From contig JAQWRY010000028.1 of assembly GCA_029243485.1 (NCBI GenBank), positions 1-64,000 of the forward strand: a DNA stretch of 64,000 nt. The letters run 5' to 3'. Below, in pieces: positions 1 to 64,000 of this stretch; position 1 is the first letter of the stretch; every line of letters begins with the position of its first letter. Source of the stretch: Candidatus Binatia bacterium (GTDB lineage: Bacteria > Desulfobacterota > Binatia > UBA12015). The position numbers and the translations under genes are program-made. Under the pieces are notes generated by a model. That model was not told the origin of the DNA. It did no database searches and was given only the letters and a program-made list of their open reading frames with translations.

Positions 1-1651
1 CGTGCTGGCCTCCGGTGACGACCAGGCCGCGTATCGTCGCGGCGGCGCAGGTCGTGAGTTCGACGCCCCGGGTACCCGGGGCGGTGACCGTCACGTCCTG
101 GAGGAGAAGGGTGCCCGAGGTGGAGGCCTTCACGCCGACCTCGGTCGGCGTGTCGATGAGGACGTCCTGGATCGTGGTGTCGCTCGCGCCCGTGATCTCG
201 ATTCCGTGTTTGGCGCCGTTGGTGGCGCCATCGATGGTGAATCCGTCGATCGTCGTGCCGCTGTGGGAGATGGTGATGCCGATGTCGTCGAAGGGGATTT
301 CGAGGATGGCGCCCGCGGTGGTGAGGATCGTCGTGTCGTCGACGGTGGTCGCGATGGACTCCGCATACGTGCCGGCTGCGACGACGATGGTCTCGTCGTC
401 TAGGAGACCGGACGCCAGGGCGTGGCTGATGGTCGCCCACGGCGTATTGGGATCCTGCGCAGCGATGCGGTCATTCGCGTCGCTGCCCGTTGCGCCGTTT
501 ACGTAGTACGTAGCCGGGCCGGTGGGGACCGCGGGCGGGCCGGCGCCGGCGCTGGCTCCTTCGTGGAAGCCCATGTCCGCGGTGCCTGAGTCGGGCGCCA
601 GGTCCTGACGCGTCGAGCCGTCGATGTCGCGTTCGGCCACGAGGCCGGAGCCCGCATCGACAGCTGGGCTCGACGGGTCGAGGGCAAAGACGTCGTCGGC
701 GTAGTTCGCGATCCCTCCGCGGGTGCCGTCGGATCCGTTCGGGTCGACGTACATTGGTGAGATCGCGAGCATGCCCCCACCGAGCGCGTAGGACGACGGC
801 GAGAGCCGCGTCGTGTTGCCGAACAGCAGGATGTTCTGAACGTTCGCGCCGGCCGTGTCGAAGAAAAGGCCGATGCCGAGGTTGTGGGTGATGATGCTGT
901 CGTAGACGTAGGCGGTCGCGTTGCGGAGCCGCACGCCCCCACCGCTTGCTAGTCCGTTGTACGCCACCGTGTTGAACGCGATCACGTTTCCGGTCGACGT
1001 GGGGGGCAGGGGAGTGTCGGTGTTCTCGATGTCGATGCCCCACTCGCCGTTCTCGTACGCGAGGTTGTTCCGAACGTAGGCGAGGCTGGACTTTTTGAGC
1101 AGGATGCCGCGGCCGCCGGCCGAGATGGCGCGGGAGTTCTCGATCGTGACTCCGGCGGTGGTCTCGATGTGGAACCCGTTCGACGTTGCGCCGACACTCG
1201 TGGAGCCGCGAATGACCAGGCCGTCGGCCGTCGCAGCACGGATGCCGTGCGTGCCACCCTCGATCGTGATGCCTTCGATGAGGATGTCGGCGTGCGAGAT
1301 GTCGATACCGGGGCTGCCGCCGCCGGCGGTGATCGTCACGGGCCCGCCCAGTGCCCGGAGCTCGACGTTCGCAAATGCGGAAGCCGGGTTCTCGCTGTAC
1401 GTGCCCGACTGAACGCGGATCGTGTGCCGGCCTCCCGTGGTGTCCACGGTGCTCAGGGCGTGGGAGATCGTTGCCCACGGAGTCGTTTGTGTTTGCGCCT
1501 CTAGAGCTGACCGCGCGTCGTCTCCCGTGCCGCCATCCACGTAGAACTCCAACGCGGATGCGCTACTCGCCACCGAGATCAGGGCGGCGGTGAAGGAGAC
1601 GATGAGCGCGACCGTTGCCGGCCGCGCCCAAGGCTTTATGCCCTGAATCAT
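1..1651 (-). CDS. Secreted right-handed parallel beta-helix protein (3' end outside window)
   Basis: The reading frame opens at an ATG at 1651 and stays open to the left edge, about 550 codons, so the C-terminus is not visible. The first 33 residues form a signal peptide ending in a run of small residues before LEFYVDGG. Two modules of similar layout follow: each begins with an aromatic YV(D/N)G strand and a PWATISHAL segment, then many short strands with ITI, IEG and VQN-type turns, as in DUF1565/pectate-lyase-like beta-helices. The second module begins near residue 373. This indicates an exported or surface solenoid, perhaps polysaccharide-binding or -cleaving; no catalytic residues could be assigned. 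The C-terminus would show whether it carries a sorting tail for the exosortase encoded at 17.9 kb. Confidence 0.8.
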   Translation of the reverse strand, partial: MIQGIKPWARPATVALIVSFTAALISVASSASALEFYVDGGTGDDARSALEAQTQTTPWATISHALSTVDTTGGRHTIRVQSGTYSENPASAFANVELRALGGPVTITAGGGSPGIDISHADILIEGITIEGGTHGIRAATADGLVIRGSTSVGATSNGFHIETTAGVTIENSRAISAGGRGILLKKSSLAYVRNNLAYENGEWGIDIENTDTPLPPTSTGNVIAFNTVAYNGLASGGGVRLRNATAYVYDSIITHNLGIGLFFDTAGANVQNILLFGNTTRLSPSSYALGGGMLAISPMYVDPNGSDGTRGGIANYADDVFALDPSSPAVDAGSGLVAERDIDGSTRQDLAPDSGTADMGFHEGASAGAGPPAVPTGPATYYVNGATGSDANDRIAAQDPNTPWATISHALASGLLDDETIVVAAGTYAESIATTVDDTTILTTAGAILEIPFDDIGITISHSGTTIDGFTIDGATNGAKHGIEITGASDTTIQDVLIDTPTEVGVKASTSGTLLLQDVTVTAPGTRGVELTTCAAATIRGLVVTGGQH

Positions 1652-2047
1652 AAGGATAGAAAGTTCGTTTTTTTGGGGGTGTAATGTCGGGGGGTGTAAC
1701 GTGTCGCGACGCAGTGCGTACCTTGGCCTGCGGTGTCGCGTAGCCCTGCGGAGTCCGCGGAGGTGGCGGCGCCTGGGAATCATCGCCGTCCACCTCCTGG
1801 AATCCATTTCTCGCCTGGCTGTCTCGTCAGTCGTTCCGCCCACGGTGCGACTGACTCGAGTGCGATACCGTGCCGTACCCTGATCCACGGATATCGCTGC
1901 CATTGGCGAACCTCACATCTGAGTTCCCACTCCCCTTTTTATCCGTGTGCCGCTACCGGACGGCACCTCGCGAAAGCGTCAGTTGGCTCTCGAGCGAGAC
2001 TTCGGATTGCACCCGGGTCGCGGGCTCTCCTATGTGGGTTCGGCTAG
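1652..2047. other. Intergenic region without a credible gene
   Basis: No frame here shows a plausible protein; the ORFs present are arginine/serine-rich and lack a ribosome site. The left end is the promoter-proximal region of the beta-helix gene. It contains a T-run and two copies of GGGGGTGTAA at 1675-1684 and 1690-1699, which read TTACACCCCC on the strand of that gene. Nothing else is recognisable. Confidence 0.5.
1675..1699 (-). repeat. Direct repeat TTACACCCCC x2 upstream of the beta-helix gene
   Basis: Two identical 10-base copies are spaced 15 bases start to start, 24-48 bases upstream of the start codon of the beta-helix gene. Their position would suit an activator or repressor site, but no regulator can be named and no clear -10/-35 pair was found. 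The assignment is tentative. Confidence 0.3.
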
Positions 2048-2377
2048 TCAGCCTGGACGGATGAGGGGGTCCGGGGGCGGATTGCGCAGACCCAGCAGCC
2101 CTTCGGGTTGCCGGAATCCCCGGGGAGCTCCGATGTGGAGCCGAGGTGAGGCAGAAATCGTCGTGTAGGGGGTGAACGTCTTGCCCGTGAGCGCGGAGTC
2201 CACGAACGGGGGAGACTCGCTGACGTTCCCGGTGTAGGGCACGTTCAGCTCCGCGAAGCCTGGGTTTTCCGCCGCCGTCCGAGCGCTGTGCTCAGGCATC
2301 GGCTGGACGAAAGCGAAGCACACCATCGCCATGATGGTGGCAACCGTCGCCCAGGCTCTTACGAAGGATCGACTCAT
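2048..2377 (-). CDS. Small secreted protein of unknown function
   Basis: A 109-residue frame starts at the ATG at 2377; an earlier in-frame start at 2410 would put extra residues before the signal sequence. Residues 1-24 look like a signal peptide: SFVR followed by a hydrophobic stretch ending near AFVQP. The mature part is rich in Pro, Thr and Ser and resembles no family I know. It is transcribed away from the secreted protein at 2638 and towards the beta-helix gene. It could be a spurious frame, since G+C-rich DNA makes such ORFs common, but the signal-like start and ordinary amino-acid mix favour a gene. Confidence 0.4.
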   Translation of the reverse strand: MSRSFVRAWATVATIMAMVCFAFVQPMPEHSARTAAENPGFAELNVPYTGNVSESPPFVDSALTGKTFTPYTTISASPRLHIGAPRGFRQPEGLLGLRNPPPDPLIRPG

Positions 2378-2637
2378 CCCAGGCCGTGCAATGTGCAAGT
2401 GCAGAGCCACCGAGAGTAGACAAACAGGGGGTTTTTCGGCGGGGACGTCGTGCGCCCGCGCAAGATCGGGCGACTATGCCGGGAAACGATCGTTCGGTGG
2501 GGATTGGGCCAGTTGCCCGTTCCTACAGCTCCCAGTGGCCGACACCATGGGTCGCCGCGTCTGTTTCCAGGCCCAGGGCTGGCGAATATCCGAGTACCGA
2601 TGGCCGGTGGGCCGCGCGTGTTCTATGAGGGACGACA

Positions 2638-3543
2638 ATGAGACCGACACCCCGGATCCGAACGATTCTTCTCACGGCAGCGGTGAGCCTCCTGTTGGCC
2701 GCCCCGACTACGGCCCCAGCCGGCGTGTTCGAGGCCTTCGGTCCGAACTCGGATTTCCCAGACAGCAATCTCGTCATGCCGTTTGTGGCGAAGGACTCGC
2801 GCGTCGGCTTTTTTTCGATTTCCAACCTGGGTGCCGGCGATCCAGAGGGCGCCCCGGTCCCGGTCGACTGGCGGTTCTACGACGAGAGTGGCGAACTCTT
2901 GATCTCCGTCGAGCGCCACATCCTGGGTGAGGGCGGCACCGACATCGTCGACGTCACGCAGGTGCGCAGCAAGGCGGCGGACGGCAGTCAGGGGCCGTCG
3001 ACGAACCTGTCGGGCCGAAACGGTTTCGTCGTCGTTTCCAACGAAAACGGTGAGCCCGACCTCGTCGGCAACTACACGATCGCCAACACCTCTGCGAACT
3101 CGGGTTTCGGTGGCAACGCTGCCGGGCTCGGCTTCGTCGGCCTGCTCGCTCCGAACACCTTCTTGTTCGGCACGAGCTTCGCGCCGAGCAGCCTCGGCGA
3201 CAATCTCTTGATGATTCTTGGTATCGACGACTTCGATCCGGTGCCGACGTCGCTTACGGAAGGCGCGATCCCACCTGCGGGCCAGGTCATATTCACGGTC
3301 GAGGTATCGCTGTATTCCAATGACGCGCCGTCGGGACTCCTTGCGAGGGTCGAGGTCCCGGTTCAGGGGACGGCCGTGTTTATGAGCTTGCAGGAATTGT
3401 TCCCCGGCTTCGATCTGAACACGTCGGTTTCTATCGTCACCATTCCGCTCACCGAAGGCGTCTCGATCATCGGGTTCTACGGCCAGGCCGTCGGCCAGTT
3501 CGGCGCCGGGCAATCCCTGCGGACGGACCTGCCGTTCAAGTGA
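2638..3543 (+). CDS. Secreted protein of unknown function
   Basis: This 301-residue protein has a clear signal peptide: RTPRIR-type basic start, a hydrophobic core [13 protein letters not shown], and a likely cut after PAG. The mature chain is acidic and beta-rich, with many GxN and small-residue turns, as in extracellular beta-sandwich proteins. I do not recognise a family. A GAGGGA ribosome site precedes the ATG. The last four bases overlap the GTG start of thiD, so the two may share a transcript, although no functional link is obvious. The C-terminus ends LRTDLPFK and has no hydrophobic sorting tail, so it is not an exosortase substrate. Confidence 0.7.
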
Positions 3544-4334
3544 GCAGCGCCGCGTTTCCTCCGGTCGCGCTGACCGTTGCCGGGTCGGACTCCGGGGGAG
3601 GGGCGGGCCTCCAGGCCGATCTGAAGACGTGGGAGGCTCTCGGCGTCTTCGGTACGAGTGTCGTGACCTCCGTCACGGCGCAGAACACGCGCGAGGTTCG
3701 CGTCGTCGACGCGGTCGCCGAGGACCTGGTTCGAGCGCAGCTCGATGCGGTCTTCGACGATCTCCCGGTCGCTGTCGTGAAGACCGGGCTTCTCCCGACC
3801 GCCTCCATGGTGCGCGTGGTCACCGAGGGGCTCCGTGCCCATGGAGCCCCGTTGCTCGTCGTGGATCCCGTGCTCGTGGCCACCAGCGGTGACGAACTCG
3901 CCGGCGCCGATGTGGGGGGTGCGGTCCTCGAGTCCCTGGCTGCGATTGCGACCCTTCTCACCCCGAACCTACGCGAAGCCGAGGTGCTCTCGGGCCGGTC
4001 GGTCGCGGGCCTTTCGGAGATGAGGGACGCGGCGCGCGCGCTCTCCGACCGCTGCGGCGCCGCCGTGCTCATCAAGGGAGGCCACCTCTGGGGCGCGGCC
4101 GTCGACGTGCTCCTCGACGAGGCCGGATTCGAGGAATTCGCAGCGGAGCGGATCCCGGGTGGGCCGGTGCATGGTACCGGCTGTACGCTCTCTGCCGCGA
4201 TCGCGGCGGGCCTTGCGGCGGGGAAGCCGCTCCGGGAGTCGGTCGGTGTTGCAAAGCGTTACGTGCACTCAGCGCTTCGCGGCGCGTTCACCCTGGGCGC
4301 CGGCGCGCGGGTCCTCGCACACCGTTCGCGGTGA
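3540..4334 (+). CDS. thiD: Hydroxymethylpyrimidine/phosphomethylpyrimidine kinase
   Basis: A 264-residue ribokinase-fold enzyme that phosphorylates hydroxymethylpyrimidine and then its phosphate in cytoplasmic thiamine synthesis. Diagnostic features are the N-terminal [18 protein letters not shown] segment (about residues 13-30), the central [11 protein letters not shown] loop, TPNLREAE, and the anion hole and catalytic Asp region around [17 protein letters not shown] near residue 207. The length is normal for ThiD. The GTG start overlaps the stop of the upstream secreted-protein gene (GTGA), so translational coupling is likely. No other thiamine gene and no TPP riboswitch is nearby. The gene converges on aroC. 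Confidence 0.93.
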
Positions 4335-4378
4335 GCCGCGGAGTGGCAAGGCATGAACCCTATGTCGACGGTGGTGCG

Positions 4379-5461
4379 CTAGAGGCCGGACTGCGCGCGT
4401 TGTCGCAGGAAGTGGTCGCAGAGAACCAGCGCGACCATCGACTCGACCATCGGGACCGCCCGGGGGAGCACACACGGGTCGTGTCGCCCCTCGGCTTCGA
4501 GCTGAACGCTCTCGCCTTTTGTATTGACGGTCTCCTGCGCCTTGTGAATCGTCGCGGTGGGCTTGAACGCGGCGCGAAGAAAGATGGTCTCGCCGTTGGA
4601 GATGCCGCCCTGCACGCCGCCGGAGTGGTTCGTCCGCGTACGTACCTTGCCGCCGTCGGTGTAGAACGGATCGTTGTGTTCGATGCCGCTCAGCTTGGTG
4701 CCTGCGAATCCGGATCCGATCTCGAAGCCCTTACACGCCGGGAGCGAGAGAAGCGCCGCAGCGAGATCGGCTTCGAGCTTGTCGAACACCGGCTCCCCGA
4801 GTCCGGCCGGCATTCCGCGGGCCACGCAGGTGACGACTCCCCCGAGTGAATCCCCGTCGCGGCGTGCCGCGTCGATGCGCTCGATCATCTCCTCGGAGGC
4901 CTTGGCGTCGGGGCATCGCGTGATGTGCGCGTCGACCTGCTCGCGTGTCACCGTTTCGCTGTCGACCGAGGCTTCGATCTCGTGCACGCGACTTACCCAC
5001 GCGACAATCTCCCCGGCGCCCGCCTGCGCGAGGACCTGGCGCGCGATCGCGCCGCCGGCGACGCGGCCGATGGTTTCGCGGGCGCTCGCCCGACCTCCGC
5101 CCTGCCAGTTCCGGATGCCGTACTTGGCCTCGTAGGTGTAGTCGGCGTGCGAGGGGCGGTAGACGTCGCGCATGTGCTCGTAGGCTGACGGCCGTGGGTC
5201 CTTGTTGCGCACCAGCATCGCGATCGGCGTGCCGAGGGTTTGGCCCTCGAAGACACCCGAGAGGATCTCGGCCTGGTCGGCTTCCTTGCGTGGCGTCGTG
5301 AGCTTGCTCTGGCCCGGGCGACGTCGATCGAGTTCCGCCTGGATCGCGCCGGCGTCGAGCGCCAGGCGGGGCGGGCACCCGTCGACGACCACACCGACCC
5401 CGCCGCCATGGGATTCCCCAAACGTGGTGATGCGGAAAAGCTCTCCGAACGACGAACTCAC
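4379..5461 (-). CDS. aroC: Chorismate synthase
   Basis: A 360-residue enzyme that converts EPSP to chorismate with reduced FMN, the last step of the shikimate pathway. Family signatures are present in order: FGESHG near residue 14, a [16 protein letters not shown] stretch near residue 47, [14 protein letters not shown] near 102, RASARET near 124, and [12 protein letters not shown] in the C-terminal third. All the arginines and histidines of the substrate/FMN pocket that I can place are kept. The length is normal. It is convergent with thiD and divergent from the M16 peptidase gene, with about 100 bases between them. No other aro gene is in the window. Confidence 0.96.
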
Positions 5462-5564
5462 CCCATCATTCTATCCGTCCAGGGCCGGGGTCGCACGTTC
5501 GGGAGGATGGGAGGCTTCCGGCGAGCCCTTGCGCCGTGGCCCCGTAACGGCTTCGTCCAGGCAG

Positions 5565-6776
5565 ATGTCGGCCAGCGCTACCGTTCGTCGCTTTCGCTAT
5601 CGCGGCCTTCGCGTCGTCTACGAGTCCTTCCCTGGGCCCATCACAGCCATCGTGTTGAGCATTCGCGGCGGGGCTCGCTTCGACGGTGCCCGTCCGGGGC
5701 TGGCCCACATGGCCGAGCATATGCTCTTCCAGGGGACGGAGAGCTTCGACCAGCGTGAGCTCAATCGCCTGGCGGCCGAGTGTGGCGGAAATCACAACGC
5801 CGAGACCGGCTACGAGAGCATGGAGCTCACGTTCGAGGTGTTCAACGAAGACCTGGACCAGGCCCTCGGCTTGCTCGCCGAGCAGTTCTACCGGACACGT
5901 ATCGACCCCAAGCGCTTCGCGAAGGAGCGCCGCGTCGTCCTCGACGAGATTCGTAGCTACCACGACGACCCGCTCGACTTTCTGCACGAGCGCGGCTGGC
6001 GGGCCTTCTACGACGATCCCATCGGCCGTCCGATCTGCGGCACCGCGAGCTCTCTGCGGGCCATGCGCCCGGCGGACATCGCGAGCTTCCTACGACGCTT
6101 CTTCGTGAACACGAACGCGGTCCTCTGCGTCGTCGGCGGCTCCTCCGAAGACGACGTGCGTCGCTCGCTTCGGCGCCATGTCCTCGCGGACAGAACCGGG
6201 ATCGCTCGCGAAGGCGGCGGGGCTCGGGGGCGGAGAGCCGGCGCCATGCGCGTCGGTGGCGGGCCGCGGGGGCAGGGCTTCGTCACACGGTTCCTCGAGC
6301 TCGATCCGTCGGTCGAGAACCTGCTCGCGGTCGGGGTCGCCCTCGACCTCGTCGGGGCGGATGCGGACGGTGCGCTGTTCCAGGCGGTCCGGGAGGAGCA
6401 CGGCCTCGGGTATGAGGTCTCGGCGGATATCGAGTTCGGTATCGGATGGGGAGCCGCGGTTCTGTCGGCGAGCGTCCGGCCCGGGCAGACCGCCAGGCTC
6501 GCTCAGGTGATGGATAGGGTCCTCCAAGAATCGGTCGAGAAGGGCTTCGACCCGGCTGATCTGGCGCGGGCGCGCAAGAAGCGGCGCTACAACCACGTTT
6601 CGGCTGGTGAGCGCCGGCAGGATCGCGCCATGGCCCTCGCGGACGCCGTGGTCACGGGCTTTCCGCTGCCGGAGGAGGCCGAGCGGATCGTGGATCAGCT
6701 GGATGACGAGACCGTGATCCGCAGCTGGCGCCGGGCGGTGGCTGGCCGATCGCTCGTGGCCGTCCTTCCCGGCTGA
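5565..6776 (+). CDS. M16 family zinc peptidase (insulinase-like)
   Basis: A 403-residue protein with the inverted zinc motif HMAEH at residues 48-52 and a third metal ligand at about Glu128 in the ERRVVLDE segment, as in M16B processing-peptidase-like enzymes. A second, inactive M16 half follows (about 235-400), containing the usual FREEHGLGYEV-like segment. There is no signal peptide, so it is predicted cytoplasmic or periplasmic by an unusual route. I chose the ATG at 5565 because the family homology starts within ten residues; the open frame continues upstream but over the divergent aroC gene. Its substrate is unknown; relatives mature signal or cofactor peptides. Confidence 0.88.
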   Translation: MSASATVRRFRYRGLRVVYESFPGPITAIVLSIRGGARFDGARPGLAHMAEHMLFQGTESFDQRELNRLAAECGGNHNAETGYESMELTFEVFNEDLDQALGLLAEQFYRTRIDPKRFAKERRVVLDEIRSYHDDPLDFLHERGWRAFYDDPIGRPICGTASSLRAMRPADIASFLRRFFVNTNAVLCVVGGSSEDDVRRSLRRHVLADRTGIAREGGGARGRRAGAMRVGGGPRGQGFVTRFLELDPSVENLLAVGVALDLVGADADGALFQAVREEHGLGYEVSADIEFGIGWGAAVLSASVRPGQTARLAQVMDRVLQESVEKGFDPADLARARKKRRYNHVSAGERRQDRAMALADAVVTGFPLPEEAERIVDQLDDETVIRSWRRAVAGRSLVAVLPG

Positions 6777-7027
6777 ATCGCCCGAAGGGGGGCAATCGCC
6801 CGGCGGCCCTTGTGTGGCGCTCTGACCCGGGTACAACACCTGTGCCGCGGGATTCGTTGGGTGCGTCGCATCCGGGAGCCCCTCTGAGAGCGGAGCACCC
6901 GGGATTCGCCGGGGGCACGATCTGGAGGGCCCGGTTCGACGGGATCGCCAAGGGCGGGCCCAACTCGCATGGTCGTCTGGCTCCACCGCCAGGCGGGTAC
7001 TTTACTCCCGCGCGGGGAGAGTGGAAT

Positions 7028-8455
7028 TTGGAACAGGAACGCTTGCAGCTAGCCGTATTCATCGACTTCGACAACATTGAGATCGGCGTCAAAACGACGC
7101 TTAACAACGAACTGGATCTCGCTCTCGTACTCGACGCCTTGCGCGAACGAGGAGAGGTCGTCGCAAAGAGTGCCTACGGGGACTGGGGACGCGCCGGCAA
7201 CCACAGCCGCACGCTGACCGAACACGCGGTGCACATGGTGCAGCGCAACGTCACTCCGCGCGGCGACAAGAACGGCGGCGACATCAACTTGGTCGTCGAC
7301 GCTCTCGAGATGGCCTTTACCCGGCCGCACATCAACGCTTTCGCCATCGTCGGCGGCGACTCGGACTTCATGTCGCTCGTCGAAAAGCTGAAGCAGTTCG
7401 GCAAGCGCGTGTTGGTCGTCGGTGGGCGGTCGTTCACCAGCGGGATCCTTCAGCGGAACTGCCACGAGTTCATCGCGTACGAGAACCTGCTTTCGGGTGG
7501 CCGCGGCGGCGGCGGCGGCGGTCGCTCGCGGCGAAGCGGCAGCTCGGCATCTTCGAGCGGCCGTCTCTCGCTCAAGGACGGGTTCGACAAGGTCCAGCGT
7601 GGACTCAAGGTCCTGGCCGACCGGGGCGTGCAGCCGCAGCTAGGCCCCCTGAAGAGCACTCTGCTGCAGCTCGATCCGACCTTCAGCGAGCGCGACTACG
7701 GCACGTCTTCCTTCCGTGACTTCATCTCGAAGCTCGAAGGCAAGCACCAGCTGTCGATGACGCGGATCGATCAGGGCTACCTGGTCGAGCTGACCGGTGA
7801 GCCCATTGAGCCCGGTGAGAACGGGGCCGGGGCCGAAGAGAACGGTGCAGAGGGCGACGGTGACGAGGCCGAGGTCACGGCCGACGCCGCCGCGGCGAGC
7901 AAGTCGGCCGAAGAGGCCATGGATCTTCTGCGACAGGCCGTCGAAAAGCTCGGCGATCTGCGGCCGGGCAAGCCCACGTACGTTCGTCACATGGCGCAGG
8001 CGATGCGCGGCGTGGATCCGGACTTCGACGAAGAGCAGTACGGCTTCCGGACCCTCACTGAGCTCATGCACATGGGTGAGCGCGAGGGCATCGTCAAGAT
8101 GCAGCGTGATCGCCAGGGTGCCTGGCGGGTGACCGCGGGGGCGCCTTCCGACAGCTCCGGTGGGTCGACCGCAGGGGCCGCTACCGACGGACCCGAAGAC
8201 GCGGCGAGCGACGCTGACGTCGAGGATGCGGCTGCCGAGGCGGCCGCATCGCTCGGGGGCGATGAAGGCGACGCCGAGGCCAAGCCTGCCAAGAAGAAGT
8301 CGGCAGCCAAGAAGAAGAAGGCTCCGGCCAAGAAGAAGACGGCCGCGAAGAAGAAGACCGCGGCGAAGAAGAGCACGGCCAAGAAGAGCGCCGCCAAGAA
8401 GACGACGGCGAAGAAGGCCGCTAAAAAGGAAGAACCGGCCGCAGACGACGAGTAG
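7028..8455 (+). CDS. NYN-domain ribonuclease-like protein with two LOTUS/OST-HTH domains and a histone-like tail
   Basis: 475 residues starting at a TTG preceded by GGGGAGAG at good spacing. Upstream in-frame starts give a Pro/Gly-rich stretch without homology. Residues 6-155 are a NYN (LabA/DUF88, PIN-fold) domain with acidic FIDFDN at 11-16 and GGDSDF at 109-114, the expected metal-binding aspartates. A Gly/Ser linker leads to two LOTUS/OST-HTH domains, at about 180-255 and 298-372, each with the LDPTF/VDPDF core. The last 65 residues are a repeated KKxAAKK tail like histone H1 or AlgP. The likely role is RNA binding and cleavage, or RNA-directed regulation, in the cytoplasm. The domain calls are strong; nuclease activity is inferred. 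Confidence 0.87.
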   Translation: MEQERLQLAVFIDFDNIEIGVKTTLNNELDLALVLDALRERGEVVAKSAYGDWGRAGNHSRTLTEHAVHMVQRNVTPRGDKNGGDINLVVDALEMAFTRPHINAFAIVGGDSDFMSLVEKLKQFGKRVLVVGGRSFTSGILQRNCHEFIAYENLLSGGRGGGGGGRSRRSGSSASSSGRLSLKDGFDKVQRGLKVLADRGVQPQLGPLKSTLLQLDPTFSERDYGTSSFRDFISKLEGKHQLSMTRIDQGYLVELTGEPIEPGENGAGAEENGAEGDGDEAEVTADAAAASKSAEEAMDLLRQAVEKLGDLRPGKPTYVRHMAQAMRGVDPDFDEEQYGFRTLTELMHMGEREGIVKMQRDRQGAWRVTAGAPSDSSGGSTAGAATDGPEDAASDADVEDAAAEAAASLGGDEGDAEAKPAKKKSAAKKKKAPAKKKTAAKKKTAAKKSTAKKSAAKKTTAKKAAKKEEPAADDE

Positions 8456-8462
8456 GGCAGAC

Positions 8463-8492
8463 GAGTCGGGTGGCCCGCGGGTCGCCCGACTC
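8463..8492. terminator. Hairpin between two convergent genes
   Basis: GAGTCGGG at 8463-8470 pairs perfectly with CCCGACTC at 8485-8492, with further GC pairing inside. It sits exactly between the stop of the NYN-LOTUS gene and the stop of the helicase gene, and even includes part of the latter's stop codon. No T-tract follows on either strand, so this is a candidate bidirectional terminator or RNA-stabilising hairpin rather than a textbook intrinsic terminator. Confidence 0.42.
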
Positions 8493-11400
8493 AGAAGCTC
8501 AACAGATCGTCGATGTCGGACTCGGAGAGTCCCCGAGGCAAGCCCGGTTCCCCGTCGCCGATCACGGCGCGAGCCAAAGCCCGCTTGCGCTCCTTCAGGC
8601 GAAGGATGCCTTCCTCGATCGTTCCCGCTGCAACGATCCGGTAGACCGACACGGTCTTCTCCTGTCCGATGCGGTGCGCTCGGTCGGTGGCTTGCTCCTC
8701 GACCGCCGGGTTCCACCAGGGATCGAGGTGGATCACGACGTCGGCCGCGGACAGATTGATGCCCGTGCCGCCGGCCCGGAGGCTCAGCAGGAAGACCGGC
8801 ATTGTCCCTTCGACGAATTCGTCGATCGCGGCTTCGCGGTCGCGGGTGCGTCCGTCGAGGTAGGCATACTGAATCTTCTGCGCGTCGAGATCTTCGCGCA
8901 GTAGTGTGAGGAGCTGGACGAACTGGCTGAAGACCAGCGCTCGCCGCCCGCTCGCGATGACCTCGGAGACGAGTTCTCGGAACGCGCCCAGCTTCGCCGA
9001 GTCCTCCGCCGCATGCTTCGGGTCGACCAAGCGGGGATCGCAGGCCATCTGCCGAAGCCGCAGGAGTGCCGTCAGGATCACCATCCGGCTCTTCTCGAAG
9101 CCCTCGGAGGCCATCCGCTTCCCAAGGTCCTCGCGCGTGGCTGCTGCCAGCGCCGCGTACGCGCGCCGCTGTGGGGGCGTGAGCTCGACGACGATGTCGC
9201 TCTCGATCTTCGGCGGGAGATCTCGCTGGACCTCGGATTTCGTTCGGCGCAGCAGGAACGGTCGGATGCGGGCGCGGAGGCTCGCTGCTTCCGCTCCGCC
9301 GCTCGCCGTCGGCAGCTCCGCGGGGACCGAGACGCCGGCTTCGGCCGCAGAGGCGCGTTCGCCGATCGCGTCTTCGACCGGACGCTCCCACCGGCGGCTG
9401 AACTCGCGCCAGGTACCCAGCATGCCGGGGTTCACGAAGTCGACGATCGACCAGAGCTCTAGGAGGCGGTTCTCCAGAGGCGTACCGGTCAGCGCGAGCC
9501 GTGATTCGGCGTCGAGTGCTCGCGCGGCCGCGGTCGTCGCCGCGGTGTGATTCTTGATATGTTGGGCTTCGTCCAGGATTACGTAGCGGAAGCGGACGTC
9601 GCGCAGCCGTTGGATGTCGCGGCGCAGAAGCGCGTACGTCGTGACGACGATGTCGCTGTCGGGGACTTCGTCGGCCCGGGCATGGCGGTCGGCCCCGTGC
9701 AGCAGCAGGGTCTTCAAGTCGGGGACGAAGCGCTTCGCTTCTCGGATCCAGTTGGGTGCGACGGAAGTCGGTGCGACGACGAGGGAGGGCGCGTGCCCGT
9801 CTCGATGGTTGCGCCAGGAGAGGACGGCGAGAGCCTGAATGGTCTTTCCGAGGCCCATGTCGTCGGCGAGAATGCCGCCGACTCCGAGATCGGCGAGGAA
9901 CTGCAGCCAGGCGAGCCCGACTTCCTGGTAGCTGCGAAGTTCGGCGCGCAGTCCGGGGACCGGGTGCGGCGTGGCGGCGACATCGAGTGCGCGGAGGCGG
10001 TCGGTCCAGCCGGAGACCGTTTCGTCGATCGTGACCTCGTCGGCAAGCTCGCCCCAGAGTTTCGTTTCGCCCAGGGCGTGGCGCGGCAGCTCGGCCTTCC
10101 CGTCGTCGCCGAGTGTGCCGTCCGATGCCGCAGCGAGTTCCGCGACCCGGCCGGACAGCGAGGCGATGCTCCCGTCGGTGAGTTTCACCCAGCGTCGTTT
10201 CGCCGCCATTGCGGCGCGAATCTCGTCGACGTCGGCGCGGATACCCTCGGCTCCAAACGCGAGGGCAACATCCATCAGCCCGCTCTTCGCCGAGCGCGCC
10301 TCGAGGTGCGACCGCACCGGCTCGCGCACGGTGACGTTGCGGAGGTCGGCTGGCACGATGATCTCGTCAATCGAGCCGCCGCGGCCGGCGCGGGCCACGA
10401 TCTCGGGCAGTTCGTGCGTCCAGAACGTGACGGCGCGTTCGCCGTCGCCGCGGTACACGGGGCCTTGGTTCGCATCGGCGGGCGCGCGTCCGCGCCGTCG
10501 GCCGCGCCGAGCACTGAGGCGCAGGGAGGTCGATGCGACGGCGTCGACGGCGGCGCGTTCTGCCTCGCCGTCGCGTTGGTCGTTCCAGACGTTCGCGCAC
10601 GTATCCGGCTCGAGATCTACGCGCTCGCGCTCGTACCGCGCCTCGATACGCGCCTCGACTGCGAAGACGGATCCGCCGACCTGCAGGACGATGTGCGGCT
10701 TCGGCAGTGGAGGAAGTCCGAGCGCGTCGCGGCGGGGCAGGCCAATGCCCTCGCGCAGGAAGTGCTCGGAGAGCATTGCGGGCAGTCGGGGGACGTCGTC
10801 GCGCGTGAGAAGAATGGACGGGTTCTCGAGAAGCCGGGCCAGCGCGATGTGGCCGACGTCGGGGACGACGCGGGCAAACGTCCGGCTGCGGCGCAGGAAC
10901 ACCCACGTGCTGGCGCCGCGAAAGACGACGCTGTCCTCGAGCGCGGCGGGCAGGGGCAGGTAGCTCGGGGCGCCGTCCTGGTCCGCCGCTATCCAGTGGG
11001 CTTCCAGGACCTTCAGGTCGGAGGCCTGGGGCATCGGTTCGTGCGTGGCGATGCTCAGCAAGTCGAGGAAGCGCTTCTCTTCGATCGACCCGACGATCGC
11101 CGTGTAGGCGACCCAGGCCTCGTGCAGTTCCTTTTCCTGCTCCCGGCGGTCGGCGTCGTCGTCGGCAACGACGCGATGAGCGGTGAGCTCGCCGTGGCGC
11201 GCATCCCGCAGATCGAGCGACGGGCGCAGTTGCGCCGTCGTGATCGCGGCGACGCATTCCGCGCCTTCGCCGTTCAGCACTAGGCCGGCATCCGCGGCGC
11301 GTTCGAGGAACGTGCAGGCGGCGGCGCCGGCTGCGGTGAATTCCCGCGTGCCCGACAGGGAGTGCGCGAGCGGCTCGAGGATGCGCCACTCGGTTGCGGG

Positions 11401-12063
11401 TAGACGCCGCGATTCGAGCTCGTCGGGGCTGAACGGCTTGCGTGCACCTTCGGGAAGGACTCGGACACGGAGCTGCGGTGGTTCTTCTGGTCGGGAAGAG
11501 TCGTACTCGACGTCGATGGAGTACGTCGCGGGGCCGATCGGTCGAACCTCGCCCCGACGTCGCCAGCTCTCGAACGTGAGGTCGAGGAGCTGCGCTGGCG
11601 CGAAGGTCCGCTGGGCGCCTTCGACGTCGATGCCACGCCGCCGTACCAGCTCACGCACGTCCGATCGTTGCTTGGCCTCGCGCGCGGGATCGTCTTCGTT
11701 GGGTCCGAGTCCGCCCGACAGATCGTCGCGCAGAGGGCGATTGTTCGCGAGGGCGAGGAGAAGTCCGGCGACGTGACCGCAGGGCGGGTCGGTCGTGAAC
11801 CCCTCGCAATCACACAGGCAGGCAAGGGCACCTTCTTCGCCCATGCCGACGTTGATCGAACAGGAGTCGCCATCCTCCTCGGTCATCACCGCGCGGACTA
11901 GCTTGCCACTGATGGCTCGGGGCTTTCCGTCGATGTGTTCGGCGTGCGCATGCGCGCGGGCCCAGGCTCGGGAGCCGGTGAGGTCGAGAATTCGCGCTGC
12001 AGCCAGCGTAGGGAGCCAGGCCGAGAGCGGTTGGAGAGGGACATGCGTTTCGTCAACCGACAC
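8491..12063 (-). CDS. SWIM-domain SNF2-family helicase
   Basis: About 1,190 residues. Near residues 75-110 is a SWIM zinc motif (CxC, then PCGH). A long middle region leads to the SNF2 ATPase with Walker A DDMGLGKT near residue 733, the DEAQH box near 833, and a LTGTPLENR segment. The C-terminal helicase lobe carries VFSQF, LDGRTR, LSLRAGGTGINL and QATDRAHRIGQ. It is likely a nucleic-acid translocase that remodels DNA-protein complexes in the cytoplasm. The start is uncertain: the open frame reaches 12372 but would then overlap the MaoC gene, so I prefer the GTG at 12063. The G+C-rich frame produces several long antisense ORFs, which I reject. Confidence 0.9.
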   Translation of the reverse strand: MSVDETHVPLQPLSAWLPTLAAARILDLTGSRAWARAHAHAEHIDGKPRAISGKLVRAVMTEEDGDSCSINVGMGEEGALACLCDCEGFTTDPPCGHVAGLLLALANNRPLRDDLSGGLGPNEDDPAREAKQRSDVRELVRRRGIDVEGAQRTFAPAQLLDLTFESWRRRGEVRPIGPATYSIDVEYDSSRPEEPPQLRVRVLPEGARKPFSPDELESRRLPATEWRILEPLAHSLSGTREFTAAGAAACTFLERAADAGLVLNGEGAECVAAITTAQLRPSLDLRDARHGELTAHRVVADDDADRREQEKELHEAWVAYTAIVGSIEEKRFLDLLSIATHEPMPQASDLKVLEAHWIAADQDGAPSYLPLPAALEDSVVFRGASTWVFLRRSRTFARVVPDVGHIALARLLENPSILLTRDDVPRLPAMLSEHFLREGIGLPRRDALGLPPLPKPHIVLQVGGSVFAVEARIEARYERERVDLEPDTCANVWNDQRDGEAERAAVDAVASTSLRLSARRGRRRGRAPADANQGPVYRGDGERAVTFWTHELPEIVARAGRGGSIDEIIVPADLRNVTVREPVRSHLEARSAKSGLMDVALAFGAEGIRADVDEIRAAMAAKRRWVKLTDGSIASLSGRVAELAAASDGTLGDDGKAELPRHALGETKLWGELADEVTIDETVSGWTDRLRALDVAATPHPVPGLRAELRSYQEVGLAWLQFLADLGVGGILADDMGLGKTIQALAVLSWRNHRDGHAPSLVVAPTSVAPNWIREAKRFVPDLKTLLLHGADRHARADEVPDSDIVVTTYALLRRDIQRLRDVRFRYVILDEAQHIKNHTAATTAAARALDAESRLALTGTPLENRLLELWSIVDFVNPGMLGTWREFSRRWERPVEDAIGERASAAEAGVSVPAELPTASGGAEAASLRARIRPFLLRRTKSEVQRDLPPKIESDIVVELTPPQRRAYAALAAATREDLGKRMASEGFEKSRMVILTALLRLRQMACDPRLVDPKHAAEDSAKLGAFRELVSEVIASGRRALVFSQFVQLLTLLREDLDAQKIQYAYLDGRTRDREAAIDEFVEGTMPVFLLSLRAGGTGINLSAADVVIHLDPWWNPAVEEQATDRAHRIGQEKTVSVYRIVAAGTIEEGILRLKERKRALARAVIGDGEPGLPRGLSESDIDDLLSF

Positions 12064-12250
12064 TGAACCGTTCAGCGTAGCCGCGGCACGGGGCCCAAGC
12101 AAAGGCCCATCTTTGAAGCGTCTCACCTGGCGCACCGGTTGGCCGGGTGTCGGCGGCTTGCTGCCCGATCCCTCAACCAGCAAGCTGCAACCCGAAGAGC
12201 CACAATCGTCCCGGCGCCCGCCGGACGCAGACCGCACAGGAGCGAGCACG

Positions 12251-12727
12251 ATGCAGGAAATCCGTTTCGACGATCTCGACACCCTGAACGCCAAGATCAC
12301 CGGTGAGTACGGCGAGTATGGTCCGGCGATGACCGTGACCCAGGAGATGATCAACCAGTTCGCGGAGCTCACGGGGGATCGCCAATGGATTCACGTGGAC
12401 GTGGAGCGCGCGAAGAAGGAAAGCCCTTTCGGCGGCCCGATCGCGCACGGTTTCCTGACGCTCAGCCTCCTGCCCAATCTGCGTTCGGCTGACGGGTATC
12501 GCATCACCGGGCACGGCAATGCCGTGAACTACGGGGCGAACAAGCTGCGTTTCCTCGCTCCCGTGCCGTCCGGAGCCCAGATCAAGTCCCGCTCACGGCT
12601 CAAGGGCGTCGAAGCCAAGCCCAAGGGCACGATGATCAGCAACGAGATCGAGGTGGGCATCGAGGGCTCGCAGACGCCGGCCCTCGTGTACGAAATGCTC
12701 GTACTCTACAACCCGCCCCGGGGCTGA
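12251..12727 (+). CDS. MaoC-like (R)-enoyl-CoA hydratase
   Basis: A 158-residue single hot-dog domain. The hydratase-2 motif is visible around residues 35-75: FAELTGDRQWIHVD, with Asp and His as the catalytic pair, followed by GPIAHGFLTLSL. The length and motif match the NodN/MaoC group that hydrates trans-2-enoyl-CoA. It acts on acyl-CoA in the cytoplasm, in fatty-acid or steroid side-chain breakdown. The ATG at 12251 was chosen because homology begins within 25 residues. The gene is divergent from the helicase; the facing promoters must lie in the 187 bases between. Confidence 0.92.
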   Translation: MQEIRFDDLDTLNAKITGEYGEYGPAMTVTQEMINQFAELTGDRQWIHVDVERAKKESPFGGPIAHGFLTLSLLPNLRSADGYRITGHGNAVNYGANKLRFLAPVPSGAQIKSRSRLKGVEAKPKGTMISNEIEVGIEGSQTPALVYEMLVLYNPPRG

Positions 12728-12831
12728 TCCCGCCGGCAGTCCAGGCCCGGCTTGCGAGATCTCGGCGATTTCCGCAAACAGGGTAGGGGGTACGCGAGGC
12801 ACGCGGCTCCACGGCTAGGAAGGAAACGGTC

Positions 12832-13200
12832 ATGAATGCTCGAATGAGTTCAAAGGGTGTCTGGGTGATGGGACTGGTTTCGCTCGCGCTGGTCCTGGTG
12901 GGCTCCACGGTTCACGCCGAACCCCTGGAGCGCGTCGAGGCCGTCCGCGTTTGCATGGTGAACAACACCGTCTTTCCGAAGGACCAGATCCCGGTCGAGG
13001 TTGACGGGAAGACGTATTTCGGCTGTTGCGAGATGTGCAAAGGGCGCCTGGCGAAGGATGAGGCCATCCGGATGGCCACCGACCCGGTCAGCGGCAAGCA
13101 GGTCGACAAGGCCACCGCCATAATCGGAGCTGGGGCAGACGGGAAGGTCCAGTACTTCGAGAGCGAGGAGACCTTCGCCCGCTTCGGCAAAGGTGCCTGA
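12832..13200 (+). CDS. Exported TRASH/YHS-like metal-binding protein
   Basis: 122 residues with a signal peptide (about 1-29, ending VHAEP) and a strong AGGAAGGAAA ribosome site. The mature part has CMVNN, then GKTYFGCCEMCKGRL near residues 57-72: cysteines spaced as in TRASH treble-clef domains that bind copper or other soft metals. A second segment, DPVSGKQVDKATA, resembles the start of a YHS domain but has no cysteine. The protein is therefore a candidate periplasmic metal chaperone or sensor. No metal transporter is adjacent, so the metal cannot be named. The fold is inferred from motif spacing. Confidence 0.72.
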   Translation: MNARMSSKGVWVMGLVSLALVLVGSTVHAEPLERVEAVRVCMVNNTVFPKDQIPVEVDGKTYFGCCEMCKGRLAKDEAIRMATDPVSGKQVDKATAIIGAGADGKVQYFESEETFARFGKGA

Positions 13201-13364
13201 GCGCGTCGTTTCGCCGCAAAGCGCGACCCCGGGTCGCGCGACCATATCGCGTCCGCCCTATCCGTGATTCGCGGGGGCTTCTCGGCCCGCCCGGTCGGAT
13301 CCTGGGTTGGGATGTGTTAGATATGGACCTAGAAAGGCTCCCATTCGGTTGGGAGGAGGTGTGA

Positions 13365-13922
13365 ATGGCCCCAGATGGTCGCGTGGACGGGGATCCAAAA
13401 GAAGAAGTAGGGATGGACGACGACTCCGCCTGGGAACAGGCGATGTCCGACGTCGAGCCGCTGGACGAGGACGTTGGCGAGCCGGAGGCCGGTGAAACGC
13501 AGAAGGGGCCCGAGACCGGGCTGGCAGAGCACTTTCGCCAACGACAGGACGCCACGCCGACCGTGACGGGCGACACCACGTTCGCCTTCGACCGCCGCAC
13601 GTACGAGCGCCTCAAAGAGGGGCATATCAAGATCGAGGCCCAGGTCGACCTGCACGGCTGCACGCAGGAAGAGGCGTTCGTCTCTGTGAACAAATTCCTC
13701 GACGAAGCCTGGTTCGAGGGCCGGCGCTGCCTGCTCGTCATCACTGGGACGGGGACGGCGCGTGACGGTGGCGGTGTTTTGCGCTCCGCCGTCCCGGGTT
13801 GGATCACCGACGGTGCCCACCGCGAGCGCCTCATCGGGATCGGCCCCGCCGACAACCGTCACGGCGGCGCCGGTGCGCTCTACGTTCTGCTGCGTCGCCC
13901 CAAAGACCCCGTAATCGGGTAG
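13365..13922 (+). CDS. Smr-domain protein
   Basis: 185 residues. The first 75 are acidic and probably disordered. From about residue 88 comes an Smr domain: KIEAQVDLHGCTQEEA holds the DLHG motif, then VITGTGTARDGGGVLR provides the TGxG loop, and the chain ends with HGGAGALYVLLRR. Smr domains nick DNA or cleave RNA; this stand-alone form lacks MutS. A GGGAGGAGGTG ribosome site precedes the ATG. The CLC gene follows 71 bases downstream on the same strand, possibly co-transcribed. Activity on DNA or RNA is inferred. Confidence 0.88.
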   Translation: MAPDGRVDGDPKEEVGMDDDSAWEQAMSDVEPLDEDVGEPEAGETQKGPETGLAEHFRQRQDATPTVTGDTTFAFDRRTYERLKEGHIKIEAQVDLHGCTQEEAFVSVNKFLDEAWFEGRRCLLVITGTGTARDGGGVLRSAVPGWITDGAHRERLIGIGPADNRHGGAGALYVLLRRPKDPVIG

Positions 13923-13993
13923 ATCGGAGCACTCGTTTCGATCTCCGGGCTTTCGCACCTCCTCGTCGCTCGGTAGAGGGGGGACGGAACCCG

Positions 13994-15616
13994 ATGGCCG
14001 ATCGTCCCGACAACGCCGAGGAGGCCATCCAGGATCCCGGCCCGTCGTCGCGAGCCGTTCGACGCCAGATGCGCGACTTCCTCCGCACGCACGAGCAGCG
14101 TCGGAGGCAGCTCCCGCGCGCGTTGCTCGTCGGTGTTCTCGCGGGACTGGTCGCGGTCGGTTTCCAGTGGTCGCTCGAGGCTGCGAACCACGCTCGCGAC
14201 TTCGTGTTCGAGCGCGCGAGAGAGATCGGCTGGTACGGGATCTTCGGGGCGATGGGTTTCTCGGCGATCGGTGTTTCGTTCGCGCTGTTCATGGTGCGAC
14301 GCGTAGAGCCCGACGCGTCGGGCAGCGGCATCCCGCACGTCAAGGCCGTCCTCTATCACCTGCGAGAGTTCCACTGGGCGAAGGTCCTGCCGGTGAAGTT
14401 CGTCGGCGGCGTCTCGGGGATCGGCGCGGGCCTCGCGCTCGGTCGCGAGGGCCCGACGATTCAAATGGGCGCGGCGATTGGCCAGATGGTGAGCCGCTGG
14501 TTTCCGTGCACGCCGCGTGAGCGGCAGACCCTGATAGCCGCCGGATCGGGGGCGGGGCTTTCCGCCGCGTTCAATGCGCCGCTCGCGGGACTGGTGTTCG
14601 TCCTCGAGGAAGTCCAGAAGGACTTCGCACCGGCGGTGTTCACCGTGACGTTGATCGCGTCGGTCACCGCGGACGTCACCGCGCGATCGCTATACGGACA
14701 CCTGCCGGTCTTCCACGTCGGCACCTACCCGATTCCGTCTCTCGCCTCGCTGCCGTTCTTCTTCTTGCTTGGAGCGCTGGCAGGGCTCGTCGGCATCGCG
14801 TTCAACCGCGCGCTCGTCGCGAGCATCGAGATCTTTGCCAAGATCAAGCCGTGGCCTTTCTGGGTGACGGGGAGTCTGGTCGGGATCGTCCTCGCACTCG
14901 TCGGCTGGTTCTTCCCGGGAACGCTCGCCGGTGGACACGGTCTGGTCGAAGCGACGCTCGGTGGAGCGCTGCCACTCGAAATGCTCGTCGGCTTCTTCCT
15001 CCTGCGTTTCGCGCTGACGATGGTCAGCTATGGGACGGGCGCGCCGGGCGGGATCTTCGCACCGATGCTCGTTCTCGGCGCCGCGCTCGGGATGATCACC
15101 GGGGATCTGGCGAGCGCCGGGTTTCCCGAGGCAGTCTCGCACTCCAAGACCTTCGCGGTCGTCGGGATGGCGGCCGTGTTCGCCGCGGTCGTTCGGGCCC
15201 CGCTTACCGCGATCGTGCTGATGGTGGAGATGACGGGCGACTACTCGCTGGTCCTGCCGCTGCTCGTCGCGGTTTTGACCGCGGGTGGCCTCGCCGACTA
15301 TCTGAACGACAAGCCTATCTACGAAGTCTTGTTGCGACGCGATCTCGAGCGCTGGCAGGAGAAGCCGCAGCTCGCTGAAACGCTCTTGCTGGAGCTCAAC
15401 ATCTCATCGGGGGCGCCGTTCGAGGGTAAGAAGGTGCGGGAATTAGGGCTCCCGCCGGGCTGCATCCTGATCACGGTCACGCGGGGTGTCACGGCCGAGG
15501 TGCCGACGGCCGAGTTCACGCTCGAGGCCGGCGACCGGATCACGGTAGTCGTGGCGCCGCAGGCGGCCGAGGCGGTTCCGCTCCTTCACCTCGGCGTCGC
15601 GGGCGACGGAAGCTGA
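13994..15616 (+). CDS. CLC-type chloride/proton antiporter with C-terminal RCK domain
   Basis: A 540-residue inner-membrane protein with about ten hydrophobic spans. The selectivity motif GSGIPH (about 110-115), the gating motif GREGP (Glu about 152) and GGIFAP are all present. LEEVQKD near 204-210 keeps the internal glutamate used for proton transfer, so an exchanger rather than a channel is expected. Residues about 465-530 form a TrkA_C/RCK_C-like ligand domain (GLPPGCILITVTRG, LEAGDRITVVV). Such enzymes help with acid resistance or anion homeostasis. I chose the ATG at 13994, after the Smr stop; the open frame reaches further back over the Smr gene. Confidence 0.94.
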   Translation: MADRPDNAEEAIQDPGPSSRAVRRQMRDFLRTHEQRRRQLPRALLVGVLAGLVAVGFQWSLEAANHARDFVFERAREIGWYGIFGAMGFSAIGVSFALFMVRRVEPDASGSGIPHVKAVLYHLREFHWAKVLPVKFVGGVSGIGAGLALGREGPTIQMGAAIGQMVSRWFPCTPRERQTLIAAGSGAGLSAAFNAPLAGLVFVLEEVQKDFAPAVFTVTLIASVTADVTARSLYGHLPVFHVGTYPIPSLASLPFFFLLGALAGLVGIAFNRALVASIEIFAKIKPWPFWVTGSLVGIVLALVGWFFPGTLAGGHGLVEATLGGALPLEMLVGFFLLRFALTMVSYGTGAPGGIFAPMLVLGAALGMITGDLASAGFPEAVSHSKTFAVVGMAAVFAAVVRAPLTAIVLMVEMTGDYSLVLPLLVAVLTAGGLADYLNDKPIYEVLLRRDLERWQEKPQLAETLLLELNISSGAPFEGKKVRELGLPPGCILITVTRGVTAEVPTAEFTLEAGDRITVVVAPQAAEAVPLLHLGVAGDGS

Positions 15617-15627
15617 ACGCGGCGTCG

Positions 15628-15840
15628 TTACTCGGGTGCGGGGTGTGTGAACAGCTCGTTCGCGATCGATTCCAGGTGACGCATTTCTCGCCCGTCGTGC
15701 GCCGGGTCGGGGAGCTTGCTCGTGATCGACTGTGAGAGGGGCAGCACGTGACGTCCGAACTGGGCCAGGTACTCTAGGGCCACGACCACGAAAAGGGAGT
15801 GTCCGAGGCTCGGAAGATCCTCTGGGTGGGCGATCTGCAT
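15628..15840 (-). CDS. Small protein of unknown function
   Basis: A 70-residue frame starting at the ATG at 15840, sitting between the stop of the CLC gene and the start of the ABC ATPase. The sequence is soluble and partly helical (LGHSLFVVVALEYLAQFGRHVLPL) with an acidic end. I do not recognise a family. Its amino-acid mix is ordinary for a real protein, unlike most short ORFs in this DNA, but no strong ribosome site was found. It runs opposite to both neighbours. The call is tentative. Confidence 0.42.
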   Translation of the reverse strand: MQIAHPEDLPSLGHSLFVVVALEYLAQFGRHVLPLSQSITSKLPDPAHDGREMRHLESIANELFTHPAPE

Positions 15841-15920
15841 GGCTTTACGGTTATCGGTGTAGGGCCGGGGGCCGGCTAGGGCAGCTGGCGGGCGCCCGGC
15901 CGTCCGGTTAGGTCTGCGGG

Positions 15921-16844
15921 GTGTCGGAATCGGTCGTGACCCTCCGGGGCGTGGCAAAGCGCTTCGGCGAGCGGCTCGCGGTCGACGGCGTCGATCTCGA
16001 CGTCCCGCGGGGGTCGTGCTTCGGCCTTCTCGGCCCGAACGGGGCGGGGAAGACGACCACGCTTCGGATGGTGTACGGCGTCACGCGCCCGACGGCGGGT
16101 GAGATTCGGGTGTTCGACGTCGACGTCTCGCGCGACCCGCGGGCGGTACGCTCCCGCCTCGGCGTGACGCTCCAGGAGAACTCCTTGCTCGAGGCGCTGT
16201 CCCCCGAGGAAAACCTTCGCATCTTCGGCCGCTATCATCTCCTCGCCGAGCCGGAGTTGGGGCGACGGGTCGAGGAACTCATGGATTTCCTAGAGCTCCG
16301 TTCGCACGCGGGCGTGCCCGTGCGGGATCTCTCGGGCGGGTACCAGCGTCGATTGTCGATCGCGATGTCGCTGATGAATCGGCCGGATCTATTGATTCTA
16401 GATGAGCCCACCACCGGGCTCGACCCGGCCGTTCGTCAGGCGTTGTGGGCCCGCATCCGCGAGTTGCAGGCGCGCGGTACGACCGTCCTCCTCACAACGC
16501 ACTACATGGATGAGGCCGAGCGTCTCTGTGACCGCGTCGCGGTGTTCGCCGACGGGCGCGTGAAGAGCGAAGGATCGCCGGCGGAACTGGTCGCGCGCCA
16601 CCTCGCTGCCGAGGCGCTCGAGATCGATTGCGACGAGGAGACCGAGCGAGAGGTTCTGGGGGACGGCTCAGGCACGCGCCGCATACGGGCCGGCAACCGG
16701 CTGATCGTCTACTCGGACGACGTTGCGCCGCTGCTCGAGCGCGCCCACAGACTCGGCGGATCGAGGCCGGTCGTGCGGCCCACGAATCTAGAGGATGTGT
16801 TCCTTGCACTCACGGGGACGAGCATCGAGGAGGCGGACGAGTGA
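15921..16844 (+). CDS. ABC exporter ATP-binding subunit (NodI/DrrA type)
   Basis: 307 residues from a GTG. Walker A is GPNGAGKTTT near residue 40, the signature is LSGGYQRR near 140, Walker B is LLILDEPT near 158, and the H-loop is TTHYMDEAERL near 193. The C-terminal extension after residue 220 is typical of the DrrA/NodI group. It powers export through the permease encoded next, whose GTG overlaps this stop by four bases (GTGA). The substrate could be a lipid, polysaccharide or antibiotic-like molecule; nothing in the locus decides which. The partner downstream confirms a two-component exporter. Confidence 0.93.
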   Translation: MSESVVTLRGVAKRFGERLAVDGVDLDVPRGSCFGLLGPNGAGKTTTLRMVYGVTRPTAGEIRVFDVDVSRDPRAVRSRLGVTLQENSLLEALSPEENLRIFGRYHLLAEPELGRRVEELMDFLELRSHAGVPVRDLSGGYQRRLSIAMSLMNRPDLLILDEPTTGLDPAVRQALWARIRELQARGTTVLLTTHYMDEAERLCDRVAVFADGRVKSEGSPAELVARHLAAEALEIDCDEETEREVLGDGSGTRRIRAGNRLIVYSDDVAPLLERAHRLGGSRPVVRPTNLEDVFLALTGTSIEEADE

Positions 16845-17608
16845 TTCTCTCAGGACCGCACGCCCTGTCCGTCTGGCGACGGAACGCGTCGATGTACGCG
16901 CGCACCTGGAAGCTCAACCTGCTCCCGAACTTCTTCGAGCCGGTTTTCTACTTGATGGCGATCGGTATCGGGGTGGGTGCCTACATCGATCAGATGGGGG
17001 GCCTCTCGTACGTCGAGTTTCTCGCGCCGGGCCTGATCTGCGTGGCCGCGATGAACGGGGCGAGCTTTGAAGTGACGTACAACATCTACGTCCGGATGAG
17101 CTTCGAGAAAACGTACGACGCGATGTTGACGACGCCCCTGCAGCCGGAGGACATCCTTGCCGGCGAGGTCCTCTGGGCCGTGACCCGAGCATCGATCTAT
17201 GGTGGGATTTTCTTCCTGGTCGTGGCGCTCTACGGCCTGGCGCCGATGCCGGGAGCTCTTCTCGCGTTGCCCGTCGTTCCGCTCACCGGGCTCTTGTTCG
17301 CGATGATAGGCATCACCTTCACGCTGCGCGTCCCGACGATCGACTTCTTCAGCTTCTACTTCACGCTCTTTCTGACGCCGTTGTTTCTCTTCTCGGACGT
17401 CTTCTTTCCGATTGAGGAACGCCTGAGCGGCGCGTGGCTGATCCTCGCCGAAGTCCTGCCGCTGCTTCATCCGGTCCGGCTCGCCCGTGGCTGCTTTTCG
17501 GGCGATCTGGGCCTGATCGCCCTGTGGGACCTGGCCTACATCGTCGGCCTGTCCGTTCTGCTGTTCGGGGGGGCCCGCCGGGGAATGGTGGGTCGGCTCA
17601 CGAGCTGA
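16841..17608 (+). CDS. ABC-2 type exporter permease (NodJ type)
   Basis: 255 residues with about six membrane spans: an N-terminal FFEPVFYLMAIGIGVGAYI helix, a central LLFAMIGITFTLRV helix and a C-terminal LAYIVGLSVLLFGGARR helix. The conserved FLFSDVFFPIEERL loop of NodJ/ABC2 permeases is visible near residue 180. The GTG start at 16841 overlaps the ATPase stop, so the two are translationally coupled. It forms the membrane channel of the exporter. There is no periplasmic partner or outer-membrane factor nearby, so the pathway beyond the inner membrane is unknown. Confidence 0.9.
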   Translation: MILSGPHALSVWRRNASMYARTWKLNLLPNFFEPVFYLMAIGIGVGAYIDQMGGLSYVEFLAPGLICVAAMNGASFEVTYNIYVRMSFEKTYDAMLTTPLQPEDILAGEVLWAVTRASIYGGIFFLVVALYGLAPMPGALLALPVVPLTGLLFAMIGITFTLRVPTIDFFSFYFTLFLTPLFLFSDVFFPIEERLSGAWLILAEVLPLLHPVRLARGCFSGDLGLIALWDLAYIVGLSVLLFGGARRGMVGRLTS

Positions 17609-17647
17609 GGTTTGAGCTGTGGCGCCGCCCTGAGCGAAGTTCGCGGC

Positions 17648-17860
17648 ATGACGAAGATCTCCTACGAGGCCGACGGAGATCTAGCGACGCGCGCGCTCGC
17701 CATCGCCAGGGCGATCGGAGGGCTGCGTGAAGGTGAGATCGAAATGGACGCGGGCCGTCCCCGCCTGGCTGAACTCAACAAGGAGCACTGCAGAGACGAC
17801 ATTCACACGCTGGAGGCCGATATGCTCAAGAAGCTCGGTCCCGGAGTGCGCTGCGCGTGA
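17648..17860 (+). CDS. Small conserved-looking soluble protein of unknown function
   Basis: 70 residues from the ATG at 17648, after the permease gene on the same strand. It is acidic and helical (ISYEADGDLATRALAIARA, then LNKEHCRDDIHTLEADML), with two cysteines, and no signal peptide. The composition is that of a real protein. I do not recognise a family. It lies just before the exosortase gene, about 50 bases away, so it might belong to either operon. Confidence 0.5.
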   Translation: MTKISYEADGDLATRALAIARAIGGLREGEIEMDAGRPRLAELNKEHCRDDIHTLEADMLKKLGPGVRCA

Positions 17861-17909
17861 GGGTGTCGCCGGCTGGCCAGAAGCGGGCTGGGCGAGTACA
17901 CGTCGTATT

Positions 17910-18434
17910 GTGAGAGAGTCGACGAGTGCCCGCCGGGACGTGTTGCGCTTCGCCGCGACGTTTCTCGGGCTCGTGATCGCGTTCCGCTGGATCGTGTCCA
18001 CCGGGCCGATCGAGCGCGTGTTGCACGACCCGCTCTGCACCCTCATCGCGCGCTTGTCCGGGGCAATCTTGTCCCCGTTCGGGACCGCGACCGTGCAGGG
18101 CAATCGCCTGGCCTTCGACGGCTTCTGGGTCATCGTCGTGGAGGCGTGCAACGGCGTCCTGCCGACGACGATTTATCTCGCGGCCGTGCTTGCGTTCCCG
18201 ACCACCTGGGTCGCGCGGCTCTGGGGAGTCGCGATCGGCGTTCCGACAATCTTTCTTCTGAATCTGGTTCGCGTGGTGAGCCTCCTGATTCTCGGCGCGT
18301 ACTGGCCCGCGGCGTTCGAGCAGGTCCACATCTATGTCTGGCAGACTCTCATCATCGCGCTCTCGATGGGGGTTTGGATTTTCTGGGCGGAGTACTTCGT
18401 CCGACCGACGGCTCGGGTTGGCGCGGGCGCTTAG
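17910..18434 (+). CDS. xrtH: Exosortase H-type membrane cysteine transpeptidase
   Basis: 174 residues, almost all membrane helices, from a GTG at 17910. The exosortase catalytic triad is visible: Cys80 in VEACNGVLPTT, Arg121 in LNLVRVVSLLILG, and His140 in FEQVHIYVWQ. The short length and the AFP segment after the cysteine match the exosortase H group, which sorts proteins with a C-terminal tripartite tail (motif like IPTLxxWG, a hydrophobic helix, basic end) to the cell surface. The next gene overlaps and encodes its usual partner. Triad and topology are seen; the XrtH subclass is from family resemblance. Confidence 0.82.
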   Translation: MRESTSARRDVLRFAATFLGLVIAFRWIVSTGPIERVLHDPLCTLIARLSGAILSPFGTATVQGNRLAFDGFWVIVVEACNGVLPTTIYLAAVLAFPTTWVARLWGVAIGVPTIFLLNLVRVVSLLILGAYWPAAFEQVHIYVWQTLIIALSMGVWIFWAEYFVRPTARVGAGA

Positions 18435-19482
18435 CTTTCTGTTGCGGGCCGTCGTCGGCGTCACGGCGGTCTATCTTCTGTGGATTCCACTCGGGGAGCC
18501 GACGCTCGTCGTCGTGGCGCGCGCGACGGAGGTGTTGCTGTCGTGGGTCTGGACGCCGCCCCTGATCACCGGGCTCGAGGTCTCCGGCGATACGGTGAAC
18601 ATCCGAGGGCTCTTCTTTACGCCGGGGCAGTGGATGGGACGGTGGGCGGCCGGCAACCTCCCCCTCTTCGTGATCGGATCCCTGGGACTCTCGATTGCGG
18701 TTCCTGTTCGTGGTTGGGCGGACCGATGGGCGCTCATCGGCGGCACATTGCTCGTTTGTTTCCTGGTTATGGTCGCGATCTCGGCGGTCGAGGTGCTCAC
18801 GGTCTCTGCGGTCTGGGCCAAGGGTCGCGAAGGCGTCCTGCTGCTGTCGGAGCCCGAGCGCCAATTCATCGAGCAGGCGCACGGGAGCATCGACTTCATC
18901 CAGATGCTGCTGCCCGCGACCCTCGCGTTGTTGGCGTACGGATTCGTGTGGGCAGAGGAGGGCTCCACCGACGGGCGCTCCTCCTGGGCGGTGCCTATGT
19001 GGCTTTGGGGCACGTTCGCCGCCGTCTTCGCGCTGTCGATGCTCCCCACGTCCCCACCCGGTCCGGCGGCTCGGCTCGCGCGCTTCCAACAGACCGCGGA
19101 GCTCAATCCGCGGTCCGCTGAGGTATGGTTCGCCTATGCTCGTGCGGCCAGTCGGACCCGAGGGGCGCGGGGGGCGGTCGATGCGTTCGAGCAGGCGATG
19201 GCCAACGGGGCCAATCCGCATGCCGCGCGGATCGGCATCGCTGAGAGCCTGCTCGCGTCCGGGCGGCCGGGGGACGCGCTCACGGTTGCGCAGCAGGCTC
19301 TTCGCGACGGCCCGCCAAGCCCGCGGTTGGTCGCCGCGGAAGCCACGGCACTGACGGCGCTCCGGCGTCCCTGCGACGCCGTTCGGCAGATCGAGATGCG
19401 CGCGCGCGGGGAACTCCCACCGGTGCTCGTAAGGACGCGTCGGGTTGCAGAGAAGGGGTGTGCCGCGGTCGAAGGCGGCTAG
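18418..19482 (+). CDS. Exosortase H-associated membrane protein with TPR-like tail
   Basis: About 354 residues; the TTG at 18418 overlaps the exosortase stop, implying coupling. About six membrane segments lie in the first 215 residues (AVVGVTAVYLLWIPL, WALIGGTLLVCFLVMVAISA, LLPATLALLAYGF, WLWGTFAAVFALS). This layout and position match the membrane protein that accompanies XrtH. Residues 225-354 are soluble, with TPR-like helical pairs (LNPRSAEVWFAYARAA, DAFEQAMANGANP, DALTVAQQAL), facing one side of the membrane. It may hold or present sorting substrates. The role is inferred from partnership only. Confidence 0.72.
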   Translation: MARALSFLLRAVVGVTAVYLLWIPLGEPTLVVVARATEVLLSWVWTPPLITGLEVSGDTVNIRGLFFTPGQWMGRWAAGNLPLFVIGSLGLSIAVPVRGWADRWALIGGTLLVCFLVMVAISAVEVLTVSAVWAKGREGVLLLSEPERQFIEQAHGSIDFIQMLLPATLALLAYGFVWAEEGSTDGRSSWAVPMWLWGTFAAVFALSMLPTSPPGPAARLARFQQTAELNPRSAEVWFAYARAASRTRGARGAVDAFEQAMANGANPHAARIGIAESLLASGRPGDALTVAQQALRDGPPSPRLVAAEATALTALRRPCDAVRQIEMRARGELPPVLVRTRRVAEKGCAAVEGG

Positions 19483-19503
19483 GCGCCGTCTTGGCGCACG
19501 CTC

Positions 19504-20829
19504 CTAGCCTCCGGGCTCCGGCGCCGCCCTGATCCGGTCGAGCGCGACCCCGCTGCGTCCCATCAGGTCGCGGACGGCCGGGGAGACCGCAAGCTCGCGT
19601 TCCTTCGCGTATGCTTCGTGGTTCGCGTCGATGTCGTCCTGGTCGTAGCGGTAGTTCACCATGAGACCGAGGGACTGCCGGATGCCCTTGTGGGACACGT
19701 CGCCGAGCCAGTTGATGCGGTCGAGCCGCGCACCATTTCGCAGATGGAAGCGGGCGACCGGATCGATCGGCTGGCCGTCGGCGCGACGTTCGGCAAAGTA
19801 GCGTGCGCATAGGGCGAGCAATGTTTCGGAGATCGCCGGCCGCGGCGCCTCGCGGGCCGTCCAGCTCCGCTCGTCGAGCATCTGTCGCACCCCGCCGGCC
19901 GCGAGTTGGGCGTCGGCCCCTTCGACATGGAGCGCCTCCGGCTGACGTGCGAGGCGCGTGTCGAGCCACACCCGAAAGCCGGGGATCGGGGAGAGCGTCG
20001 CGTATTGTGTGAGTCGGGGCAGGTCGTGACTCAGGACGTCCACCGCGCGCTTGATCAGGTACTCGCCGAAGCTGATTCCACGTAGTCCCGTCTGCGGGCT
20101 CGAGATTGAGTAGAAGACCGCGGTGTCCGCATGGCGGGGGTTTCCGGCCGGCGCGGTTTCGTCCAGCAGGGTCTGTACGCTGCGGGACACGCCGACGCAG
20201 AGAGCGACCTCGACGAAGGCGAGCGGCTCGGCGGGCATCGACGGGTGGAAGAGCCCGTAGCATCGACGGTCGGAGTCGAGACGGTTGCGCAGGTCCTCCC
20301 AGTCGCGAATGGCGTGGACCGCCTCGTAGGCGATCAGCTTCTCGAGAAGCAGGGCGGGCGACCTCCACGTGAGCCGTGTGAGTTCGAGAAACCCGAAGTC
20401 GAGCCAGGAGACGAGGAGCTTCTTCAGATCTTCGTCGAGGCCGCCGAGTTCCGGGCTCTGCGAGGCGATCGAGAGCAGGTCGGCGCGCATGTCGACTAGG
20501 AACTTCACGCCTCCCTCGACGCCGTTGAACTGGGTCAGAAGGCGCCGGCGGGGCGGGGTGAGTGCCGCACGAAGTTCCGCCTCGCTGGCGACCCGATCGG
20601 TTGCGTTGGTTGCGTTCTGGTAGCTCGCGATCGCCGCGGTCACGGCCTCGCGGCCCGGGGCGAAGTCCTCCGCCAGAACGGTGAGGAAGCGCCGGCGCGC
20701 GTCGCGGTCGAGCTCGGCGTAGGCTCTGGCGAGATCGGCAGCGCGGGCCCGTGCGGAGACCTCACCGCCGGGCCCCTCGAGGCATTCGAGAATCCGACGT
20801 CTCCAGATATCGCGTTCGTGGGTGCTCAC
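19504..20829 (-). CDS. Malonyl-CoA decarboxylase
   Basis: A 441-residue cytoplasmic enzyme converting malonyl-CoA to acetyl-CoA. Family landmarks appear in order: RRRLLTQFNGVEGGVKFLVD, HPSMPAEPLAFVEVAL, VFYSISSPQTGLRGISFGEYL (containing the catalytic Ser), LSPIPGFRVWL, DPVARFHLRNGARLD (catalytic His), and SHKGIRQSLGLMVNY. The length is normal for bacterial MatA/MLYCD. No malonyl-CoA synthetase or malonate transporter is adjacent, so it may detoxify malonyl-CoA or feed fatty-acid breakdown rather than a malonate operon. It is convergent with the exosortase-partner gene. Confidence 0.93.
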   Translation of the reverse strand: MSTHERDIWRRRILECLEGPGGEVSARARAADLARAYAELDRDARRRFLTVLAEDFAPGREAVTAAIASYQNATNATDRVASEAELRAALTPPRRRLLTQFNGVEGGVKFLVDMRADLLSIASQSPELGGLDEDLKKLLVSWLDFGFLELTRLTWRSPALLLEKLIAYEAVHAIRDWEDLRNRLDSDRRCYGLFHPSMPAEPLAFVEVALCVGVSRSVQTLLDETAPAGNPRHADTAVFYSISSPQTGLRGISFGEYLIKRAVDVLSHDLPRLTQYATLSPIPGFRVWLDTRLARQPEALHVEGADAQLAAGGVRQMLDERSWTAREAPRPAISETLLALCARYFAERRADGQPIDPVARFHLRNGARLDRINWLGDVSHKGIRQSLGLMVNYRYDQDDIDANHEAYAKERELAVSPAVRDLMGRSGVALDRIRAAPEPGG

Positions 20830-20874
20830 GGTCTAGGCTCGTGACACGTGTATCGGACTCGGGGGTGAACTGGG

Positions 20875-21870
20875 TTAGATCAATCCCTTGGCCTTTGCGA
20901 GGTCGAGCAAGGGGGTTTCCGGACGCGCCCCGTAGTGCGAGATCACTTCGGCTGCCGCCAGGCCGCCGAGCGCGCCGCAACGGGCGACGTCGAATCCTCG
21001 CGTGTAGCCGAAAAGGAAGCCGGCCGCGTACTGATCGCCGGCGCCGGTGGTGTCGATCGCGCGCTCGACCTTCTCGGGGTCGATCACGTGAACCTCGTCC
21101 CCCGAGACGACCACGGATCCCTTCTCGCCCCGCGTGAGCGCCGCGAGCGTCGTCTTGCCGCGGAGCTTTTGGAGCGCGTCGTCGAAGTTGTCGACCTGGT
21201 AGAGCGAGCAGATCTCCGTCTCGTTCGCGAAAACGATGTCGACGCCGCTCTCGACGAGCTCCTGGAACTCGCTGCGATAGCGGTCGACGCAGAACGCGTC
21301 AGAGAGCGTGAGGGCGACTTTTCGTCCGGCCTCGTGCGCGATCTTCATCGCTTTCCGGAAGGCCTCCTTCGCGGCCGGCGGATCCCAGAGGTAACCTTCT
21401 AGGTACGTGACCGCGGAGTCCCGGACGTCGTCGGCGTTCACGTCGTCGGGGCCGAGCGTCACGCAAGCGCCGAGGTAGGTGTTCATCGTGCGTTGCGCGT
21501 CGGACGTGACGAGGATCAGGCAGCGTGCGGTCGAGGGGCCGCTCTCGGCTATCGGCGTTTCGTAGTGAACCCCGAGGGCGCGGACGTCGTGTGTAAAGAT
21601 GTTGCCGAGCTGGTCCCGCTTCACCTTCCCGACGAAAGACGTGCTCCCGCCGAACGATGCAATGCCGGCGATCGTGTTGGCAGCGGATCCGCCCGAGGCT
21701 TCGACGCCCGGGCCCATCTCCCGGTAGAGCTGCTCTGCCGCCTCGGCGTCGAGCAGCTGCATCGCGCCCTTGGTGAGGCCGCGCTCGACGAGGAAGGCTT
21801 CATCTGTGCTCGCGAGCACGTCGACGATGGCATTTCCGATTCCCAGGACGTCGTATTTTGCATTCGGCAT
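20875..21870 (-). CDS. Adenosine kinase-like PfkB sugar/nucleoside kinase
   Basis: 331 residues of ribokinase (PfkB) fold. The first PfkB signature is ASGGSAANTIAGIASFGG near residues 58-75, and the second, with catalytic Asp, is IDTTGAGDQYAAGFLFG near 280-296. The start GIGNAIVDVLA matches adenosine kinases, which recover adenosine to AMP with ATP. The length fits. A fructokinase or inosine kinase is a less likely alternative. The gene diverges from the CysQ-like phosphatase, about 100 bases away; both enzymes handle adenosine nucleotides, which may be more than chance. Confidence 0.88.
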   Translation of the reverse strand: MPNAKYDVLGIGNAIVDVLASTDEAFLVERGLTKGAMQLLDAEAAEQLYREMGPGVEASGGSAANTIAGIASFGGSTSFVGKVKRDQLGNIFTHDVRALGVHYETPIAESGPSTARCLILVTSDAQRTMNTYLGACVTLGPDDVNADDVRDSAVTYLEGYLWDPPAAKEAFRKAMKIAHEAGRKVALTLSDAFCVDRYRSEFQELVESGVDIVFANETEICSLYQVDNFDDALQKLRGKTTLAALTRGEKGSVVVSGDEVHVIDPEKVERAIDTTGAGDQYAAGFLFGYTRGFDVARCGALGGLAAAEVISHYGARPETPLLDLAKAKGLI

Positions 21871-21970
21871 CGGGGTTCGTGGCTACCACACGGTCCCGCA
21901 CCTGGCACGTAGCTTGAGCCGGAGGCGTCCCGTAGAGTTCCCGCGAACCGGTATAGTGGAGGCAGACTTG

Positions 21971-22951
21971 GTGGAACGAGAAGCGGAGCTTCGAGCAGGC
22001 GTGGAGGCGGTACGAGCCGCCGCGAGGATTTGTGTGGACGTCCAGAAGCGGTTGGTGACGGCCGATACTCTGGAGAAGAAGGACAAGAGTCCGGTCACGG
22101 TTGCGGACTTCGCCTCGCAGGCGATCGTCTGTTCGCTACTGCAGAAGGCCCTGCCGGGCGACCGGGTGGTCGGCGAGGAAGACGCGGCCGATCTGCGCAC
22201 CGACGAGAACGCCGCGCTGTGTGCCGCCGTCGTCGAGCGCGTCTCCGCAGAGCTCGAGGGCGATCTCGATGCCCAACAGGTCCTCGAAGCGATCGACCTG
22301 GGCGGCGCGGACGCAAAGGGTGACCGCTACTGGACGCTCGACCCGATCGACGGCACGAAGGGCTTTCTGCGGGGCGAGCAGTACGCGGTCGCGCTCGGCC
22401 TGATCGAGGGTGGGCAGGTGACGCTCGGTATTCTCGGATGCCCGAACCTTCCGTTCGCGGGTGGGACGGGTGCGCTCTTCGTCGGGGGGCGGGGCGTGTC
22501 GCCGCAGGGGTACTCGCTGTCGGATCCCGGTGCCGCCGGGAGCGACATCCACGTTGCCCAGCCGGCGAGTGTCGCGGCCGCGCGTTTTTGTGAGTCCGTG
22601 GAATCCGGTCACTCCGACCAGGGGCAGTCGCAGGAAATCGCACGGCGCCTCGGCATCACCGCGGAGCCGTACCGGATCGATAGCCAGTGTAAGTACGCGG
22701 CCGTCGCGAAGGGTGATTCCTCTATCTACCTGCGTCTTCCGACGCGCGCCGACTACCGCGAGAAGATCTGGGATCATGCCGCCGGGAAGGCCGTGGTCGA
22801 GGCCGCGGGCGGTCGGGTCACCGACGCCGACGGCAAGGATCTGGATTTCACGCTCGGCCGTACTCTCGATCAGAATCGCGGTATCATCGCGACGAGCGGT
22901 GCGATCCACGATCAGGTCCTCGACGCCGTCCGTACCGTGCTCGGCAGCTAG
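21971..22951 (+). CDS. 3'(2'),5'-bisphosphate nucleotidase (CysQ/HAL2-like)
   Basis: 326 residues starting at GTG 21971, with GGAGG eight bases upstream; a TTG directly before it is an alternative. Metal-site motifs of the inositol-monophosphatase superfamily are present: SPVTVADFASQ (about 42), VGEEDA (about 68), DPIDGTKGF (about 123-131) and WDHAAGKAVVEAAGG (about 265). The insertion and overall size match eukaryotic-type HAL2/PAP phosphatases, which remove the 3' phosphate of phosphoadenosine phosphate in sulfate assimilation. The adjacent adenosine kinase would fit the AMP/adenosine theme. The substrate is inferred. Confidence 0.88.
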   Translation: MEREAELRAGVEAVRAAARICVDVQKRLVTADTLEKKDKSPVTVADFASQAIVCSLLQKALPGDRVVGEEDAADLRTDENAALCAAVVERVSAELEGDLDAQQVLEAIDLGGADAKGDRYWTLDPIDGTKGFLRGEQYAVALGLIEGGQVTLGILGCPNLPFAGGTGALFVGGRGVSPQGYSLSDPGAAGSDIHVAQPASVAAARFCESVESGHSDQGQSQEIARRLGITAEPYRIDSQCKYAAVAKGDSSIYLRLPTRADYREKIWDHAAGKAVVEAAGGRVTDADGKDLDFTLGRTLDQNRGIIATSGAIHDQVLDAVRTVLGS

Positions 22952-22966
22952 GAGGCGAGCGCAAGG

Positions 22967-23710
22967 ATGGATCGTCGAGCCGAGCGGGTATGGACGGCCG
23001 CGCGCCGTCTGCATCGAGAGCTCGCGCCGCTCTCCTTCGGGGAGCCGGTGACGCACGTGTACGACCCGCTGGAGTACGCGGCCGCCGGTCATCGCGCTTA
23101 CGTCCATGCGTTTGCGGCCGGTCAAAAGAGGGTGCTCTTCCTCGGGATGAATCCCGGCCCGTTCGGGATGGCGCAGACCGGGGTGCCGTTCGGAGAGGTG
23201 AGCCGGGTTCGAGATTGGTTGGGGATCGAGGCCCGGATCGGTCGCCCGAAGATCGAGCACCCTAAACGGCCGATTCTCGGCTTTGCGTGCACGCGCAGCG
23301 AGGTCAGCGGAACACGCGTCTGGGACGCGATCGCGGACCATTGGGGAACGCCGGAGCGCTTCTTCGCCGACCACTACATCGCGAACTACTGCCCGCTTCT
23401 ATTCATGGAAGAAACGGGGCGGAATCGCACCCCGGACAAGCTCGTTCCGGCCGAGCGCGAACCTTTGTTCGCGGCGTGCGATCGCCACCTGAAGCAGGTC
23501 GTGCGCATCCTCGAGCCCGAATGGGTCGTCGGCATCGGAGGCTTTGCGTGCAAGCGGGCGCAGCTCGTCCTCGGGGACGAGGGGCCGAAGATCGGCACGA
23601 TCCTTCATCCGAGCCCGGCGAATCCCCGGGCCAACCGCGGCTGGGTGAAGGAGGTCGACGCGCAGATGCGAGCGCTCGGCCTGTGCGACGGCGCGAAGCA
23701 TCGCCAGTAG
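22967..23710 (+). CDS. SMUG1-like uracil-DNA glycosylase
   Basis: A 247-residue DNA-repair enzyme that excises uracil. Family motifs: [20 protein letters not shown] near residues 57-76 and [14 protein letters not shown] near 209-222, which supplies the catalytic-site histidine. [11 protein letters not shown] and the NYCPLLFME segment are also typical of SMUG1. The start codon follows 15 bases after the phosphatase stop, so co-transcription is likely. SMUG1-type enzymes are patchy in bacteria, often replacing Ung. The C-terminus runs into the remnant kinase on the other strand. Confidence 0.92.
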
Positions 23711-23711
23711 G

Positions 23712-24338
23712 GCTCGGTTCCGTCCGGGCCCGGGAGGCGCACTTTGAAGTGGAACGTGCTGCCACGGCCGAGTTCGCTCTCGGCTTCGATCGCACCGTCC
23801 ATGGGCCGCACGAGCTGCGAGGCGATCGCGAGTCCGAGTCCCGCACCGCTCGTGTCGCGGTCTCCAACAGACGTCTTCGAACGCGGGGCTCAGATAGAGA
23901 AGCCGGGGCTGACGGGGGTTGCGGACCCAGAACACCTGCCGGGTATTCTCGGCCAGGAAGAGAAACGGCCCATCGTCTTCGTGCAGCACGTCGTCGAGGA
24001 CGTGCAGTTGCGTGAGGTCCGTCGAGTCGGCGAGGACCAGCGGTTCGGGCTCCCGTTGCCACAGGACGTGTCGGAAGAACCAGCTGCGTTCCCGACCGTC
24101 ACGGGTGACCACGGACGTGATGCCGCGCCCGGATCCGGTCCGAAGCAGCTGTCGCATGGCGATGGGGAAGTACGGGCGAATGGGCTCGGCGAGGAACTCG
24201 TGTCCGATCATCTCGTCGGCCGCGTATCCAAGCGCTGTTAGCGGGGGCGGTGTTGATGTACAGAAGCCGCCCTTCGAGCGTATGGATTCCGATGAGCCCG
24301 GGGCTGCGTTCGAGAACCCCGAAGCGCTTGAGGCCCAA
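23712..24338 (-). pseudogene. Sensor histidine kinase remnant (PAS ends joined to an ATPase tail)
   Basis: On the minus strand a PAS-like start (ERSPGLIGIHTLEGRLLYIN) is in one frame; at about 24236-24241 a frameshift moves the reading to ALGYAADEMIGHEFLAEP. A second PAS-like part ends at [11 protein letters not shown] near 23877, where it is joined out of frame to [16 protein letters not shown] and the end of an HATPase domain ([14 protein letters not shown]). The entire HisKA and most of the ATPase are missing, and no stop is found before the neighbouring glycosylase gene. The gene cannot make a working kinase. The pieces are seen; the ancestral domain order is inferred. Confidence 0.72.
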
Positions 24339-24577
24339 TCCGGAAACAGACGTTGCGATACGTTCAGAGCTCCGTGTCGGCCGAGGGTCGGAGCGAGGTG
24401 TGGCCGCTTTAGGGAAGACCAGAATACCGCGGTGCGAACGCTCGAAGAAGGGTGCGACGGTTGATCTCCGCAGTCCCGCGCCGCATTTCTACCTTCGCCA
24501 CATGGGGCGCCATGGTGCGCTACGCAAAGGATGTGTAGACGGCGCAGGTTGCGCAGAGCAGTCGCCGCGCGGCCCGT

Positions 24578-25906
24578 CTAGCTCTGTGCTCCCCACGTAG
24601 ATTCGAGCGGCGACGGAGGGCGCCCGTCGAGTATCCGTGCAAGGACGGCGTTCGCGCTCTCGCGCCGGCCGGCGCGAATCAAGCTGGAGAGGAACGTCTG
24701 TCGAAACAGGTCGTCCTGCGCGTCGCTCCCACCGACGCAGCCGATGCCTTCCACGACCGGCTCGAGCAGAGTCGCGCTGCGGACGGAGTCGCCTTGCGCG
24801 AAGGCAGCGCAGGCGTCGACGAGCGCGAGCCCCGCGTCGTCCCACACGCGGCGACGCTCGCCGCTTGTGGCATCGCGCGCGCGCCGGCTGGCGGCGATCT
24901 GGCACTCCACGGCCTCGGTCCGGCCTGCCCGCGCTAGCGCGTACACGTTGTGCGCGGTGACGAACGGGATGAAGCACTCCTCGGCTCGCGGCTCCAGGTA
25001 GTCGGCGAGCGAGGCCCACTCGTCGTCGAGCTCACGGCCGGCCATCTCGATTCGCCAGAGCAGCGAGATCGCATCGACTTGTTCGCCGACGGATCCGGGG
25101 AGCGCGCCGGAGACACTCTTTCGATGGATTCGAAGGGTTTCTTCGAAGTCCAGCCGCGCGAGACTGAACAGGGCAAGGTGCCAGGCGTTGTGTCCGTGAA
25201 TGGGTTGGCCGCTCTCGTCCCATGTCGGTTCTAGGTCGCGCATCACGGCTTCGCCGTGTTCGATCTCGCCGCGGCGGATGAAGACGTGGGCGAGACAGTG
25301 ATGGGCCCAGGGGCTCGCGCGGACCATGTCGATCGCGCGCTCGGCCAGGGCTCGCGCTTCGTCGAACCGGCCCGAGAGCTCGAGCGCGAACGCGTGCATG
25401 GAAAGGAAGTGGCTCGAATCCTGGTTCACCGGAGCGATTCGTTCCATGTGCGCGAGGAATCGGCGGGCCTGCCAGTGCTGGCCGGTTGCGTAGTAGTGGA
25501 ACTCGGCGACCTTCGCGGCGAGGAGGTCGCGGGGCCAGCGTCCGGTGATCTCTTCGAACCCGTCCATCGCCGCTTCGTAGTCGCCCCGCAGCCACGCGTC
25601 GACGCCGGCGTACCAGAGATCTTCGCGGGGGCCGGGTCGGCCCGTGGCGCGCGCCCTCGCGAGGAAGGTGGCGGCGGCGGCGTTGTCGGCCTCGGTCATC
25701 CCGTAGAGGTGGAAGACGGCGGCCTGGGCCTGGAGCAGGCCGCAGCCCGGGTTCTCGTCCGCGTCGCTCAAGACGCGCATGGGGGTCGGACCGAGCGAGA
25801 GCATCTGTTCGGAGAAGTGGTCGAGAGCCGCGATGGCGGCCTCGGAATCGCTCGAGACATCGACTCCTCGTGCATCTTGCATCCCGCAAGGGTATCCCGT
25901 CGCCAT
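24578..25906 (-). CDS. TTC38-like tetratricopeptide repeat protein
   Basis: 442 residues from the ATG at 25906; the longer frame to 26029 would overlap the next gene's start. It is helical throughout, with TPR pairs and the TTC38 family landmarks: HWQARRFLAHMERIAP, LSMHAFALELSGRFDEA, SPWAHHCLAHVFIRRGEIEHG, and GHNAWHLALFSL. No signal peptide, so cytoplasmic. The function of this family is unknown; members occur in bacteria and animals. The gene diverges from the cytidylate-kinase-like gene with 80 bases between. Confidence 0.83.
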   Translation of the reverse strand: MATGYPCGMQDARGVDVSSDSEAAIAALDHFSEQMLSLGPTPMRVLSDADENPGCGLLQAQAAVFHLYGMTEADNAAAATFLARARATGRPGPREDLWYAGVDAWLRGDYEAAMDGFEEITGRWPRDLLAAKVAEFHYYATGQHWQARRFLAHMERIAPVNQDSSHFLSMHAFALELSGRFDEARALAERAIDMVRASPWAHHCLAHVFIRRGEIEHGEAVMRDLEPTWDESGQPIHGHNAWHLALFSLARLDFEETLRIHRKSVSGALPGSVGEQVDAISLLWRIEMAGRELDDEWASLADYLEPRAEECFIPFVTAHNVYALARAGRTEAVECQIAASRRARDATSGERRRVWDDAGLALVDACAAFAQGDSVRSATLLEPVVEGIGCVGGSDAQDDLFRQTFLSSLIRAGRRESANAVLARILDGRPPSPLESTWGAQS

Positions 25907-25986
25907 CCTGAACCAAGGGCCGGCCGCCGGGCCCCGGGGACCCAGAAGCTCGAAAATGGCGTCCGGTCCGATATACAGAGGTAGAG

Positions 25987-26661
25987 ATGGCAAGAAACAG
26001 CATTGGTGAATTAGTCGAACAGCAGGCACTTCGCTGGCAGAAGGCTCACGAAGACTCGAAGCAGCAGGCTCCGAGGCCCTCCGTCGCGCTCTCCCGGCTC
26101 CCCTTTTCGGGGGCGACAGAACTGGCTCAGATGCTCGGCGTCCGCTTGGACTTCGGGATCTTCGGGCACGAGATCGTGGATCAGATCGCTGCCGAAGAGG
26201 GCGTCAACAAGAGCCTCGTCGAGGGTCTTGATGAGCACGTCGAGAGCGCGATCGAGCGTCACATTCTAGATGGTTTCCGGCGTCGCAATTTCACGGAGAG
26301 CGACTACCTGCGCGATGCCGTGCGCATTGTCAGCACGCTGGGCATGCGCGGCAACACGATCGTGCTCGGGCGCGGTGGGGCCTGCATCCTCCCGGCTGAA
26401 AATACGCTGCGTGTCTTGGTCGTCGCGCCGCAGGAATGGCGTCGGGACCGCCTCGCCGGGATCCACAAGGTCTCGTCGGACGAGGCGACGGAGCGACTCG
26501 AGCGTGAGGATGCCGGGCGCGCCGAGTTCTGGAAGCATCACTTTGGCGTCGAGCACACCGATCCGTTGCTGTACGACGTCGTCGTGAATACCGGTAGCCT
26601 GACCATCGAAGGTGGGGCAGAATTGGTGGAAGCGGCGTTCAAGCAGCGCTTCTCGAGCTAG
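25987..26661 (+). CDS. Cytidylate kinase-like family protein
   Basis: 224 residues matching the cytidylate-kinase-2 group: VALSRLPFSGATELAQMLG in place of the P-loop, FGHEIVDQIA, and GNTIVLGRGGACILP near residue 120. In related proteins the P-loop reads like SReyGSGG; here the glycines are partly replaced (RLPFSGATE), so nucleotide binding may be weak. It may phosphorylate a nucleotide or have become a regulator. Its stop is followed 58 bases later by a TetR gene on the same strand, which may be in the same operon. Confidence 0.72.
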   Translation: MARNSIGELVEQQALRWQKAHEDSKQQAPRPSVALSRLPFSGATELAQMLGVRLDFGIFGHEIVDQIAAEEGVNKSLVEGLDEHVESAIERHILDGFRRRNFTESDYLRDAVRIVSTLGMRGNTIVLGRGGACILPAENTLRVLVVAPQEWRRDRLAGIHKVSSDEATERLEREDAGRAEFWKHHFGVEHTDPLLYDVVVNTGSLTIEGGAELVEAAFKQRFSS

Positions 26662-26719
26662 AGCGGGCAACCGGGGCGGCCGCAATCTGCGGCCGTCGTC
26701 GCCCGGGGATCATCGACTC

Positions 26720-27280
26720 ATGAGTGACGAGCCCGCTACACGAATTCAGGACGCAGCAACGGCTCTCTTCGCGGAGCGCGGCTTTGAAGGCACGAGCGTT
26801 CGCGACATCGCGCAACATGCCGGCGTGACCGCAGGCAGCATCAACTACTATTTCGGCTCGAAGGGCTCGCTTCACCAGGAGTGCGGTCGCCGTCTGGCAC
26901 AGGAGTACCTCACCGAGGCTCGCGGTCTACTCGAGAGCGAGGGGCCGCTTGCGGTTCTCGAGCACTACGCGGATTACGCCATCCGGGATCCCAAGCTCGT
27001 TCAAATCTGGTTGGACCTGCAGGGGGCACGCGATCCCGAGAAGCGGGCCTTCTCCGATCGCGAGATCATGCACCCGATCCAGCTCTTCCTCATGGAGGCG
27101 CTCGGGCAGATGGGCGATGCGCCGATGGATCGTCGCATGAAGATGATCTGCTTCGTGGGCGCAGTGATCCTCCGCTCGATGTTCACCGAGGAGCAGTTCA
27201 AGCTCCTCGCCGGTACGAGCACAGAGGAAGGCAACGTGGCGTTCAAGGAAGTGCTGTTCTCGAAGCTGATCGACGACTGA
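26720..27280 (+). CDS. TetR family transcriptional regulator
   Basis: 186 residues. The N-terminal helix-turn-helix is plain: ATALFAERGFEGTSVRDIAQ, AGVTAGSINYYFGSKGSL, at about residues 12-48. The C-terminal ligand domain is all-helical and not assignable to a ligand class. The ATG at 26720 was chosen over upstream starts that lie inside the preceding gene. Likely targets are its neighbours, such as the convergent dienelactone hydrolase operon or the upstream kinase-like gene. The ligand is unknown. Confidence 0.9.
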   Translation: MSDEPATRIQDAATALFAERGFEGTSVRDIAQHAGVTAGSINYYFGSKGSLHQECGRRLAQEYLTEARGLLESEGPLAVLEHYADYAIRDPKLVQIWLDLQGARDPEKRAFSDREIMHPIQLFLMEALGQMGDAPMDRRMKMICFVGAVILRSMFTEEQFKLLAGTSTEEGNVAFKEVLFSKLIDD

Positions 27281-27295
27281 GAACGGATCGCGGGA

Positions 27296-28087
27296 TCAGT
27301 TTTCCGCGGCCCTGAGCCGGTCGTGAAAGAGCGCCAGGACCCGGTCCAGCGCCGCGCGGGTCGGGTGACCCTCTTCGTCGACTAGGTCTGTGGTGACGAC
27401 AGAGTGCGCGGTGGCGGCGATGCCGTGGGCGTTTCCCGGCTTGGAGTCGACCTCGACGGCCTCGAAACCGTCGCCCAACTCGCGACGCAGCCGCTCGAAC
27501 CGCTCGTCGGGCACCATCTTGTCTCCGGTGAAGCGCAGGCCCAGCACGCCGCACCCGGACGCGGCGCGCTTCTTCACGACGGCGAGATCGTCGTCGGAGA
27601 GGTGGAGAGCCGCGCGCTTCGCCGCGTTCAAGCCGAAGGGGAGCGATGGTTGGCTCAGGACGGGCGCCATCACCGACTCGTCGACCATCAGCGAGAGCGC
27701 GAAGTTCCCGGTCATGCACATGCCGATGGCGCCGACGCCCGGTCCGCCGCAACGTTGATGCGCTTCGCGGCAGAGCGCTCGGAGCCAGTCCGTGATCGGA
27801 CTCGAGGCCCGCTCGGCGAGGACGTGGAACTCCTGGCTGATGCAGCAGTGTAGGATCTGGCCGAGCGCGTACCCGGGCGAGAGGGGCTGGCCCGGTTTGC
27901 CGAAGAGGTGCGGCACGAACACCGTGAACCCGTCGTCTGCGACGCGTCGCGCGAACCTGGCGACCTCCGGTGTGATGCCTGGAATCTCGTGCATGACGAC
28001 GACACCGGGACCCTCGCCGCGCGTGTAGACGTCGCGCCGCACACCCTCGTGGGTGAAACCGAACGAATCGAATCCATCGAGCATCAT
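27296..28087 (-). CDS. Dienelactone hydrolase family protein
   Basis: 263 residues from ATG 28087, with GGAGG placed well. The alpha/beta hydrolase nucleophile elbow is GAIGMCMTGN, a cysteine nucleophile as in dienelactone hydrolases, near residue 120. VVVMHEIPGI near 30 and the C-terminal KPGNAHGIAATAH (His) fit the family. It hydrolyses lactones or thioesters in the cytoplasm, for example in aromatic ring-cleavage pathways. The gene is 19 bases downstream of the YhhN gene on the same strand, so they are probably one operon. Confidence 0.9.
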   Translation of the reverse strand: MMLDGFDSFGFTHEGVRRDVYTRGEGPGVVVMHEIPGITPEVARFARRVADDGFTVFVPHLFGKPGQPLSPGYALGQILHCCISQEFHVLAERASSPITDWLRALCREAHQRCGGPGVGAIGMCMTGNFALSLMVDESVMAPVLSQPSLPFGLNAAKRAALHLSDDDLAVVKKRAASGCGVLGLRFTGDKMVPDERFERLRRELGDGFEAVEVDSKPGNAHGIAATAHSVVTTDLVDEEGHPTRAALDRVLALFHDRLRAAEN

Positions 28088-28106
28088 TTGCCTCCAGGTA
28101 GGTGCG

Positions 28107-28757
28107 CTAGGGCCGCACCGTGAGCGCCAGCACGACTTGCCCGACGAAATACATGGGCGAACCCCACGCGCCGTTCCAGAAGGACCGGACGACGAAGCGT
28201 TCGCGCGCCACTGCGAGGTCCGAAAGGTAGAACAGAACGGCGCCGACGAGAATCCACGGGTTGCCCGCATGCGCGACCGTGGCGATCGCGAGGAGCACCA
28301 TGAGGGTGATCACCACGACGTACGCGCGAACGGGTGTTTTCATCGAGTCGGATACGTGCGGGGTGAGCCAGCGGAGCGCGATGACGGCGGGTATGGAAAG
28401 GGCGGCGGCGGCTCCGAGCGCTGCGTCGGCGGAGATCCCGCGGGCCACGAAGCCGACCGAGTACGCGACGTGCCCGAGGAGGAAGCTCACGAGCCCGAGT
28501 TTGAAGAGTCCTGGGCTCTCCCGCGCGAGAAGCGCGACGTCTCCGACCCAGGAGAGGAGGAGCCCGAGGAAGATCCACTGGCCGTACGTCGAATCGAGGG
28601 CCCCGGCCGCCCAGGCGGTGAGAACGAAGCCGGTCGCGGCGATCGGCTTCAGGATGCCCCGGCCGAGGCGCGATCCAAACCGGTCACAGAGGACGAGGCC
28701 AGCCGTAGTCAAGACTGTGACAAGTGCGTACAAGGAGGGGTCGGTCGCAGTCGGCAT
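28107..28757 (-). CDS. YhhN/TMEM86 family membrane protein (lysoplasmalogenase-like)
   Basis: 216 residues with about eight membrane helices. The landmark ILKPIAATGFVLTAW near residue 36, LLLSWVGDVALL near 67, LGHVAYSVGFV near 95 and VGAVLFYLSDLAVARERF near 175 match the YhhN/TMEM86 family, some members of which hydrolyse the vinyl-ether bond of lysoplasmalogen. An ATG at 28757 starts just before the first helix. It shares a strand and tight spacing with the dienelactone hydrolase gene. Substrate inferred from family. Confidence 0.87.
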   Translation of the reverse strand: MPTATDPSLYALVTVLTTAGLVLCDRFGSRLGRGILKPIAATGFVLTAWAAGALDSTYGQWIFLGLLLSWVGDVALLARESPGLFKLGLVSFLLGHVAYSVGFVARGISADAALGAAAALSIPAVIALRWLTPHVSDSMKTPVRAYVVVITLMVLLAIATVAHAGNPWILVGAVLFYLSDLAVARERFVVRSFWNGAWGSPMYFVGQVVLALTVRP

Positions 28758-28819
28758 GGCTCGAGGATCTTGGCGGGCCGCTGCGCTGCGTTCAAGCGCT
28801 ACGCTTTTCGGAGGTGGAG

Positions 28820-29386
28820 ATGAAGTTCCGAGCACGTGTCTTGGTGGGGGTACTGACGGGCCTCTTGGTCGTCCCGTCGTCGTTTGCGGCGGAACTCGAT
28901 GGTGTCACTCTGCCGGATTCGGCGGAGGTGGGTGGCAAGACGATCCCGCTGAATGGCCTGGGCCTGCGCAAGGCGTTCGTCTTCGCGAAGGTCTACGTCG
29001 CCGGCCTCTATCTTCAAACGAAGACGACGGACGCGAAGAAGGCGACTGACACCGACGAGACGAAGCGGATCTCGATGCGCTTCGTTCGTGAGATCTCGCA
29101 CGATGAGATGAACAAGGGCATGGCGGATGGATTCGCCATCACGGCCCCGAACAGCCTGCAGGGGGAACAAGCCGCGCTGAAGGGCTTCTTCAACAAGCCC
29201 CTGAAGGAAGGCGACGTCTGCAACATCGACTACGTGCCGGGGACCGGCACGACCGTGACGATCAACGGGAAGAAGGAGGGGACGATCGCCGGCGCGCCGT
29301 TCATGCGCGCGCTTTGGGGGATCTGGCTCGCTCCCAACCCGCCGGGAGGCGATGCCCTTCGCGACGGGATGCTCGGCAAGGGCTGA
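28820..29386 (+). CDS. Secreted chalcone isomerase-like protein
   Basis: 188 residues with a signal peptide ending FAAELDG. The mature domain matches bacterial chalcone-isomerase-like proteins: LNGLGLRKAFVFAKVYVAGLYL, RISMRFVREISHDEM, and IAGAPFMRALWGIWLAPNPP. These bacterial relatives are exported and may bind fatty acids or other ligands; catalysis on chalcone is unlikely. A GAGGTGGAG site precedes ATG 28820. It diverges from the YhhN operon, 62 bases away. Confidence 0.88.
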   Translation: MKFRARVLVGVLTGLLVVPSSFAAELDGVTLPDSAEVGGKTIPLNGLGLRKAFVFAKVYVAGLYLQTKTTDAKKATDTDETKRISMRFVREISHDEMNKGMADGFAITAPNSLQGEQAALKGFFNKPLKEGDVCNIDYVPGTGTTVTINGKKEGTIAGAPFMRALWGIWLAPNPPGGDALRDGMLGKG

Positions 29387-29404
29387 GGCGACCCCGGCCG
29401 GCGC

Positions 29405-29767
29405 TCAGCTCTTGCGCCAGTGTCCGTTGATGAACATGCCGCCCTCGGGCGTCTGCTGGTAGAAGCCCGGAATCCACGTGAGGCCCGAGCGAGGCGGGTT
29501 CACCCACGCGCTGGGGATCCACAGGTAGCGGCCGTTGCGGAACTGGTAGTGGCCGCTCCGATAGATCGCGGGCCCGCCGGGGCTCGAGGGTTTCGGCGGA
29601 TCGATTCGCAGTGGCGGAGGCGGAGTCGAGACGATCGCCCTCGGGGCCATGGGTTGCTCCCGCGCGGAGAGGTTCTGCGCCCGCACGGGTGCGGAGCCGG
29701 GCCGGGTGCTCGACGTCGAGCAGGCCATCCAGAGCAAGGCGAGGGCGAGGAGCGAGACCTTCTTCAT
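29405..29767 (-). CDS. Lipoprotein with YXWGXW-like repeat region
   Basis: 120 residues. A lipoprotein signal, VSLLALALLWMAC, ends at the lipid-attached cysteine. After a Pro-rich linker come short aromatic repeats: SGHYQFRNGRYLWIPSAW, GLTWIPGFYQ and FINGHWRKS. Such Trp/Tyr/Gly repeats occur in YXWGXW lipoproteins of unknown function. The protein is probably anchored in the outer membrane facing the periplasm. The gene is the last of three on this strand after two hydrolase genes. Confidence 0.75.
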   Translation of the reverse strand: MKKVSLLALALLWMACSTSSTRPGSAPVRAQNLSAREQPMAPRAIVSTPPPPLRIDPPKPSSPGGPAIYRSGHYQFRNGRYLWIPSAWVNPPRSGLTWIPGFYQQTPEGGMFINGHWRKS

Positions 29768-29780
29768 CACGGCGCGCACC

Positions 29781-30482
29781 TTACCCCTGTGTTTGCCCGG
29801 TTGGAAGCGCGGCCGGCGCGAACTCACGGGCGGCCAGCCCGACCATGTCGGGCGTGTTGTCAATCTCGGTCACAGCCGGCAGGCCCCCCACGGCGGCCCA
29901 CCAGGGCGGCGTAGGCGCGTCGCCTCGCGCGAGCAGGAGCCGGCGGGCGCGACCGGCGAACGAGCTCGTGTAGTCCACCGGTCGGATGTCGTGCTCCGCC
30001 ATCCGGACCATGGGGTCGGTCCCGGTCTGATCGTGCCGCGGCGCTTGGAGAGCGGCGAGGTCTTCGTCGGTTCGGGCTACGATCCCCTCGAAGTCGGGCA
30101 GGGTTCGCAGCCCGCCGAGGCCGACGCCGGGCAGGAGGAGGGCGGCGTCGATGTCGTCGGGGCGGCCGCCGGCGAGCAGGAGTGCGACGTACGCGCCGAG
30201 GCCCGTGCCGACCACGTGGCGGGCGCCGATCTCCGAAGCGGCCTGGTCGGCGTCCGCCGCGAAGAGCTCCGGGTAGTAGCCGCCACCCGCCAGCCACTGC
30301 GACTCGCCGTGGCCCGAAAAATCGAGTGCGAACACGGGGCCCGGCCACGCGGCGAGGTTGTCCGTCCAGTCTTTCCCCGAGCCGTACAGAGCGTGGAGGA
30401 GGAGTAGGGGCGGGCCCTCTGCCGCGCGGAGACGATGGAGTGCGAGTTCGAGTCGCCCGGCTTGGATACGGCGCGTGTTCAC
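29781..30482 (-). CDS. Alpha/beta hydrolase fold protein lacking the catalytic serine
   Basis: 233 residues with a typical alpha/beta hydrolase start (LLLLHALYGSGKDW, VFALDFSGHGESQW). The nucleophile elbow, normally GxSxG, reads GTGLG near residues 92-96, so serine is replaced by glycine. No convincing catalytic histidine is seen near the C-terminus either. It is therefore probably a non-enzymatic relative, or inactive. It lies four bases downstream of a complete hydrolase gene, so it may be its partner or a decayed duplicate. Confidence 0.78.
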   Translation of the reverse strand: MNTRRIQAGRLELALHRLRAAEGPPLLLLHALYGSGKDWTDNLAAWPGPVFALDFSGHGESQWLAGGGYYPELFAADADQAASEIGARHVVGTGLGAYVALLLAGGRPDDIDAALLLPGVGLGGLRTLPDFEGIVARTDEDLAALQAPRHDQTGTDPMVRMAEHDIRPVDYTSSFAGRARRLLLARGDAPTPPWWAAVGGLPAVTEIDNTPDMVGLAAREFAPAALPTGQTQG

Positions 30483-30485
30483 GGA

Positions 30486-31394
30486 TCAGTCCCCCAGCCA
30501 GTCGAGCAGTACGCGGGCCGTCTCTTCGGGGCGTTCGATGTGCACGAAGTGTCCGGTGCCGTCGATCGAGACCCGCTCGACGTCGCCCACGAATCGGAGA
30601 CGTTCCTGGATCAGCGTTTCCGGGATCGGGCCCCAGGTGTCCTCCTCGGTTCCGGTGACGGCGAGCATGGGTGTGCGAAGTGGCTTCCAGCCGTGGGCGA
30701 TCCAGTCCGGTTGGAACGGACCGAAGCCGCGGACCGAGTGCGGATCGCTCTTCCAGGTGAACCCGCGATCGCTCTCGAAGGCGCCGTACGAGGTGAAGTA
30801 CCGAAGCCACTCCAGGCTCAGCCGCGGGTTCTGCGGCTGTCGGCGTTGCGCCAACTCGTCGATCGAAGGGAACGCGCGCCAACCCGAGCGCTCGCTCGAC
30901 GTGCGGCGCCATTCGAAGAAGTCGCCGAGGTACTCGGGCGGAGTGCGCTCCGGGCGCGCGGCGCCACCCGGCCCGAAGCCTCCCTCGGGTGGTCCGAAGC
31001 CGTCGATGTTCACGAGCTGCAGTACGTCGTCGGGCGCGCGCGCGGCGGCGTCGGTGGATTGTCCACCGCCTTTGCTATGGCCGATCAAGTGCGAGGGGCG
31101 GCCGTTTGAGCGGAGAAGTTGGATGATCGTCAGGACGTCGGTGACCCAGGGGTAACTCGTCGCCCATTCCGAGTCGCCGTGGCCGCGGGCGTCCATCGCG
31201 ACGACGCGAAACCGCTCCGCGAGGAGCGGTGCGAACACGTCGAAGGTTCGCGCGTGGTCGAACATCCCGTGGATGAGCACGACGGGGGTTCGCTCGGGGT
31301 CTCCCCACTCGTGCACGCGCAAGCGAAGGCCAAACGACTCGAGCCAGCGACTGCGCTCGGGCGGGACCGCACCGGGATAGGAAACCTCGGACAT
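30486..31394 (-). CDS. Alpha/beta hydrolase (esterase/lipase class)
   Basis: 302 residues. Oxyanion-side motif IHGMFDHARTF, then LIGHSKGGGQS with nucleophile serine near residue 106, and GTGHFVHIERPEE with catalytic histidine near the C-terminus. A cap region lies between about 135 and 230. It is predicted to cleave esters, lactones or C-C bonds in the cytoplasm; the substrate cannot be told. It is the first gene of a three-gene run on this strand. Confidence 0.88.
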   Translation of the reverse strand: MSEVSYPGAVPPERSRWLESFGLRLRVHEWGDPERTPVVLIHGMFDHARTFDVFAPLLAERFRVVAMDARGHGDSEWATSYPWVTDVLTIIQLLRSNGRPSHLIGHSKGGGQSTDAAARAPDDVLQLVNIDGFGPPEGGFGPGGAARPERTPPEYLGDFFEWRRTSSERSGWRAFPSIDELAQRRQPQNPRLSLEWLRYFTSYGAFESDRGFTWKSDPHSVRGFGPFQPDWIAHGWKPLRTPMLAVTGTEEDTWGPIPETLIQERLRFVGDVERVSIDGTGHFVHIERPEETARVLLDWLGD

Positions 31395-31454
31395 CGTCCG
31401 ATCAGCATAGCGGGCGCTTTGCGGCTGCGCCGCTCTCGCGCAGGCGTTGTGCTT

Positions 31455-32084
31455 CTACGATTGAGGATCGACAGGCCAGGTGCGCCCCTCGCCGTGGAGG
31501 GTGTCTTTGAACTGGGCCCGGAAACGGCCATTGCGAATCGTCGCGTACGTCCGCTCCTCGGGCGGCGTGTCGAGAATGTCCCGCCCCGTGGTGCGGTGTC
31601 CGACGGCGAAGCGGCCCGAGAACGTGCCGGAGATCGTCTCCGGAGTGGCGTCGTTGGGTTCGAGTTCCAAAACGGCGTCCACACCGACCAACGCCGTGCG
31701 GGCACCGTTTCGATGGTCGGCGACGGCGACGGAGAACCCGCGGTCCATGCCGCGATACGAGCGGTCGGCCTCAAATCGGCCCGGGCCCGTGAGCGCAACG
31801 ACAAGGTCGATCCCGCTCCGCCAGTCGCCCTCCTGGCCGGAGATGTGGATTCGGGTCTGCTTTGTGCGCGGATCGTAGACCCAATGATTGGTCATGGTGG
31901 TCAGGTCGGGCGCGAACGTCCGTTCGTCGAATCCCGCGCCATCGACGGTGAAGGTCAGGAGGGGTCCGGTCGAGACCTCGCTTTGTGGCTCCTCCACCTC
32001 GGGGGGAGCCTTGCAGGAAACCAGGGTGGTGAGAGCCAGGGCGGCGATTGCCATCGGGAAGAGCGCGTTCACTCTCTCCTGCAT
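31455..32084 (-). CDS. Lipoprotein of unknown function
   Basis: 209 residues from ATG 32084. A lipobox, ALALTTLVSC, ends the signal; the cysteine is followed by Lys and Ala. The mature protein is beta-rich with a pattern like LTFTVDGAGF, TRIHISGQ and IVVALTGPGRF, and has a conserved-looking end GRFRAQFKDTLHG. I do not recognise a family. The start at 32183 would overlap the divergent gene, so the shorter form is preferred. It faces the thiolase-fold gene across 68 bases. Confidence 0.65.
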   Translation of the reverse strand: MQERVNALFPMAIAALALTTLVSCKAPPEVEEPQSEVSTGPLLTFTVDGAGFDERTFAPDLTTMTNHWVYDPRTKQTRIHISGQEGDWRSGIDLVVALTGPGRFEADRSYRGMDRGFSVAVADHRNGARTALVGVDAVLELEPNDATPETISGTFSGRFAVGHRTTGRDILDTPPEERTYATIRNGRFRAQFKDTLHGEGRTWPVDPQS

Positions 32085-32152
32085 ATGTCGGGTCCTGGCC
32101 GGTCCCAAGCGATTACTGGCATCGAACGACACGGAGTGATTAGTGCTCAACC

Positions 32153-33310
32153 ATGACGGTAGGAATGCAGGACGCGACTGCAATCGTCGGGATCGGCGAG
32201 ACCCGGTTTGCGAAGGGGCTCGAAGACACCGAGCTGTCGCTCGCCTGCCAGGCGATCTCGGCGGCCATCGACGATTCGGGGCTGGCGCCCTCCGAGATCG
32301 ATGGGCTCTCGATGTTCTCGATGGAAGAGGGCCGCGAGGTCGAGGTCGCGCGCAACGTGGGCCTCGGTGACATCACGTACTTCAGCCAGACCGGGTTCGG
32401 CGGCGGTGCGGGCTGCGGCGTCGTCGGTCATGCGGCGATGGCGGTGGCGACCGGGCAGTGCAAGGCCGCCGTTGCGTGGCGCGCACGCAAGCGGGCCTCG
32501 AAGTCGAGTCGGCCCTGGTCGCAGGTCTCGCAGCGGATCCAAGGGCATTGGCAGTGGAGTCGACCCTTTGGGCTCCTGCGGCCCGTCGATGAGATCGCGC
32601 TTCTCGCGCGGCGCTACATGCACGAGTTCGGCGCCACGCGAGATCATCTTGCCAACGTCGCCCTCGCATTCCGCAAGCACGCGAACCGGAATCCGAACGC
32701 GACGATGCGCGACAAGCCGCTCACGCGCGAGCAGTATATGAACGCGCGTTGGATCTCGGAGCCGCTGTGCCTGTTCGACAATTGCCTCGAGACCGACGGC
32801 GCGCTCGCCGTGGTGATCGTGCCCGCCGAGAGGGCTAAGGATCTGCGCCAGCCGCCCGCGTACATCCACTCGTTCGCGCAAAGCATTCCGACGCAGCACC
32901 AGGTCATGACGAACTACTTCTGCGACGATCCGCTGATGGGGCCGTCGTACGCGTGTGCTCGGTTGCTTTGGGAGCGCAGCGACTTCAGGCCGGCCGACGT
33001 CCCGGTGGCGCAGTTGTACGACGCGTTCAGTCCGTTGATCCCTCTCTCTCTCGAAGGGTACGGGTTCTGTGATCGCGGGGAGGGGGCGGCGTTCACGGAG
33101 AACGGTGCGCTCGAGTGGCCGAACGGGCGTCTGCCGACGAATACCTCCGGTGGCGGCATGTCCGAGGCGTACGTGCACGGGTTCAATCTGGTGCTGGAGG
33201 GCGTTCGACAGGTGCGGGGGACCTCGACGTCTCAGGTCGAAGATGCCGAATGTTGCTTGGTGACGAGCGGCGAAGGCGTCCCGACCAGCGCCGTCCTGTT
33301 GCGGAGGTAG
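32153..33310 (+). CDS. Thiolase-fold enzyme paired with DUF35 (Ltp2/lipid-transfer type)
   Basis: 385 residues. The thiolase superfamily fold is clear: AIVGIGETRFAKG at the N-terminus, LSLACQAISAAIDDSGL, then GGGAGCGVVGHAAMAVATG where true thiolases carry their nucleophilic cysteine. By alignment that residue is alanine here. VAQLYDAFSPLIPLSLEGYG and a C-terminal GGMSEAYVHGFN follow. Cysteine-less relatives with a DUF35 partner act as aldolases in steroid side-chain degradation (Ltp2), using tyrosine. It is therefore probably a C-C lyase or CoA-binding partner rather than a thiolase. ATG 32165 is an alternative start. Confidence 0.85.
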   Translation: MTVGMQDATAIVGIGETRFAKGLEDTELSLACQAISAAIDDSGLAPSEIDGLSMFSMEEGREVEVARNVGLGDITYFSQTGFGGGAGCGVVGHAAMAVATGQCKAAVAWRARKRASKSSRPWSQVSQRIQGHWQWSRPFGLLRPVDEIALLARRYMHEFGATRDHLANVALAFRKHANRNPNATMRDKPLTREQYMNARWISEPLCLFDNCLETDGALAVVIVPAERAKDLRQPPAYIHSFAQSIPTQHQVMTNYFCDDPLMGPSYACARLLWERSDFRPADVPVAQLYDAFSPLIPLSLEGYGFCDRGEGAAFTENGALEWPNGRLPTNTSGGGMSEAYVHGFNLVLEGVRQVRGTSTSQVEDAECCLVTSGEGVPTSAVLLRR

Positions 33311-33314
33311 AGCC

Positions 33315-33752
33315 ATGGCCGAGACCGACTTCCTTCTTCCCGACTCCGATGACCCCGACAACGCGCCTTTCTGGGCCGCGACCGCTCGTGGCGAGCTTCG
33401 GGTCCAACGGTGTGGCGCGTGTGGTCGTCGCCGGATTCCGCCTCGTCCCATGTGTCCGGCCTGCCGTTCGCTCGAGAACGATTGGGAGGAGTTGTCGGGG
33501 CGGGGCACGATTTGGTCCTTCGTCGTCCCGCATCCTCCGCTGCTGCCCGCGTACAGTGAGGTCGCGCCCTACAACGTGATCCTCGTCTCGCTGGAGGAGG
33601 ACCCCACCCTGCGGCTCGTTGGAAACCTCGTCGTGAGTGCCGACGGGTCCATCGGAGAGATCGATCCGGCTACCGTTCAGATTGGCGAACCGGTGAGAGC
33701 GGTCTTCGCACCGGTGGGGGATGTGTACCTGCCCCGGTGGGTACGGTCCTGA
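33315..33752 (+). CDS. DUF35 OB-fold protein with zinc ribbon
   Basis: 145 residues. A rubredoxin-like zinc ribbon, CGACGRRRIPPRPMCPAC, lies at about residues 35-52, followed by an OB-fold (GRGTIWSFVVPHPPLLP, YNVILVSLEE). This is the DUF35 partner that binds thiolase-fold enzymes and helps hold CoA substrates. It starts four bases after the thiolase-like stop, with GGAGG before it, so the pair is one operon and presumably one complex. Confidence 0.93.
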   Translation: MAETDFLLPDSDDPDNAPFWAATARGELRVQRCGACGRRRIPPRPMCPACRSLENDWEELSGRGTIWSFVVPHPPLLPAYSEVAPYNVILVSLEEDPTLRLVGNLVVSADGSIGEIDPATVQIGEPVRAVFAPVGDVYLPRWVRS

Positions 33753-33757
33753 TCAGC

Positions 33758-35584
<1,827 letters not shown>

Positions 35585-35695
35585 CGGGGGCCCTGGGGGG
35601 ATGCCTTGGGGCCTATCAGAGGTGACGCCTCCACGGAACACGATCTTTTTCGGCCTCGACCGCGCAGGCGCCATCCGATACCTCCGTGTCGAGCC

Positions 35696-36346
35696 ATGGC
35701 ACGCCTCGAGTTCTTCTTCGATTGTTCGAGTCCCTGGACTTACCTGGCCTTCCACCGGGTTCAGGAGGTGATTCGCGATACGGGAGCCGGCGTCGAGTGG
35801 CGCCCCATTCTGGTGGGCGGGGTCTTCAATGCCGTCAATCGGGATCTCTACGAGCAGCGGAGCCGCATGGCCACGGCGCTTGGCGGCGACGACACGTCGG
35901 GGGCTCGCCGGAAGGCGGGGTACTACATGAAGGACCTGGCCGACTGGGCGCGGGTCGCGGGCCTCGCAATTGGGCAGCCTCCGGTGTTCCCGGTGAACAG
36001 TGTCCGGGCGATGCGCGGGTGCTTTGTCGCGCAGGAGCATGGCCTGCTATTGCCCTGGGCGCGGGCCGTGTTCGAGACGTACTGGGGTGATCTACAGGAC
36101 ATCTCACAGCCCGACGTCTTGCGGGCGATCGCCCGGCGGGTTGGCCTCGATGCCGAGGGCCTCTGCGACAAGGTCGAATCGCAAACCTACAAAGACAAGC
36201 TGCGTGTGAATACGGACGAAGTGATCGCGCGCGGGGGCTTCGGGTCGCCGACGATGTTCGTGAACGGCGACGACATGTATTTCGGGAACGATCGCCTCGA
36301 GCTCGTGCGGGCCGCACTGAGCGAAGGGGGAGGGAGCGCGACATGA
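35696..36346 (+). CDS. 2-hydroxychromene-2-carboxylate isomerase-like (DsbA-fold)
   Basis: 216 residues from ATG 35696. The thioredoxin/DsbA-like start [18 protein letters not shown] and the C-terminal [21 protein letters not shown] are those of HCCA isomerases, kappa-class GST relatives that isomerise aromatic-degradation intermediates with glutathione. A cysteine stands at the start of the SSPW motif. Its stop overlaps the next gene by four bases (ATGA), so they are coupled. Length is normal. Confidence 0.9.
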
Positions 36347-37467
36347 TTTCTTCTTGGGACGACTATCCGGTTCACCAGGTTGCTGAGCCGATTCGGCACG
36401 CCGGCACCAGCGACCGAAACTTCTACGATCGCTACTACTTCAATCTGCACGGCTCGAGCGACGAGCTCATGATGATCATGGGCATGGGGCAGTACCCGAA
36501 TCTGGGCGTGCAGGATGCCTTCGCCGTCGTGCGTCGCGGCGACCACCACCGAGTGGTGCGTGCTTCGCGCGAACTCGGGGACCGGATCGATCTGTCCGTC
36601 GGGCCGTTCCGCATCGAGGTGATCGAGCCCCTTCACAAGCTCCGCTTCATTCTCGAGCCGAACGAGCACGGCATTGCGGCCGACGTGGTGTGGGAAGGCT
36701 CGATCCCGGCGTTCGAAGAACCCCGCCAGTACATCCGCAAGCACGGACGCGTGTTGTTCGACACGTGCCGCTTCGCGCAGACGGGGACGTGGTCGGGTTC
36801 CCTCCTGGTGGGCAATGAGTCGTTCGAGGTTACGCCGGACCGGTGGAAGGGAACCCGTGATCGCTCCTGGGGCGTTCGCCCGGTCGGCGAGCCCGAGGCC
36901 GCCGGGATCCGGGGCTCGGAAGGGCAGATGACCGGGATGTGGAATTACTCTCCCATGCAGTTCGACGATCACTCGATCCTCTACATCCTGAACGAGACGA
37001 ACGTCGGGGAGCGGCCCCTCGAGGAGGCCGTGCGCATTTGGAAGGATCCGGCGAAAAAGCCGGAGTGGTTGGGCCGTCCGGAATGGCGGCATTCGATGGA
37101 GCCGGGCTCGCGGATGGTGCAGAGATCGACGCTGGTTTTTCCAGAAGCGCCCGGAGGCGCGTTCGAGGTCTCGGCCGAGCCGCTGACTCATTGCTTCGTC
37201 GCCGTAGGAACCGGGTACGGCATGGAGCAGGACTGGCGACACGGGATGTACCAGGGGCCACTCGTCGTACAGGGCCTAGACATGTCGAACGAGGAAATCA
37301 CGCCTCTGGGGCAGTACGCGCTCGTCGATCACGTCGCGCGCTTCGAGTACGAAGGCAACGTGGGCTTCGGTCTGCACGAGCATGGCTTCTTCGGTGCTTT
37401 CGACAAGGCCGGAATGAAGGATGCGGGCAGCGGCGCGGAGAAATCCGAAGCAAGCAGTCAAGAGTGA
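36343..37467 (+). CDS. CrtC/AttH-like lipocalin-fold protein of unknown function
   Basis: 374 residues, coupled to the HCCA-isomerase-like gene by an ATGA overlap. It is beta-rich, with the landmarks RNFYDRYYFNLHGSS, DRWKGTRDRSWGVRPVG and MWNYSPMQFDDHSILY. This pattern resembles the AttH/hydroxyneurosporene-hydratase group, whose members hydrate or bind polyprenoid or steroid molecules. No signal peptide. A role in handling a hydrophobic substrate with the isomerase is inferred; catalytic residues are not assigned. Confidence 0.7.
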   Translation: MISSWDDYPVHQVAEPIRHAGTSDRNFYDRYYFNLHGSSDELMMIMGMGQYPNLGVQDAFAVVRRGDHHRVVRASRELGDRIDLSVGPFRIEVIEPLHKLRFILEPNEHGIAADVVWEGSIPAFEEPRQYIRKHGRVLFDTCRFAQTGTWSGSLLVGNESFEVTPDRWKGTRDRSWGVRPVGEPEAAGIRGSEGQMTGMWNYSPMQFDDHSILYILNETNVGERPLEEAVRIWKDPAKKPEWLGRPEWRHSMEPGSRMVQRSTLVFPEAPGGAFEVSAEPLTHCFVAVGTGYGMEQDWRHGMYQGPLVVQGLDMSNEEITPLGQYALVDHVARFEYEGNVGFGLHEHGFFGAFDKAGMKDAGSGAEKSEASSQE

Positions 37468-37501
37468 ACTCTGTTTCTTACGGGAATGTGTGATTGATGC
37501 C

Positions 37502-37530
37502 TGTGGATAACTTGCGGACAGTTTTCCACA
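37502..37530. promoter_or_regulatory. Inverted pair of DnaA-box-like sites
   Basis: TGTGGATAAC at 37502-37511 and GTTTTCCACA at 37521-37530 form an inverted repeat with one mismatch and a 9-base spacer. The first contains a perfect DnaA box (TTATCCACA on the other strand); the second differs by one base. The surrounding 100 bases are AT-richer than the neighbourhood. It could be a DnaA-binding regulatory locus or a fragment of a replication origin, but dnaA, dnaN and gidA are absent nearby. Confidence 0.5.
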
Positions 37531-37575
37531 TCCTGTGAATTGACCTTCGCCCGGAAAACATGCGTTTTGCTTTGC

Positions 37576-37755
37576 ATGCGACCGATGGCCCAGGGTGAGG
37601 AGAGCCGATCTGTCTCGCGGCTCGAACAGTTGGATGAAGAGGCGCGGATCGCCTACGGCGCGCTCGGCGATCGTGAGATCGACGAGTTGGTCGAACGCGA
37701 GCCCGGGTATTATTTGCGCCGGTTTCAGTCTCTCGGGCTCAAGTGGCCGCGCTGA
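37576..37755 (+). CDS. Small soluble protein of unknown function
   Basis: 59 residues from ATG 37576 (a second ATG is three codons on). Its sequence is charged and helical (SRLEQLDEEARIAYGALG, EIDELVEREPGYYLRRFQ), unlike the Arg/Ser-rich noise ORFs here. No family recognised. It lies between the DnaA-box pair and a decayed SGNH-hydrolase gene, and could itself be a remnant. Uncertain. Confidence 0.42.
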   Translation: MRPMAQGEESRSVSRLEQLDEEARIAYGALGDREIDELVEREPGYYLRRFQSLGLKWPR

Positions 37756-37787
37756 GAGGAGGAGCCGGTTGAGGGCGGCAGCTCGGC

Positions 37788-38302
37788 GTGCTCGTCCGCG
37801 ATCAGGAGCTGCGGGTCCCGGCGGGTGAGCTCTCGAACGTCTCGGGTCTGCATCTCTCGCTGAAGCTTCTGCCGGCGTTCGGGTTCGGATTCCTCTCGCG
37901 TGGTCTGAGCGCGTTGAAACGCAAGAACACACGGCCGGCTTCGAAGTTGGAGCGCCACCTCTCCGCGCGGCGGAATAGTTTTTTCCGGGACCGGCCCCAA
38001 GAGCGTTGGCAGGTGATGGCCGGCTCGTTTCGAGGTTTCGGGGAAGAAGCGAGGGCTCGCGACCTTCGTCTCCTCGTGGGGCCCCTGCCGGACGCCGACC
38101 AGGTGAACATACCCCGGAACTCATACCGCAGGAGGCTGTCTTGGTTCTCTGTGCGGAATATGAGCTCGAGTGCCTCGATCTTCGGCCGGTCCTGGACGCG
38201 GAGTCGTCGCCCCTCTTTCTCGAGGGTGTTCACCCGAACGCCGAGGGCTACCGCGTGATCGCGCGCGGCATCGCGGAGCGGCTTTCCGAGCCGTCTCGGT
38301 GA
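37788..38302 (+). pseudogene. SGNH/GDSL-hydrolase-like remnant with a frameshift
   Basis: A first frame (about 37788-38090) gives hydrophobic and basic segments such as LKLLPAFGFGFLSRGLSALK, then RWQVMAGSFRGFGEEARAR and LRLLVGPLPDADQ. The reading must shift frame near 38090 to continue as EAVLVLCAEYELECLDL and the typical SGNH block V, FLEGVHPNAEGYRVIARG. The N-terminal GDS block was not found. This fits a broken SGNH hydrolase or an AlgJ-like relative. A sequencing error could mimic one frameshift, but not the missing start. Confidence 0.5.
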
Positions 38303-38375
38303 TTTCTTGGGCACGAGCGCTTGACGCAGGCGGCGCAGATGGTCACGAAGGAGAGAGAAAGACGAGGAGGTTCCG

Positions 38376-38744
38376 ATGAAGCGAATGTTTGGATGGATGT
38401 TGGTGGTGGCGCTCCTGGCGCCGGTGTCCGCGGAGGCCGTGGACACGGAAGACTTCCACATCAAGGAAGCGCAAGACCTAGTCGACGTCTGCACGACGCC
38501 CAAGACCGATCCTTTGTACGAGGCCGCAATGGGCTTCTGTCATGGCTACTGTGTCGGTGCGTGGGACTACTACCAGGCGGCCGGGCGAAAGTTCGTATGT
38601 ATCCCGGCGAAGCCTCCGACCCGTCAGCAGGCGGTCGATGGGTTCATCGACTGGTCGGCGACGCATCCTGAGTACATGCAAGAAGGCGCGGTGCAGGCGC
38701 TCTTCAAGTATCTCGCGGGCGCGTACGCGTGCACGAAGGAGTAA
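38376..38744 (+). CDS. Exported Rap1a/Tai-like domain protein
   Basis: 122 residues with a signal peptide (GWMLVVALLAPVSAEA). The mature domain has paired cysteines and the Rap1a/Tai4 pattern: AQDLVDVCTTP, AAMGFCHGYCVGAWDYYQ, FVCIP and KYLAGAYACT. Such folds neutralise periplasmic amidase toxins in some bacteria but are also stand-alone periplasmic proteins. No toxin gene is adjacent, so an immunity role is not supported. A good AGGAGG site precedes the ATG. The glycine-zipper lipoprotein gene starts five bases after its stop. Confidence 0.82.
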   Translation: MKRMFGWMLVVALLAPVSAEAVDTEDFHIKEAQDLVDVCTTPKTDPLYEAAMGFCHGYCVGAWDYYQAAGRKFVCIPAKPPTRQQAVDGFIDWSATHPEYMQEGAVQALFKYLAGAYACTKE

Positions 38745-38749
38745 CGGCG

Positions 38750-39016
38750 ATGAGAATTCTGATTGTGACGCTCACTCTCACGCTCGCACTGGCCGGTTGC
38801 TCCAACATGTCGGCCACGCAGCAGCGGACTCTCTCGGGTGGCGCCCTGGGTGCCGGTACCGGCGCCATCATCGGCGCGATCGCGGGGAACGCGGGCCTCG
38901 GTGCCGCGGCCGGAGCCGGTGCGGGGCTCCTCGGTGGCTATTTGTACGACCAGTACGACAAGGAGAAGCAGAACTCCTACCGTCAAGGATACCAGGCGGG
39001 GCAGACCGCCGAATGA
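38750..39016 (+). CDS. Glycine-zipper lipoprotein
   Basis: 88 residues. LTLTLALAGC is a lipobox ending at the cysteine. The mature part contains a glycine zipper (GALGAGTGAIIGAIAGNAG, then GAAAGAGAGLLGGYLYD) of the type seen in outer-membrane-associated small lipoproteins, and a polar C-terminal tail. It is five bases after the Rap1a-like gene, so the pair is probably one operon. Function unknown; glycine zippers often assemble in membranes. Confidence 0.85.
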   Translation: MRILIVTLTLTLALAGCSNMSATQQRTLSGGALGAGTGAIIGAIAGNAGLGAAAGAGAGLLGGYLYDQYDKEKQNSYRQGYQAGQTAE

Positions 39017-39070
39017 GATAATCCCCGACGCGCTTGCCGTCGATCTGCCTGCAGGAGGCGACGAGCGCCG

Positions 39071-39374
39071 GACGAGCTGCTCCAAGACGACGTGTCGCTG
39101 TATCTCCACGTCTTGTGGTGCGACTACGCCGGCGTGGTTCGTGCGAAGGCCTTCCATACTCCCGTCGCTCCGGGACGAGTTTGGAGAGTCTGAGCGTCAC
39201 CCAGACCATCCAGTGACTTCCGGTTACGGGCGCCGTGCCGATGGCGGAGGCGCGCCTGGAGCCGACGCCGCATGGGGGATCGACAACAAGGAGTCGGCTA
39301 TTCGCGTCCTGCAGAACCCGTTCGGGGAGGGGCCGACCCACTTCGAGCGGCGTATGCTCCTCGAGGGTTGCTAG
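39071..39374 (+). pseudogene. Glutamine synthetase family remnant, centre deleted
   Basis: The start of the remnant reads LYLHVLWCDYAGVVRAKAFH, the N-terminal beta-grasp signature of GlnA-like enzymes, then ends at a stop near 39180. About 90 bases on, another frame gives AWGIDNKESAIRVLQNPF and THFERRMLLEGC, the C-terminal part of the same family, which normally lies about 250 residues later. The catalytic core is missing. It is not functional. The pieces are seen; the original length is inferred from the family. Confidence 0.65.
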
Positions 39375-39433
39375 CATGGCGCCGTCGGCGGATGGGCTGG
39401 CGGCGGCGGTCCGGTTCCTGGTAAACCGCACGT

Positions 39434-40285
39434 GTGTCCGAGCCGTCCACGTATGATGCAATGGTCCTCGCCGGCGGTGGCTGCCGGTGTTTCTGGCAGG
39501 TCGGGTTCTACGAGACCGTCGCGCCCGAGTTGAACCTCCGACCGAAGCAGGTCGCGGCAGTGAGTGCGGGTTCGGCGATGGCGTGCATGTTGTTCTCGGG
39601 CACGGTGGAGCAGGGGCTCGAGTACTTCACGGACCGCGCGGGTCGGAACGAGCGCAACATCTACCCCGAGAACTTATGGGGTGATGCGCCGGTGTTCCCC
39701 CACGAGGAGATCTACCGCGAGACGATCCTGCACGCTTGCGATCAGGCCGCGTTGGACCGGCTTCGGCAGGGGCCCGATGTTCGCGTTCTACTCTCGCGCC
39801 CGCCGGAGTGGCTCGGTTCCCTTGGGGGCGTGGCGGTCGGCTTCCTCGCCTACGAAGCCGAGAAGCTGCTCTCGCCCAGCGTGCATCCCGAACTTGCGCG
39901 CCGCCTCGGATTTTCCTCTGAGGTCGTTTCGCTTGCGACGTGTGAGACGCCGGCGGCGCTGGCCGAGGTGATTCTGCAATCATCGTGCACACCTCCGTTC
40001 ACGCCGGTCTACCTTCGCGACGAGGTCCCGGTGCTCGACGGCGGCCTGGTCGACAACGTCCCGGTGAGCGCGCTCACCGACGAGGCGGAGAATGTTCTCG
40101 TGCTACTGACCCGTCGATACCCGGACGATGTGATCCCCGCCGTCGCGGGCCGCACCTACGTGCAGCCTTCCGAATCGATTCCGGTCGAGAAGTGGGACTA
40201 CGCCAGTCCGGATCTGGTGCTCGCGGCGCTCGACCTCGGGCGCCGCGACGGCGAGAGCTTCCTGTCGTCTCGGGCGGCGGGCTAG
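39434..40285 (+). CDS. Patatin-like phospholipase
   Basis: 283 residues from a GTG. The oxyanion glycine motif GGGCRCFWQVG is near residue 14, the nucleophile elbow AVSAGSAMA near 42-50 (serine near 44), and the Asp of the catalytic dyad in VLDGGLVDNVP near 198. It is predicted to hydrolyse phospholipid or neutral-lipid acyl chains in the cytoplasm. No signal peptide. The elbow lacks the first glycine of the usual GxSxG, as in some patatins. The gene overlaps the end of the glutamine-synthetase remnant. Confidence 0.86.
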   Translation: MSEPSTYDAMVLAGGGCRCFWQVGFYETVAPELNLRPKQVAAVSAGSAMACMLFSGTVEQGLEYFTDRAGRNERNIYPENLWGDAPVFPHEEIYRETILHACDQAALDRLRQGPDVRVLLSRPPEWLGSLGGVAVGFLAYEAEKLLSPSVHPELARRLGFSSEVVSLATCETPAALAEVILQSSCTPPFTPVYLRDEVPVLDGGLVDNVPVSALTDEAENVLVLLTRRYPDDVIPAVAGRTYVQPSESIPVEKWDYASPDLVLAALDLGRRDGESFLSSRAAG

Positions 40286-40315
40286 AACGCCCGGCGTGAG
40301 AAGTTTCGCCCGGCG

Positions 40316-41056
40316 TCAGTCGAACGCTTCCCAGACTCCGTCGATGCGGCGCTCGTGCGGCCGGTAGCGCGTCTTGTACGCCATCGGCGGTGAACCGGCC
40401 ACGTAGAGGCCGAGGTACAGATACTGCAGGCCCCATTCTCGGCAGAGCGCGAGCTGCTTCAGGATCGAGTATGTCCCGAGACTTAGTGAAGAGTAGGTTG
40501 GGTCGAAGAATGCGTAGACGGCGGACAGCCCGTCGGTCGCGCGGTCGGTGAGGGCGACCGCGACGAGCTTGCCGTCGAGGCGGTACTCGATCTCGACCGT
40601 CTCCGTACAGCTCTCGACCAGGAACTCGCGGTAGCTGCCCAGATCGAGGAGGTCGTCTCCGACGGCGAGGCCGCGTTCGAGCTTGTGGAGGTTGTAGAGG
40701 TCGACCTTCTCGTCGGTGGCCGTCGGTGGTCCGAGCGAAACGTCGAGCACGGATTCGCCGGTCCGGAAGGCACGCCGCTGGGAACGACTCGGCCGGAATG
40801 ACGTCACGTCGAGTCGAATAGCCTCGCACGCCGAGCAGGTGGGGCAGTGCGGTCGGTACAGGAGGAGCCCCTGGCGCCGATCGCCGTCATGCAGGCGGGC
40901 CGCCAGTTCGTCCCGTCGAAGGGGTCGCACCGGCAGCCGGAGCGGAAGGCGAGCGACCTCGCCGTCGAGGTAGACGCAAGGGCTCAACTCGTCGTGGACG
41001 ATCCACTCAGTCGGCTCGCTGCCGATCCGGCGTGGGACACTCGGGCCACGGTTCAT
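40316..41056 (-). CDS. bpt: Aspartate/glutamate leucyltransferase (Bpt family)
   Basis: 246 residues from ATG 41056; the open frame reaches 41401 but that part lies over the next pseudogene and has no homology. Landmarks of the N-end-rule aminoacyl transferases: SPCVYLDGEVARLPLR, HCPTCSACEAIRLDV, SRSQRRAF, and AVYAFFDPTYSSLSLGTYSI. It attaches Leu (or Arg) to N-terminal Asp/Glu so the protein is degraded. ClpS/ClpA partners are not in this window. Confidence 0.9.
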   Translation of the reverse strand: MNRGPSVPRRIGSEPTEWIVHDELSPCVYLDGEVARLPLRLPVRPLRRDELAARLHDGDRRQGLLLYRPHCPTCSACEAIRLDVTSFRPSRSQRRAFRTGESVLDVSLGPPTATDEKVDLYNLHKLERGLAVGDDLLDLGSYREFLVESCTETVEIEYRLDGKLVAVALTDRATDGLSAVYAFFDPTYSSLSLGTYSILKQLALCREWGLQYLYLGLYVAGSPPMAYKTRYRPHERRIDGVWEAFD

Positions 41057-41169
41057 CGTAGACCATGGTACACGGCTGCGGGCCCGGAGATAAGTCACCC
41101 ATCCGTTCCCGTCTGCTGGGCTCGGGTTTTCGCCCTGGCTATTGTCGGCCGAGATCTTCGGGAGGACGT

Positions 41170-41820
41170 ATGCCCTACGAGGGGGAGCAGAATCGGCCGG
41201 ACGAGCCAGCCATCGTGTCCCGCACCGCCTCGTGGACGTGGCGCGAGGCGGAAGAGGCCACCGAGCGGCTCGCGGCGGGCTACCTGGGGATGGGTCTTCG
41301 TCGCGGCGACGGAGATCGATCACGCTCTCCGCCTGTCGGCCGCATGCATGCTCGTCGTCCACGCTCGGGGCGATGACGGCAAGCTGACCGCAGAGCTTCA
41401 CGATGACCCGAAAGGACGTACTGCTCCCCGGGTCGTCGCGGTCGCAAAAAGCAGACCATCGTGCACGAGGGATCGAACATCTACCCGCAGGAGGTCGAAG
41501 AGGCGGTGCTCGCGCACTCGGCGATCGAGTGCGTCGGCGTCGTGGGGGTCCACGACGTCTTCCCCGGTGAGAAGATCCGGGCGTACGTGTCGCTGCGTGA
41601 TGGGCAGGAGCGTCCCGCCGATCAAGAACTCATTCATTTTGCCCGTGAGCGGATCGCTGCTTACAAGGCCCCCGAAGAGATTGTCGTCCTCGCGGAGATG
41701 CTGCTCAATGCGGCCGGGAAGGTCGATCGGGTTCGACTGAAGAAGCTGGCGGCCGGCGAAGACGTGTCGGCGCTCGGTGAAGGCGGAGCCTCGGAGGCTG
41801 GGTTGGCCGTGACGCGCTGA
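41170..41820 (+). pseudogene. Acyl-CoA synthetase (AMP-forming) remnant, centre deleted
   Basis: The N-terminal end RPDEPAIVSRTASWTWREAE and LAAGYLGMGLRRGD (about 41188-41315) is that of an ANL acyl-CoA synthetase. The C-terminal domain resumes about 130 bases later in another frame: GRKKQTIVHEGSNIYPQEVE, AYKAPEEIVVLAEML and NAAGKVDRVRLKKL, to 41820. The whole ATP-binding and active-site region, about 350 residues, is gone. The ORF from 41461 cannot fold into an enzyme alone. A strong example of the recurring two-ended pseudogenes here. Confidence 0.75.
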
Positions 41821-41874
41821 GCACGCGGGACGGGGCGATTGCGCACGGCCCCGATTCGCGCTCAGTTGAGAACC

Positions 41875-42285
41875 ATGATTCCCGAGCCAAGCGGGCCGGC
41901 CTCGCGGCCGTGGTGGGTGAACGTGCTGCTCGCGTTCTGCGCCTTCATGACGTTCGCCTACACACCCTGGGACCTGTTCTGGAAACCCGTCGCGCAGGAT
42001 CAGGAGGTCTGGTTCGGCTTCGTGCTCCGTGGCTGGGCGGCGAAGGCGACCGAGCCACTCCACTGGGCCATATACGGGGCGTTCACCTATGGCTTCTGGA
42101 AGATGAGGCCGTGGATGAGGTTCTGGGGGACGGTGTACTTCGCCCAGGTCGCCATCGCGATGGTGGTCTGGGGGCTGCTCGACGAGCGTGGGTCGCTGGT
42201 GGGCTCGGTGGTGAGCGGCATCGTGTTCGGTTGGCTGACGCTCAAGTACTGGCGTGCCGGCGAGATCTTCGAAGCTTCCCGCTGA
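41875..42285 (+). CDS. Small membrane protein of unknown function
   Basis: 136 residues with four hydrophobic segments (VNVLLAFCAFMTFAYTPW, PLHWAIYGAFTYGFW, VYFAQVAIAMVVWGLL, VSGIVFGWLTLKYW). No family recognised with confidence. The ATG at 41875 gives the shortest form that keeps all four segments. It sits between the synthetase remnant and an amidohydrolase gene on the same strand and may be co-transcribed with the latter. Confidence 0.68.
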   Translation: MIPEPSGPASRPWWVNVLLAFCAFMTFAYTPWDLFWKPVAQDQEVWFGFVLRGWAAKATEPLHWAIYGAFTYGFWKMRPWMRFWGTVYFAQVAIAMVVWGLLDERGSLVGSVVSGIVFGWLTLKYWRAGEIFEASR

Positions 42286-42374
42286 GCGTCACCATTGCGG
42301 TCGGCGGCCGTGGGTCCGGCCCGTCGGTTCGCCCCCTGGGTGTTCAACCAGTAGGGGCTGAGGGGGAGGATTGT

Positions 42375-43562
42375 ATGAAGACCGATTGGGTGATCGACGC
42401 GGATACGCACGTTACGGAGCCTCCGGATACCTGGAGCGCTCGGCTGCCGGCCAAGTTCCAGGACCGCGCACCGCGGGTGGTCTACAACGAGGAGTACGGC
42501 TTCGAGATGTGGCAGATCGGTGACGGCTCGGCGCCGGTTCCGATCGGTCATACCGCCGTCGCGGGGTGGCCCGAGCCGTTCCCCTCGGCGCCGAAGGGGT
42601 TCTCCGAAGTGCCGCCGGCCGCGTACGACGGGAAGGCCCGTCTGGCCTACATGGACACGGTGGGGATCTGGGCCATGGCCCTGTACCCGAACGTCGGTGG
42701 CTTCGGGAATGAGGCATTCCTGAAGCTCGGCGATCAGGAACTCATGGACGCCTGTGTGCGGGCCTACAACGATTTCCTGCTCGACTTCGCGGAGCCCGAT
42801 CCGCGCCGTTTCATTCCGATCTGTGCGATCCCGTTCTGGGATCCCGCTGCGAGCGTGCGCGAGATCGAGCGTTGCGCCGCGGCCGGTCACAAGGGCATTT
42901 TGTTCACGGGGGAGCCGCACAAGTATGGGCAGCCGGTTCTCGCATCGCGCCATTGGGACCCGATCTGGCGCGCATCAGAAGAGACGGGCCTGCCCGTGAG
43001 CTTCCACATCGGCAGCGGTAACCTGATGGAGGAGTACAGCCCCGAGCGAATCGAGGCCTACGGGCTGCATGCGGTGAACGCGCGAACCGCGGTGAGCCTC
43101 TTCCTCGAGAACGGCAAGCAGCTCTCTGACCTGCTGCTGTCGGGGATCCTTCCGCGCTTCCCGAAGTTGCGCGTGGTCTCCGTCGAGAGCGGGATCGGCT
43201 TCCTGCCGTTCATCCTCGAGGCAACCGACTACGCGTTCGAGTCCTCGCAGGTGGTTGCGGAGAAGCCGGAGTTCGAGATGAAGCCGAGCGAGTACTTCGC
43301 CCGGCAAGTGTACGGTTGCTATTTCTTCGAGGAGTTCGCGCCGCAGCATCTTCTCCCCCAGATCGGTGTCGACAACGTCCTGTTCGAGACCGACTACCCG
43401 CATCCGATCTGCCTCTACGGCAACGTGCGTGAGAAGATCGAGGCCGGGCTCGCGAATCAGCCGGACGAGATCCGTCGGAAGCTGCTGTTCGACAATGCGG
43501 CGAAGCTCTACGGTGTCGGCGAGCCCGACCGAGCCTGGTCGCCCCCGTCGAACTCGCTTTAG
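42375..43562 (+). CDS. Amidohydrolase 2 family protein
   Basis: 395 residues from ATG 42375, preceded by GGGGGAGGA. The TIM-barrel metal residues are seen in order: DADTHV at the start, PVSFHIGSG near residue 208, and LFETDYPHP near 336. This group decarboxylates or hydrolyses aromatic acids and similar compounds using zinc or manganese. Actinobacterial and binatotal genomes often carry many copies; the substrate is unknown. It is followed 22 bases later by a porin gene, which may bring in the substrate. Confidence 0.92.
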   Translation: MKTDWVIDADTHVTEPPDTWSARLPAKFQDRAPRVVYNEEYGFEMWQIGDGSAPVPIGHTAVAGWPEPFPSAPKGFSEVPPAAYDGKARLAYMDTVGIWAMALYPNVGGFGNEAFLKLGDQELMDACVRAYNDFLLDFAEPDPRRFIPICAIPFWDPAASVREIERCAAAGHKGILFTGEPHKYGQPVLASRHWDPIWRASEETGLPVSFHIGSGNLMEEYSPERIEAYGLHAVNARTAVSLFLENGKQLSDLLLSGILPRFPKLRVVSVESGIGFLPFILEATDYAFESSQVVAEKPEFEMKPSEYFARQVYGCYFFEEFAPQHLLPQIGVDNVLFETDYPHPICLYGNVREKIEAGLANQPDEIRRKLLFDNAAKLYGVGEPDRAWSPPSNSL

Positions 43563-43584
43563 GCGCCGGGGGGTTCTCGAACGG

Positions 43585-45021
43585 ATGAGGGTGGTGGGGG
43601 CGAGCTTGTTGGTGGCTGTGGTGGTGATCGCGGCGACCGGCGACGTGCGTGCGGAAGAGAAGGCCGCCGAACGCGCGGCTAGCCGGGCCGAAGATCTCGC
43701 CGCCCAGAAAGCCGACGCCGAGGAGTTCCAGGGGGCGTACGGCCCACACGGTGCTGCTACTCGCGACGTGGAGATCACGCCGGCCGACGTGATCTCCAGT
43801 TCAGGACCTTTCGAAGGGGCGGCGCTGGGAATCGAAGCCGACTACATCCCCGGTGTGAACCTCCGGCTGTACTGGAAGCGGGGGATCAACTACCGGGTCG
43901 AGGACGAACTGACGCTGTTCACGCGCAAGGCTACTCTCGACGGCCGGGTCGGAGTTCGCTTCCAAGCAGACGCCGCCGCGTTCGCACCGAGCGGGATCAC
44001 TGACGCCGGTGGCGGTCTCGGGGTGCGTCGCCTCTTCTTCTACACCACCGGCGAGCTCGATTTTCTCTACCCGGTTCTGTTTGCGCTCGACCTGGGCCTG
44101 GACGGCGGCAGCTTCTTCGTCGACGATGCGTACCTCTGGATCACGGACTTGCCGTACATCGGCACATTCAAGTTCGGGCAGTTCAGTGCTCCGATGTCGC
44201 TGGCACACCTCACCGCGAGTGGCACGCGCCCCTTCATGGAGATAGGAACGCCGGCCGAAGCGTTCTCCCCTGGCAGCAAGGCAGGCTTTCAGTTTGCCAA
44301 CGACGCGTTCCACCGCCTTCTGACCTGGCAGGTGGGCTGGTTTGCAGACACGCAGTCGGTTCCAGTCGGCGACGCTTCAGAAAGCCTGACCCGTGTCGTC
44401 GGTCGCCTCACGGGGCTGCCGATGTTCGAGCGGTACCTGGACACGCAGCAATTGCTTCATCTCGGGATCAGTGGGAGTTGGGTGTTCTCGAACGACCAGC
44501 GCGTACGCTACCGGTCCAGGCCCGAGAGCTTTCTTGCGCCCGCCCTGGTCGATACCGGCGAGATCGAGGCCTCGAATGCGACCCTTCTTGGTCTGGAGGC
44601 GGCGTGGGTGCGGGGGCCGCTCTCGGTTCAAAGTGAGTTCTTAGGGTCGCAGGTGAATACCGGGGGCGCAGGCAGCCCGCTCTTGTATGGCGTGTACGCG
44701 ATGAGCAGCTGGTTCCTGACCGGTGAGACCCGTCCCTACAATCGCGCGTCGGCCATCTTCGGGTCGGTGGTGCCGAAGCATCCGCTCGCGTGGGACGATT
44801 GGCAGACCGGCGCCTGGGAGCTCGCGGGCCGGTTGTCCTGGACCGATCTGTCGGATGAGGAAGTTCACGGCGGCCAGATCTTCACCTTGATGACCGGTTT
44901 GAATTGGTACCTTAACCGGTACGCCCGAATGATGTTCGACTACGGGTATTCCCAATCAAACGACGGTCCGCAGGAGGGTGGAATCCACATCTTCCAGGCC
45001 CGGTTCCAGATCAACATCTGA
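43585..45021 (+). CDS. Outer-membrane porin (OprO/OprP-like)
   Basis: 478 residues with a signal peptide (VVGASLLVAVVVIAATGDVRA) and a short alpha-helical, Glu/Ala-rich start, then a beta-barrel pattern: LTLFTRKATLDGRVGVRFQ, FFVDDAYLWITDLPY, FKFGQFSAPMSLAHL, and a last strand GGIHIFQARFQINI. The C-terminus ends NI, not the usual aromatic residue. It fits the phosphate-selective porin family. It probably carries an anion or aromatic acid for the neighbouring amidohydrolase; that link is inference. Confidence 0.86.
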   Translation: MRVVGASLLVAVVVIAATGDVRAEEKAAERAASRAEDLAAQKADAEEFQGAYGPHGAATRDVEITPADVISSSGPFEGAALGIEADYIPGVNLRLYWKRGINYRVEDELTLFTRKATLDGRVGVRFQADAAAFAPSGITDAGGGLGVRRLFFYTTGELDFLYPVLFALDLGLDGGSFFVDDAYLWITDLPYIGTFKFGQFSAPMSLAHLTASGTRPFMEIGTPAEAFSPGSKAGFQFANDAFHRLLTWQVGWFADTQSVPVGDASESLTRVVGRLTGLPMFERYLDTQQLLHLGISGSWVFSNDQRVRYRSRPESFLAPALVDTGEIEASNATLLGLEAAWVRGPLSVQSEFLGSQVNTGGAGSPLLYGVYAMSSWFLTGETRPYNRASAIFGSVVPKHPLAWDDWQTGAWELAGRLSWTDLSDEEVHGGQIFTLMTGLNWYLNRYARMMFDYGYSQSNDGPQEGGIHIFQARFQINI

Positions 45022-45080
45022 GCGGCTGTTCTGAGACGTTCATTGTTCGGCCGCGACCGTATGTGCCATGAGTCTCGGAG

Positions 45081-45521
45081 GTGAGGGGCTCTTTTTCGAT
45101 AGGCTTCCCGGGGCTCGCCGCGAAGACGGTTTCGGGGAGCCCCGCGGTGAACGGGCAAGCGATGCCGAGCGGGCGCCCGGCCAGCAGCGCGGACATCGCT
45201 CCGCAGGGCGCGCGCTTCTTCCAGATGGTCTCGCACACACACAAGCGGGGGCGTCACTTCTGGGCGGAGCTTGTCGATGGCACGCTGCCGTACGAGAACT
45301 TTGTCTACAACGACCCGACTCGTGTACTGTTCGATCCGCCTCTCGCGTTCGATTCGAGCCCCGGCGCGGGTGACGGCTGGTGCGATGCGTGTGCGATCAC
45401 CGGCGGCGAGAGCACGGAGAACGAGATGTTCCTTCTGACCGGGCAGTACTACATCGAGGAGGGCTTCCCTCAGGCGCCGTCGGACGGCCCGGTGTACGCG
45501 GGCGCGGCGTCGGTCCGTTGA
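45081..45521 (+). pseudogene. Copper type II monooxygenase-like C-terminal remnant
   Basis: A 146-codon frame. HTHKRGRHFWAELVDG and ENFVYNDPTRVLFDPP are the copper-binding core of the C-terminal domain of ascorbate-dependent (DBH/PHM-like) monooxygenases, and TENEMFLLTGQYY is the Met-ligand end. Before it lies an unrelated low-quality stretch; the N-terminal copper domain is absent. Between FDPPLAFDS and SPGAGDGWCDACAITGG the usual chain seems shortened. I judge it a truncated remnant, perhaps still translated. The stop overlaps the next gene start. Confidence 0.55.
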
Positions 45522-46120
45522 GCCGCCTTCCGCACCACGGCAGGCTCGAACCACTGACCCCGACGGAGTGGGGTGAGAGGACGGGGCAGACCCTCTCCGG
45601 CACCGTGGAGCGCGTCTCGAAGCTGGAAGGCGAGGGGGTACCGCCGGCCGAGAAGCCGCTGAACATCCTCGCGACCATCGCGCGCCATCCGAGCCTGCTC
45701 GAACCGTTCCTGGCCTGGTCCGCCACACTGGCACTCCAGGGAGAGCTGTCGCGGCGGGATTCCGAGATGCTCGCGCTGCGTGCGGCGTGGAACTGCCGTT
45801 CGCCGTTCGAATGGGGGCATCACGTTCTGTACGCGCGCGCTGCGGGTCTGAACGACGAAGAGATCGAGCGGATTGCGCGGGGCCCCGCATCTCCTGGATG
45901 GGCCCCGGAGGATGCGGACCTTCTGCGCGCTGCAGACGAGTTGCACAGTGGGCAGGATCTCTCGCCGGAGACCTGGGCACGGCTTCGGCCGCGTTTCAGC
46001 GATGCGCAGCTGGTGGAGATCCCGTTCGTGGTCGGCCAGTACACGATGCTCTCGATGGTGGCGAACTCGACCGGGGTCCCGATCGAAGACGGACTGTCGA
46101 CCCTGCCCGAACTAGACTGA
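45518..46120 (+). CDS. Carboxymuconolactone decarboxylase family protein
   Basis: 200 residues from a TTG overlapping the preceding stop (TTGA). The AhpD-like fold is shown by RRDSEMLALRAAWNCRSPFE, HVLYARAAGLNDEEIERI, and LVEIPFVVGQYTMLSMVANS. The usual CxxC of AhpD is reduced to one cysteine, as in gamma-carboxymuconolactone decarboxylases and many relatives of unknown function. The start is the best that keeps the whole domain. The C-terminal end is opposed by a frame of the cytochrome-like remnant. Confidence 0.85.
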   Translation: MSRLPHHGRLEPLTPTEWGERTGQTLSGTVERVSKLEGEGVPPAEKPLNILATIARHPSLLEPFLAWSATLALQGELSRRDSEMLALRAAWNCRSPFEWGHHVLYARAAGLNDEEIERIARGPASPGWAPEDADLLRAADELHSGQDLSPETWARLRPRFSDAQLVEIPFVVGQYTMLSMVANSTGVPIEDGLSTLPELD

Positions 46121-46129
46121 ATGCCGCGC

Positions 46130-46788
46130 TCAAAGTGGGCGCGCACCGCCGGTGTTCGCCCATCGTGAGCCGGCATCAGGCTGCCCGGCAGGAACGCCCA
46201 CTTCACCCTCGCGTCGTCGTCGGCGTGATCAGCCACCTTGGTCGCGCAGGATCGGCTATCGGAGCATTTACCGGTGTTGAGGAAGTGCTGCTTGATCGCG
46301 GCACAGATGTTCTTGGTGAGCTTGAGGCCGCCCATCTGCCCTTGGTCTTGGGAGGCGATCGACGACGGCGCCATGCGCCAGGGTTGCGAACCGAAGGCTT
46401 TGGCGCGTGGTGCGTTGTACCGTGTCCGCGGGGGATTGCTGGCGTGGCAGTCGACGCATCGGGTCTGGACCGTCGGGACCACATTGCGGCGGTCCGGCTC
46501 GTGACGCACGCCGCGTTCTCCTTGTCGCGGGTTCGTTTGGTCCGTGTGGCAGTTGAGGCATCGCCGGGGGCGGGGTTGCGACCGTGCTCTCGGTGCCGAC
46601 GAGTGGTCCAATGCCGACGCGGTCGACGTCCCCGAGCAGCTCGCGCAGCTCGGCGACGCCCTGAGGTCCTCCAGGAGAACTGCTTTGCTTGGATCGCCCT
46701 TGGACTTGGCGAGGGGCGCTGCGAGGATGCTCGCGGGAGACATTACGCAAAACCTCGCGAAGGTCGGTCGGAGTTTCACCGGCATCAC
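46130..46788 (-). pseudogene. Cytochrome c-like remnant
   Basis: In the minus-strand frame two haem-attachment motifs stand close together, CLNCH and CVDCH, then PWRMAPSSIASQDQ, ICAAIKQHF and VKWAFLPGSLMPAHDG, a pattern I associate with periplasmic c-type cytochrome proteins of oxidoreductase systems. The N-terminal part has no signal peptide and poor composition. The frame is not closed where expected: its stop lies 300 bases inside the CMD gene. Most probably a decayed gene; intact variants cannot be excluded. Confidence 0.42.
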
Positions 46789-47109
46789 GCGCGACGCCTC
46801 GGGCCGCAGCGCGGCCGGTCGAGCGTCGGCAGACGACGGGCGCTGTTGGGCTTAGGGCCTCTTCGCCCGTGTTGCATCGTGCTTGACGAGCAACGCACCT
46901 CCGGTTCGTATGCCGATCTCGCAATCGGCCGCGGCGGTTATTGCGATTGCGGTGCTGACAGTTGGTGTCGTCTGCATGGCGGGCTCCTTCGTCGTGTGAA
47001 CTTCGACTGGAACCGTGGTGCCACGCTGGTGCCGCTCAGAGCATTCCCCAGAACAGTGCAGAGCGATTGGTATCGGGGAGGTGGCGGCGGGTGAGATGAG
47101 GGGTGCGTG
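46789..47109. other. Non-coding stretch without recognisable genes
   Basis: About 320 bases between the cytochrome-like remnant and the mutarotase gene. Only short ORFs are found, including a 29-codon hydrophobic frame at 46910. No RNA gene, repeat or promoter is evident. The stretch may contain the decayed 5' part of the cytochrome-like gene. Confidence 0.4.
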
Positions 47110-48015
47110 CTACCTCACCACCCGAATTCGGAAGCTCGCGGCCATCGTCTGCCCCGGTTCCAAGACCCGCACCCCAGAATCCGCATCCCCGCTCGCAAGC
47201 AAGTTGAAGCCGTTGTTTGCGTTGCTGACGGGTTCGAGGGCGAAGTAGGGCTTGCCCGGTGGGGTGAAGAGGATCACGTGGCGGAGTGGCGGTTCGCAGT
47301 CGATCTCCGCCCGGATCTTCGAACCGGGCCAGGTGATCACGGCCTTGCCGTCCCAGCCGCCGAAGCAGCAGTCGACGACGTCGCCGGCGAGGGCGCGGGA
47401 AGTGCTGAAGTCGTGGCGGGGGTTGATCGGGCCCGCCGGGGCGGTGGGGACGAGGCCGGCGTACTCGCGGGAGAAGGAGGCCTGGACTTCGACCTGTTCG
47501 CTCGGGTCGAGCAGGGTACGACTGAAGTAGGGGTGGTGGCCCATCCCGGCCGGCATGCGCTCGGTCCCGGCGTTCTCGACTTCGAGCTCGGCGCGGAAGC
47601 CGTTCCCGTCGATTTCGTAGCCGAGGTTCGCGTTGAACGGGAACGGGAAGTTGATGTCCGGGAAGCTGCGTGACTCGAAGCGGAGTCGGACCCAGGTGGG
47701 GCCGGAGTCCGTAATCTGCCAGGGGCGCTTGCGAACGTCGCCGTGGATGGTGTGTCCGTCGTCGGTGTTCGGTTTTAAGTGGTATTGCTTGCCCTCGAAG
47801 GTGAACTGGGCGTTGCCGATTCGGTTGGAGTAGGGGGCAAGGACGAACGAGGCCATCTCCGAACTGTTGCCGCTCTCGAGCGCGTCGGGAGGCGTCGGGC
47901 GCATGACGGGCACCCAGCGGTCCTGCAGCCGAGTCGCCAATGTGACGATGCTGGCGCCGGCGTCGGGGTCGATCTCGCAGCGGAGATCTTCGTTCTGCAG
48001 TGTCGACAGGCTCAA
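47110..48015 (-). CDS. Aldose 1-epimerase (mutarotase) family protein
   Basis: 301 residues. Substrate-loop LAPYSNRIGNAQFTF, the first catalytic-type His in DDGHTIHGDVRKRPW, and GMGHHPYFSRTL with the active histidine are seen in that order. LFTPPGKPYFALEPVSNANNG is the C-terminal family element, with the general-base Glu in ALEP. It interconverts alpha and beta forms of aldoses, or acts on a sugar-like substrate. It starts 15 bases after the LLM oxidoreductase stop on the same strand, so they are probably an operon. Confidence 0.9.
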   Translation of the reverse strand: MSLSTLQNEDLRCEIDPDAGASIVTLATRLQDRWVPVMRPTPPDALESGNSSEMASFVLAPYSNRIGNAQFTFEGKQYHLKPNTDDGHTIHGDVRKRPWQITDSGPTWVRLRFESRSFPDINFPFPFNANLGYEIDGNGFRAELEVENAGTERMPAGMGHHPYFSRTLLDPSEQVEVQASFSREYAGLVPTAPAGPINPRHDFSTSRALAGDVVDCCFGGWDGKAVITWPGSKIRAEIDCEPPLRHVILFTPPGKPYFALEPVSNANNGFNLLASGDADSGVRVLEPGQTMAASFRIRVVR

Positions 48016-48030
48016 GGTGCGTTCCTTTCT

Positions 48031-49035
48031 CTAGAGTGCCGGCGCGATAGCCTTCAGCGCGCTCTCGAGCATCTCGTACGGTGCACCCTGCGGGAGGTTT
48101 ACGAGCCCGAGGCCCATGCCCTGCTTCCCCCATTCGGCGAGTTTGTCGCGGCAGTACTCGGGCGGTCCACAGATCGCGATCGCGTCGATCAACTCGTCGC
48201 TGACGGCGGCGGCCGCCTTCTTGCGATCTCCCCGGTGGAAGAGATCGCGGACGAGGTCTGCGTTCTCCTTGAAACCGAAGCGGCAGAACATGTCGTGGTA
48301 GTAGGTGCCCATGCCGCCGATGTAGAACGAGACCATCGGCTTCATCATCGAGCGAGCGAAGTCGCCGTCCTCGATCGGGATGACACCGAGGAACGGGGCG
48401 AGTTCGATGTCCTTCGGATCTCGGCCCGCTTCCCGCGCGCCGTCCTCAACCCATTTCAAGCCGTCCTTAAAGTTCTCGTAGGGCCAGAACGTCGGAACCC
48501 AGCCGTCGGCGATCCGGCCGATCTCGGTGATCGCCTTTTGTTGCAGCGAGGCGACGTAGATCGGGATGTCGGGTCGCGTCGGCGTCATCTCCAATTTGAA
48601 ATGGCGAAGGTCCGCGAGTGTGCTCTGCTCCGAAGTGAGGCGCTCACCCTTCCACAGAGTGCGGAGGACGCCGATCGTTTCCCGCATCCTTGTGAGCGGC
48701 TTGGTGTAGGGAACGCCGTGGAAGTTTTCGACGACGTTCTTTCCGCTCGTGCCGAGTCCGAGGATGGCTCGTCCGTCGGAGATCTCGTCGAGAGTCGCGG
48801 CGCTCATTGCGAGGAGGCTGGCCGATCGGCTGAAAATATTGGCAATACCGGTCGCGAGAAGGATTCGTTTCGTGTGAACGGCGATCTCGGTCAGGAGCTG
48901 GAACTGCTCGTACGACCAGGCCTCCGGGATCCAGACGGAGTGGTAGCCGAGGTCTTCGGCCAGTTGGCTGGTGCGGAGCACTACCTTGCGGTCGTAGTCT
49001 TTCCAGAACGGCACGATTCCGAGTTTGGTCGTCAT
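48031..49035 (-). CDS. LLM-class F420-dependent oxidoreductase
   Basis: 334 residues from ATG 49035, preceded by GGAGG. The luciferase-like barrel shows LGIVPFWKDY, AEDLGYHSVWIPEAWSYEQF, LATGIANIFSRSASLLAMSA and GLGTSGKNVVENFHG, typical of F420-dependent alkanal or steroid-type dehydrogenases. It would use deazaflavin F420 rather than FMN, from family features. Substrate unknown. It shares an operon with the mutarotase. A start at 49083 is possible but adds residues without homology. Confidence 0.9.
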   Translation of the reverse strand: MTTKLGIVPFWKDYDRKVVLRTSQLAEDLGYHSVWIPEAWSYEQFQLLTEIAVHTKRILLATGIANIFSRSASLLAMSAATLDEISDGRAILGLGTSGKNVVENFHGVPYTKPLTRMRETIGVLRTLWKGERLTSEQSTLADLRHFKLEMTPTRPDIPIYVASLQQKAITEIGRIADGWVPTFWPYENFKDGLKWVEDGAREAGRDPKDIELAPFLGVIPIEDGDFARSMMKPMVSFYIGGMGTYYHDMFCRFGFKENADLVRDLFHRGDRKKAAAAVSDELIDAIAICGPPEYCRDKLAEWGKQGMGLGLVNLPQGAPYEMLESALKAIAPAL

Positions 49036-49145
49036 TTCCGAGAGTTCCTCCGGCTGCGCATGATGCACGAGCGCGGTCCCCACGACAATGACGCGCCCGA
49101 GATCGCTGGGCTTGACGGCGCGGCGCGGGAAACCGAGAAGGGAGC

Positions 49146-49952
49146 ATGCCTGCCATCCATTCCATGGAGGAACACGCCGATCGGATCGCGCGCCAAGGCT
49201 ATACGGTCCTGGAGGGAGTTCTCGAACCCGAGCTCGTGGACGCCCTCAGCACCGACCTGGCGCGTCTCGAGACAGAGCTGAAGGTTCGCCCAGCCAACAA
49301 CGAATTCGAGGGCAAGAAGACTTTGCGCCTCTACAATCTCCTGACGCATGGGAAGCTGTGGGAACAGGTCCCGGTGCACGACGCGATGCTTCCCCTGGTG
49401 GAGAAGATTCTGGACCATGGGTGCCTCGTGTCGACGCTCTCATCGATCGGCATCGACCCGGGCGAAACGGAGCAGCCGATTCACGCGGATGACCAACTGA
49501 TCCCGCTCGCCAAACCGCACGTCGCGACCGTTTGCAACACGATGTGGGCGCTGACCGACTTCACCGAGGCCAACGGCGCGACTCGAGTCATTCCGGGCTC
49601 ACATCTGCGAGATTCCTCACCGGACTTCGGACAGCCCTACGACAGCGTGCCGGCGGAGATGCCGCGCGGCAGCGTCCTGGTGTGGCATGGAAGCCTTTGG
49701 CATGGCGGCGGGGCGAACCGGACGGACGAGCGCCGCGTGGGCATCGCGATGAACTATTGCGCGGGCTTCATTCGGCAGCAGGAAAACCAGCAACTCGGAA
49801 TCCCGAGGGAGATCGCGCAGGGTTTCTCTCCGCGCCTGCGTGAACTGGTGGGATACGGGATCTATAACGGACTCATCGGGCACATCGACAAGAAGAGCCC
49901 GGCGGATCTTCTGGGCGAGGGCGCGGATCACACGATGGTCTGGGAGCTCTGA
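49146..49952 (+). CDS. Phytanoyl-CoA dioxygenase family protein
   Basis: 268 residues. The Fe(II) ligands are visible: His113 and Asp115 in QPIHADDQ, His186 in LWHGGGANRT, and the 2-oxoglutarate Arg near 197 in DERRVGIAMN. It hydroxylates an acyl-CoA or related compound with 2-oxoglutarate and oxygen. The length fits PhyH-type proteins. It diverges from the LLM oxidoreductase, 110 bases away, and converges with the MBL hydrolase gene four bases from its stop. Confidence 0.92.
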   Translation: MPAIHSMEEHADRIARQGYTVLEGVLEPELVDALSTDLARLETELKVRPANNEFEGKKTLRLYNLLTHGKLWEQVPVHDAMLPLVEKILDHGCLVSTLSSIGIDPGETEQPIHADDQLIPLAKPHVATVCNTMWALTDFTEANGATRVIPGSHLRDSSPDFGQPYDSVPAEMPRGSVLVWHGSLWHGGGANRTDERRVGIAMNYCAGFIRQQENQQLGIPREIAQGFSPRLRELVGYGIYNGLIGHIDKKSPADLLGEGADHTMVWEL

Positions 49953-49956
49953 CGCT

Positions 49957-50964
49957 CTAGGGCGCACCCGCCCAGCGGGGCACGCCGGTTTCTTGGATGG
50001 AAAGCTCATCGTGTTGGACGAGGAGGGTCACGTCTTCGTCCTGGTGCAGGCGGCGGAGGAAGCGGCGCACCTCCCCCAAGCGGTCCGTGTCTTCGGGTAC
50101 GACAAGCGTGCTGTAGATCCAGGGCTTCGGAAGGTCGTGTCGAACGCCGTCCCTTATGTTCACGATATCTCCGGTGAAGGCGTACGACTTGGCACTCTCG
50201 CCGTCTCCGACCCGCGCGACGACGATCTGACTTCCTGGCGTGTGCCCGGCAGCGGCAATCACGCGAACCCCGGGGAAGCCGGGAACGGGTTCGAGCGGGT
50301 TGCCCTCTTCGAGTGGGACGAGTTCGACGCAACCCGCTTCGTTCAGGATGTCGAGTCCGCGAGTGGTGAGGTAGTTGGGGCGTGTGAGCTGGGCTTTGGT
50401 TCCGAACACGCGCAGCGGACGGCTTCGTCCTTCGCAGAGCGCGGTGATTCCGTCGACGTGGTCGTGATGGAGGTGGCTAAAGAGGACTCCCTCGACGTCG
50501 TCGGCGCGGGCTCCGAGCTGTGCGGCCGTCGGAGTGTGCGGTTCGATGGGGCGCGCGCCGATGAGCTCGGCCCCGGCTCCGAAGTTCCGCGCCTCGTCCT
50601 GACTCATCCCCAGGTCGACGAGGAGGACGCGTCCGTCGGCCCACTCGAGCACGAAGGAGGGGTGGCTCATCCGGTACGGAGCGCCCGGGGTAGGGTCGAG
50701 CTGCGGGTCCAGCACGCCGGAACGCGGCATGTCCTGACTCGCGGAGTTGATCCACGAGAGCCTGACGGGGCCGTCCGAGTCGGCCGCGAGGGCGGCGGGC
50801 ACTCGGTCGGAGGCCGGCAGCGGGGTCCGCTCGCCGCGCAGCGAGACATGCGCCCAGAGAAGCCCCCCACCGAGCAGCACGATGCCGATGCCGAGGAACG
50901 CGAGTAGGCCCAAGAGGATCCGTTTCACGGCTCGGAAGATAGCCGAAACGGCCCTGGGCGGCAT
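49957..50964 (-). CDS. Membrane-anchored metallo-beta-lactamase-fold hydrolase
   Basis: About 335 residues. A single N-terminal membrane segment, LLGLLAFLGIGIVLLGGGLL, anchors it, with the catalytic domain outside. Zinc ligands: HLHHDHVDG near residue 168, AAGHTPGS near 246 and TGDIV near 267. Several starts are possible (50994, 50964, or GTG 50928); I used 50964, and the anchor is kept in all. The role may be lactone, thioester or RNA-independent hydrolysis; unknown. It faces the 7TM hybrid kinase gene across about 75 bases. Confidence 0.84.
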   Translation of the reverse strand: MPPRAVSAIFRAVKRILLGLLAFLGIGIVLLGGGLLWAHVSLRGERTPLPASDRVPAALAADSDGPVRLSWINSASQDMPRSGVLDPQLDPTPGAPYRMSHPSFVLEWADGRVLLVDLGMSQDEARNFGAGAELIGARPIEPHTPTAAQLGARADDVEGVLFSHLHHDHVDGITALCEGRSRPLRVFGTKAQLTRPNYLTTRGLDILNEAGCVELVPLEEGNPLEPVPGFPGVRVIAAAGHTPGSQIVVARVGDGESAKSYAFTGDIVNIRDGVRHDLPKPWIYSTLVVPEDTDRLGEVRRFLRRLHQDEDVTLLVQHDELSIQETGVPRWAGAP

Positions 50965-51040
50965 CGTCCCGGGCCTGGGCTGCTTTAGCTCCAAACCTCG
51001 CTAAGATGGTGGCCTCGGCCCCGTCATCCGCGCGGTGTAA

Positions 51041-53263
51041 TTGGACGTGTCCTATCAACTCTATACGGGGGTCCTGCTGCTCACGGCGGTCTGGCTCTCC
51101 TTTCTCGCGGTTCGCGTGTGGGCGCGGCGGCCCGCACGAGCGGCGACGGCATTCGTCATCCAACTCGGCGCGACCGCGGTCTGGTGCGGATCGTACGGAC
51201 TCCAGCTCGCATCGTCCGACCCCGAGATGAAAGTCTTCTGGAGTCGCTTGCACTACCTCGGCGTCGTCGTGGCGCCGGTCGCGTGGCTCGTCTTTGTCTC
51301 GGAGTTCACCGGCCGCGACGGATGGGTCAACCGTCGCAGCATTGCGCTCCTCAGCATCATCCCTGCGCTCACACTGCTTGCCGTATGGACGAACGACTTC
51401 CACCAGCTGCATTGGCGCGCCGTAATCTTCGAGGTCGTCGGCGGCGAGATGCGGATGCGCGTGCTCGCGGGCTCATGGTACTGGGTCGCGATCGGCTACG
51501 TGTACGTGTTGTACGCTGTCGCCATGCTCGAGGTCCTGCGTGCGCTCGTTTACGGACACCACGTTCAGCGGCGCCAGAACACCGTGCTCCTCGCAGCAGC
51601 CGCGATCCCGGCGCTCGTCAGCATTTTCTACATGAGCGGCTGGACCAACGTAGACGTGACCGCACTCGGTTTCGCGGGGACGGCGCTCGTCGTGTCCTGG
51701 GCGCTGTACAGCTTTCAGCTTCTCGATCTCGTACCCGTGGCGCGCGAGACGGTTGTCGAGGAGATGCGCGACGCTGTCCTCGTTCTCGACGATCGGGGCC
51801 GCGTAGTCGACTTGAATCCGGCGGCTCTCGACGTTCTCGACCTCGATCCTGCGGATGCCATCGGGCATCACCTCGACGAGGTGCTGCCGGCGGCGCGTGG
51901 GATGCTCGGTCGGTCCCGGCAGCGGGGCGTGGCCACGGCGATGGAGCTGGAGCTCGGTGGAGAGCACGACACGCGGTGGTACGAGCTGCGGCTGTCTCCG
52001 TTACGGGGCCGCCGGCGCCGACTGGGCGGCGACCTCGTGATTCTGCGAGACATCACCCAGCGTATCGAGTCCGAGCGCTCGCTCTCGGAGGCGCGGGATC
52101 AGGCACTCGCGGCGGACCGCGCGAAGGGTGAGTTCCTGGCGACGATGAGCCACGAGATCCGGACGCCGATGAACGGCATCATCGGCATGACCGACATCCT
52201 CCTGGACACCGAGCTCGCCGAAGAGCAGCGCGAGTATGCGGAGCGCGTTCGGGTGGCTGGCGAGAGCCTGCTTACGATTCTGAACGACATCCTGGATTTC
52301 TCGAAGATCGAGGCGGGAAAGCTACAACTGGAGGAACGGCCGTTCCCCCTGCGCCAGACGGTGGAGGAGGCGGTCGACCTGCTCGCGGAGCAGGCACATT
52401 CACGGGGTCTCGATCTGGCCTGCGTGATCGCCTCGGACGTGCCCGAAGACGTCATTGGCGACCCGGACAGGGTTCGGCAGATTCTGCTCAACTTGTTGTC
52501 GAACGCGGTGAAGTTCACCGAGGACGGCGAGGTCGTCGTCCGAGTTGCGCTGGTCGGGATCGATCATGGCCGCGTGATCGTGCGGTGCGAGGTGCGCGAC
52601 ACCGGCATCGGGATCGATTCCTCGGTGCGGGAGCGGTTGTTCGAGTCGTTCTCGCAGGGCGACCCTTCCAGTACGCGTCGCTACGGAGGAACAGGCCTCG
52701 GCCTTGCGATCGTGAGCCGCCTCACCGAGCTCCTCGACGGAGAGGTGGATGTCGAGAGTGCGGTCGGGCGCGGCAGTACGTTCTGGTTCACGATGACGCT
52801 CGGAATTTCCGGGGCCGGGCGCGCGCAGACACGAGGCCGTCGGTGGGCGCACGGTGTTCGCGCCCTCTGCGTCGAGCGCCACGAGCCGACGCGCCAGCAT
52901 CTGCGCGGGGTGTTGGCCGAAGCAGGTGTGGAAGTGGAGTGCGCGGTGGACCTCGACGGTGCGATTCAGCACCTCCGTCGGTCTGCGGACGAGGGCCGCC
53001 CGGTTCGGCTTGCCATCGTGGACCAATCGCTCGCGGAGGGGGGCGGCCGCGAGATCGCTCGTCGGCTCCGCTCGGTTCCGGCCTTCGCGAAGTTGCCGGT
53101 TCTTCTCCTCGTCCCGTTTGTCTCCCCGATCGAGCCGTCGGCGGAAAACGCACGGGCGGGCATCGTCGCGCAGCTTCACAAGCCGGTGCGACGTGCTCAG
53201 CTTCTCGCGCGCGTCCGGGTCGTTCTCGGCTTGGGCGCCGGCGATGAGACGACCTCAGCCTAG
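51041..53263 (+). CDS. Hybrid histidine kinase with 7TM sensor, PAS and receiver
   Basis: 740 residues from a TTG. Residues 1-225 form a seven-helix N-terminal sensor ([19 protein letters not shown] to [13 protein letters not shown]). A PAS domain follows (about 235-350: [19 protein letters not shown]). HisKA has [18 protein letters not shown] near 365, HATPase has [20 protein letters not shown] and GTGLGLAIV. The C-terminal receiver (about 605-735) keeps Asp in VDQSLAEGG and Lys in LHKPVRR but its start lacks the usual DD pair. It senses a membrane signal; the partner is unknown. Its stop overlaps that of the convergent hydrolase in CTAG. Confidence 0.9.
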
Positions 53264-54192
53264 GAGGCTGACCCAAGATGGCTCGGCATCAGGTCGGCGT
53301 ATTCCGGCACCTCCGCGCCAGTGACCCACGCCTCGACCATCGCGTTCACGGCTTCGGGCGCCTCCTGCTGGACCCAGTGTGACACGTTCGCGAGGTAGCG
53401 CACGGTCAGGTCGCTCACGAGGGCGTCGGTTCCGTAGGTGAGTTCTTTGCCGAGGGCGGTGTCCTCCTCACCCCAGACAAGGAGGGTCGGAACGTCGAGG
53501 AGCGGTGGGTCGTCGACCATCTTCTTCCACGCCGGCGGCATGTATCGCAGCCCGCGGTACCAGTTGACCATGGCGGTGAGCGCGCCGGGTTGCGTGGCGT
53601 GGCGTCGGTACACTTCGGTGACCTCTTCGGGGAACCGGCTCTTGTCGATGGCCATTCCGCGGAAGGCCTCGGTGATCGCACGACCGTTCCCGGCACCGAG
53701 GATGGCTTCGGGCAGTCGGGGGACTTGAAAGAACACGCCGTACCAGGACCGCTTCATCTGAGCGAAGGTCTTGAGGCCGCGGCGGAACAGCGTTGGATGA
53801 GGCACGTTCATGATGACGAGTCGGTCGAGCGTTCGTGGACGCGCGAGGGCGAACATCCACGCAACGATTGCGCCCCAGTCGTGGCCGAAGAGGGTGACCG
53901 ACTTGCAGCCGGATGCATCGATCAACCGGCTCACGTCGTCGACGAGCGCTTCGGTTCGGTAGGCGCGCGTGCCGAGGGGGCGGGTCGTGTTGCCGTAGCC
54001 GCGCTGGTTGGGGGCCCATACCCGGTAGCCGAGCCGGGCGAGCATCGGCATCTGGTGCCGCCACGAGTAGTTTAGCTCGGGGAAGCCGTGGAGCAGTAGG
54101 GCCAGGCGTTCGCTCTTGGGATCGCCGGCGACGTCGATCTCGAAGTCGATCTCGCCGGTGTTGACACGGATGGTCTCGATCGAGTCGCTCAT
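53260..54192 (-). CDS. Epoxide hydrolase-like alpha/beta hydrolase
   Basis: 310 residues. [12 protein letters not shown] near the start, the nucleophile elbow [11 protein letters not shown] with aspartate (Asp nucleophile, as in epoxide hydrolases and haloalkane dehalogenases), and [14 protein letters not shown] with catalytic histidine near 277. It opens epoxides or cleaves halides; the tyrosine pair cannot be placed with certainty. It starts four bases inside the stop of the upstream gene (ATGA), and its stop overlaps the kinase's. Confidence 0.92.
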
Positions 54193-55571
54193 TGTGGGGA
54201 GCGGCTCGCGACGGGTTCGGGGCGATCGATGGAGCGGACGGTCGTCTGCAGAGGCTGGTGCATCATGGCCATCGGGAGAGTCTCGTCGCCGGGCTTGTAG
54301 GGCTGTTCGAGAACGGCTGTGAACATGTGGAGGGTATAGTCCCCGGCCTCGGGAATGTCTTCCACGTCGATCAGGGTGAAGCCGGCGGCATGCTTGCCGG
54401 CGGTCTGCGGTCGCTCTGGCGTGCCGGGGTCCTCATCCACGAACACCGTGCCGCGGCGGACGCCCCACTCCTGCCATGCGTCCGGAGTGATGAACGCCTG
54501 CAGGAAACTGCCGCCGCTGCCCGTGGTCACCCACCAGTCGTGGTCGTCGCTCGTCAGGACCAGTTCGGGTTCTCCCTCGAACGCGAGCCCGTCGGGGTGA
54601 TTCGCATCGAAGTACTTCGTTCCGTCGGCGACTTCCCGGAAGTCCGTGAGCGTGACGAAGCTGAAGTCGCTCGCGAGATTCAGCACGACCCAGGGGATCG
54701 AGACCTTTGCCGGCGTGACGAACGAGCTGCGGAAGTGATGCGTCTCGACGCGGCCGCTGGGCAGTTCCGGGAAAAGGGCTCCGAGATCTACAGAGAGATC
54801 CACCTGGCGCGTGGCGCGCACGGGTCCGTTCTTCACACCGGAGAGCTCCATCATCGAGTCCTCCTCGGTGAACTCCAGCGAGAACTTTCCGAAGAAGAAC
54901 GAGAACGTCGGCGCGCCGCGCATCCGGGTGCGGTGAACGAGGTTCGCGCCGGAGCCGCCTGCCTCCGGGGCGATGCGCAGCGACGTGAAGAAGTTCCCCG
55001 TGTCGTGATAGTCGACGGTGTAGAGATCGGAGTGTGCCTGGTTCGTGGCTGCGTCGAACCGTACGTACTGCATCTTCGACGGGACGGGTACGGTTCCCGG
55101 GAAGTGGAGCACGTACGCCCAGGCGTGCGACTCGGCATCGGGTGCCGTGACTTCGATCTCCACGATGATGTCGGCGTCCTGCGGCAGGTCCGCCCGCTCG
55201 GCACGGTCGCCGGTGTCCATCGCCATGAAGACGAGTTCGTCGTTCGCGTCGATGCCGGGTTGGTCCTCCTCTTCCGAGGAGGAATCGTCGTCGTCCGTCG
55301 CAACCATAACCAAGCCGCCGGTCTCGTACCGCTCGTCGATCTGGAAGGGGATCGCGACGGCTTTGCCCTTGCGCAGAGCGTACATCCGAACCCGATCCAA
55401 TGACCGCCCGGTCAGGTCGGGCAGGTCGGATCCTTCGAGGATTACGGGGTCGTGCGTGCGGGGGAGGGTTTTCTTCGCGGTGGAGGCGGCGCGCGTGTCC
55501 CCGGGGGCAAGCAGGGCCGCGGTGCACAGAGCGACCAAGACGAGGGTGGAAGCCGGGTTGCGTCGAGGCAT
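54189..55571 (-). CDS. Large secreted protein of unknown function
   Basis: 460 residues from ATG 55571. A signal peptide (STLVLVALCTAALLAPGDTRA) is followed by a beta-rich chain with aspartate-rich turns (DDDDSSSEEEDQ, QDADIIVEIEV), a recurring pattern like calcium-binding or surface proteins. Landmarks include WQEWGVRRGTVFVDED and YTLHMFTAVLEQPY. I do not recognise a family. The start at 55739 is rejected as its extra N-terminus is Arg-rich. The gene is coupled to the epoxide-hydrolase-like gene. Confidence 0.72.
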   Translation of the reverse strand: MPRRNPASTLVLVALCTAALLAPGDTRAASTAKKTLPRTHDPVILEGSDLPDLTGRSLDRVRMYALRKGKAVAIPFQIDERYETGGLVMVATDDDDSSSEEEDQPGIDANDELVFMAMDTGDRAERADLPQDADIIVEIEVTAPDAESHAWAYVLHFPGTVPVPSKMQYVRFDAATNQAHSDLYTVDYHDTGNFFTSLRIAPEAGGSGANLVHRTRMRGAPTFSFFFGKFSLEFTEEDSMMELSGVKNGPVRATRQVDLSVDLGALFPELPSGRVETHHFRSSFVTPAKVSIPWVVLNLASDFSFVTLTDFREVADGTKYFDANHPDGLAFEGEPELVLTSDDHDWWVTTGSGGSFLQAFITPDAWQEWGVRRGTVFVDEDPGTPERPQTAGKHAAGFTLIDVEDIPEAGDYTLHMFTAVLEQPYKPGDETLPMAMMHQPLQTTVRSIDRPEPVASRSPQ

Positions 55572-55576
55572 CCTGA

Positions 55577-56503
55577 CTAGATAGCCAGAGAACCCGCCGC
55601 GCGCGATAGGGAACGTGCACTGAGTGCCGGGGCTGGGAGACGTAGTCGGCGCATCCCCGCGTGCGCCTCGCCCAGCCGGTCGCGCGCACGATCGAAAACG
55701 GATTCGACTTCGCGTTTCAACGAATGGCGCAGTTCCCATTCGTCGTCGCGGTCGAAGCGTGCCCGGTAGGCCGGCAGGCCGATGCGGCTGACGACACGTC
55801 GATCACGATCGGGCGTCTCCCAATCCAGGCCGTCGCATTCGACGTACGCAACGTCGTGCCCTAGGGAGAAGAGCAGTCGCGCCATCTCGCCGTAGATGCC
55901 CATGCCGCGCGTTCGTGAGCCTGCGAGGAATCGTTTTGCGGAGTCCTTGTCGAGGATGAAAGAGGGAACCATGAAGTCGACGCGTCCCGTGACTCCGAGT
56001 CCGTCCGCGAGGTAGCGGTTCGTCTCGGTTTCCGTGACGACGAGCGCCTTCTGATGGCTCGTGTGCGCGCTTCGCGTTCGTCCGACGAGAAGAACCGGGT
56101 GCTGCGGTGCGCGCGCGAGGACCATCTCCAGCTCGTCCATCGGGCCGCGAGCCCAGTGGAGCGCTCGATCGAAGTCGAGATAGTGAACTCGGTTTCCAGG
56201 TTCGGCCAGCGCGCGCCGGATCGATAGCCGGTACAGGGGGCCCCGATCGTTCGCTTCGCGCGTGCCGATGAACACGCCGTGCTCTTCGAGGATCGCGTTG
56301 ATCTTCGGGGAGGTTCCCGGACTGGTAGCCACGACGACGCTGCTGTAGCCGCGTTCGAGTCGCGGAAGCCATCGCCGGATCTCGCTGGCGAGGCTCCCCG
56401 CGGGATCGTGCAGCGTGGCGGCGAGCACGACGTCGCTCGAATTCCAGCGCGCGCGGGTTCGTGTGGAAGGGCGAGGCCTATGTGGGGCGGGAGGCTTAGG
56501 CAT
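55577..56503 (-). CDS. Glycosyltransferase-like protein of unknown specificity
   Basis: 308 residues from ATG 56503. DVVLAATLHDPAGSLASEIR, VATSPGTSPKINAILEEHG and VHYLDFDRALHWARG near residue 105 resemble the donor-binding part of GT-A glycosyltransferases, with a DxD-like DFDR. RTRGMGIYGEMARLLFSLGH is also present. No membrane segment. The family is only tentatively assigned. It is upstream of the large secreted-protein gene, six bases from its start, so they form an operon that may build or modify an envelope component. Confidence 0.6.
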   Translation of the reverse strand: MPKPPAPHRPRPSTRTRARWNSSDVVLAATLHDPAGSLASEIRRWLPRLERGYSSVVVATSPGTSPKINAILEEHGVFIGTREANDRGPLYRLSIRRALAEPGNRVHYLDFDRALHWARGPMDELEMVLARAPQHPVLLVGRTRSAHTSHQKALVVTETETNRYLADGLGVTGRVDFMVPSFILDKDSAKRFLAGSRTRGMGIYGEMARLLFSLGHDVAYVECDGLDWETPDRDRRVVSRIGLPAYRARFDRDDEWELRHSLKREVESVFDRARDRLGEAHAGMRRLRLPAPALSARSLSRAAGSLAI

Positions 56504-56593
56504 GGGCAGGGTCTCCTCAGTCTCTAGATCGGATCGGCCCTTGGGGTCTGCCGCTTTAGACGACAAGGACATCGCGGGTGTAAAGGTACGGCC

Positions 56594-57367
56594 ATGGACT
56601 ATCTCGAGGTGGAGGATGGGCGGAAAAGGGATGGACTTCGCTTGGTTCTCACAACCGGCGGCCCGGGGCCCTGGAGTGAGGCGGCAAAGGGCATTTTCCA
56701 GGTGAAGGGGCTCGCGTTCGCCCCCGTGCGGCAGGTCGCCGGCGAGCAGAACCAGGTCCTGCAGGAGTGGACGGGTCAGTCGAGCGCGCCGGTGGCCGTC
56801 TGGAACGACGACCCGCCCTGCGCGACCTCCCGGACGATCCTCTGGCTCGCCGAGCGTTTGGCCCCCGAGCCCGCTCTGGTTCCACGAGACCCGGAGGAGC
56901 GCGCGACCTGCCTCGGAGTATGTGACGAGATCCACGGCGAGAACGGATTCGGTTGGTGTCGTCGCCTCGGCATGTTCGCGCCGATCATGGAGGCGCTTGG
57001 TGAGAAAGCGGCCGATAGCGCGCTCGGCTTCATGGCGTGGAAGTACGGCTACTCGCCGCAGGCGGCTGCACGAGCCGAGAACCGGATCGTGGAAATCCTG
57101 GGATTTCTTGCCGCGCGACTCGCTCGGCAGCGCGACGCGGGGCGGCGGTACCTGGTTGGCGACCGACTCACTGCGGCAGACATCTACTGGGCAGCATTCG
57201 CGGCGATGGTTGCTCCTCTCTCGGCGGAGGTCTGTCCGATGCCCGACGGCCTGCGCGACATGTACACCGTGCGCGAGGGAAGGATCGCGGTTGCTCTGGA
57301 TCCGGCGCTGATCGCGCACCGAGACTTCATTTACCAGGAGCACCTGGAACTGCCGCTGCGGTTCTGA
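56594..57367 (+). CDS. Glutathione S-transferase-like protein
   Basis: 257 residues. The N-terminal part is a thioredoxin-like domain (LVLTTGGPGPWSEAAKGIFQ, GQSSAPVAVWNDDPPCATSR), in which the motif preceding the cis-proline is SAPVAVW. The C-terminal helical domain ends with RYLVGDRLTAADIYWAAFAA, the GST N-capping box. Catalytic Ser or Tyr cannot be assigned. It is divergent from the glycosyltransferase-like gene and convergent with Kup. Confidence 0.85.
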   Translation: MDYLEVEDGRKRDGLRLVLTTGGPGPWSEAAKGIFQVKGLAFAPVRQVAGEQNQVLQEWTGQSSAPVAVWNDDPPCATSRTILWLAERLAPEPALVPRDPEERATCLGVCDEIHGENGFGWCRRLGMFAPIMEALGEKAADSALGFMAWKYGYSPQAAARAENRIVEILGFLAARLARQRDAGRRYLVGDRLTAADIYWAAFAAMVAPLSAEVCPMPDGLRDMYTVREGRIAVALDPALIAHRDFIYQEHLELPLRF

Positions 57368-57409
57368 CGGGAGCCGGAAACGCATTGGTGCCCTGTCGCG
57401 CGCGGTGCA

Positions 57410-59356
57410 CTAGATCTCGACTTGCGCGCCGATCTCGACGACACGGGCGGGCGGAATGCGGAACGATGAGGTGAGAGAGGGTGCGTTGCGCGCGAGGAAC
57501 GAGAAGAGCTTCTTCCGCCACCTCGCCATCCCACCGTGTCCCGTTGGCAGGGCCGTGAAGCGAGAGAAGAAGAACAGCCCGGTGTCGATGTCGACGACGA
57601 GGCCCTTGATCGCGCACGCGTGCAGGATGGTTTCGATCCGTGGTGTCTCTTGGAATCCGAACAGCGCCACTGCGCGGTAGAGCCCCTGCCCGAGTTCGAC
57701 CACGGTGGCGCGTTCCTGCGCAGACACCCATGGGCGCTCGGCGCCGAGGGCTGAGACGAGGATCACGCGCTCGTGCAGTACGCGGTTTGCGAGGAAGTTG
57801 TGCAGGAGGACCGGCGGAATCTGCTCGGTTTCAGAGGACAGGTAGACGGCCGTACCCGGGACGCGAACGACCGTATGTTCCTTGGCGTCAGCGAGGAATT
57901 CGTCGACGGGCTCGGCCCACTCGGACTGTCGCGTGAGGAGAAGCTGCCGGCCCCGCTTCCAGGTGGTCAAGATGACGAACACGCCAATCGCGATCGCGAT
58001 CGGGACCCACCCGCCCGAGTCGATCTTCACGAGATTCGCTCCGAGGAACGAGAGATCGAAGAGAAGAAAGAGGGCGACAGGCACGGCGGCGGCGAGCCAG
58101 GACCATCCCCAACGCCTCCGTGCGGCAACGAAGAACAGGATGCTGGTGACCGACATGGTTCCGGTGACCGCGATCCCGTACGCGCCCGCGAGGGCTTCGG
58201 AGCTGCGGAATCCGAGAACGATACCGATGCAGAGAATGGTGAGAGCGGTGTTCACGGCTGGCATGTAGATCTGGCCGCGCGCAGTGTCGGAGGTGTGCAC
58301 GACCCGAAGGCGCGGCAGAAAGTCGAGCTGCACCGCCTGCTGGGTGAGCGAGAACGCGCCCGAGATGAGTGCCTGGGAGGCGATCACGGTCGCGAGAGTT
58401 GCGATCGCGATGAGCGGGTAGAGGAAGAAGTCGGGTGCGAGGTCGTAGAACGGATGCTCGCCCATGCGGCCGCTCTCGAGGACCAGAGATGCCTGTCCTA
58501 GATAGTTCAATGCGAGACACGGAAGCACGATCACGTACCAGGCGGTGCGGATGGGTCGCGCCCCAAAGTGTCCCATGTCGGCGTAGAGTGCCTCGCTGCC
58601 CGTGACGACCAGCACGACGGAGCCGAGGGTGAGGAACGCGTCGGTGCCGTGTCGCCCGAAGAACCCGATTGCGTGCGTCGGGTCGATCGCGAGCCACACT
58701 GAAGTATGCGCTCCCGAATCGCGGATGAGCTGCAGGGCGCCGAGCCCGCCGATCGTCAGGAACCAGACGAGCATCGCCGGCCCGAAGATCGCGGAGACGC
58801 GCGCGGTCCCGTGACGCTGTACCTGGAAGAGCCCGAGTAGGATGAGGACCGTGATCGGCACGATAAGAGGATCGAATCGATCTGTGGCGATCCCGAGGCC
58901 TTCGACGGCGGAGAGGACCGAGATCGCGGGTGTGATCGCGCCGTCGCCGTACAGGAGGGCGGCGCCGAACAACCCGAGGCCGGCGAGGACCCCGGTGCGT
59001 GAGCGCGCAGCCTCCGATTTCGGAAGGATGAGAGCGAGCAGCGCGAGGATGCCGCCTTCGCCCTGGTTGTCGGCTCGCATCACGAAGTGCAGGTACTTGA
59101 ACGAGACGACCAGGAGCAGGGCCCACAGAATCAAGGAGATCACGCCGAGGACGTCTTCGGGCGTGGGAGAGATCGCGCGCGGGCCGGTGAAGCACTGGCG
59201 AAACGCGTAGATCGGCGATGTCCCGATGTCGCCGTAGACGATGCCGAGGGCACCCAGCGCCAGGAGCGAGAGGTCCTTAGGTGCGGAGGTCCCCGGAGGC
59301 GCCGCTGCCGGCGTCCCCTTCGACTTGTCCGACGCGCCGGAGGTCGTGTCGCTCAT
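57410..59356 (-). CDS. kup: Kup potassium/proton symporter
   Basis: 648 residues. LGIVYGDIGTSPIYAFRQC near residue 35 and LLYGDGAITPAISVLSAVEG near 136 are the family signatures; about twelve membrane helices follow, then a soluble C-terminal domain from about residue 475 (EHTVVRVPGTAVYLSSETEQ, LVVDIDTGLFFFSRFTALP). It takes up potassium with protons across the inner membrane. Length is normal. No regulator is adjacent; the 3' end is convergent with the GST gene. Confidence 0.95.
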   Translation of the reverse strand: MSDTTSGASDKSKGTPAAAPPGTSAPKDLSLLALGALGIVYGDIGTSPIYAFRQCFTGPRAISPTPEDVLGVISLILWALLLVVSFKYLHFVMRADNQGEGGILALLALILPKSEAARSRTGVLAGLGLFGAALLYGDGAITPAISVLSAVEGLGIATDRFDPLIVPITVLILLGLFQVQRHGTARVSAIFGPAMLVWFLTIGGLGALQLIRDSGAHTSVWLAIDPTHAIGFFGRHGTDAFLTLGSVVLVVTGSEALYADMGHFGARPIRTAWYVIVLPCLALNYLGQASLVLESGRMGEHPFYDLAPDFFLYPLIAIATLATVIASQALISGAFSLTQQAVQLDFLPRLRVVHTSDTARGQIYMPAVNTALTILCIGIVLGFRSSEALAGAYGIAVTGTMSVTSILFFVAARRRWGWSWLAAAVPVALFLLFDLSFLGANLVKIDSGGWVPIAIAIGVFVILTTWKRGRQLLLTRQSEWAEPVDEFLADAKEHTVVRVPGTAVYLSSETEQIPPVLLHNFLANRVLHERVILVSALGAERPWVSAQERATVVELGQGLYRAVALFGFQETPRIETILHACAIKGLVVDIDTGLFFFSRFTALPTGHGGMARWRKKLFSFLARNAPSLTSSFRIPPARVVEIGAQVEI

Positions 59357-59520
59357 CGTTCCGACGAGTTATCGACTTCGCGGCCCGATGGCTACAGGGA
59401 CGTGGATTCGGTGAAGGCCGGAGCGAACCCGCCGTCTTCGGTGCGGGCATTCGTGGTCTGCCCCGGGTACAGACGCCCCGCGACGAGCTGAATCCGACCG
59501 TCGTAGGCGTAGCTGTGAAG

Positions 59521-59900
59521 GTCGAACTTGAGGGGCAACGTCGTTCCGTTGATCTCGATCGTGCGCTGGCCGGGGGGCCGGGTACGCCTCTACAACGCAT
59601 CCAGATCGTAAAGAGCTGGGTGGATCGGTCGACGCGAATGCATGAGAAGGTGTTCTAAATCGCGGAGGACCCGGACAACGGCGCTTTGGTCGATGCCAAC
59701 ATGTGTACAGCGACCAACGTTGGTTTTGATTCGTTGTGCACGATCTGGACGGATCCGGAGTTCGATCGAGACCAGAAGGCGTCTTATTACGTGCGCGTTC
59801 TGGAGAACCCGGTGTGCCGATGGAGGTACGTATATGTGCAACGGGGCGGGCGTCGGTTGCGAGGTGGGCCCCGCCGTCGCACGGGTCAGCGTTCCGCCAG
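59521..59900 (+). pseudogene. DUF3604 protein C-terminal remnant
   Basis: The frame reads GTPLQRIQIVKSW (about 59578), an in-frame stop near 59656, then EDPDNGALVDANMCT, FDSLCTIWTDPEFDRDQ and ASYYVRVLENPVCRW, after which it shifts to another frame with TYMCNGAGVGCEVGP. This is the C-terminal end of the DUF3604 family, proteins of about 600 residues; everything before is lost and the DNA upstream is the Kup gene start region. Stop and frameshift make it a pseudogene. The family call rests on the YYVRVLENPVCRW end. Confidence 0.62.
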
Positions 59901-61058
59901 GGGCGTCCAGGCACGGTCGAAATCCCCAACGTACATGGCGCGGGGGCGAATCAGACGATCATCGTCGATTTGCTCGAGAACGTGGGCGGTCCATCCACCG
60001 ACACGTGCGACCGCGAACGTCGGCGAGAAGAGGTCGGCTTGGAGGCCGATGCCGTGCAGGACGAGCGCGGTATAGAACTCGACGTTTGTCTCCAGGCGAC
60101 GGTCCGGTTTCCGAAGGGCGAGGGTCGCGACAAGCTCCTTTTCGACGATACGGGCGTCGCGGTACAGGGACGCGTCCGACCGGTCGGCGAAGAGCTGTGC
60201 CGCCGCCTCGTTCAGAACCTCGGCTCGGGGATCGCGGACCTTGTAGACCCGGTGCCCGAAACCCATGATCCGATCGCCCGCGGCGATCGTCTCCTCGGCC
60301 CACTGTCGGGCTTCCACCTCGACGGTTCTCCCGGAGATCTTCGAACGCTTCTGGATCTCGAAGACCATGTCGAGTGCCGGTCCGGGTGCGCCGCCGTGGA
60401 GCGGGCCTTTGAGGGCGCCAATGGCGCCGACGACTGCTGAGGTCAGGTCGGACCGAGTGCTCACGATCACACGCGAGGAGAACGTCGAGGCGTTCATCCC
60501 GTGGTCGATCACGGTGTTGAGGTACGTCTCGAGAGCGCGGACAGCATTCTCGGCCGGGCGCTCGCCGGTCAGCATGTAGAGATAGTTGGCCGTGTGTCCG
60601 AGGCTGGAGTCCGGTTGGATCGGCTCGGCCCCGGCGCAGAGTCGCGCGTAGGCCGCGGCGAGGGTAGGGAAGGCGGCGAGCAGGGTCCGCGCACGCGAGA
60701 CGTTCGCCGCACGGGTGTCTGCGAGCGGGTCTTCTTCCACCAGGCTCAGGGTGGACGCGCCGATTCGAAGGGCATCCATAGGGTGGAGGTTTCGATCCGC
60801 GGCTCGCCTCAGGAGGAGAAGTGCCTCCGCGGGGATCTGCCGACGGCTCGACAGGTCATCGCGCAGGGCACGGTACTCGGCCTGGGTCGGCAGTCGGTCT
60901 TCCCACAGAAGGAAGACCACCTCTTCGAACGCCGCTGCCGGTGCCAGCCGTTCGACCGGGAAGCCCCCGATCGTCAGTTTCCCCGCCTCGCCGTCGACGC
61001 GGCTCGTGCGCGTCTTGGCGACGAAAATCCCTTCCAGTCCCGATACGATCTCGCTCAT
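59886..61058 (-). CDS. Citrate synthase (CitA/PrpC-like)
   Basis: 390 residues from ATG 61058, preceded by GGGAGGG. Catalytic region: GPLHGGAPG near residue 237 and GFGHRVYKVRDPR near 275 supply the two histidines; the third residue, normally Asp in NVDFY, is Glu in NVEFYTALVLHG, as in one branch of citrate synthases. It condenses acetyl-CoA (or propionyl-CoA) with oxaloacetate. It is transcribed away from an HTH-fused paralogue with which it shares a control region. A start at 61121 is possible but places the palindrome inside the gene. Confidence 0.93.
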   Translation of the reverse strand: MSEIVSGLEGIFVAKTRTSRVDGEAGKLTIGGFPVERLAPAAAFEEVVFLLWEDRLPTQAEYRALRDDLSSRRQIPAEALLLLRRAADRNLHPMDALRIGASTLSLVEEDPLADTRAANVSRARTLLAAFPTLAAAYARLCAGAEPIQPDSSLGHTANYLYMLTGERPAENAVRALETYLNTVIDHGMNASTFSSRVIVSTRSDLTSAVVGAIGALKGPLHGGAPGPALDMVFEIQKRSKISGRTVEVEARQWAEETIAAGDRIMGFGHRVYKVRDPRAEVLNEAAAQLFADRSDASLYRDARIVEKELVATLALRKPDRRLETNVEFYTALVLHGIGLQADLFSPTFAVARVGGWTAHVLEQIDDDRLIRPRAMYVGDFDRAWTPLAER

Positions 61059-61092
61059 CTCATTCCCTCCCATCGTTTCGATCTCGAGAAGA

Positions 61093-61121
61093 AATATCGA
61101 TGACTTGATGTATGTCGTCAA
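61093..61121 (-). promoter_or_regulatory. Candidate promoter of the citrate synthase gene
   Basis: On the minus strand TTGACG (61116-61121) is followed after 17 bases by GATATT (61093-61098). These match five of six -35 and four of six -10 consensus bases. Transcription would start near 61085, 27 bases before the ATG, with room for the GGGAGGG site. A palindrome lies just upstream of the -35. Confidence 0.5.
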
Positions 61122-61123
61122 TC

Positions 61124-61139
61124 TTGATTATGTAATCAA
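61124..61139. promoter_or_regulatory. Palindromic operator TTGATTA-TG-TAATCAA
   Basis: A perfect 7+7 inverted repeat with a 2-base centre, in an AT-rich island unlike the surrounding DNA. It lies upstream of the minus-strand promoter and only three bases before the ATG of the plus-strand gene. A weaker TTGA...TCAA pair lies at 61105-61121. A plus-strand -35-like TTGATG (61105-61110) and -10-like TATGTA (61129-61134) would place the start at or near the ATG, i.e. a leaderless message. The obvious binder is the HTH-citrate synthase protein encoded next to it. Confidence 0.62.
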
Positions 61140-61142
61140 TAT

Positions 61143-62378
61143 ATGGACGATCCCCAGGCGGCCCCCGGCGAGCCGACCCAGCTGACGGCCCACCAGGCGG
61201 CCACCGAACTCGGGATCAGCTTGTCGACGCTGTACGCCTATGTGAGCCGTGGCCTCATCCGATCCGAATCGGGGCCGGACGGGCGCAGTCGCCGCTATCG
61301 CACGGAAGACGTCTGGTCGCTGAAGCGGCGAAAGGACCATCGCCGCGATCCGGACAAGGCCGCGGAAGAGGCGCTGCACTGGGGGCTCCCGGTTCTGCAA
61401 TCGAGCCTCTCACTGATTTCGGACGGGCGGCTCTACTACCGGGGGCGCGACGTGGTGACGCTCGCGACCAGTTGTACGATTGAGCAGGTCGCGGCGTTGT
61501 TGTGGTCGGGGTCGGTCGACGAGCCGCTGTCGTCCGCCGAGCCGATCGACGTGGGGCAGGACGGGGCACTCCTCAAGAAGATCAAGGCGCCACTCACGCT
61601 GATGGAGATCTTCCAGGCTCAGCTCACCGTGGCCGCCGCGCATGACACGTCGGCGTTCGACGTCCGCCCACTCTCGGTGCAACGAACGGGTCTGAACATT
61701 CTGCGACTGATGGCGGCGACCGCCGCCGGTGGGAAGCCGAGCAAGCGCGGCATCGCCGAGGTGCTGCAGCGCAAATGGTGTCCGAAGCGGCCCGACGCCG
61801 TCGCGCTTCTCGATGCGGCGCTCGTGCTCTACGCTGATCACGAACTCAACCCGTCCACGTTCACCGCACGTTGTGTCGCGTCGGCGGGCGCGACGCCGTA
61901 CGGAGTCGTTCTGGCGGGACTTGCTGCGCTGCAGGGGTCGAAGCACGGTGGCGCGTGCGAGCGGGCCGAGGCACTCTTGAACGAATCGTCGAACGACCGC
62001 GTCGCGCACCGAGCGGTCGCCGCTCGTCTGCGAAGGGGCGAAGCCATGCCCGGGTTCGGCCATCCCCTGTACCCGGACGGTGATCCCCGCGGCGCATTGC
62101 TCATGGGGCTCGTTCGGGAGCGATGTGCCGGCTCGCACGGCGTGAAGGTGGCGAGCGCACTCGCCGACGCCGTGTGGGACTTGATGGGCGAGCGACCGAC
62201 GGTGGATTTCGCTCTGGTGACCCTGTGTCGCGCCTTGGAGCTTCCTTCACAGGCGCCGCTGGGGCTCCTGGCGATCGGCCGCACCGTCGGGTGGATCGCG
62301 CACGCGATCGAGCAGTACGGCGAAGGTCGCTTGATCCGGCCGCGGGCTCGCTACACGGGAGAGCCGCCCACCTCGTGA
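61143..62378 (+). CDS. Citrate synthase with N-terminal MerR-like HTH domain
   Basis: 411 residues. Residues 13-62 are a winged helix-turn-helix of MerR/excisionase type: LTAHQAATELGISLSTLYAY, then SRGLIRSESGPDGRSRRYR. The rest is a citrate synthase domain with QGSKHGGAC, GFGHPLYPDGDPR and TVDFALVTLCRALE, so the two histidines and the aspartate are all present, plus the C-terminal WIAHAIEQYGEGRLIRPRA. It could be an enzyme, a CoA-sensing regulator, or both. No Shine-Dalgarno site precedes the ATG; the operator abuts it. It is divergent from the plain citrate synthase. Confidence 0.9.
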   Translation: MDDPQAAPGEPTQLTAHQAATELGISLSTLYAYVSRGLIRSESGPDGRSRRYRTEDVWSLKRRKDHRRDPDKAAEEALHWGLPVLQSSLSLISDGRLYYRGRDVVTLATSCTIEQVAALLWSGSVDEPLSSAEPIDVGQDGALLKKIKAPLTLMEIFQAQLTVAAAHDTSAFDVRPLSVQRTGLNILRLMAATAAGGKPSKRGIAEVLQRKWCPKRPDAVALLDAALVLYADHELNPSTFTARCVASAGATPYGVVLAGLAALQGSKHGGACERAEALLNESSNDRVAHRAVAARLRRGEAMPGFGHPLYPDGDPRGALLMGLVRERCAGSHGVKVASALADAVWDLMGERPTVDFALVTLCRALELPSQAPLGLLAIGRTVGWIAHAIEQYGEGRLIRPRARYTGEPPTS

Positions 62379-62407
62379 TTCCGCGCACCCGGAAGATGGC
62401 GCCGGTG

Positions 62408-62887
62408 TCAGTGGGGGGCTGTCGTGAACGAGACGACCTCGGCGAGATGTCCGCCCGCGGAGCCGCCGGCGAGTACGATTCGAGCGGGGTCGAGGCCGAG
62501 GGCCTGGGCGTTTTCGTGCACGTACCGGTACGCGGCCCGAGCATCTTCGACGGCCGCAAACGCGGTCGTGCCGTGGGGGAGGTGAACGCGGTAGTCCACG
62601 GTGATGCCGAGCCATCCGAACGAAGCGAAGTGCTTGGCCCAAGGATGGAACTGCATCGGAGAGCCGCTCGTCCACCCGCCGCCGAAGAAAAACAAAATCG
62701 TCGGGCGAGGTGCGTCCACTACCGGCTCCGGCTCGAAGAGCTGAAGCCTGAGAGTGACGTCGTCCATGTCTCGGTAGACGAGCTCTCGCGTCGGCGCGTA
62801 CGTGAATCGGAATGAGGCTTACGCGGCGAGAGACAAGAGGCCGAGCCCCAGCGCCGTCACGAGCGCGTACCTCCCCAGTTTCCTCAT
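62408..62887 (-). pseudogene. Secreted esterase/lipase remnant
   Basis: From ATG 62887 a signal peptide reads through LGRYALVTALGLGLLSLAA, but codon 23 (62819-62821) is TAA. In the same frame after it comes FRFTYAPTRELVYRDMDDV, FFFGGGWTSGSPMQ (oxyanion hole), and VLAGGSAGGHLAEVV with nucleophile serine, then a stop soon after. The C-terminal third with catalytic Asp and His is missing. Thus there are both a nonsense codon and a 3' truncation, in a family of about 280-320 residues. A read-through artefact cannot explain both. Confidence 0.72.
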
Positions 62888-62929
62888 CGCGCGGTCACAC
62901 TGCGGTACCCCGCCCCGCGGTCTCGACGC

Positions 62930-63403
62930 TCAGACGGACCGGGCCGGCAGGCGGATCAGCGGGATGCGACGTTCGGTCTTCGCCTGGTACTCGACGTAGT
63001 AGGGGCGATCTTTGACGAGGGCGTTCCAGGTGCGCTGGTGGTCGACGCCTTCGAGGATGATCGCGGTGACGAGCCCTTCCTCGGCGCGGTCCTTTATCCA
63101 GATCTGCGGGTTGGCAGTCTTGTCGCAGAGGTTGTGGAACCAGGCGGGGTTCTTGGGACCGCCGGCGTAGGATGCGGCGACGATCCGGGTCTGGTCGGCG
63201 TCGCACCAGTACGGCAGGGCAACGGTGTGCACCTTGCCCGATTTGCGGCCTACGGTGCGCAGGAGGAGATGGCGCATCCCCGCGCGCACCCACGCGGATT
63301 CATCGTCGGTCGTCTCGAGATGTCCGACGTGGCGCCGCGTGATCGAGGGGATCTCCGCTAGGTCCGGTGTTTCGAACTCGTCGTTGCGCTGGTCTTCACT
63401 CAT
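62930..63403 (-). CDS. DDN-type deazaflavin (F420)-dependent nitroreductase family protein
   Basis: 157 residues. The F420-binding split-barrel landmarks HLLLRTVGRKSGKVHTVALPY, VAASYAGGPKNPAWFHNLC and KDRAEEGLVTAIILEG are present. These proteins reduce or oxidise quinones, nitro compounds or lipids using F420. It complements the LLM oxidoreductase at 48 kb, suggesting that the host makes F420. It stands alone between a remnant esterase and a secreted hydrolase. Confidence 0.92.
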   Translation of the reverse strand: MSEDQRNDEFETPDLAEIPSITRRHVGHLETTDDESAWVRAGMRHLLLRTVGRKSGKVHTVALPYWCDADQTRIVAASYAGGPKNPAWFHNLCDKTANPQIWIKDRAEEGLVTAIILEGVDHQRTWNALVKDRPYYVEYQAKTERRIPLIRLPARSV

Positions 63404-63533
63404 GATTCCTCGTTCCTAGCCGCCTCGGCGGCTTGGTTCCAGTTCTGTGCGGAGTGCTTCGTCGGCCGTGGGAGAATGCCCTTGACCGGGTGTGGACGTG
63501 TGGGAGAGAACGCCCGAAGGGAGGACCCACCGA

Positions 63534-64000
63534 ATGGACCTAAGGAATGTCGTCCGAACGCTCTCGATCGCGCTGCTTGGCGCTGCGATTCTCTTGCCCG
63601 AGCCCGCCAGTGCCGCACGGTGCCGCAGCGGCCTGACCACCGATGGGCGAATCGCGGTTCGCCAGCGTTGCGTCTCCCCAGTGTCGGACCGTCCCAGCGC
63701 GTCCGTTCCGACGCCGATGGTCGAGGGGCCCGTCACCGGCGGTGGGGGTGCACCCGTCGTGCAGGCGACCAGCTTCGACCTCGCCGACGTCGGCTACATG
63801 GTCGAGGAGTTCTTCCTCGCCGGAACGGCGGAGGCCTATGTGAACGTCGAGCCGCTCCGGTCGAACGGTCGCTGGTCGATCTCGCCGGGAAGCACGGCAG
63901 ACTATAAGACGCGGATCGTCGTCTATCGGCCTCTCGATGACGCTGCGTTCAGCGGCACGGTCATCGTCGAGTGGCTCAATGTGAGTGGTGGTCTCGACGC
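63534..64000 (+). CDS. Secreted alpha/beta hydrolase domain protein (3' end outside window)
   Basis: The frame starts at ATG 63534 with GGGAGGA before it and is open to the right edge (155 complete codons). A signal peptide (VRTLSIALLGAAILLPEPASA) is followed by VEGPVTGGGGAPVVQ, DLADVGYMVEEFFLAGTAEA, and YKTRIVVYRPLDDAAFSGTV then EWLNVSGGLD, as in the exported alpha/beta hydrolase domain family (PF20091-like). The nucleophile region would lie beyond the window. Probably a periplasmic or extracellular ester hydrolase. Confidence 0.8.
   Translation, partial: MDLRNVVRTLSIALLGAAILLPEPASAARCRSGLTTDGRIAVRQRCVSPVSDRPSASVPTPMVEGPVTGGGGAPVVQATSFDLADVGYMVEEFFLAGTAEAYVNVEPLRSNGRWSISPGSTADYKTRIVVYRPLDDAAFSGTVIVEWLNVSGGLD

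Follow-up and report, generated by a model that had tools for sequence, protein, structure and literature searches.

The intergenic stretch studied here separates two divergently transcribed citrate synthase genes and lies within a window of 64,000 nucleotides, by which we mean the whole stretch of DNA that was analysed (contig JAQWRY010000028.1, Candidatus Binatia bacterium). One gene encodes a plain citrate synthase (CS), the other a CS fused to a helix-turn-helix (HTH) domain, referred to as HTH-CS in the following (Table 1). This divergent arrangement, with a MerR-like HTH in the fusion, had been recognized in a first-pass annotation, and both Pfam and the opposite strands of the genes agree with it: HTH_17/MerR_1 and Citrate_synt match the fusion, and Citrate_synt alone matches its neighbor. 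The plain CS gene is preceded by a Shine-Dalgarno sequence; the HTH-CS gene possesses neither such a sequence nor an in-frame start codon upstream of its ATG. Elsewhere in the window, at 62408–62767 on the minus strand, there is a 119-residue frame for a short alpha/beta hydrolase (BD-FAE/Abhydrolase_3), apparently a truncated esterase.

Table 1. Features of the divergent citrate synthase locus (positions refer to the window)
Feature	Position	Strand	Basis
Plain CS gene, CitA type, Glu at the catalytic Asp position (NVEF)	61058-59886	-	Pfam, tree
Shine-Dalgarno GGGAGGG of plain CS	61071-61065	-	Sequence; ATG at 61058
Intergenic stretch between both citrate synthase genes	61059-61142		
-10 GATATT of plain CS, N17 from -35	61093-61098	-	Promoter scan; relatives
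-35 TTGACG of plain CS, inside predicted operator	61116-61121	-	Promoter scan; -10 spacing across relatives
O1 palindrome, TTGAT-N7-GTCAA	61105-61121		Sequence; fourth half-site
O2, perfect palindrome TTGATTA-TG-TAATCAA (TTGAT-N6-ATCAA)	61124-61139		Sequence
Full predicted operator in the window's lineage, O1 and O2 in tandem	61105-61139		Sequence and half-site enrichment
Conserved core of predicted operator, GTCAATCTTGATTATGTAATCAA	61117-61139	+	Cross-genome comparison
Proposed -10 TGTAAT of HTH-CS, inside O2, 12 to 7 nt before ATG	61131-61136	+	-10 score peak
HTH-CS fusion gene, 411 aa, proposed regulator	61143-62378	+	Pfam, structure model, tree
Winged HTH (residues 13-68) with TLYAYVSRG as near-invariant recognition region	61179-61346	+	HTH_17, MerR_1, conservation, AlphaFold2
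CS domain, H233, H268, H307, R316, D355, R380 and R399 retained	61380-62345	+	PF00285

The perfect palindrome that had first drawn attention to this locus is indeed found three bases before the ATG of the fusion gene (61143), and it is the sole match to its sequence in the window when up to three mismatches are allowed (0.14 expected). Perfect 7-2-7 palindromes of any sequence occur 13 times in the window, so the palindrome is not significant by itself and the weight must come from comparison. The putative site is also larger than first noted: it has a longer core and a further half-site, which together make two tandem palindromes (O1 and O2). This fourth half-site, TTGAT located 7–8 nt before GTCAA, is exact in 8 of 67 non-redundant loci, while any other offset is found in two at most; the tandem form is present in the window's lineage and in a subset of its relatives.

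For the comparison, a contig scan of genomes yielded 80 loci, to which genome searches added further ones. Upstream of HTH-CS genes, GTCAATnTTGAT-N6 or N7-ATCAA recurs, often ending 1–3 nt before the ATG, and motif-bearing loci span at least five phyla, with Myxococcota, Chloroflexota, Acidobacteriota, Gemmatimonadota, and Alpha- and Betaproteobacteria among them. The pattern TTGAT-N6/7-ATCAA, taken from the window alone, is present within ~245 nt upstream in 55 of 74 non-redundant HTH-CS loci (<60% protein identity), compared with 12 of 14,800 dinucleotide-shuffled controls (0.08%). Across ~60 divergent loci, conservation drops steeply outside the element, from a near-invariant core to unconserved flanks. 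The first-pass annotation had held that its claim would fall if the motif were not conserved near orthologous pairs; this comparison was made, the motif is conserved, and the claim survived. Plasmid At of Agrobacterium fabrum C58 also carries this divergon, and its motif core is perfect. On this plasmid, the RefSeq start of the HTH-CS gene (4884) overlaps the divergent CS gene and runs through the operator; translation probably begins at the ATG that directly follows the motif. At two loci on contigs labeled Gemmatimonadota and Latescibacterota (L045/L047), HTH-CS and operator are nearly identical, which reflects either transfer or a mis-binned contig; at L047, a transposase-like gene takes the place of the partner.

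Searches starting from the motif led back to the same protein, with 57 of 63 sites located at an HTH-CS gene or operon. In 148 genomes of the same class, all eight sites are at HTH-CS; in 100 Caulobacterales, 19 of 21 are at the HTH-CS/CS pair, with one of the remaining two next to a CoA-transferase and the other near neither; and in 100 Burkholderiaceae, 30 of 34 are at an HTH-CS gene or operon, three are not and one was left unexamined. Of the six sites lacking a demonstrated HTH-CS gene, five were thus tested. In none of the three groups did a reversed-pattern control return a site. Among the Burkholderiaceae sites, seven lie ~2.9 kb upstream of a second HTH-CS gene on the same strand and head its operon (7/7 by gene search). 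Two of these seven were read out; they have a D-2-hydroxyacid dehydrogenase gene on one side and an SDR-MFS operon on the other. This placement between the dehydrogenase gene and an SDR-MFS-HTH-CS operon (L176, L184, L186, L195, L196) suggests a further catabolic target. An Alphaproteobacteria-wide search with spacing 5–6 returned five sites, none at HTH-CS, and two control sites; this spacing was the wrong pattern for the group, because alphaproteobacterial sites mostly have spacing 7. The window's own genome has a single exact site, which points to HTH-CS as a local regulator. With up to three mismatches, 12 sites are found there versus four for the reversed control, and we do not claim a regulon in this genome.

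Two divergent predicted promoters overlap this element. The -35/-10 pair that had been proposed for the plain CS gene is the sole promoter-like match in 60000–63000, where 0.2 would be expected. On the partner strand, the conserved GTCAA reads TTGAC and forms the partner's -35; across relatives, -10 sequences are enriched 16–18 nt further on. On the HTH-CS side, we considered all non-redundant loci with a start codon at most 4 nt from the operator (24 loci). Here, the -10 score peaks exactly 12 nt before the ATG, where nine loci have at least five of six matches and other positions have none or one. A -10 at this distance places the transcript start at the ATG. The suggested leaderless start is therefore supported for the window's lineage and some others, but not as a universal trait: in about a third of the non-redundant loci, the start lies >12 nt further downstream, so the leaderless start is variable between lineages. 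Judged from these predicted elements, the position of the operator relative to both promoters is conserved.

In the AlphaFold2 model of HTH-CS (mean pLDDT 88), a winged HTH (E13-15, H16-23, H27-35, E41-43, E50-53, H54-68) sits on a CS fold. The HTH scores 24.4 bits with MerR_1 (cut-off 21.6) and 27.2 with HTH_17 (cut-off 27), the fusion matches PF00285 with an E-value of 3.5e-64, and in a Foldseek search with the model, citrate and methylcitrate synthases were the best among the matches listed. Nearly all HTH-CS members keep H268, H307 and D355 as well as R316, R380 and R399, which we take to be catalytic and oxaloacetate-binding residues, respectively, from general knowledge of citrate synthases. 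The catalytic Asp is present in 106 of 108 HTH-CS proteins; among the paired plain CS, 56 of 61 have Glu at this position, as does Bacillus subtilis CitA. In the tree, HTH-CS forms one clade (92/99). It is separate from the partner CS, which rules out a recent fusion of the partner to an HTH. A second subfamily, type B, with ~39% identity was encountered in relatives from the same class (L010, L139–L148). It has the same TLYAYVSRG helix, and at these loci there is no such motif upstream and no CS partner; in two of the loci read, it has a gene for a luciferase-like monooxygenase as its neighbor.

While the regulator gene and its motif recur, the divergent partner is exchangeable. In most loci it is a CitA-like CS, and these partners form their own clade in the tree with B. 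subtilis CitA as sister. A housekeeping-type CS is the partner in three sampled loci, in two places of the tree; a CaiB/BaiF-type CoA-transferase is found in Paraburkholderia, and a hydroxyacid dehydrogenase is a further type. In Chloroflexota and some relatives from the same class, the partner is a relative of isopropylmalate and homocitrate synthases (HMGL-type; L009, L037, L039, L043, L048 and others). It matches no curated equivalog, its best NCBIfam model, NifV homocitrate synthase, being far below the cut-off, and it is a candidate for a Re-citrate synthase-like enzyme. That it could be the cell's only CS is ruled out, since a high-scoring CS is encoded elsewhere in these genomes. More generally, another, higher-scoring CS is present in all 18 genomes examined. 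This pattern, in which partners are exchanged around a constant regulator and operator, is what one would expect for a dedicated regulator rather than for paired subunits of a single enzyme, and provides a clear case of regulator-led evolution.

Given that motif and protein stay together through changes of phylum and partner gene, the comparison supports the idea that the palindrome is the operator of HTH-CS. Going by this covariation, we consider it highly probable that HTH-CS binds the predicted operator as a regulator, and very probable that it is a transcription factor with an autoregulatory role at this site. The HTH-CS proteins very probably make up a regulator family that has not been described before and in which an old enzyme fold serves to sense central metabolites; our literature search found no paper describing an HTH-citrate synthase regulator. 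We infer the following mechanism with regard to dimer binding, repression over activation, the identity of the ligand and a switch by domain closure. HTH-CS would bind the full operator as a dimer, or as a pair of dimers on the tandem palindromes, cover the divergent CS gene's -35 together with the -10 of the probably leaderless HTH-CS promoter, and so repress both. The CS domains would close on acetyl-CoA, oxaloacetate, citrate or a close analog bound in the retained active site, which would move the N-terminal HTHs and free the DNA, such that extra CS is induced when the metabolite accumulates. That the operator overlaps the -35 of the partner as well as the -10 of the fusion argues for repression, and repression of both genes is the simplest reading; it seems reasonably likely that HTH-CS acts as a repressor. 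Likewise, the retained ligand-binding residues fit the sensing of a CS substrate or product, and it is fairly probable that one of these or a close analog is the ligand. As a whole, we favor with moderate confidence a local autoregulator that uses its CS fold as a sensor, represses both promoters and is released by a CS substrate or product. Some observations count against this explanation, namely the type-B proteins with the same recognition helix but no upstream motif, the higher-scoring CS in all 18 genomes, and the six motif sites that lack a demonstrated HTH-CS gene. If it is true, a widespread family now annotated as an enzyme gains a DNA site and a genomic rule, and we would be looking at a natural metabolite-responsive switch; to our knowledge, regulators that directly read acetyl-CoA or oxaloacetate have rarely been identified in bacteria.

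The main alternative to repression of both genes is that HTH-CS represses itself while activating the divergent gene. The center of O2 (61131.5) is ~45 nt upstream of the predicted partner start (~61086), as for a class II activator, poor -10 boxes in many partner promoters would fit activation, and divergent circuits of this kind are generally known to be common, for example among LysR types. Against this, the partner's -35 coincides with the conserved half-site GTCAA, O1 spans this -35 and the spacer in the window's lineage, and the partner spacers of 16–18 bp are normal, so that unwinding as by MerR-type regulators is unneeded; we regard activation as rather unlikely. A different question is whether the sensor is still an enzyme. 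HTH-CS could be a bifunctional trigger enzyme, which makes citrate or a homolog and whose state of turnover sets DNA binding. The near-invariance of H268, H307, D355, R316, R380 and R399 and the intact CS fold in the model are in line with this, and a catalytic Asp in 106 of 108 proteins is more than a pure sensor needs and thus counts against a sensor-only reading; yet CitC of Caulobacter crescentus, a probable ortholog, failed to complement the loss of gltA in Escherichia coli (PMC7083601), and the trigger-enzyme proposal appears unlikely to us. We are similarly doubtful about its broader version, in which a catalytically competent CS would, through occupancy or turnover in the condensation reaction, set the transcription of exchangeable acyl-CoA and 2-oxo-acid enzymes in several phyla.

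The link between site and protein can be questioned from two further sides. Another regulator, for instance of the GntR type, might own the site and control the pair, with the HTH of the fusion doing something else, and it is general knowledge that many regulators use AT-rich palindromes of such length. This is quite improbable in view of a motif that stays with HTH-CS in different phyla, on plasmids and when the partner is swapped, and of loci that, where read, had no other regulator gene in common. The palindrome could also be a product of chance or promoter composition that carries no regulatory meaning, as the other perfect 7-2-7 repeats in the window and the promoter-like AT-richness of the region may recall, but the comparative data already contradict this: a core that stays near-invariant between unconserved flanks and is so rarely matched by shuffled sequence makes the idea practically untenable. 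The preferred reading of HTH-CS as a regulator at its own operator can be set beside known systems.

The first of these is MerR itself. The label 'MerR-like' is apt for the winged HTH, which exceeds the MerR_1 cut-off and is seen in the model, but not for the promoter geometry. HTH-CS lacks the dimerizing antiparallel coiled coil of MerR proteins and has two short helices followed by the CS fold in the model; its target promoters have spacers of 16–18 bp as opposed to 19–20 bp, and its predicted operator lies on the -35 and upstream of it. Promoter distortion of the MerR type is ruled out by these spacers, which are too short. The locus also resembles citA/citR of B. subtilis, in which a minor CS gene is divergent from that of its regulator, CitR. 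Both are CS-regulator divergons, and the partner in the window groups with CitA and has the same Glu for Asp; however, CitR is of the LysR type and unrelated to HTH-CS. In RefSeq, members of the same family with the same motif, such as ATU_RS25370 on pAtC58, are found as 'Citrate synthase family protein', annotated as enzymes only and with no recorded role in regulation.

One pair that is very probably of this kind has been studied genetically. C. crescentus CitB (CCNA_03757) was able to complement the gltA mutant of E. coli, unlike the neighboring CitC (CCNA_03758); their identities to B. subtilis CitA are given as 37% and 32%, respectively (PMC7083601). In Caulobacterales, we find identities to CitA of 34–38% for the partner CS and 27–35% for HTH-CS; the published values match these, and CitC is therefore probably HTH-CS. 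With adjacent locus tags, matching identities, and motif and pair being common in Caulobacterales, citB/citC is very probably the same divergon. The study treats CitC only as a non-complementing CS paralog, and a word search of its main text found no mention of a helix-turn-helix (PMC7083601). If our identification is right, a role as regulator would explain why the CS-like CitC failed to act as a CS. A parallel in design is BzdR (PMC3602430), a regulator of a metabolic promoter that, like HTH-CS, combines an N-terminal DNA-binding domain with an enzyme-derived sensor domain. HTH-CS has this one-component design, a DNA-binding domain fused to an enzyme fold, together with a predicted operator-like site at its own promoter. 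The two differ in that the sensor of BzdR, for which benzoyl-CoA is the known ligand, is a shikimate kinase-like domain that lost its kinase activity in evolution (PMC3602430), whereas HTH-CS has a CS fold and keeps the catalytic residues.
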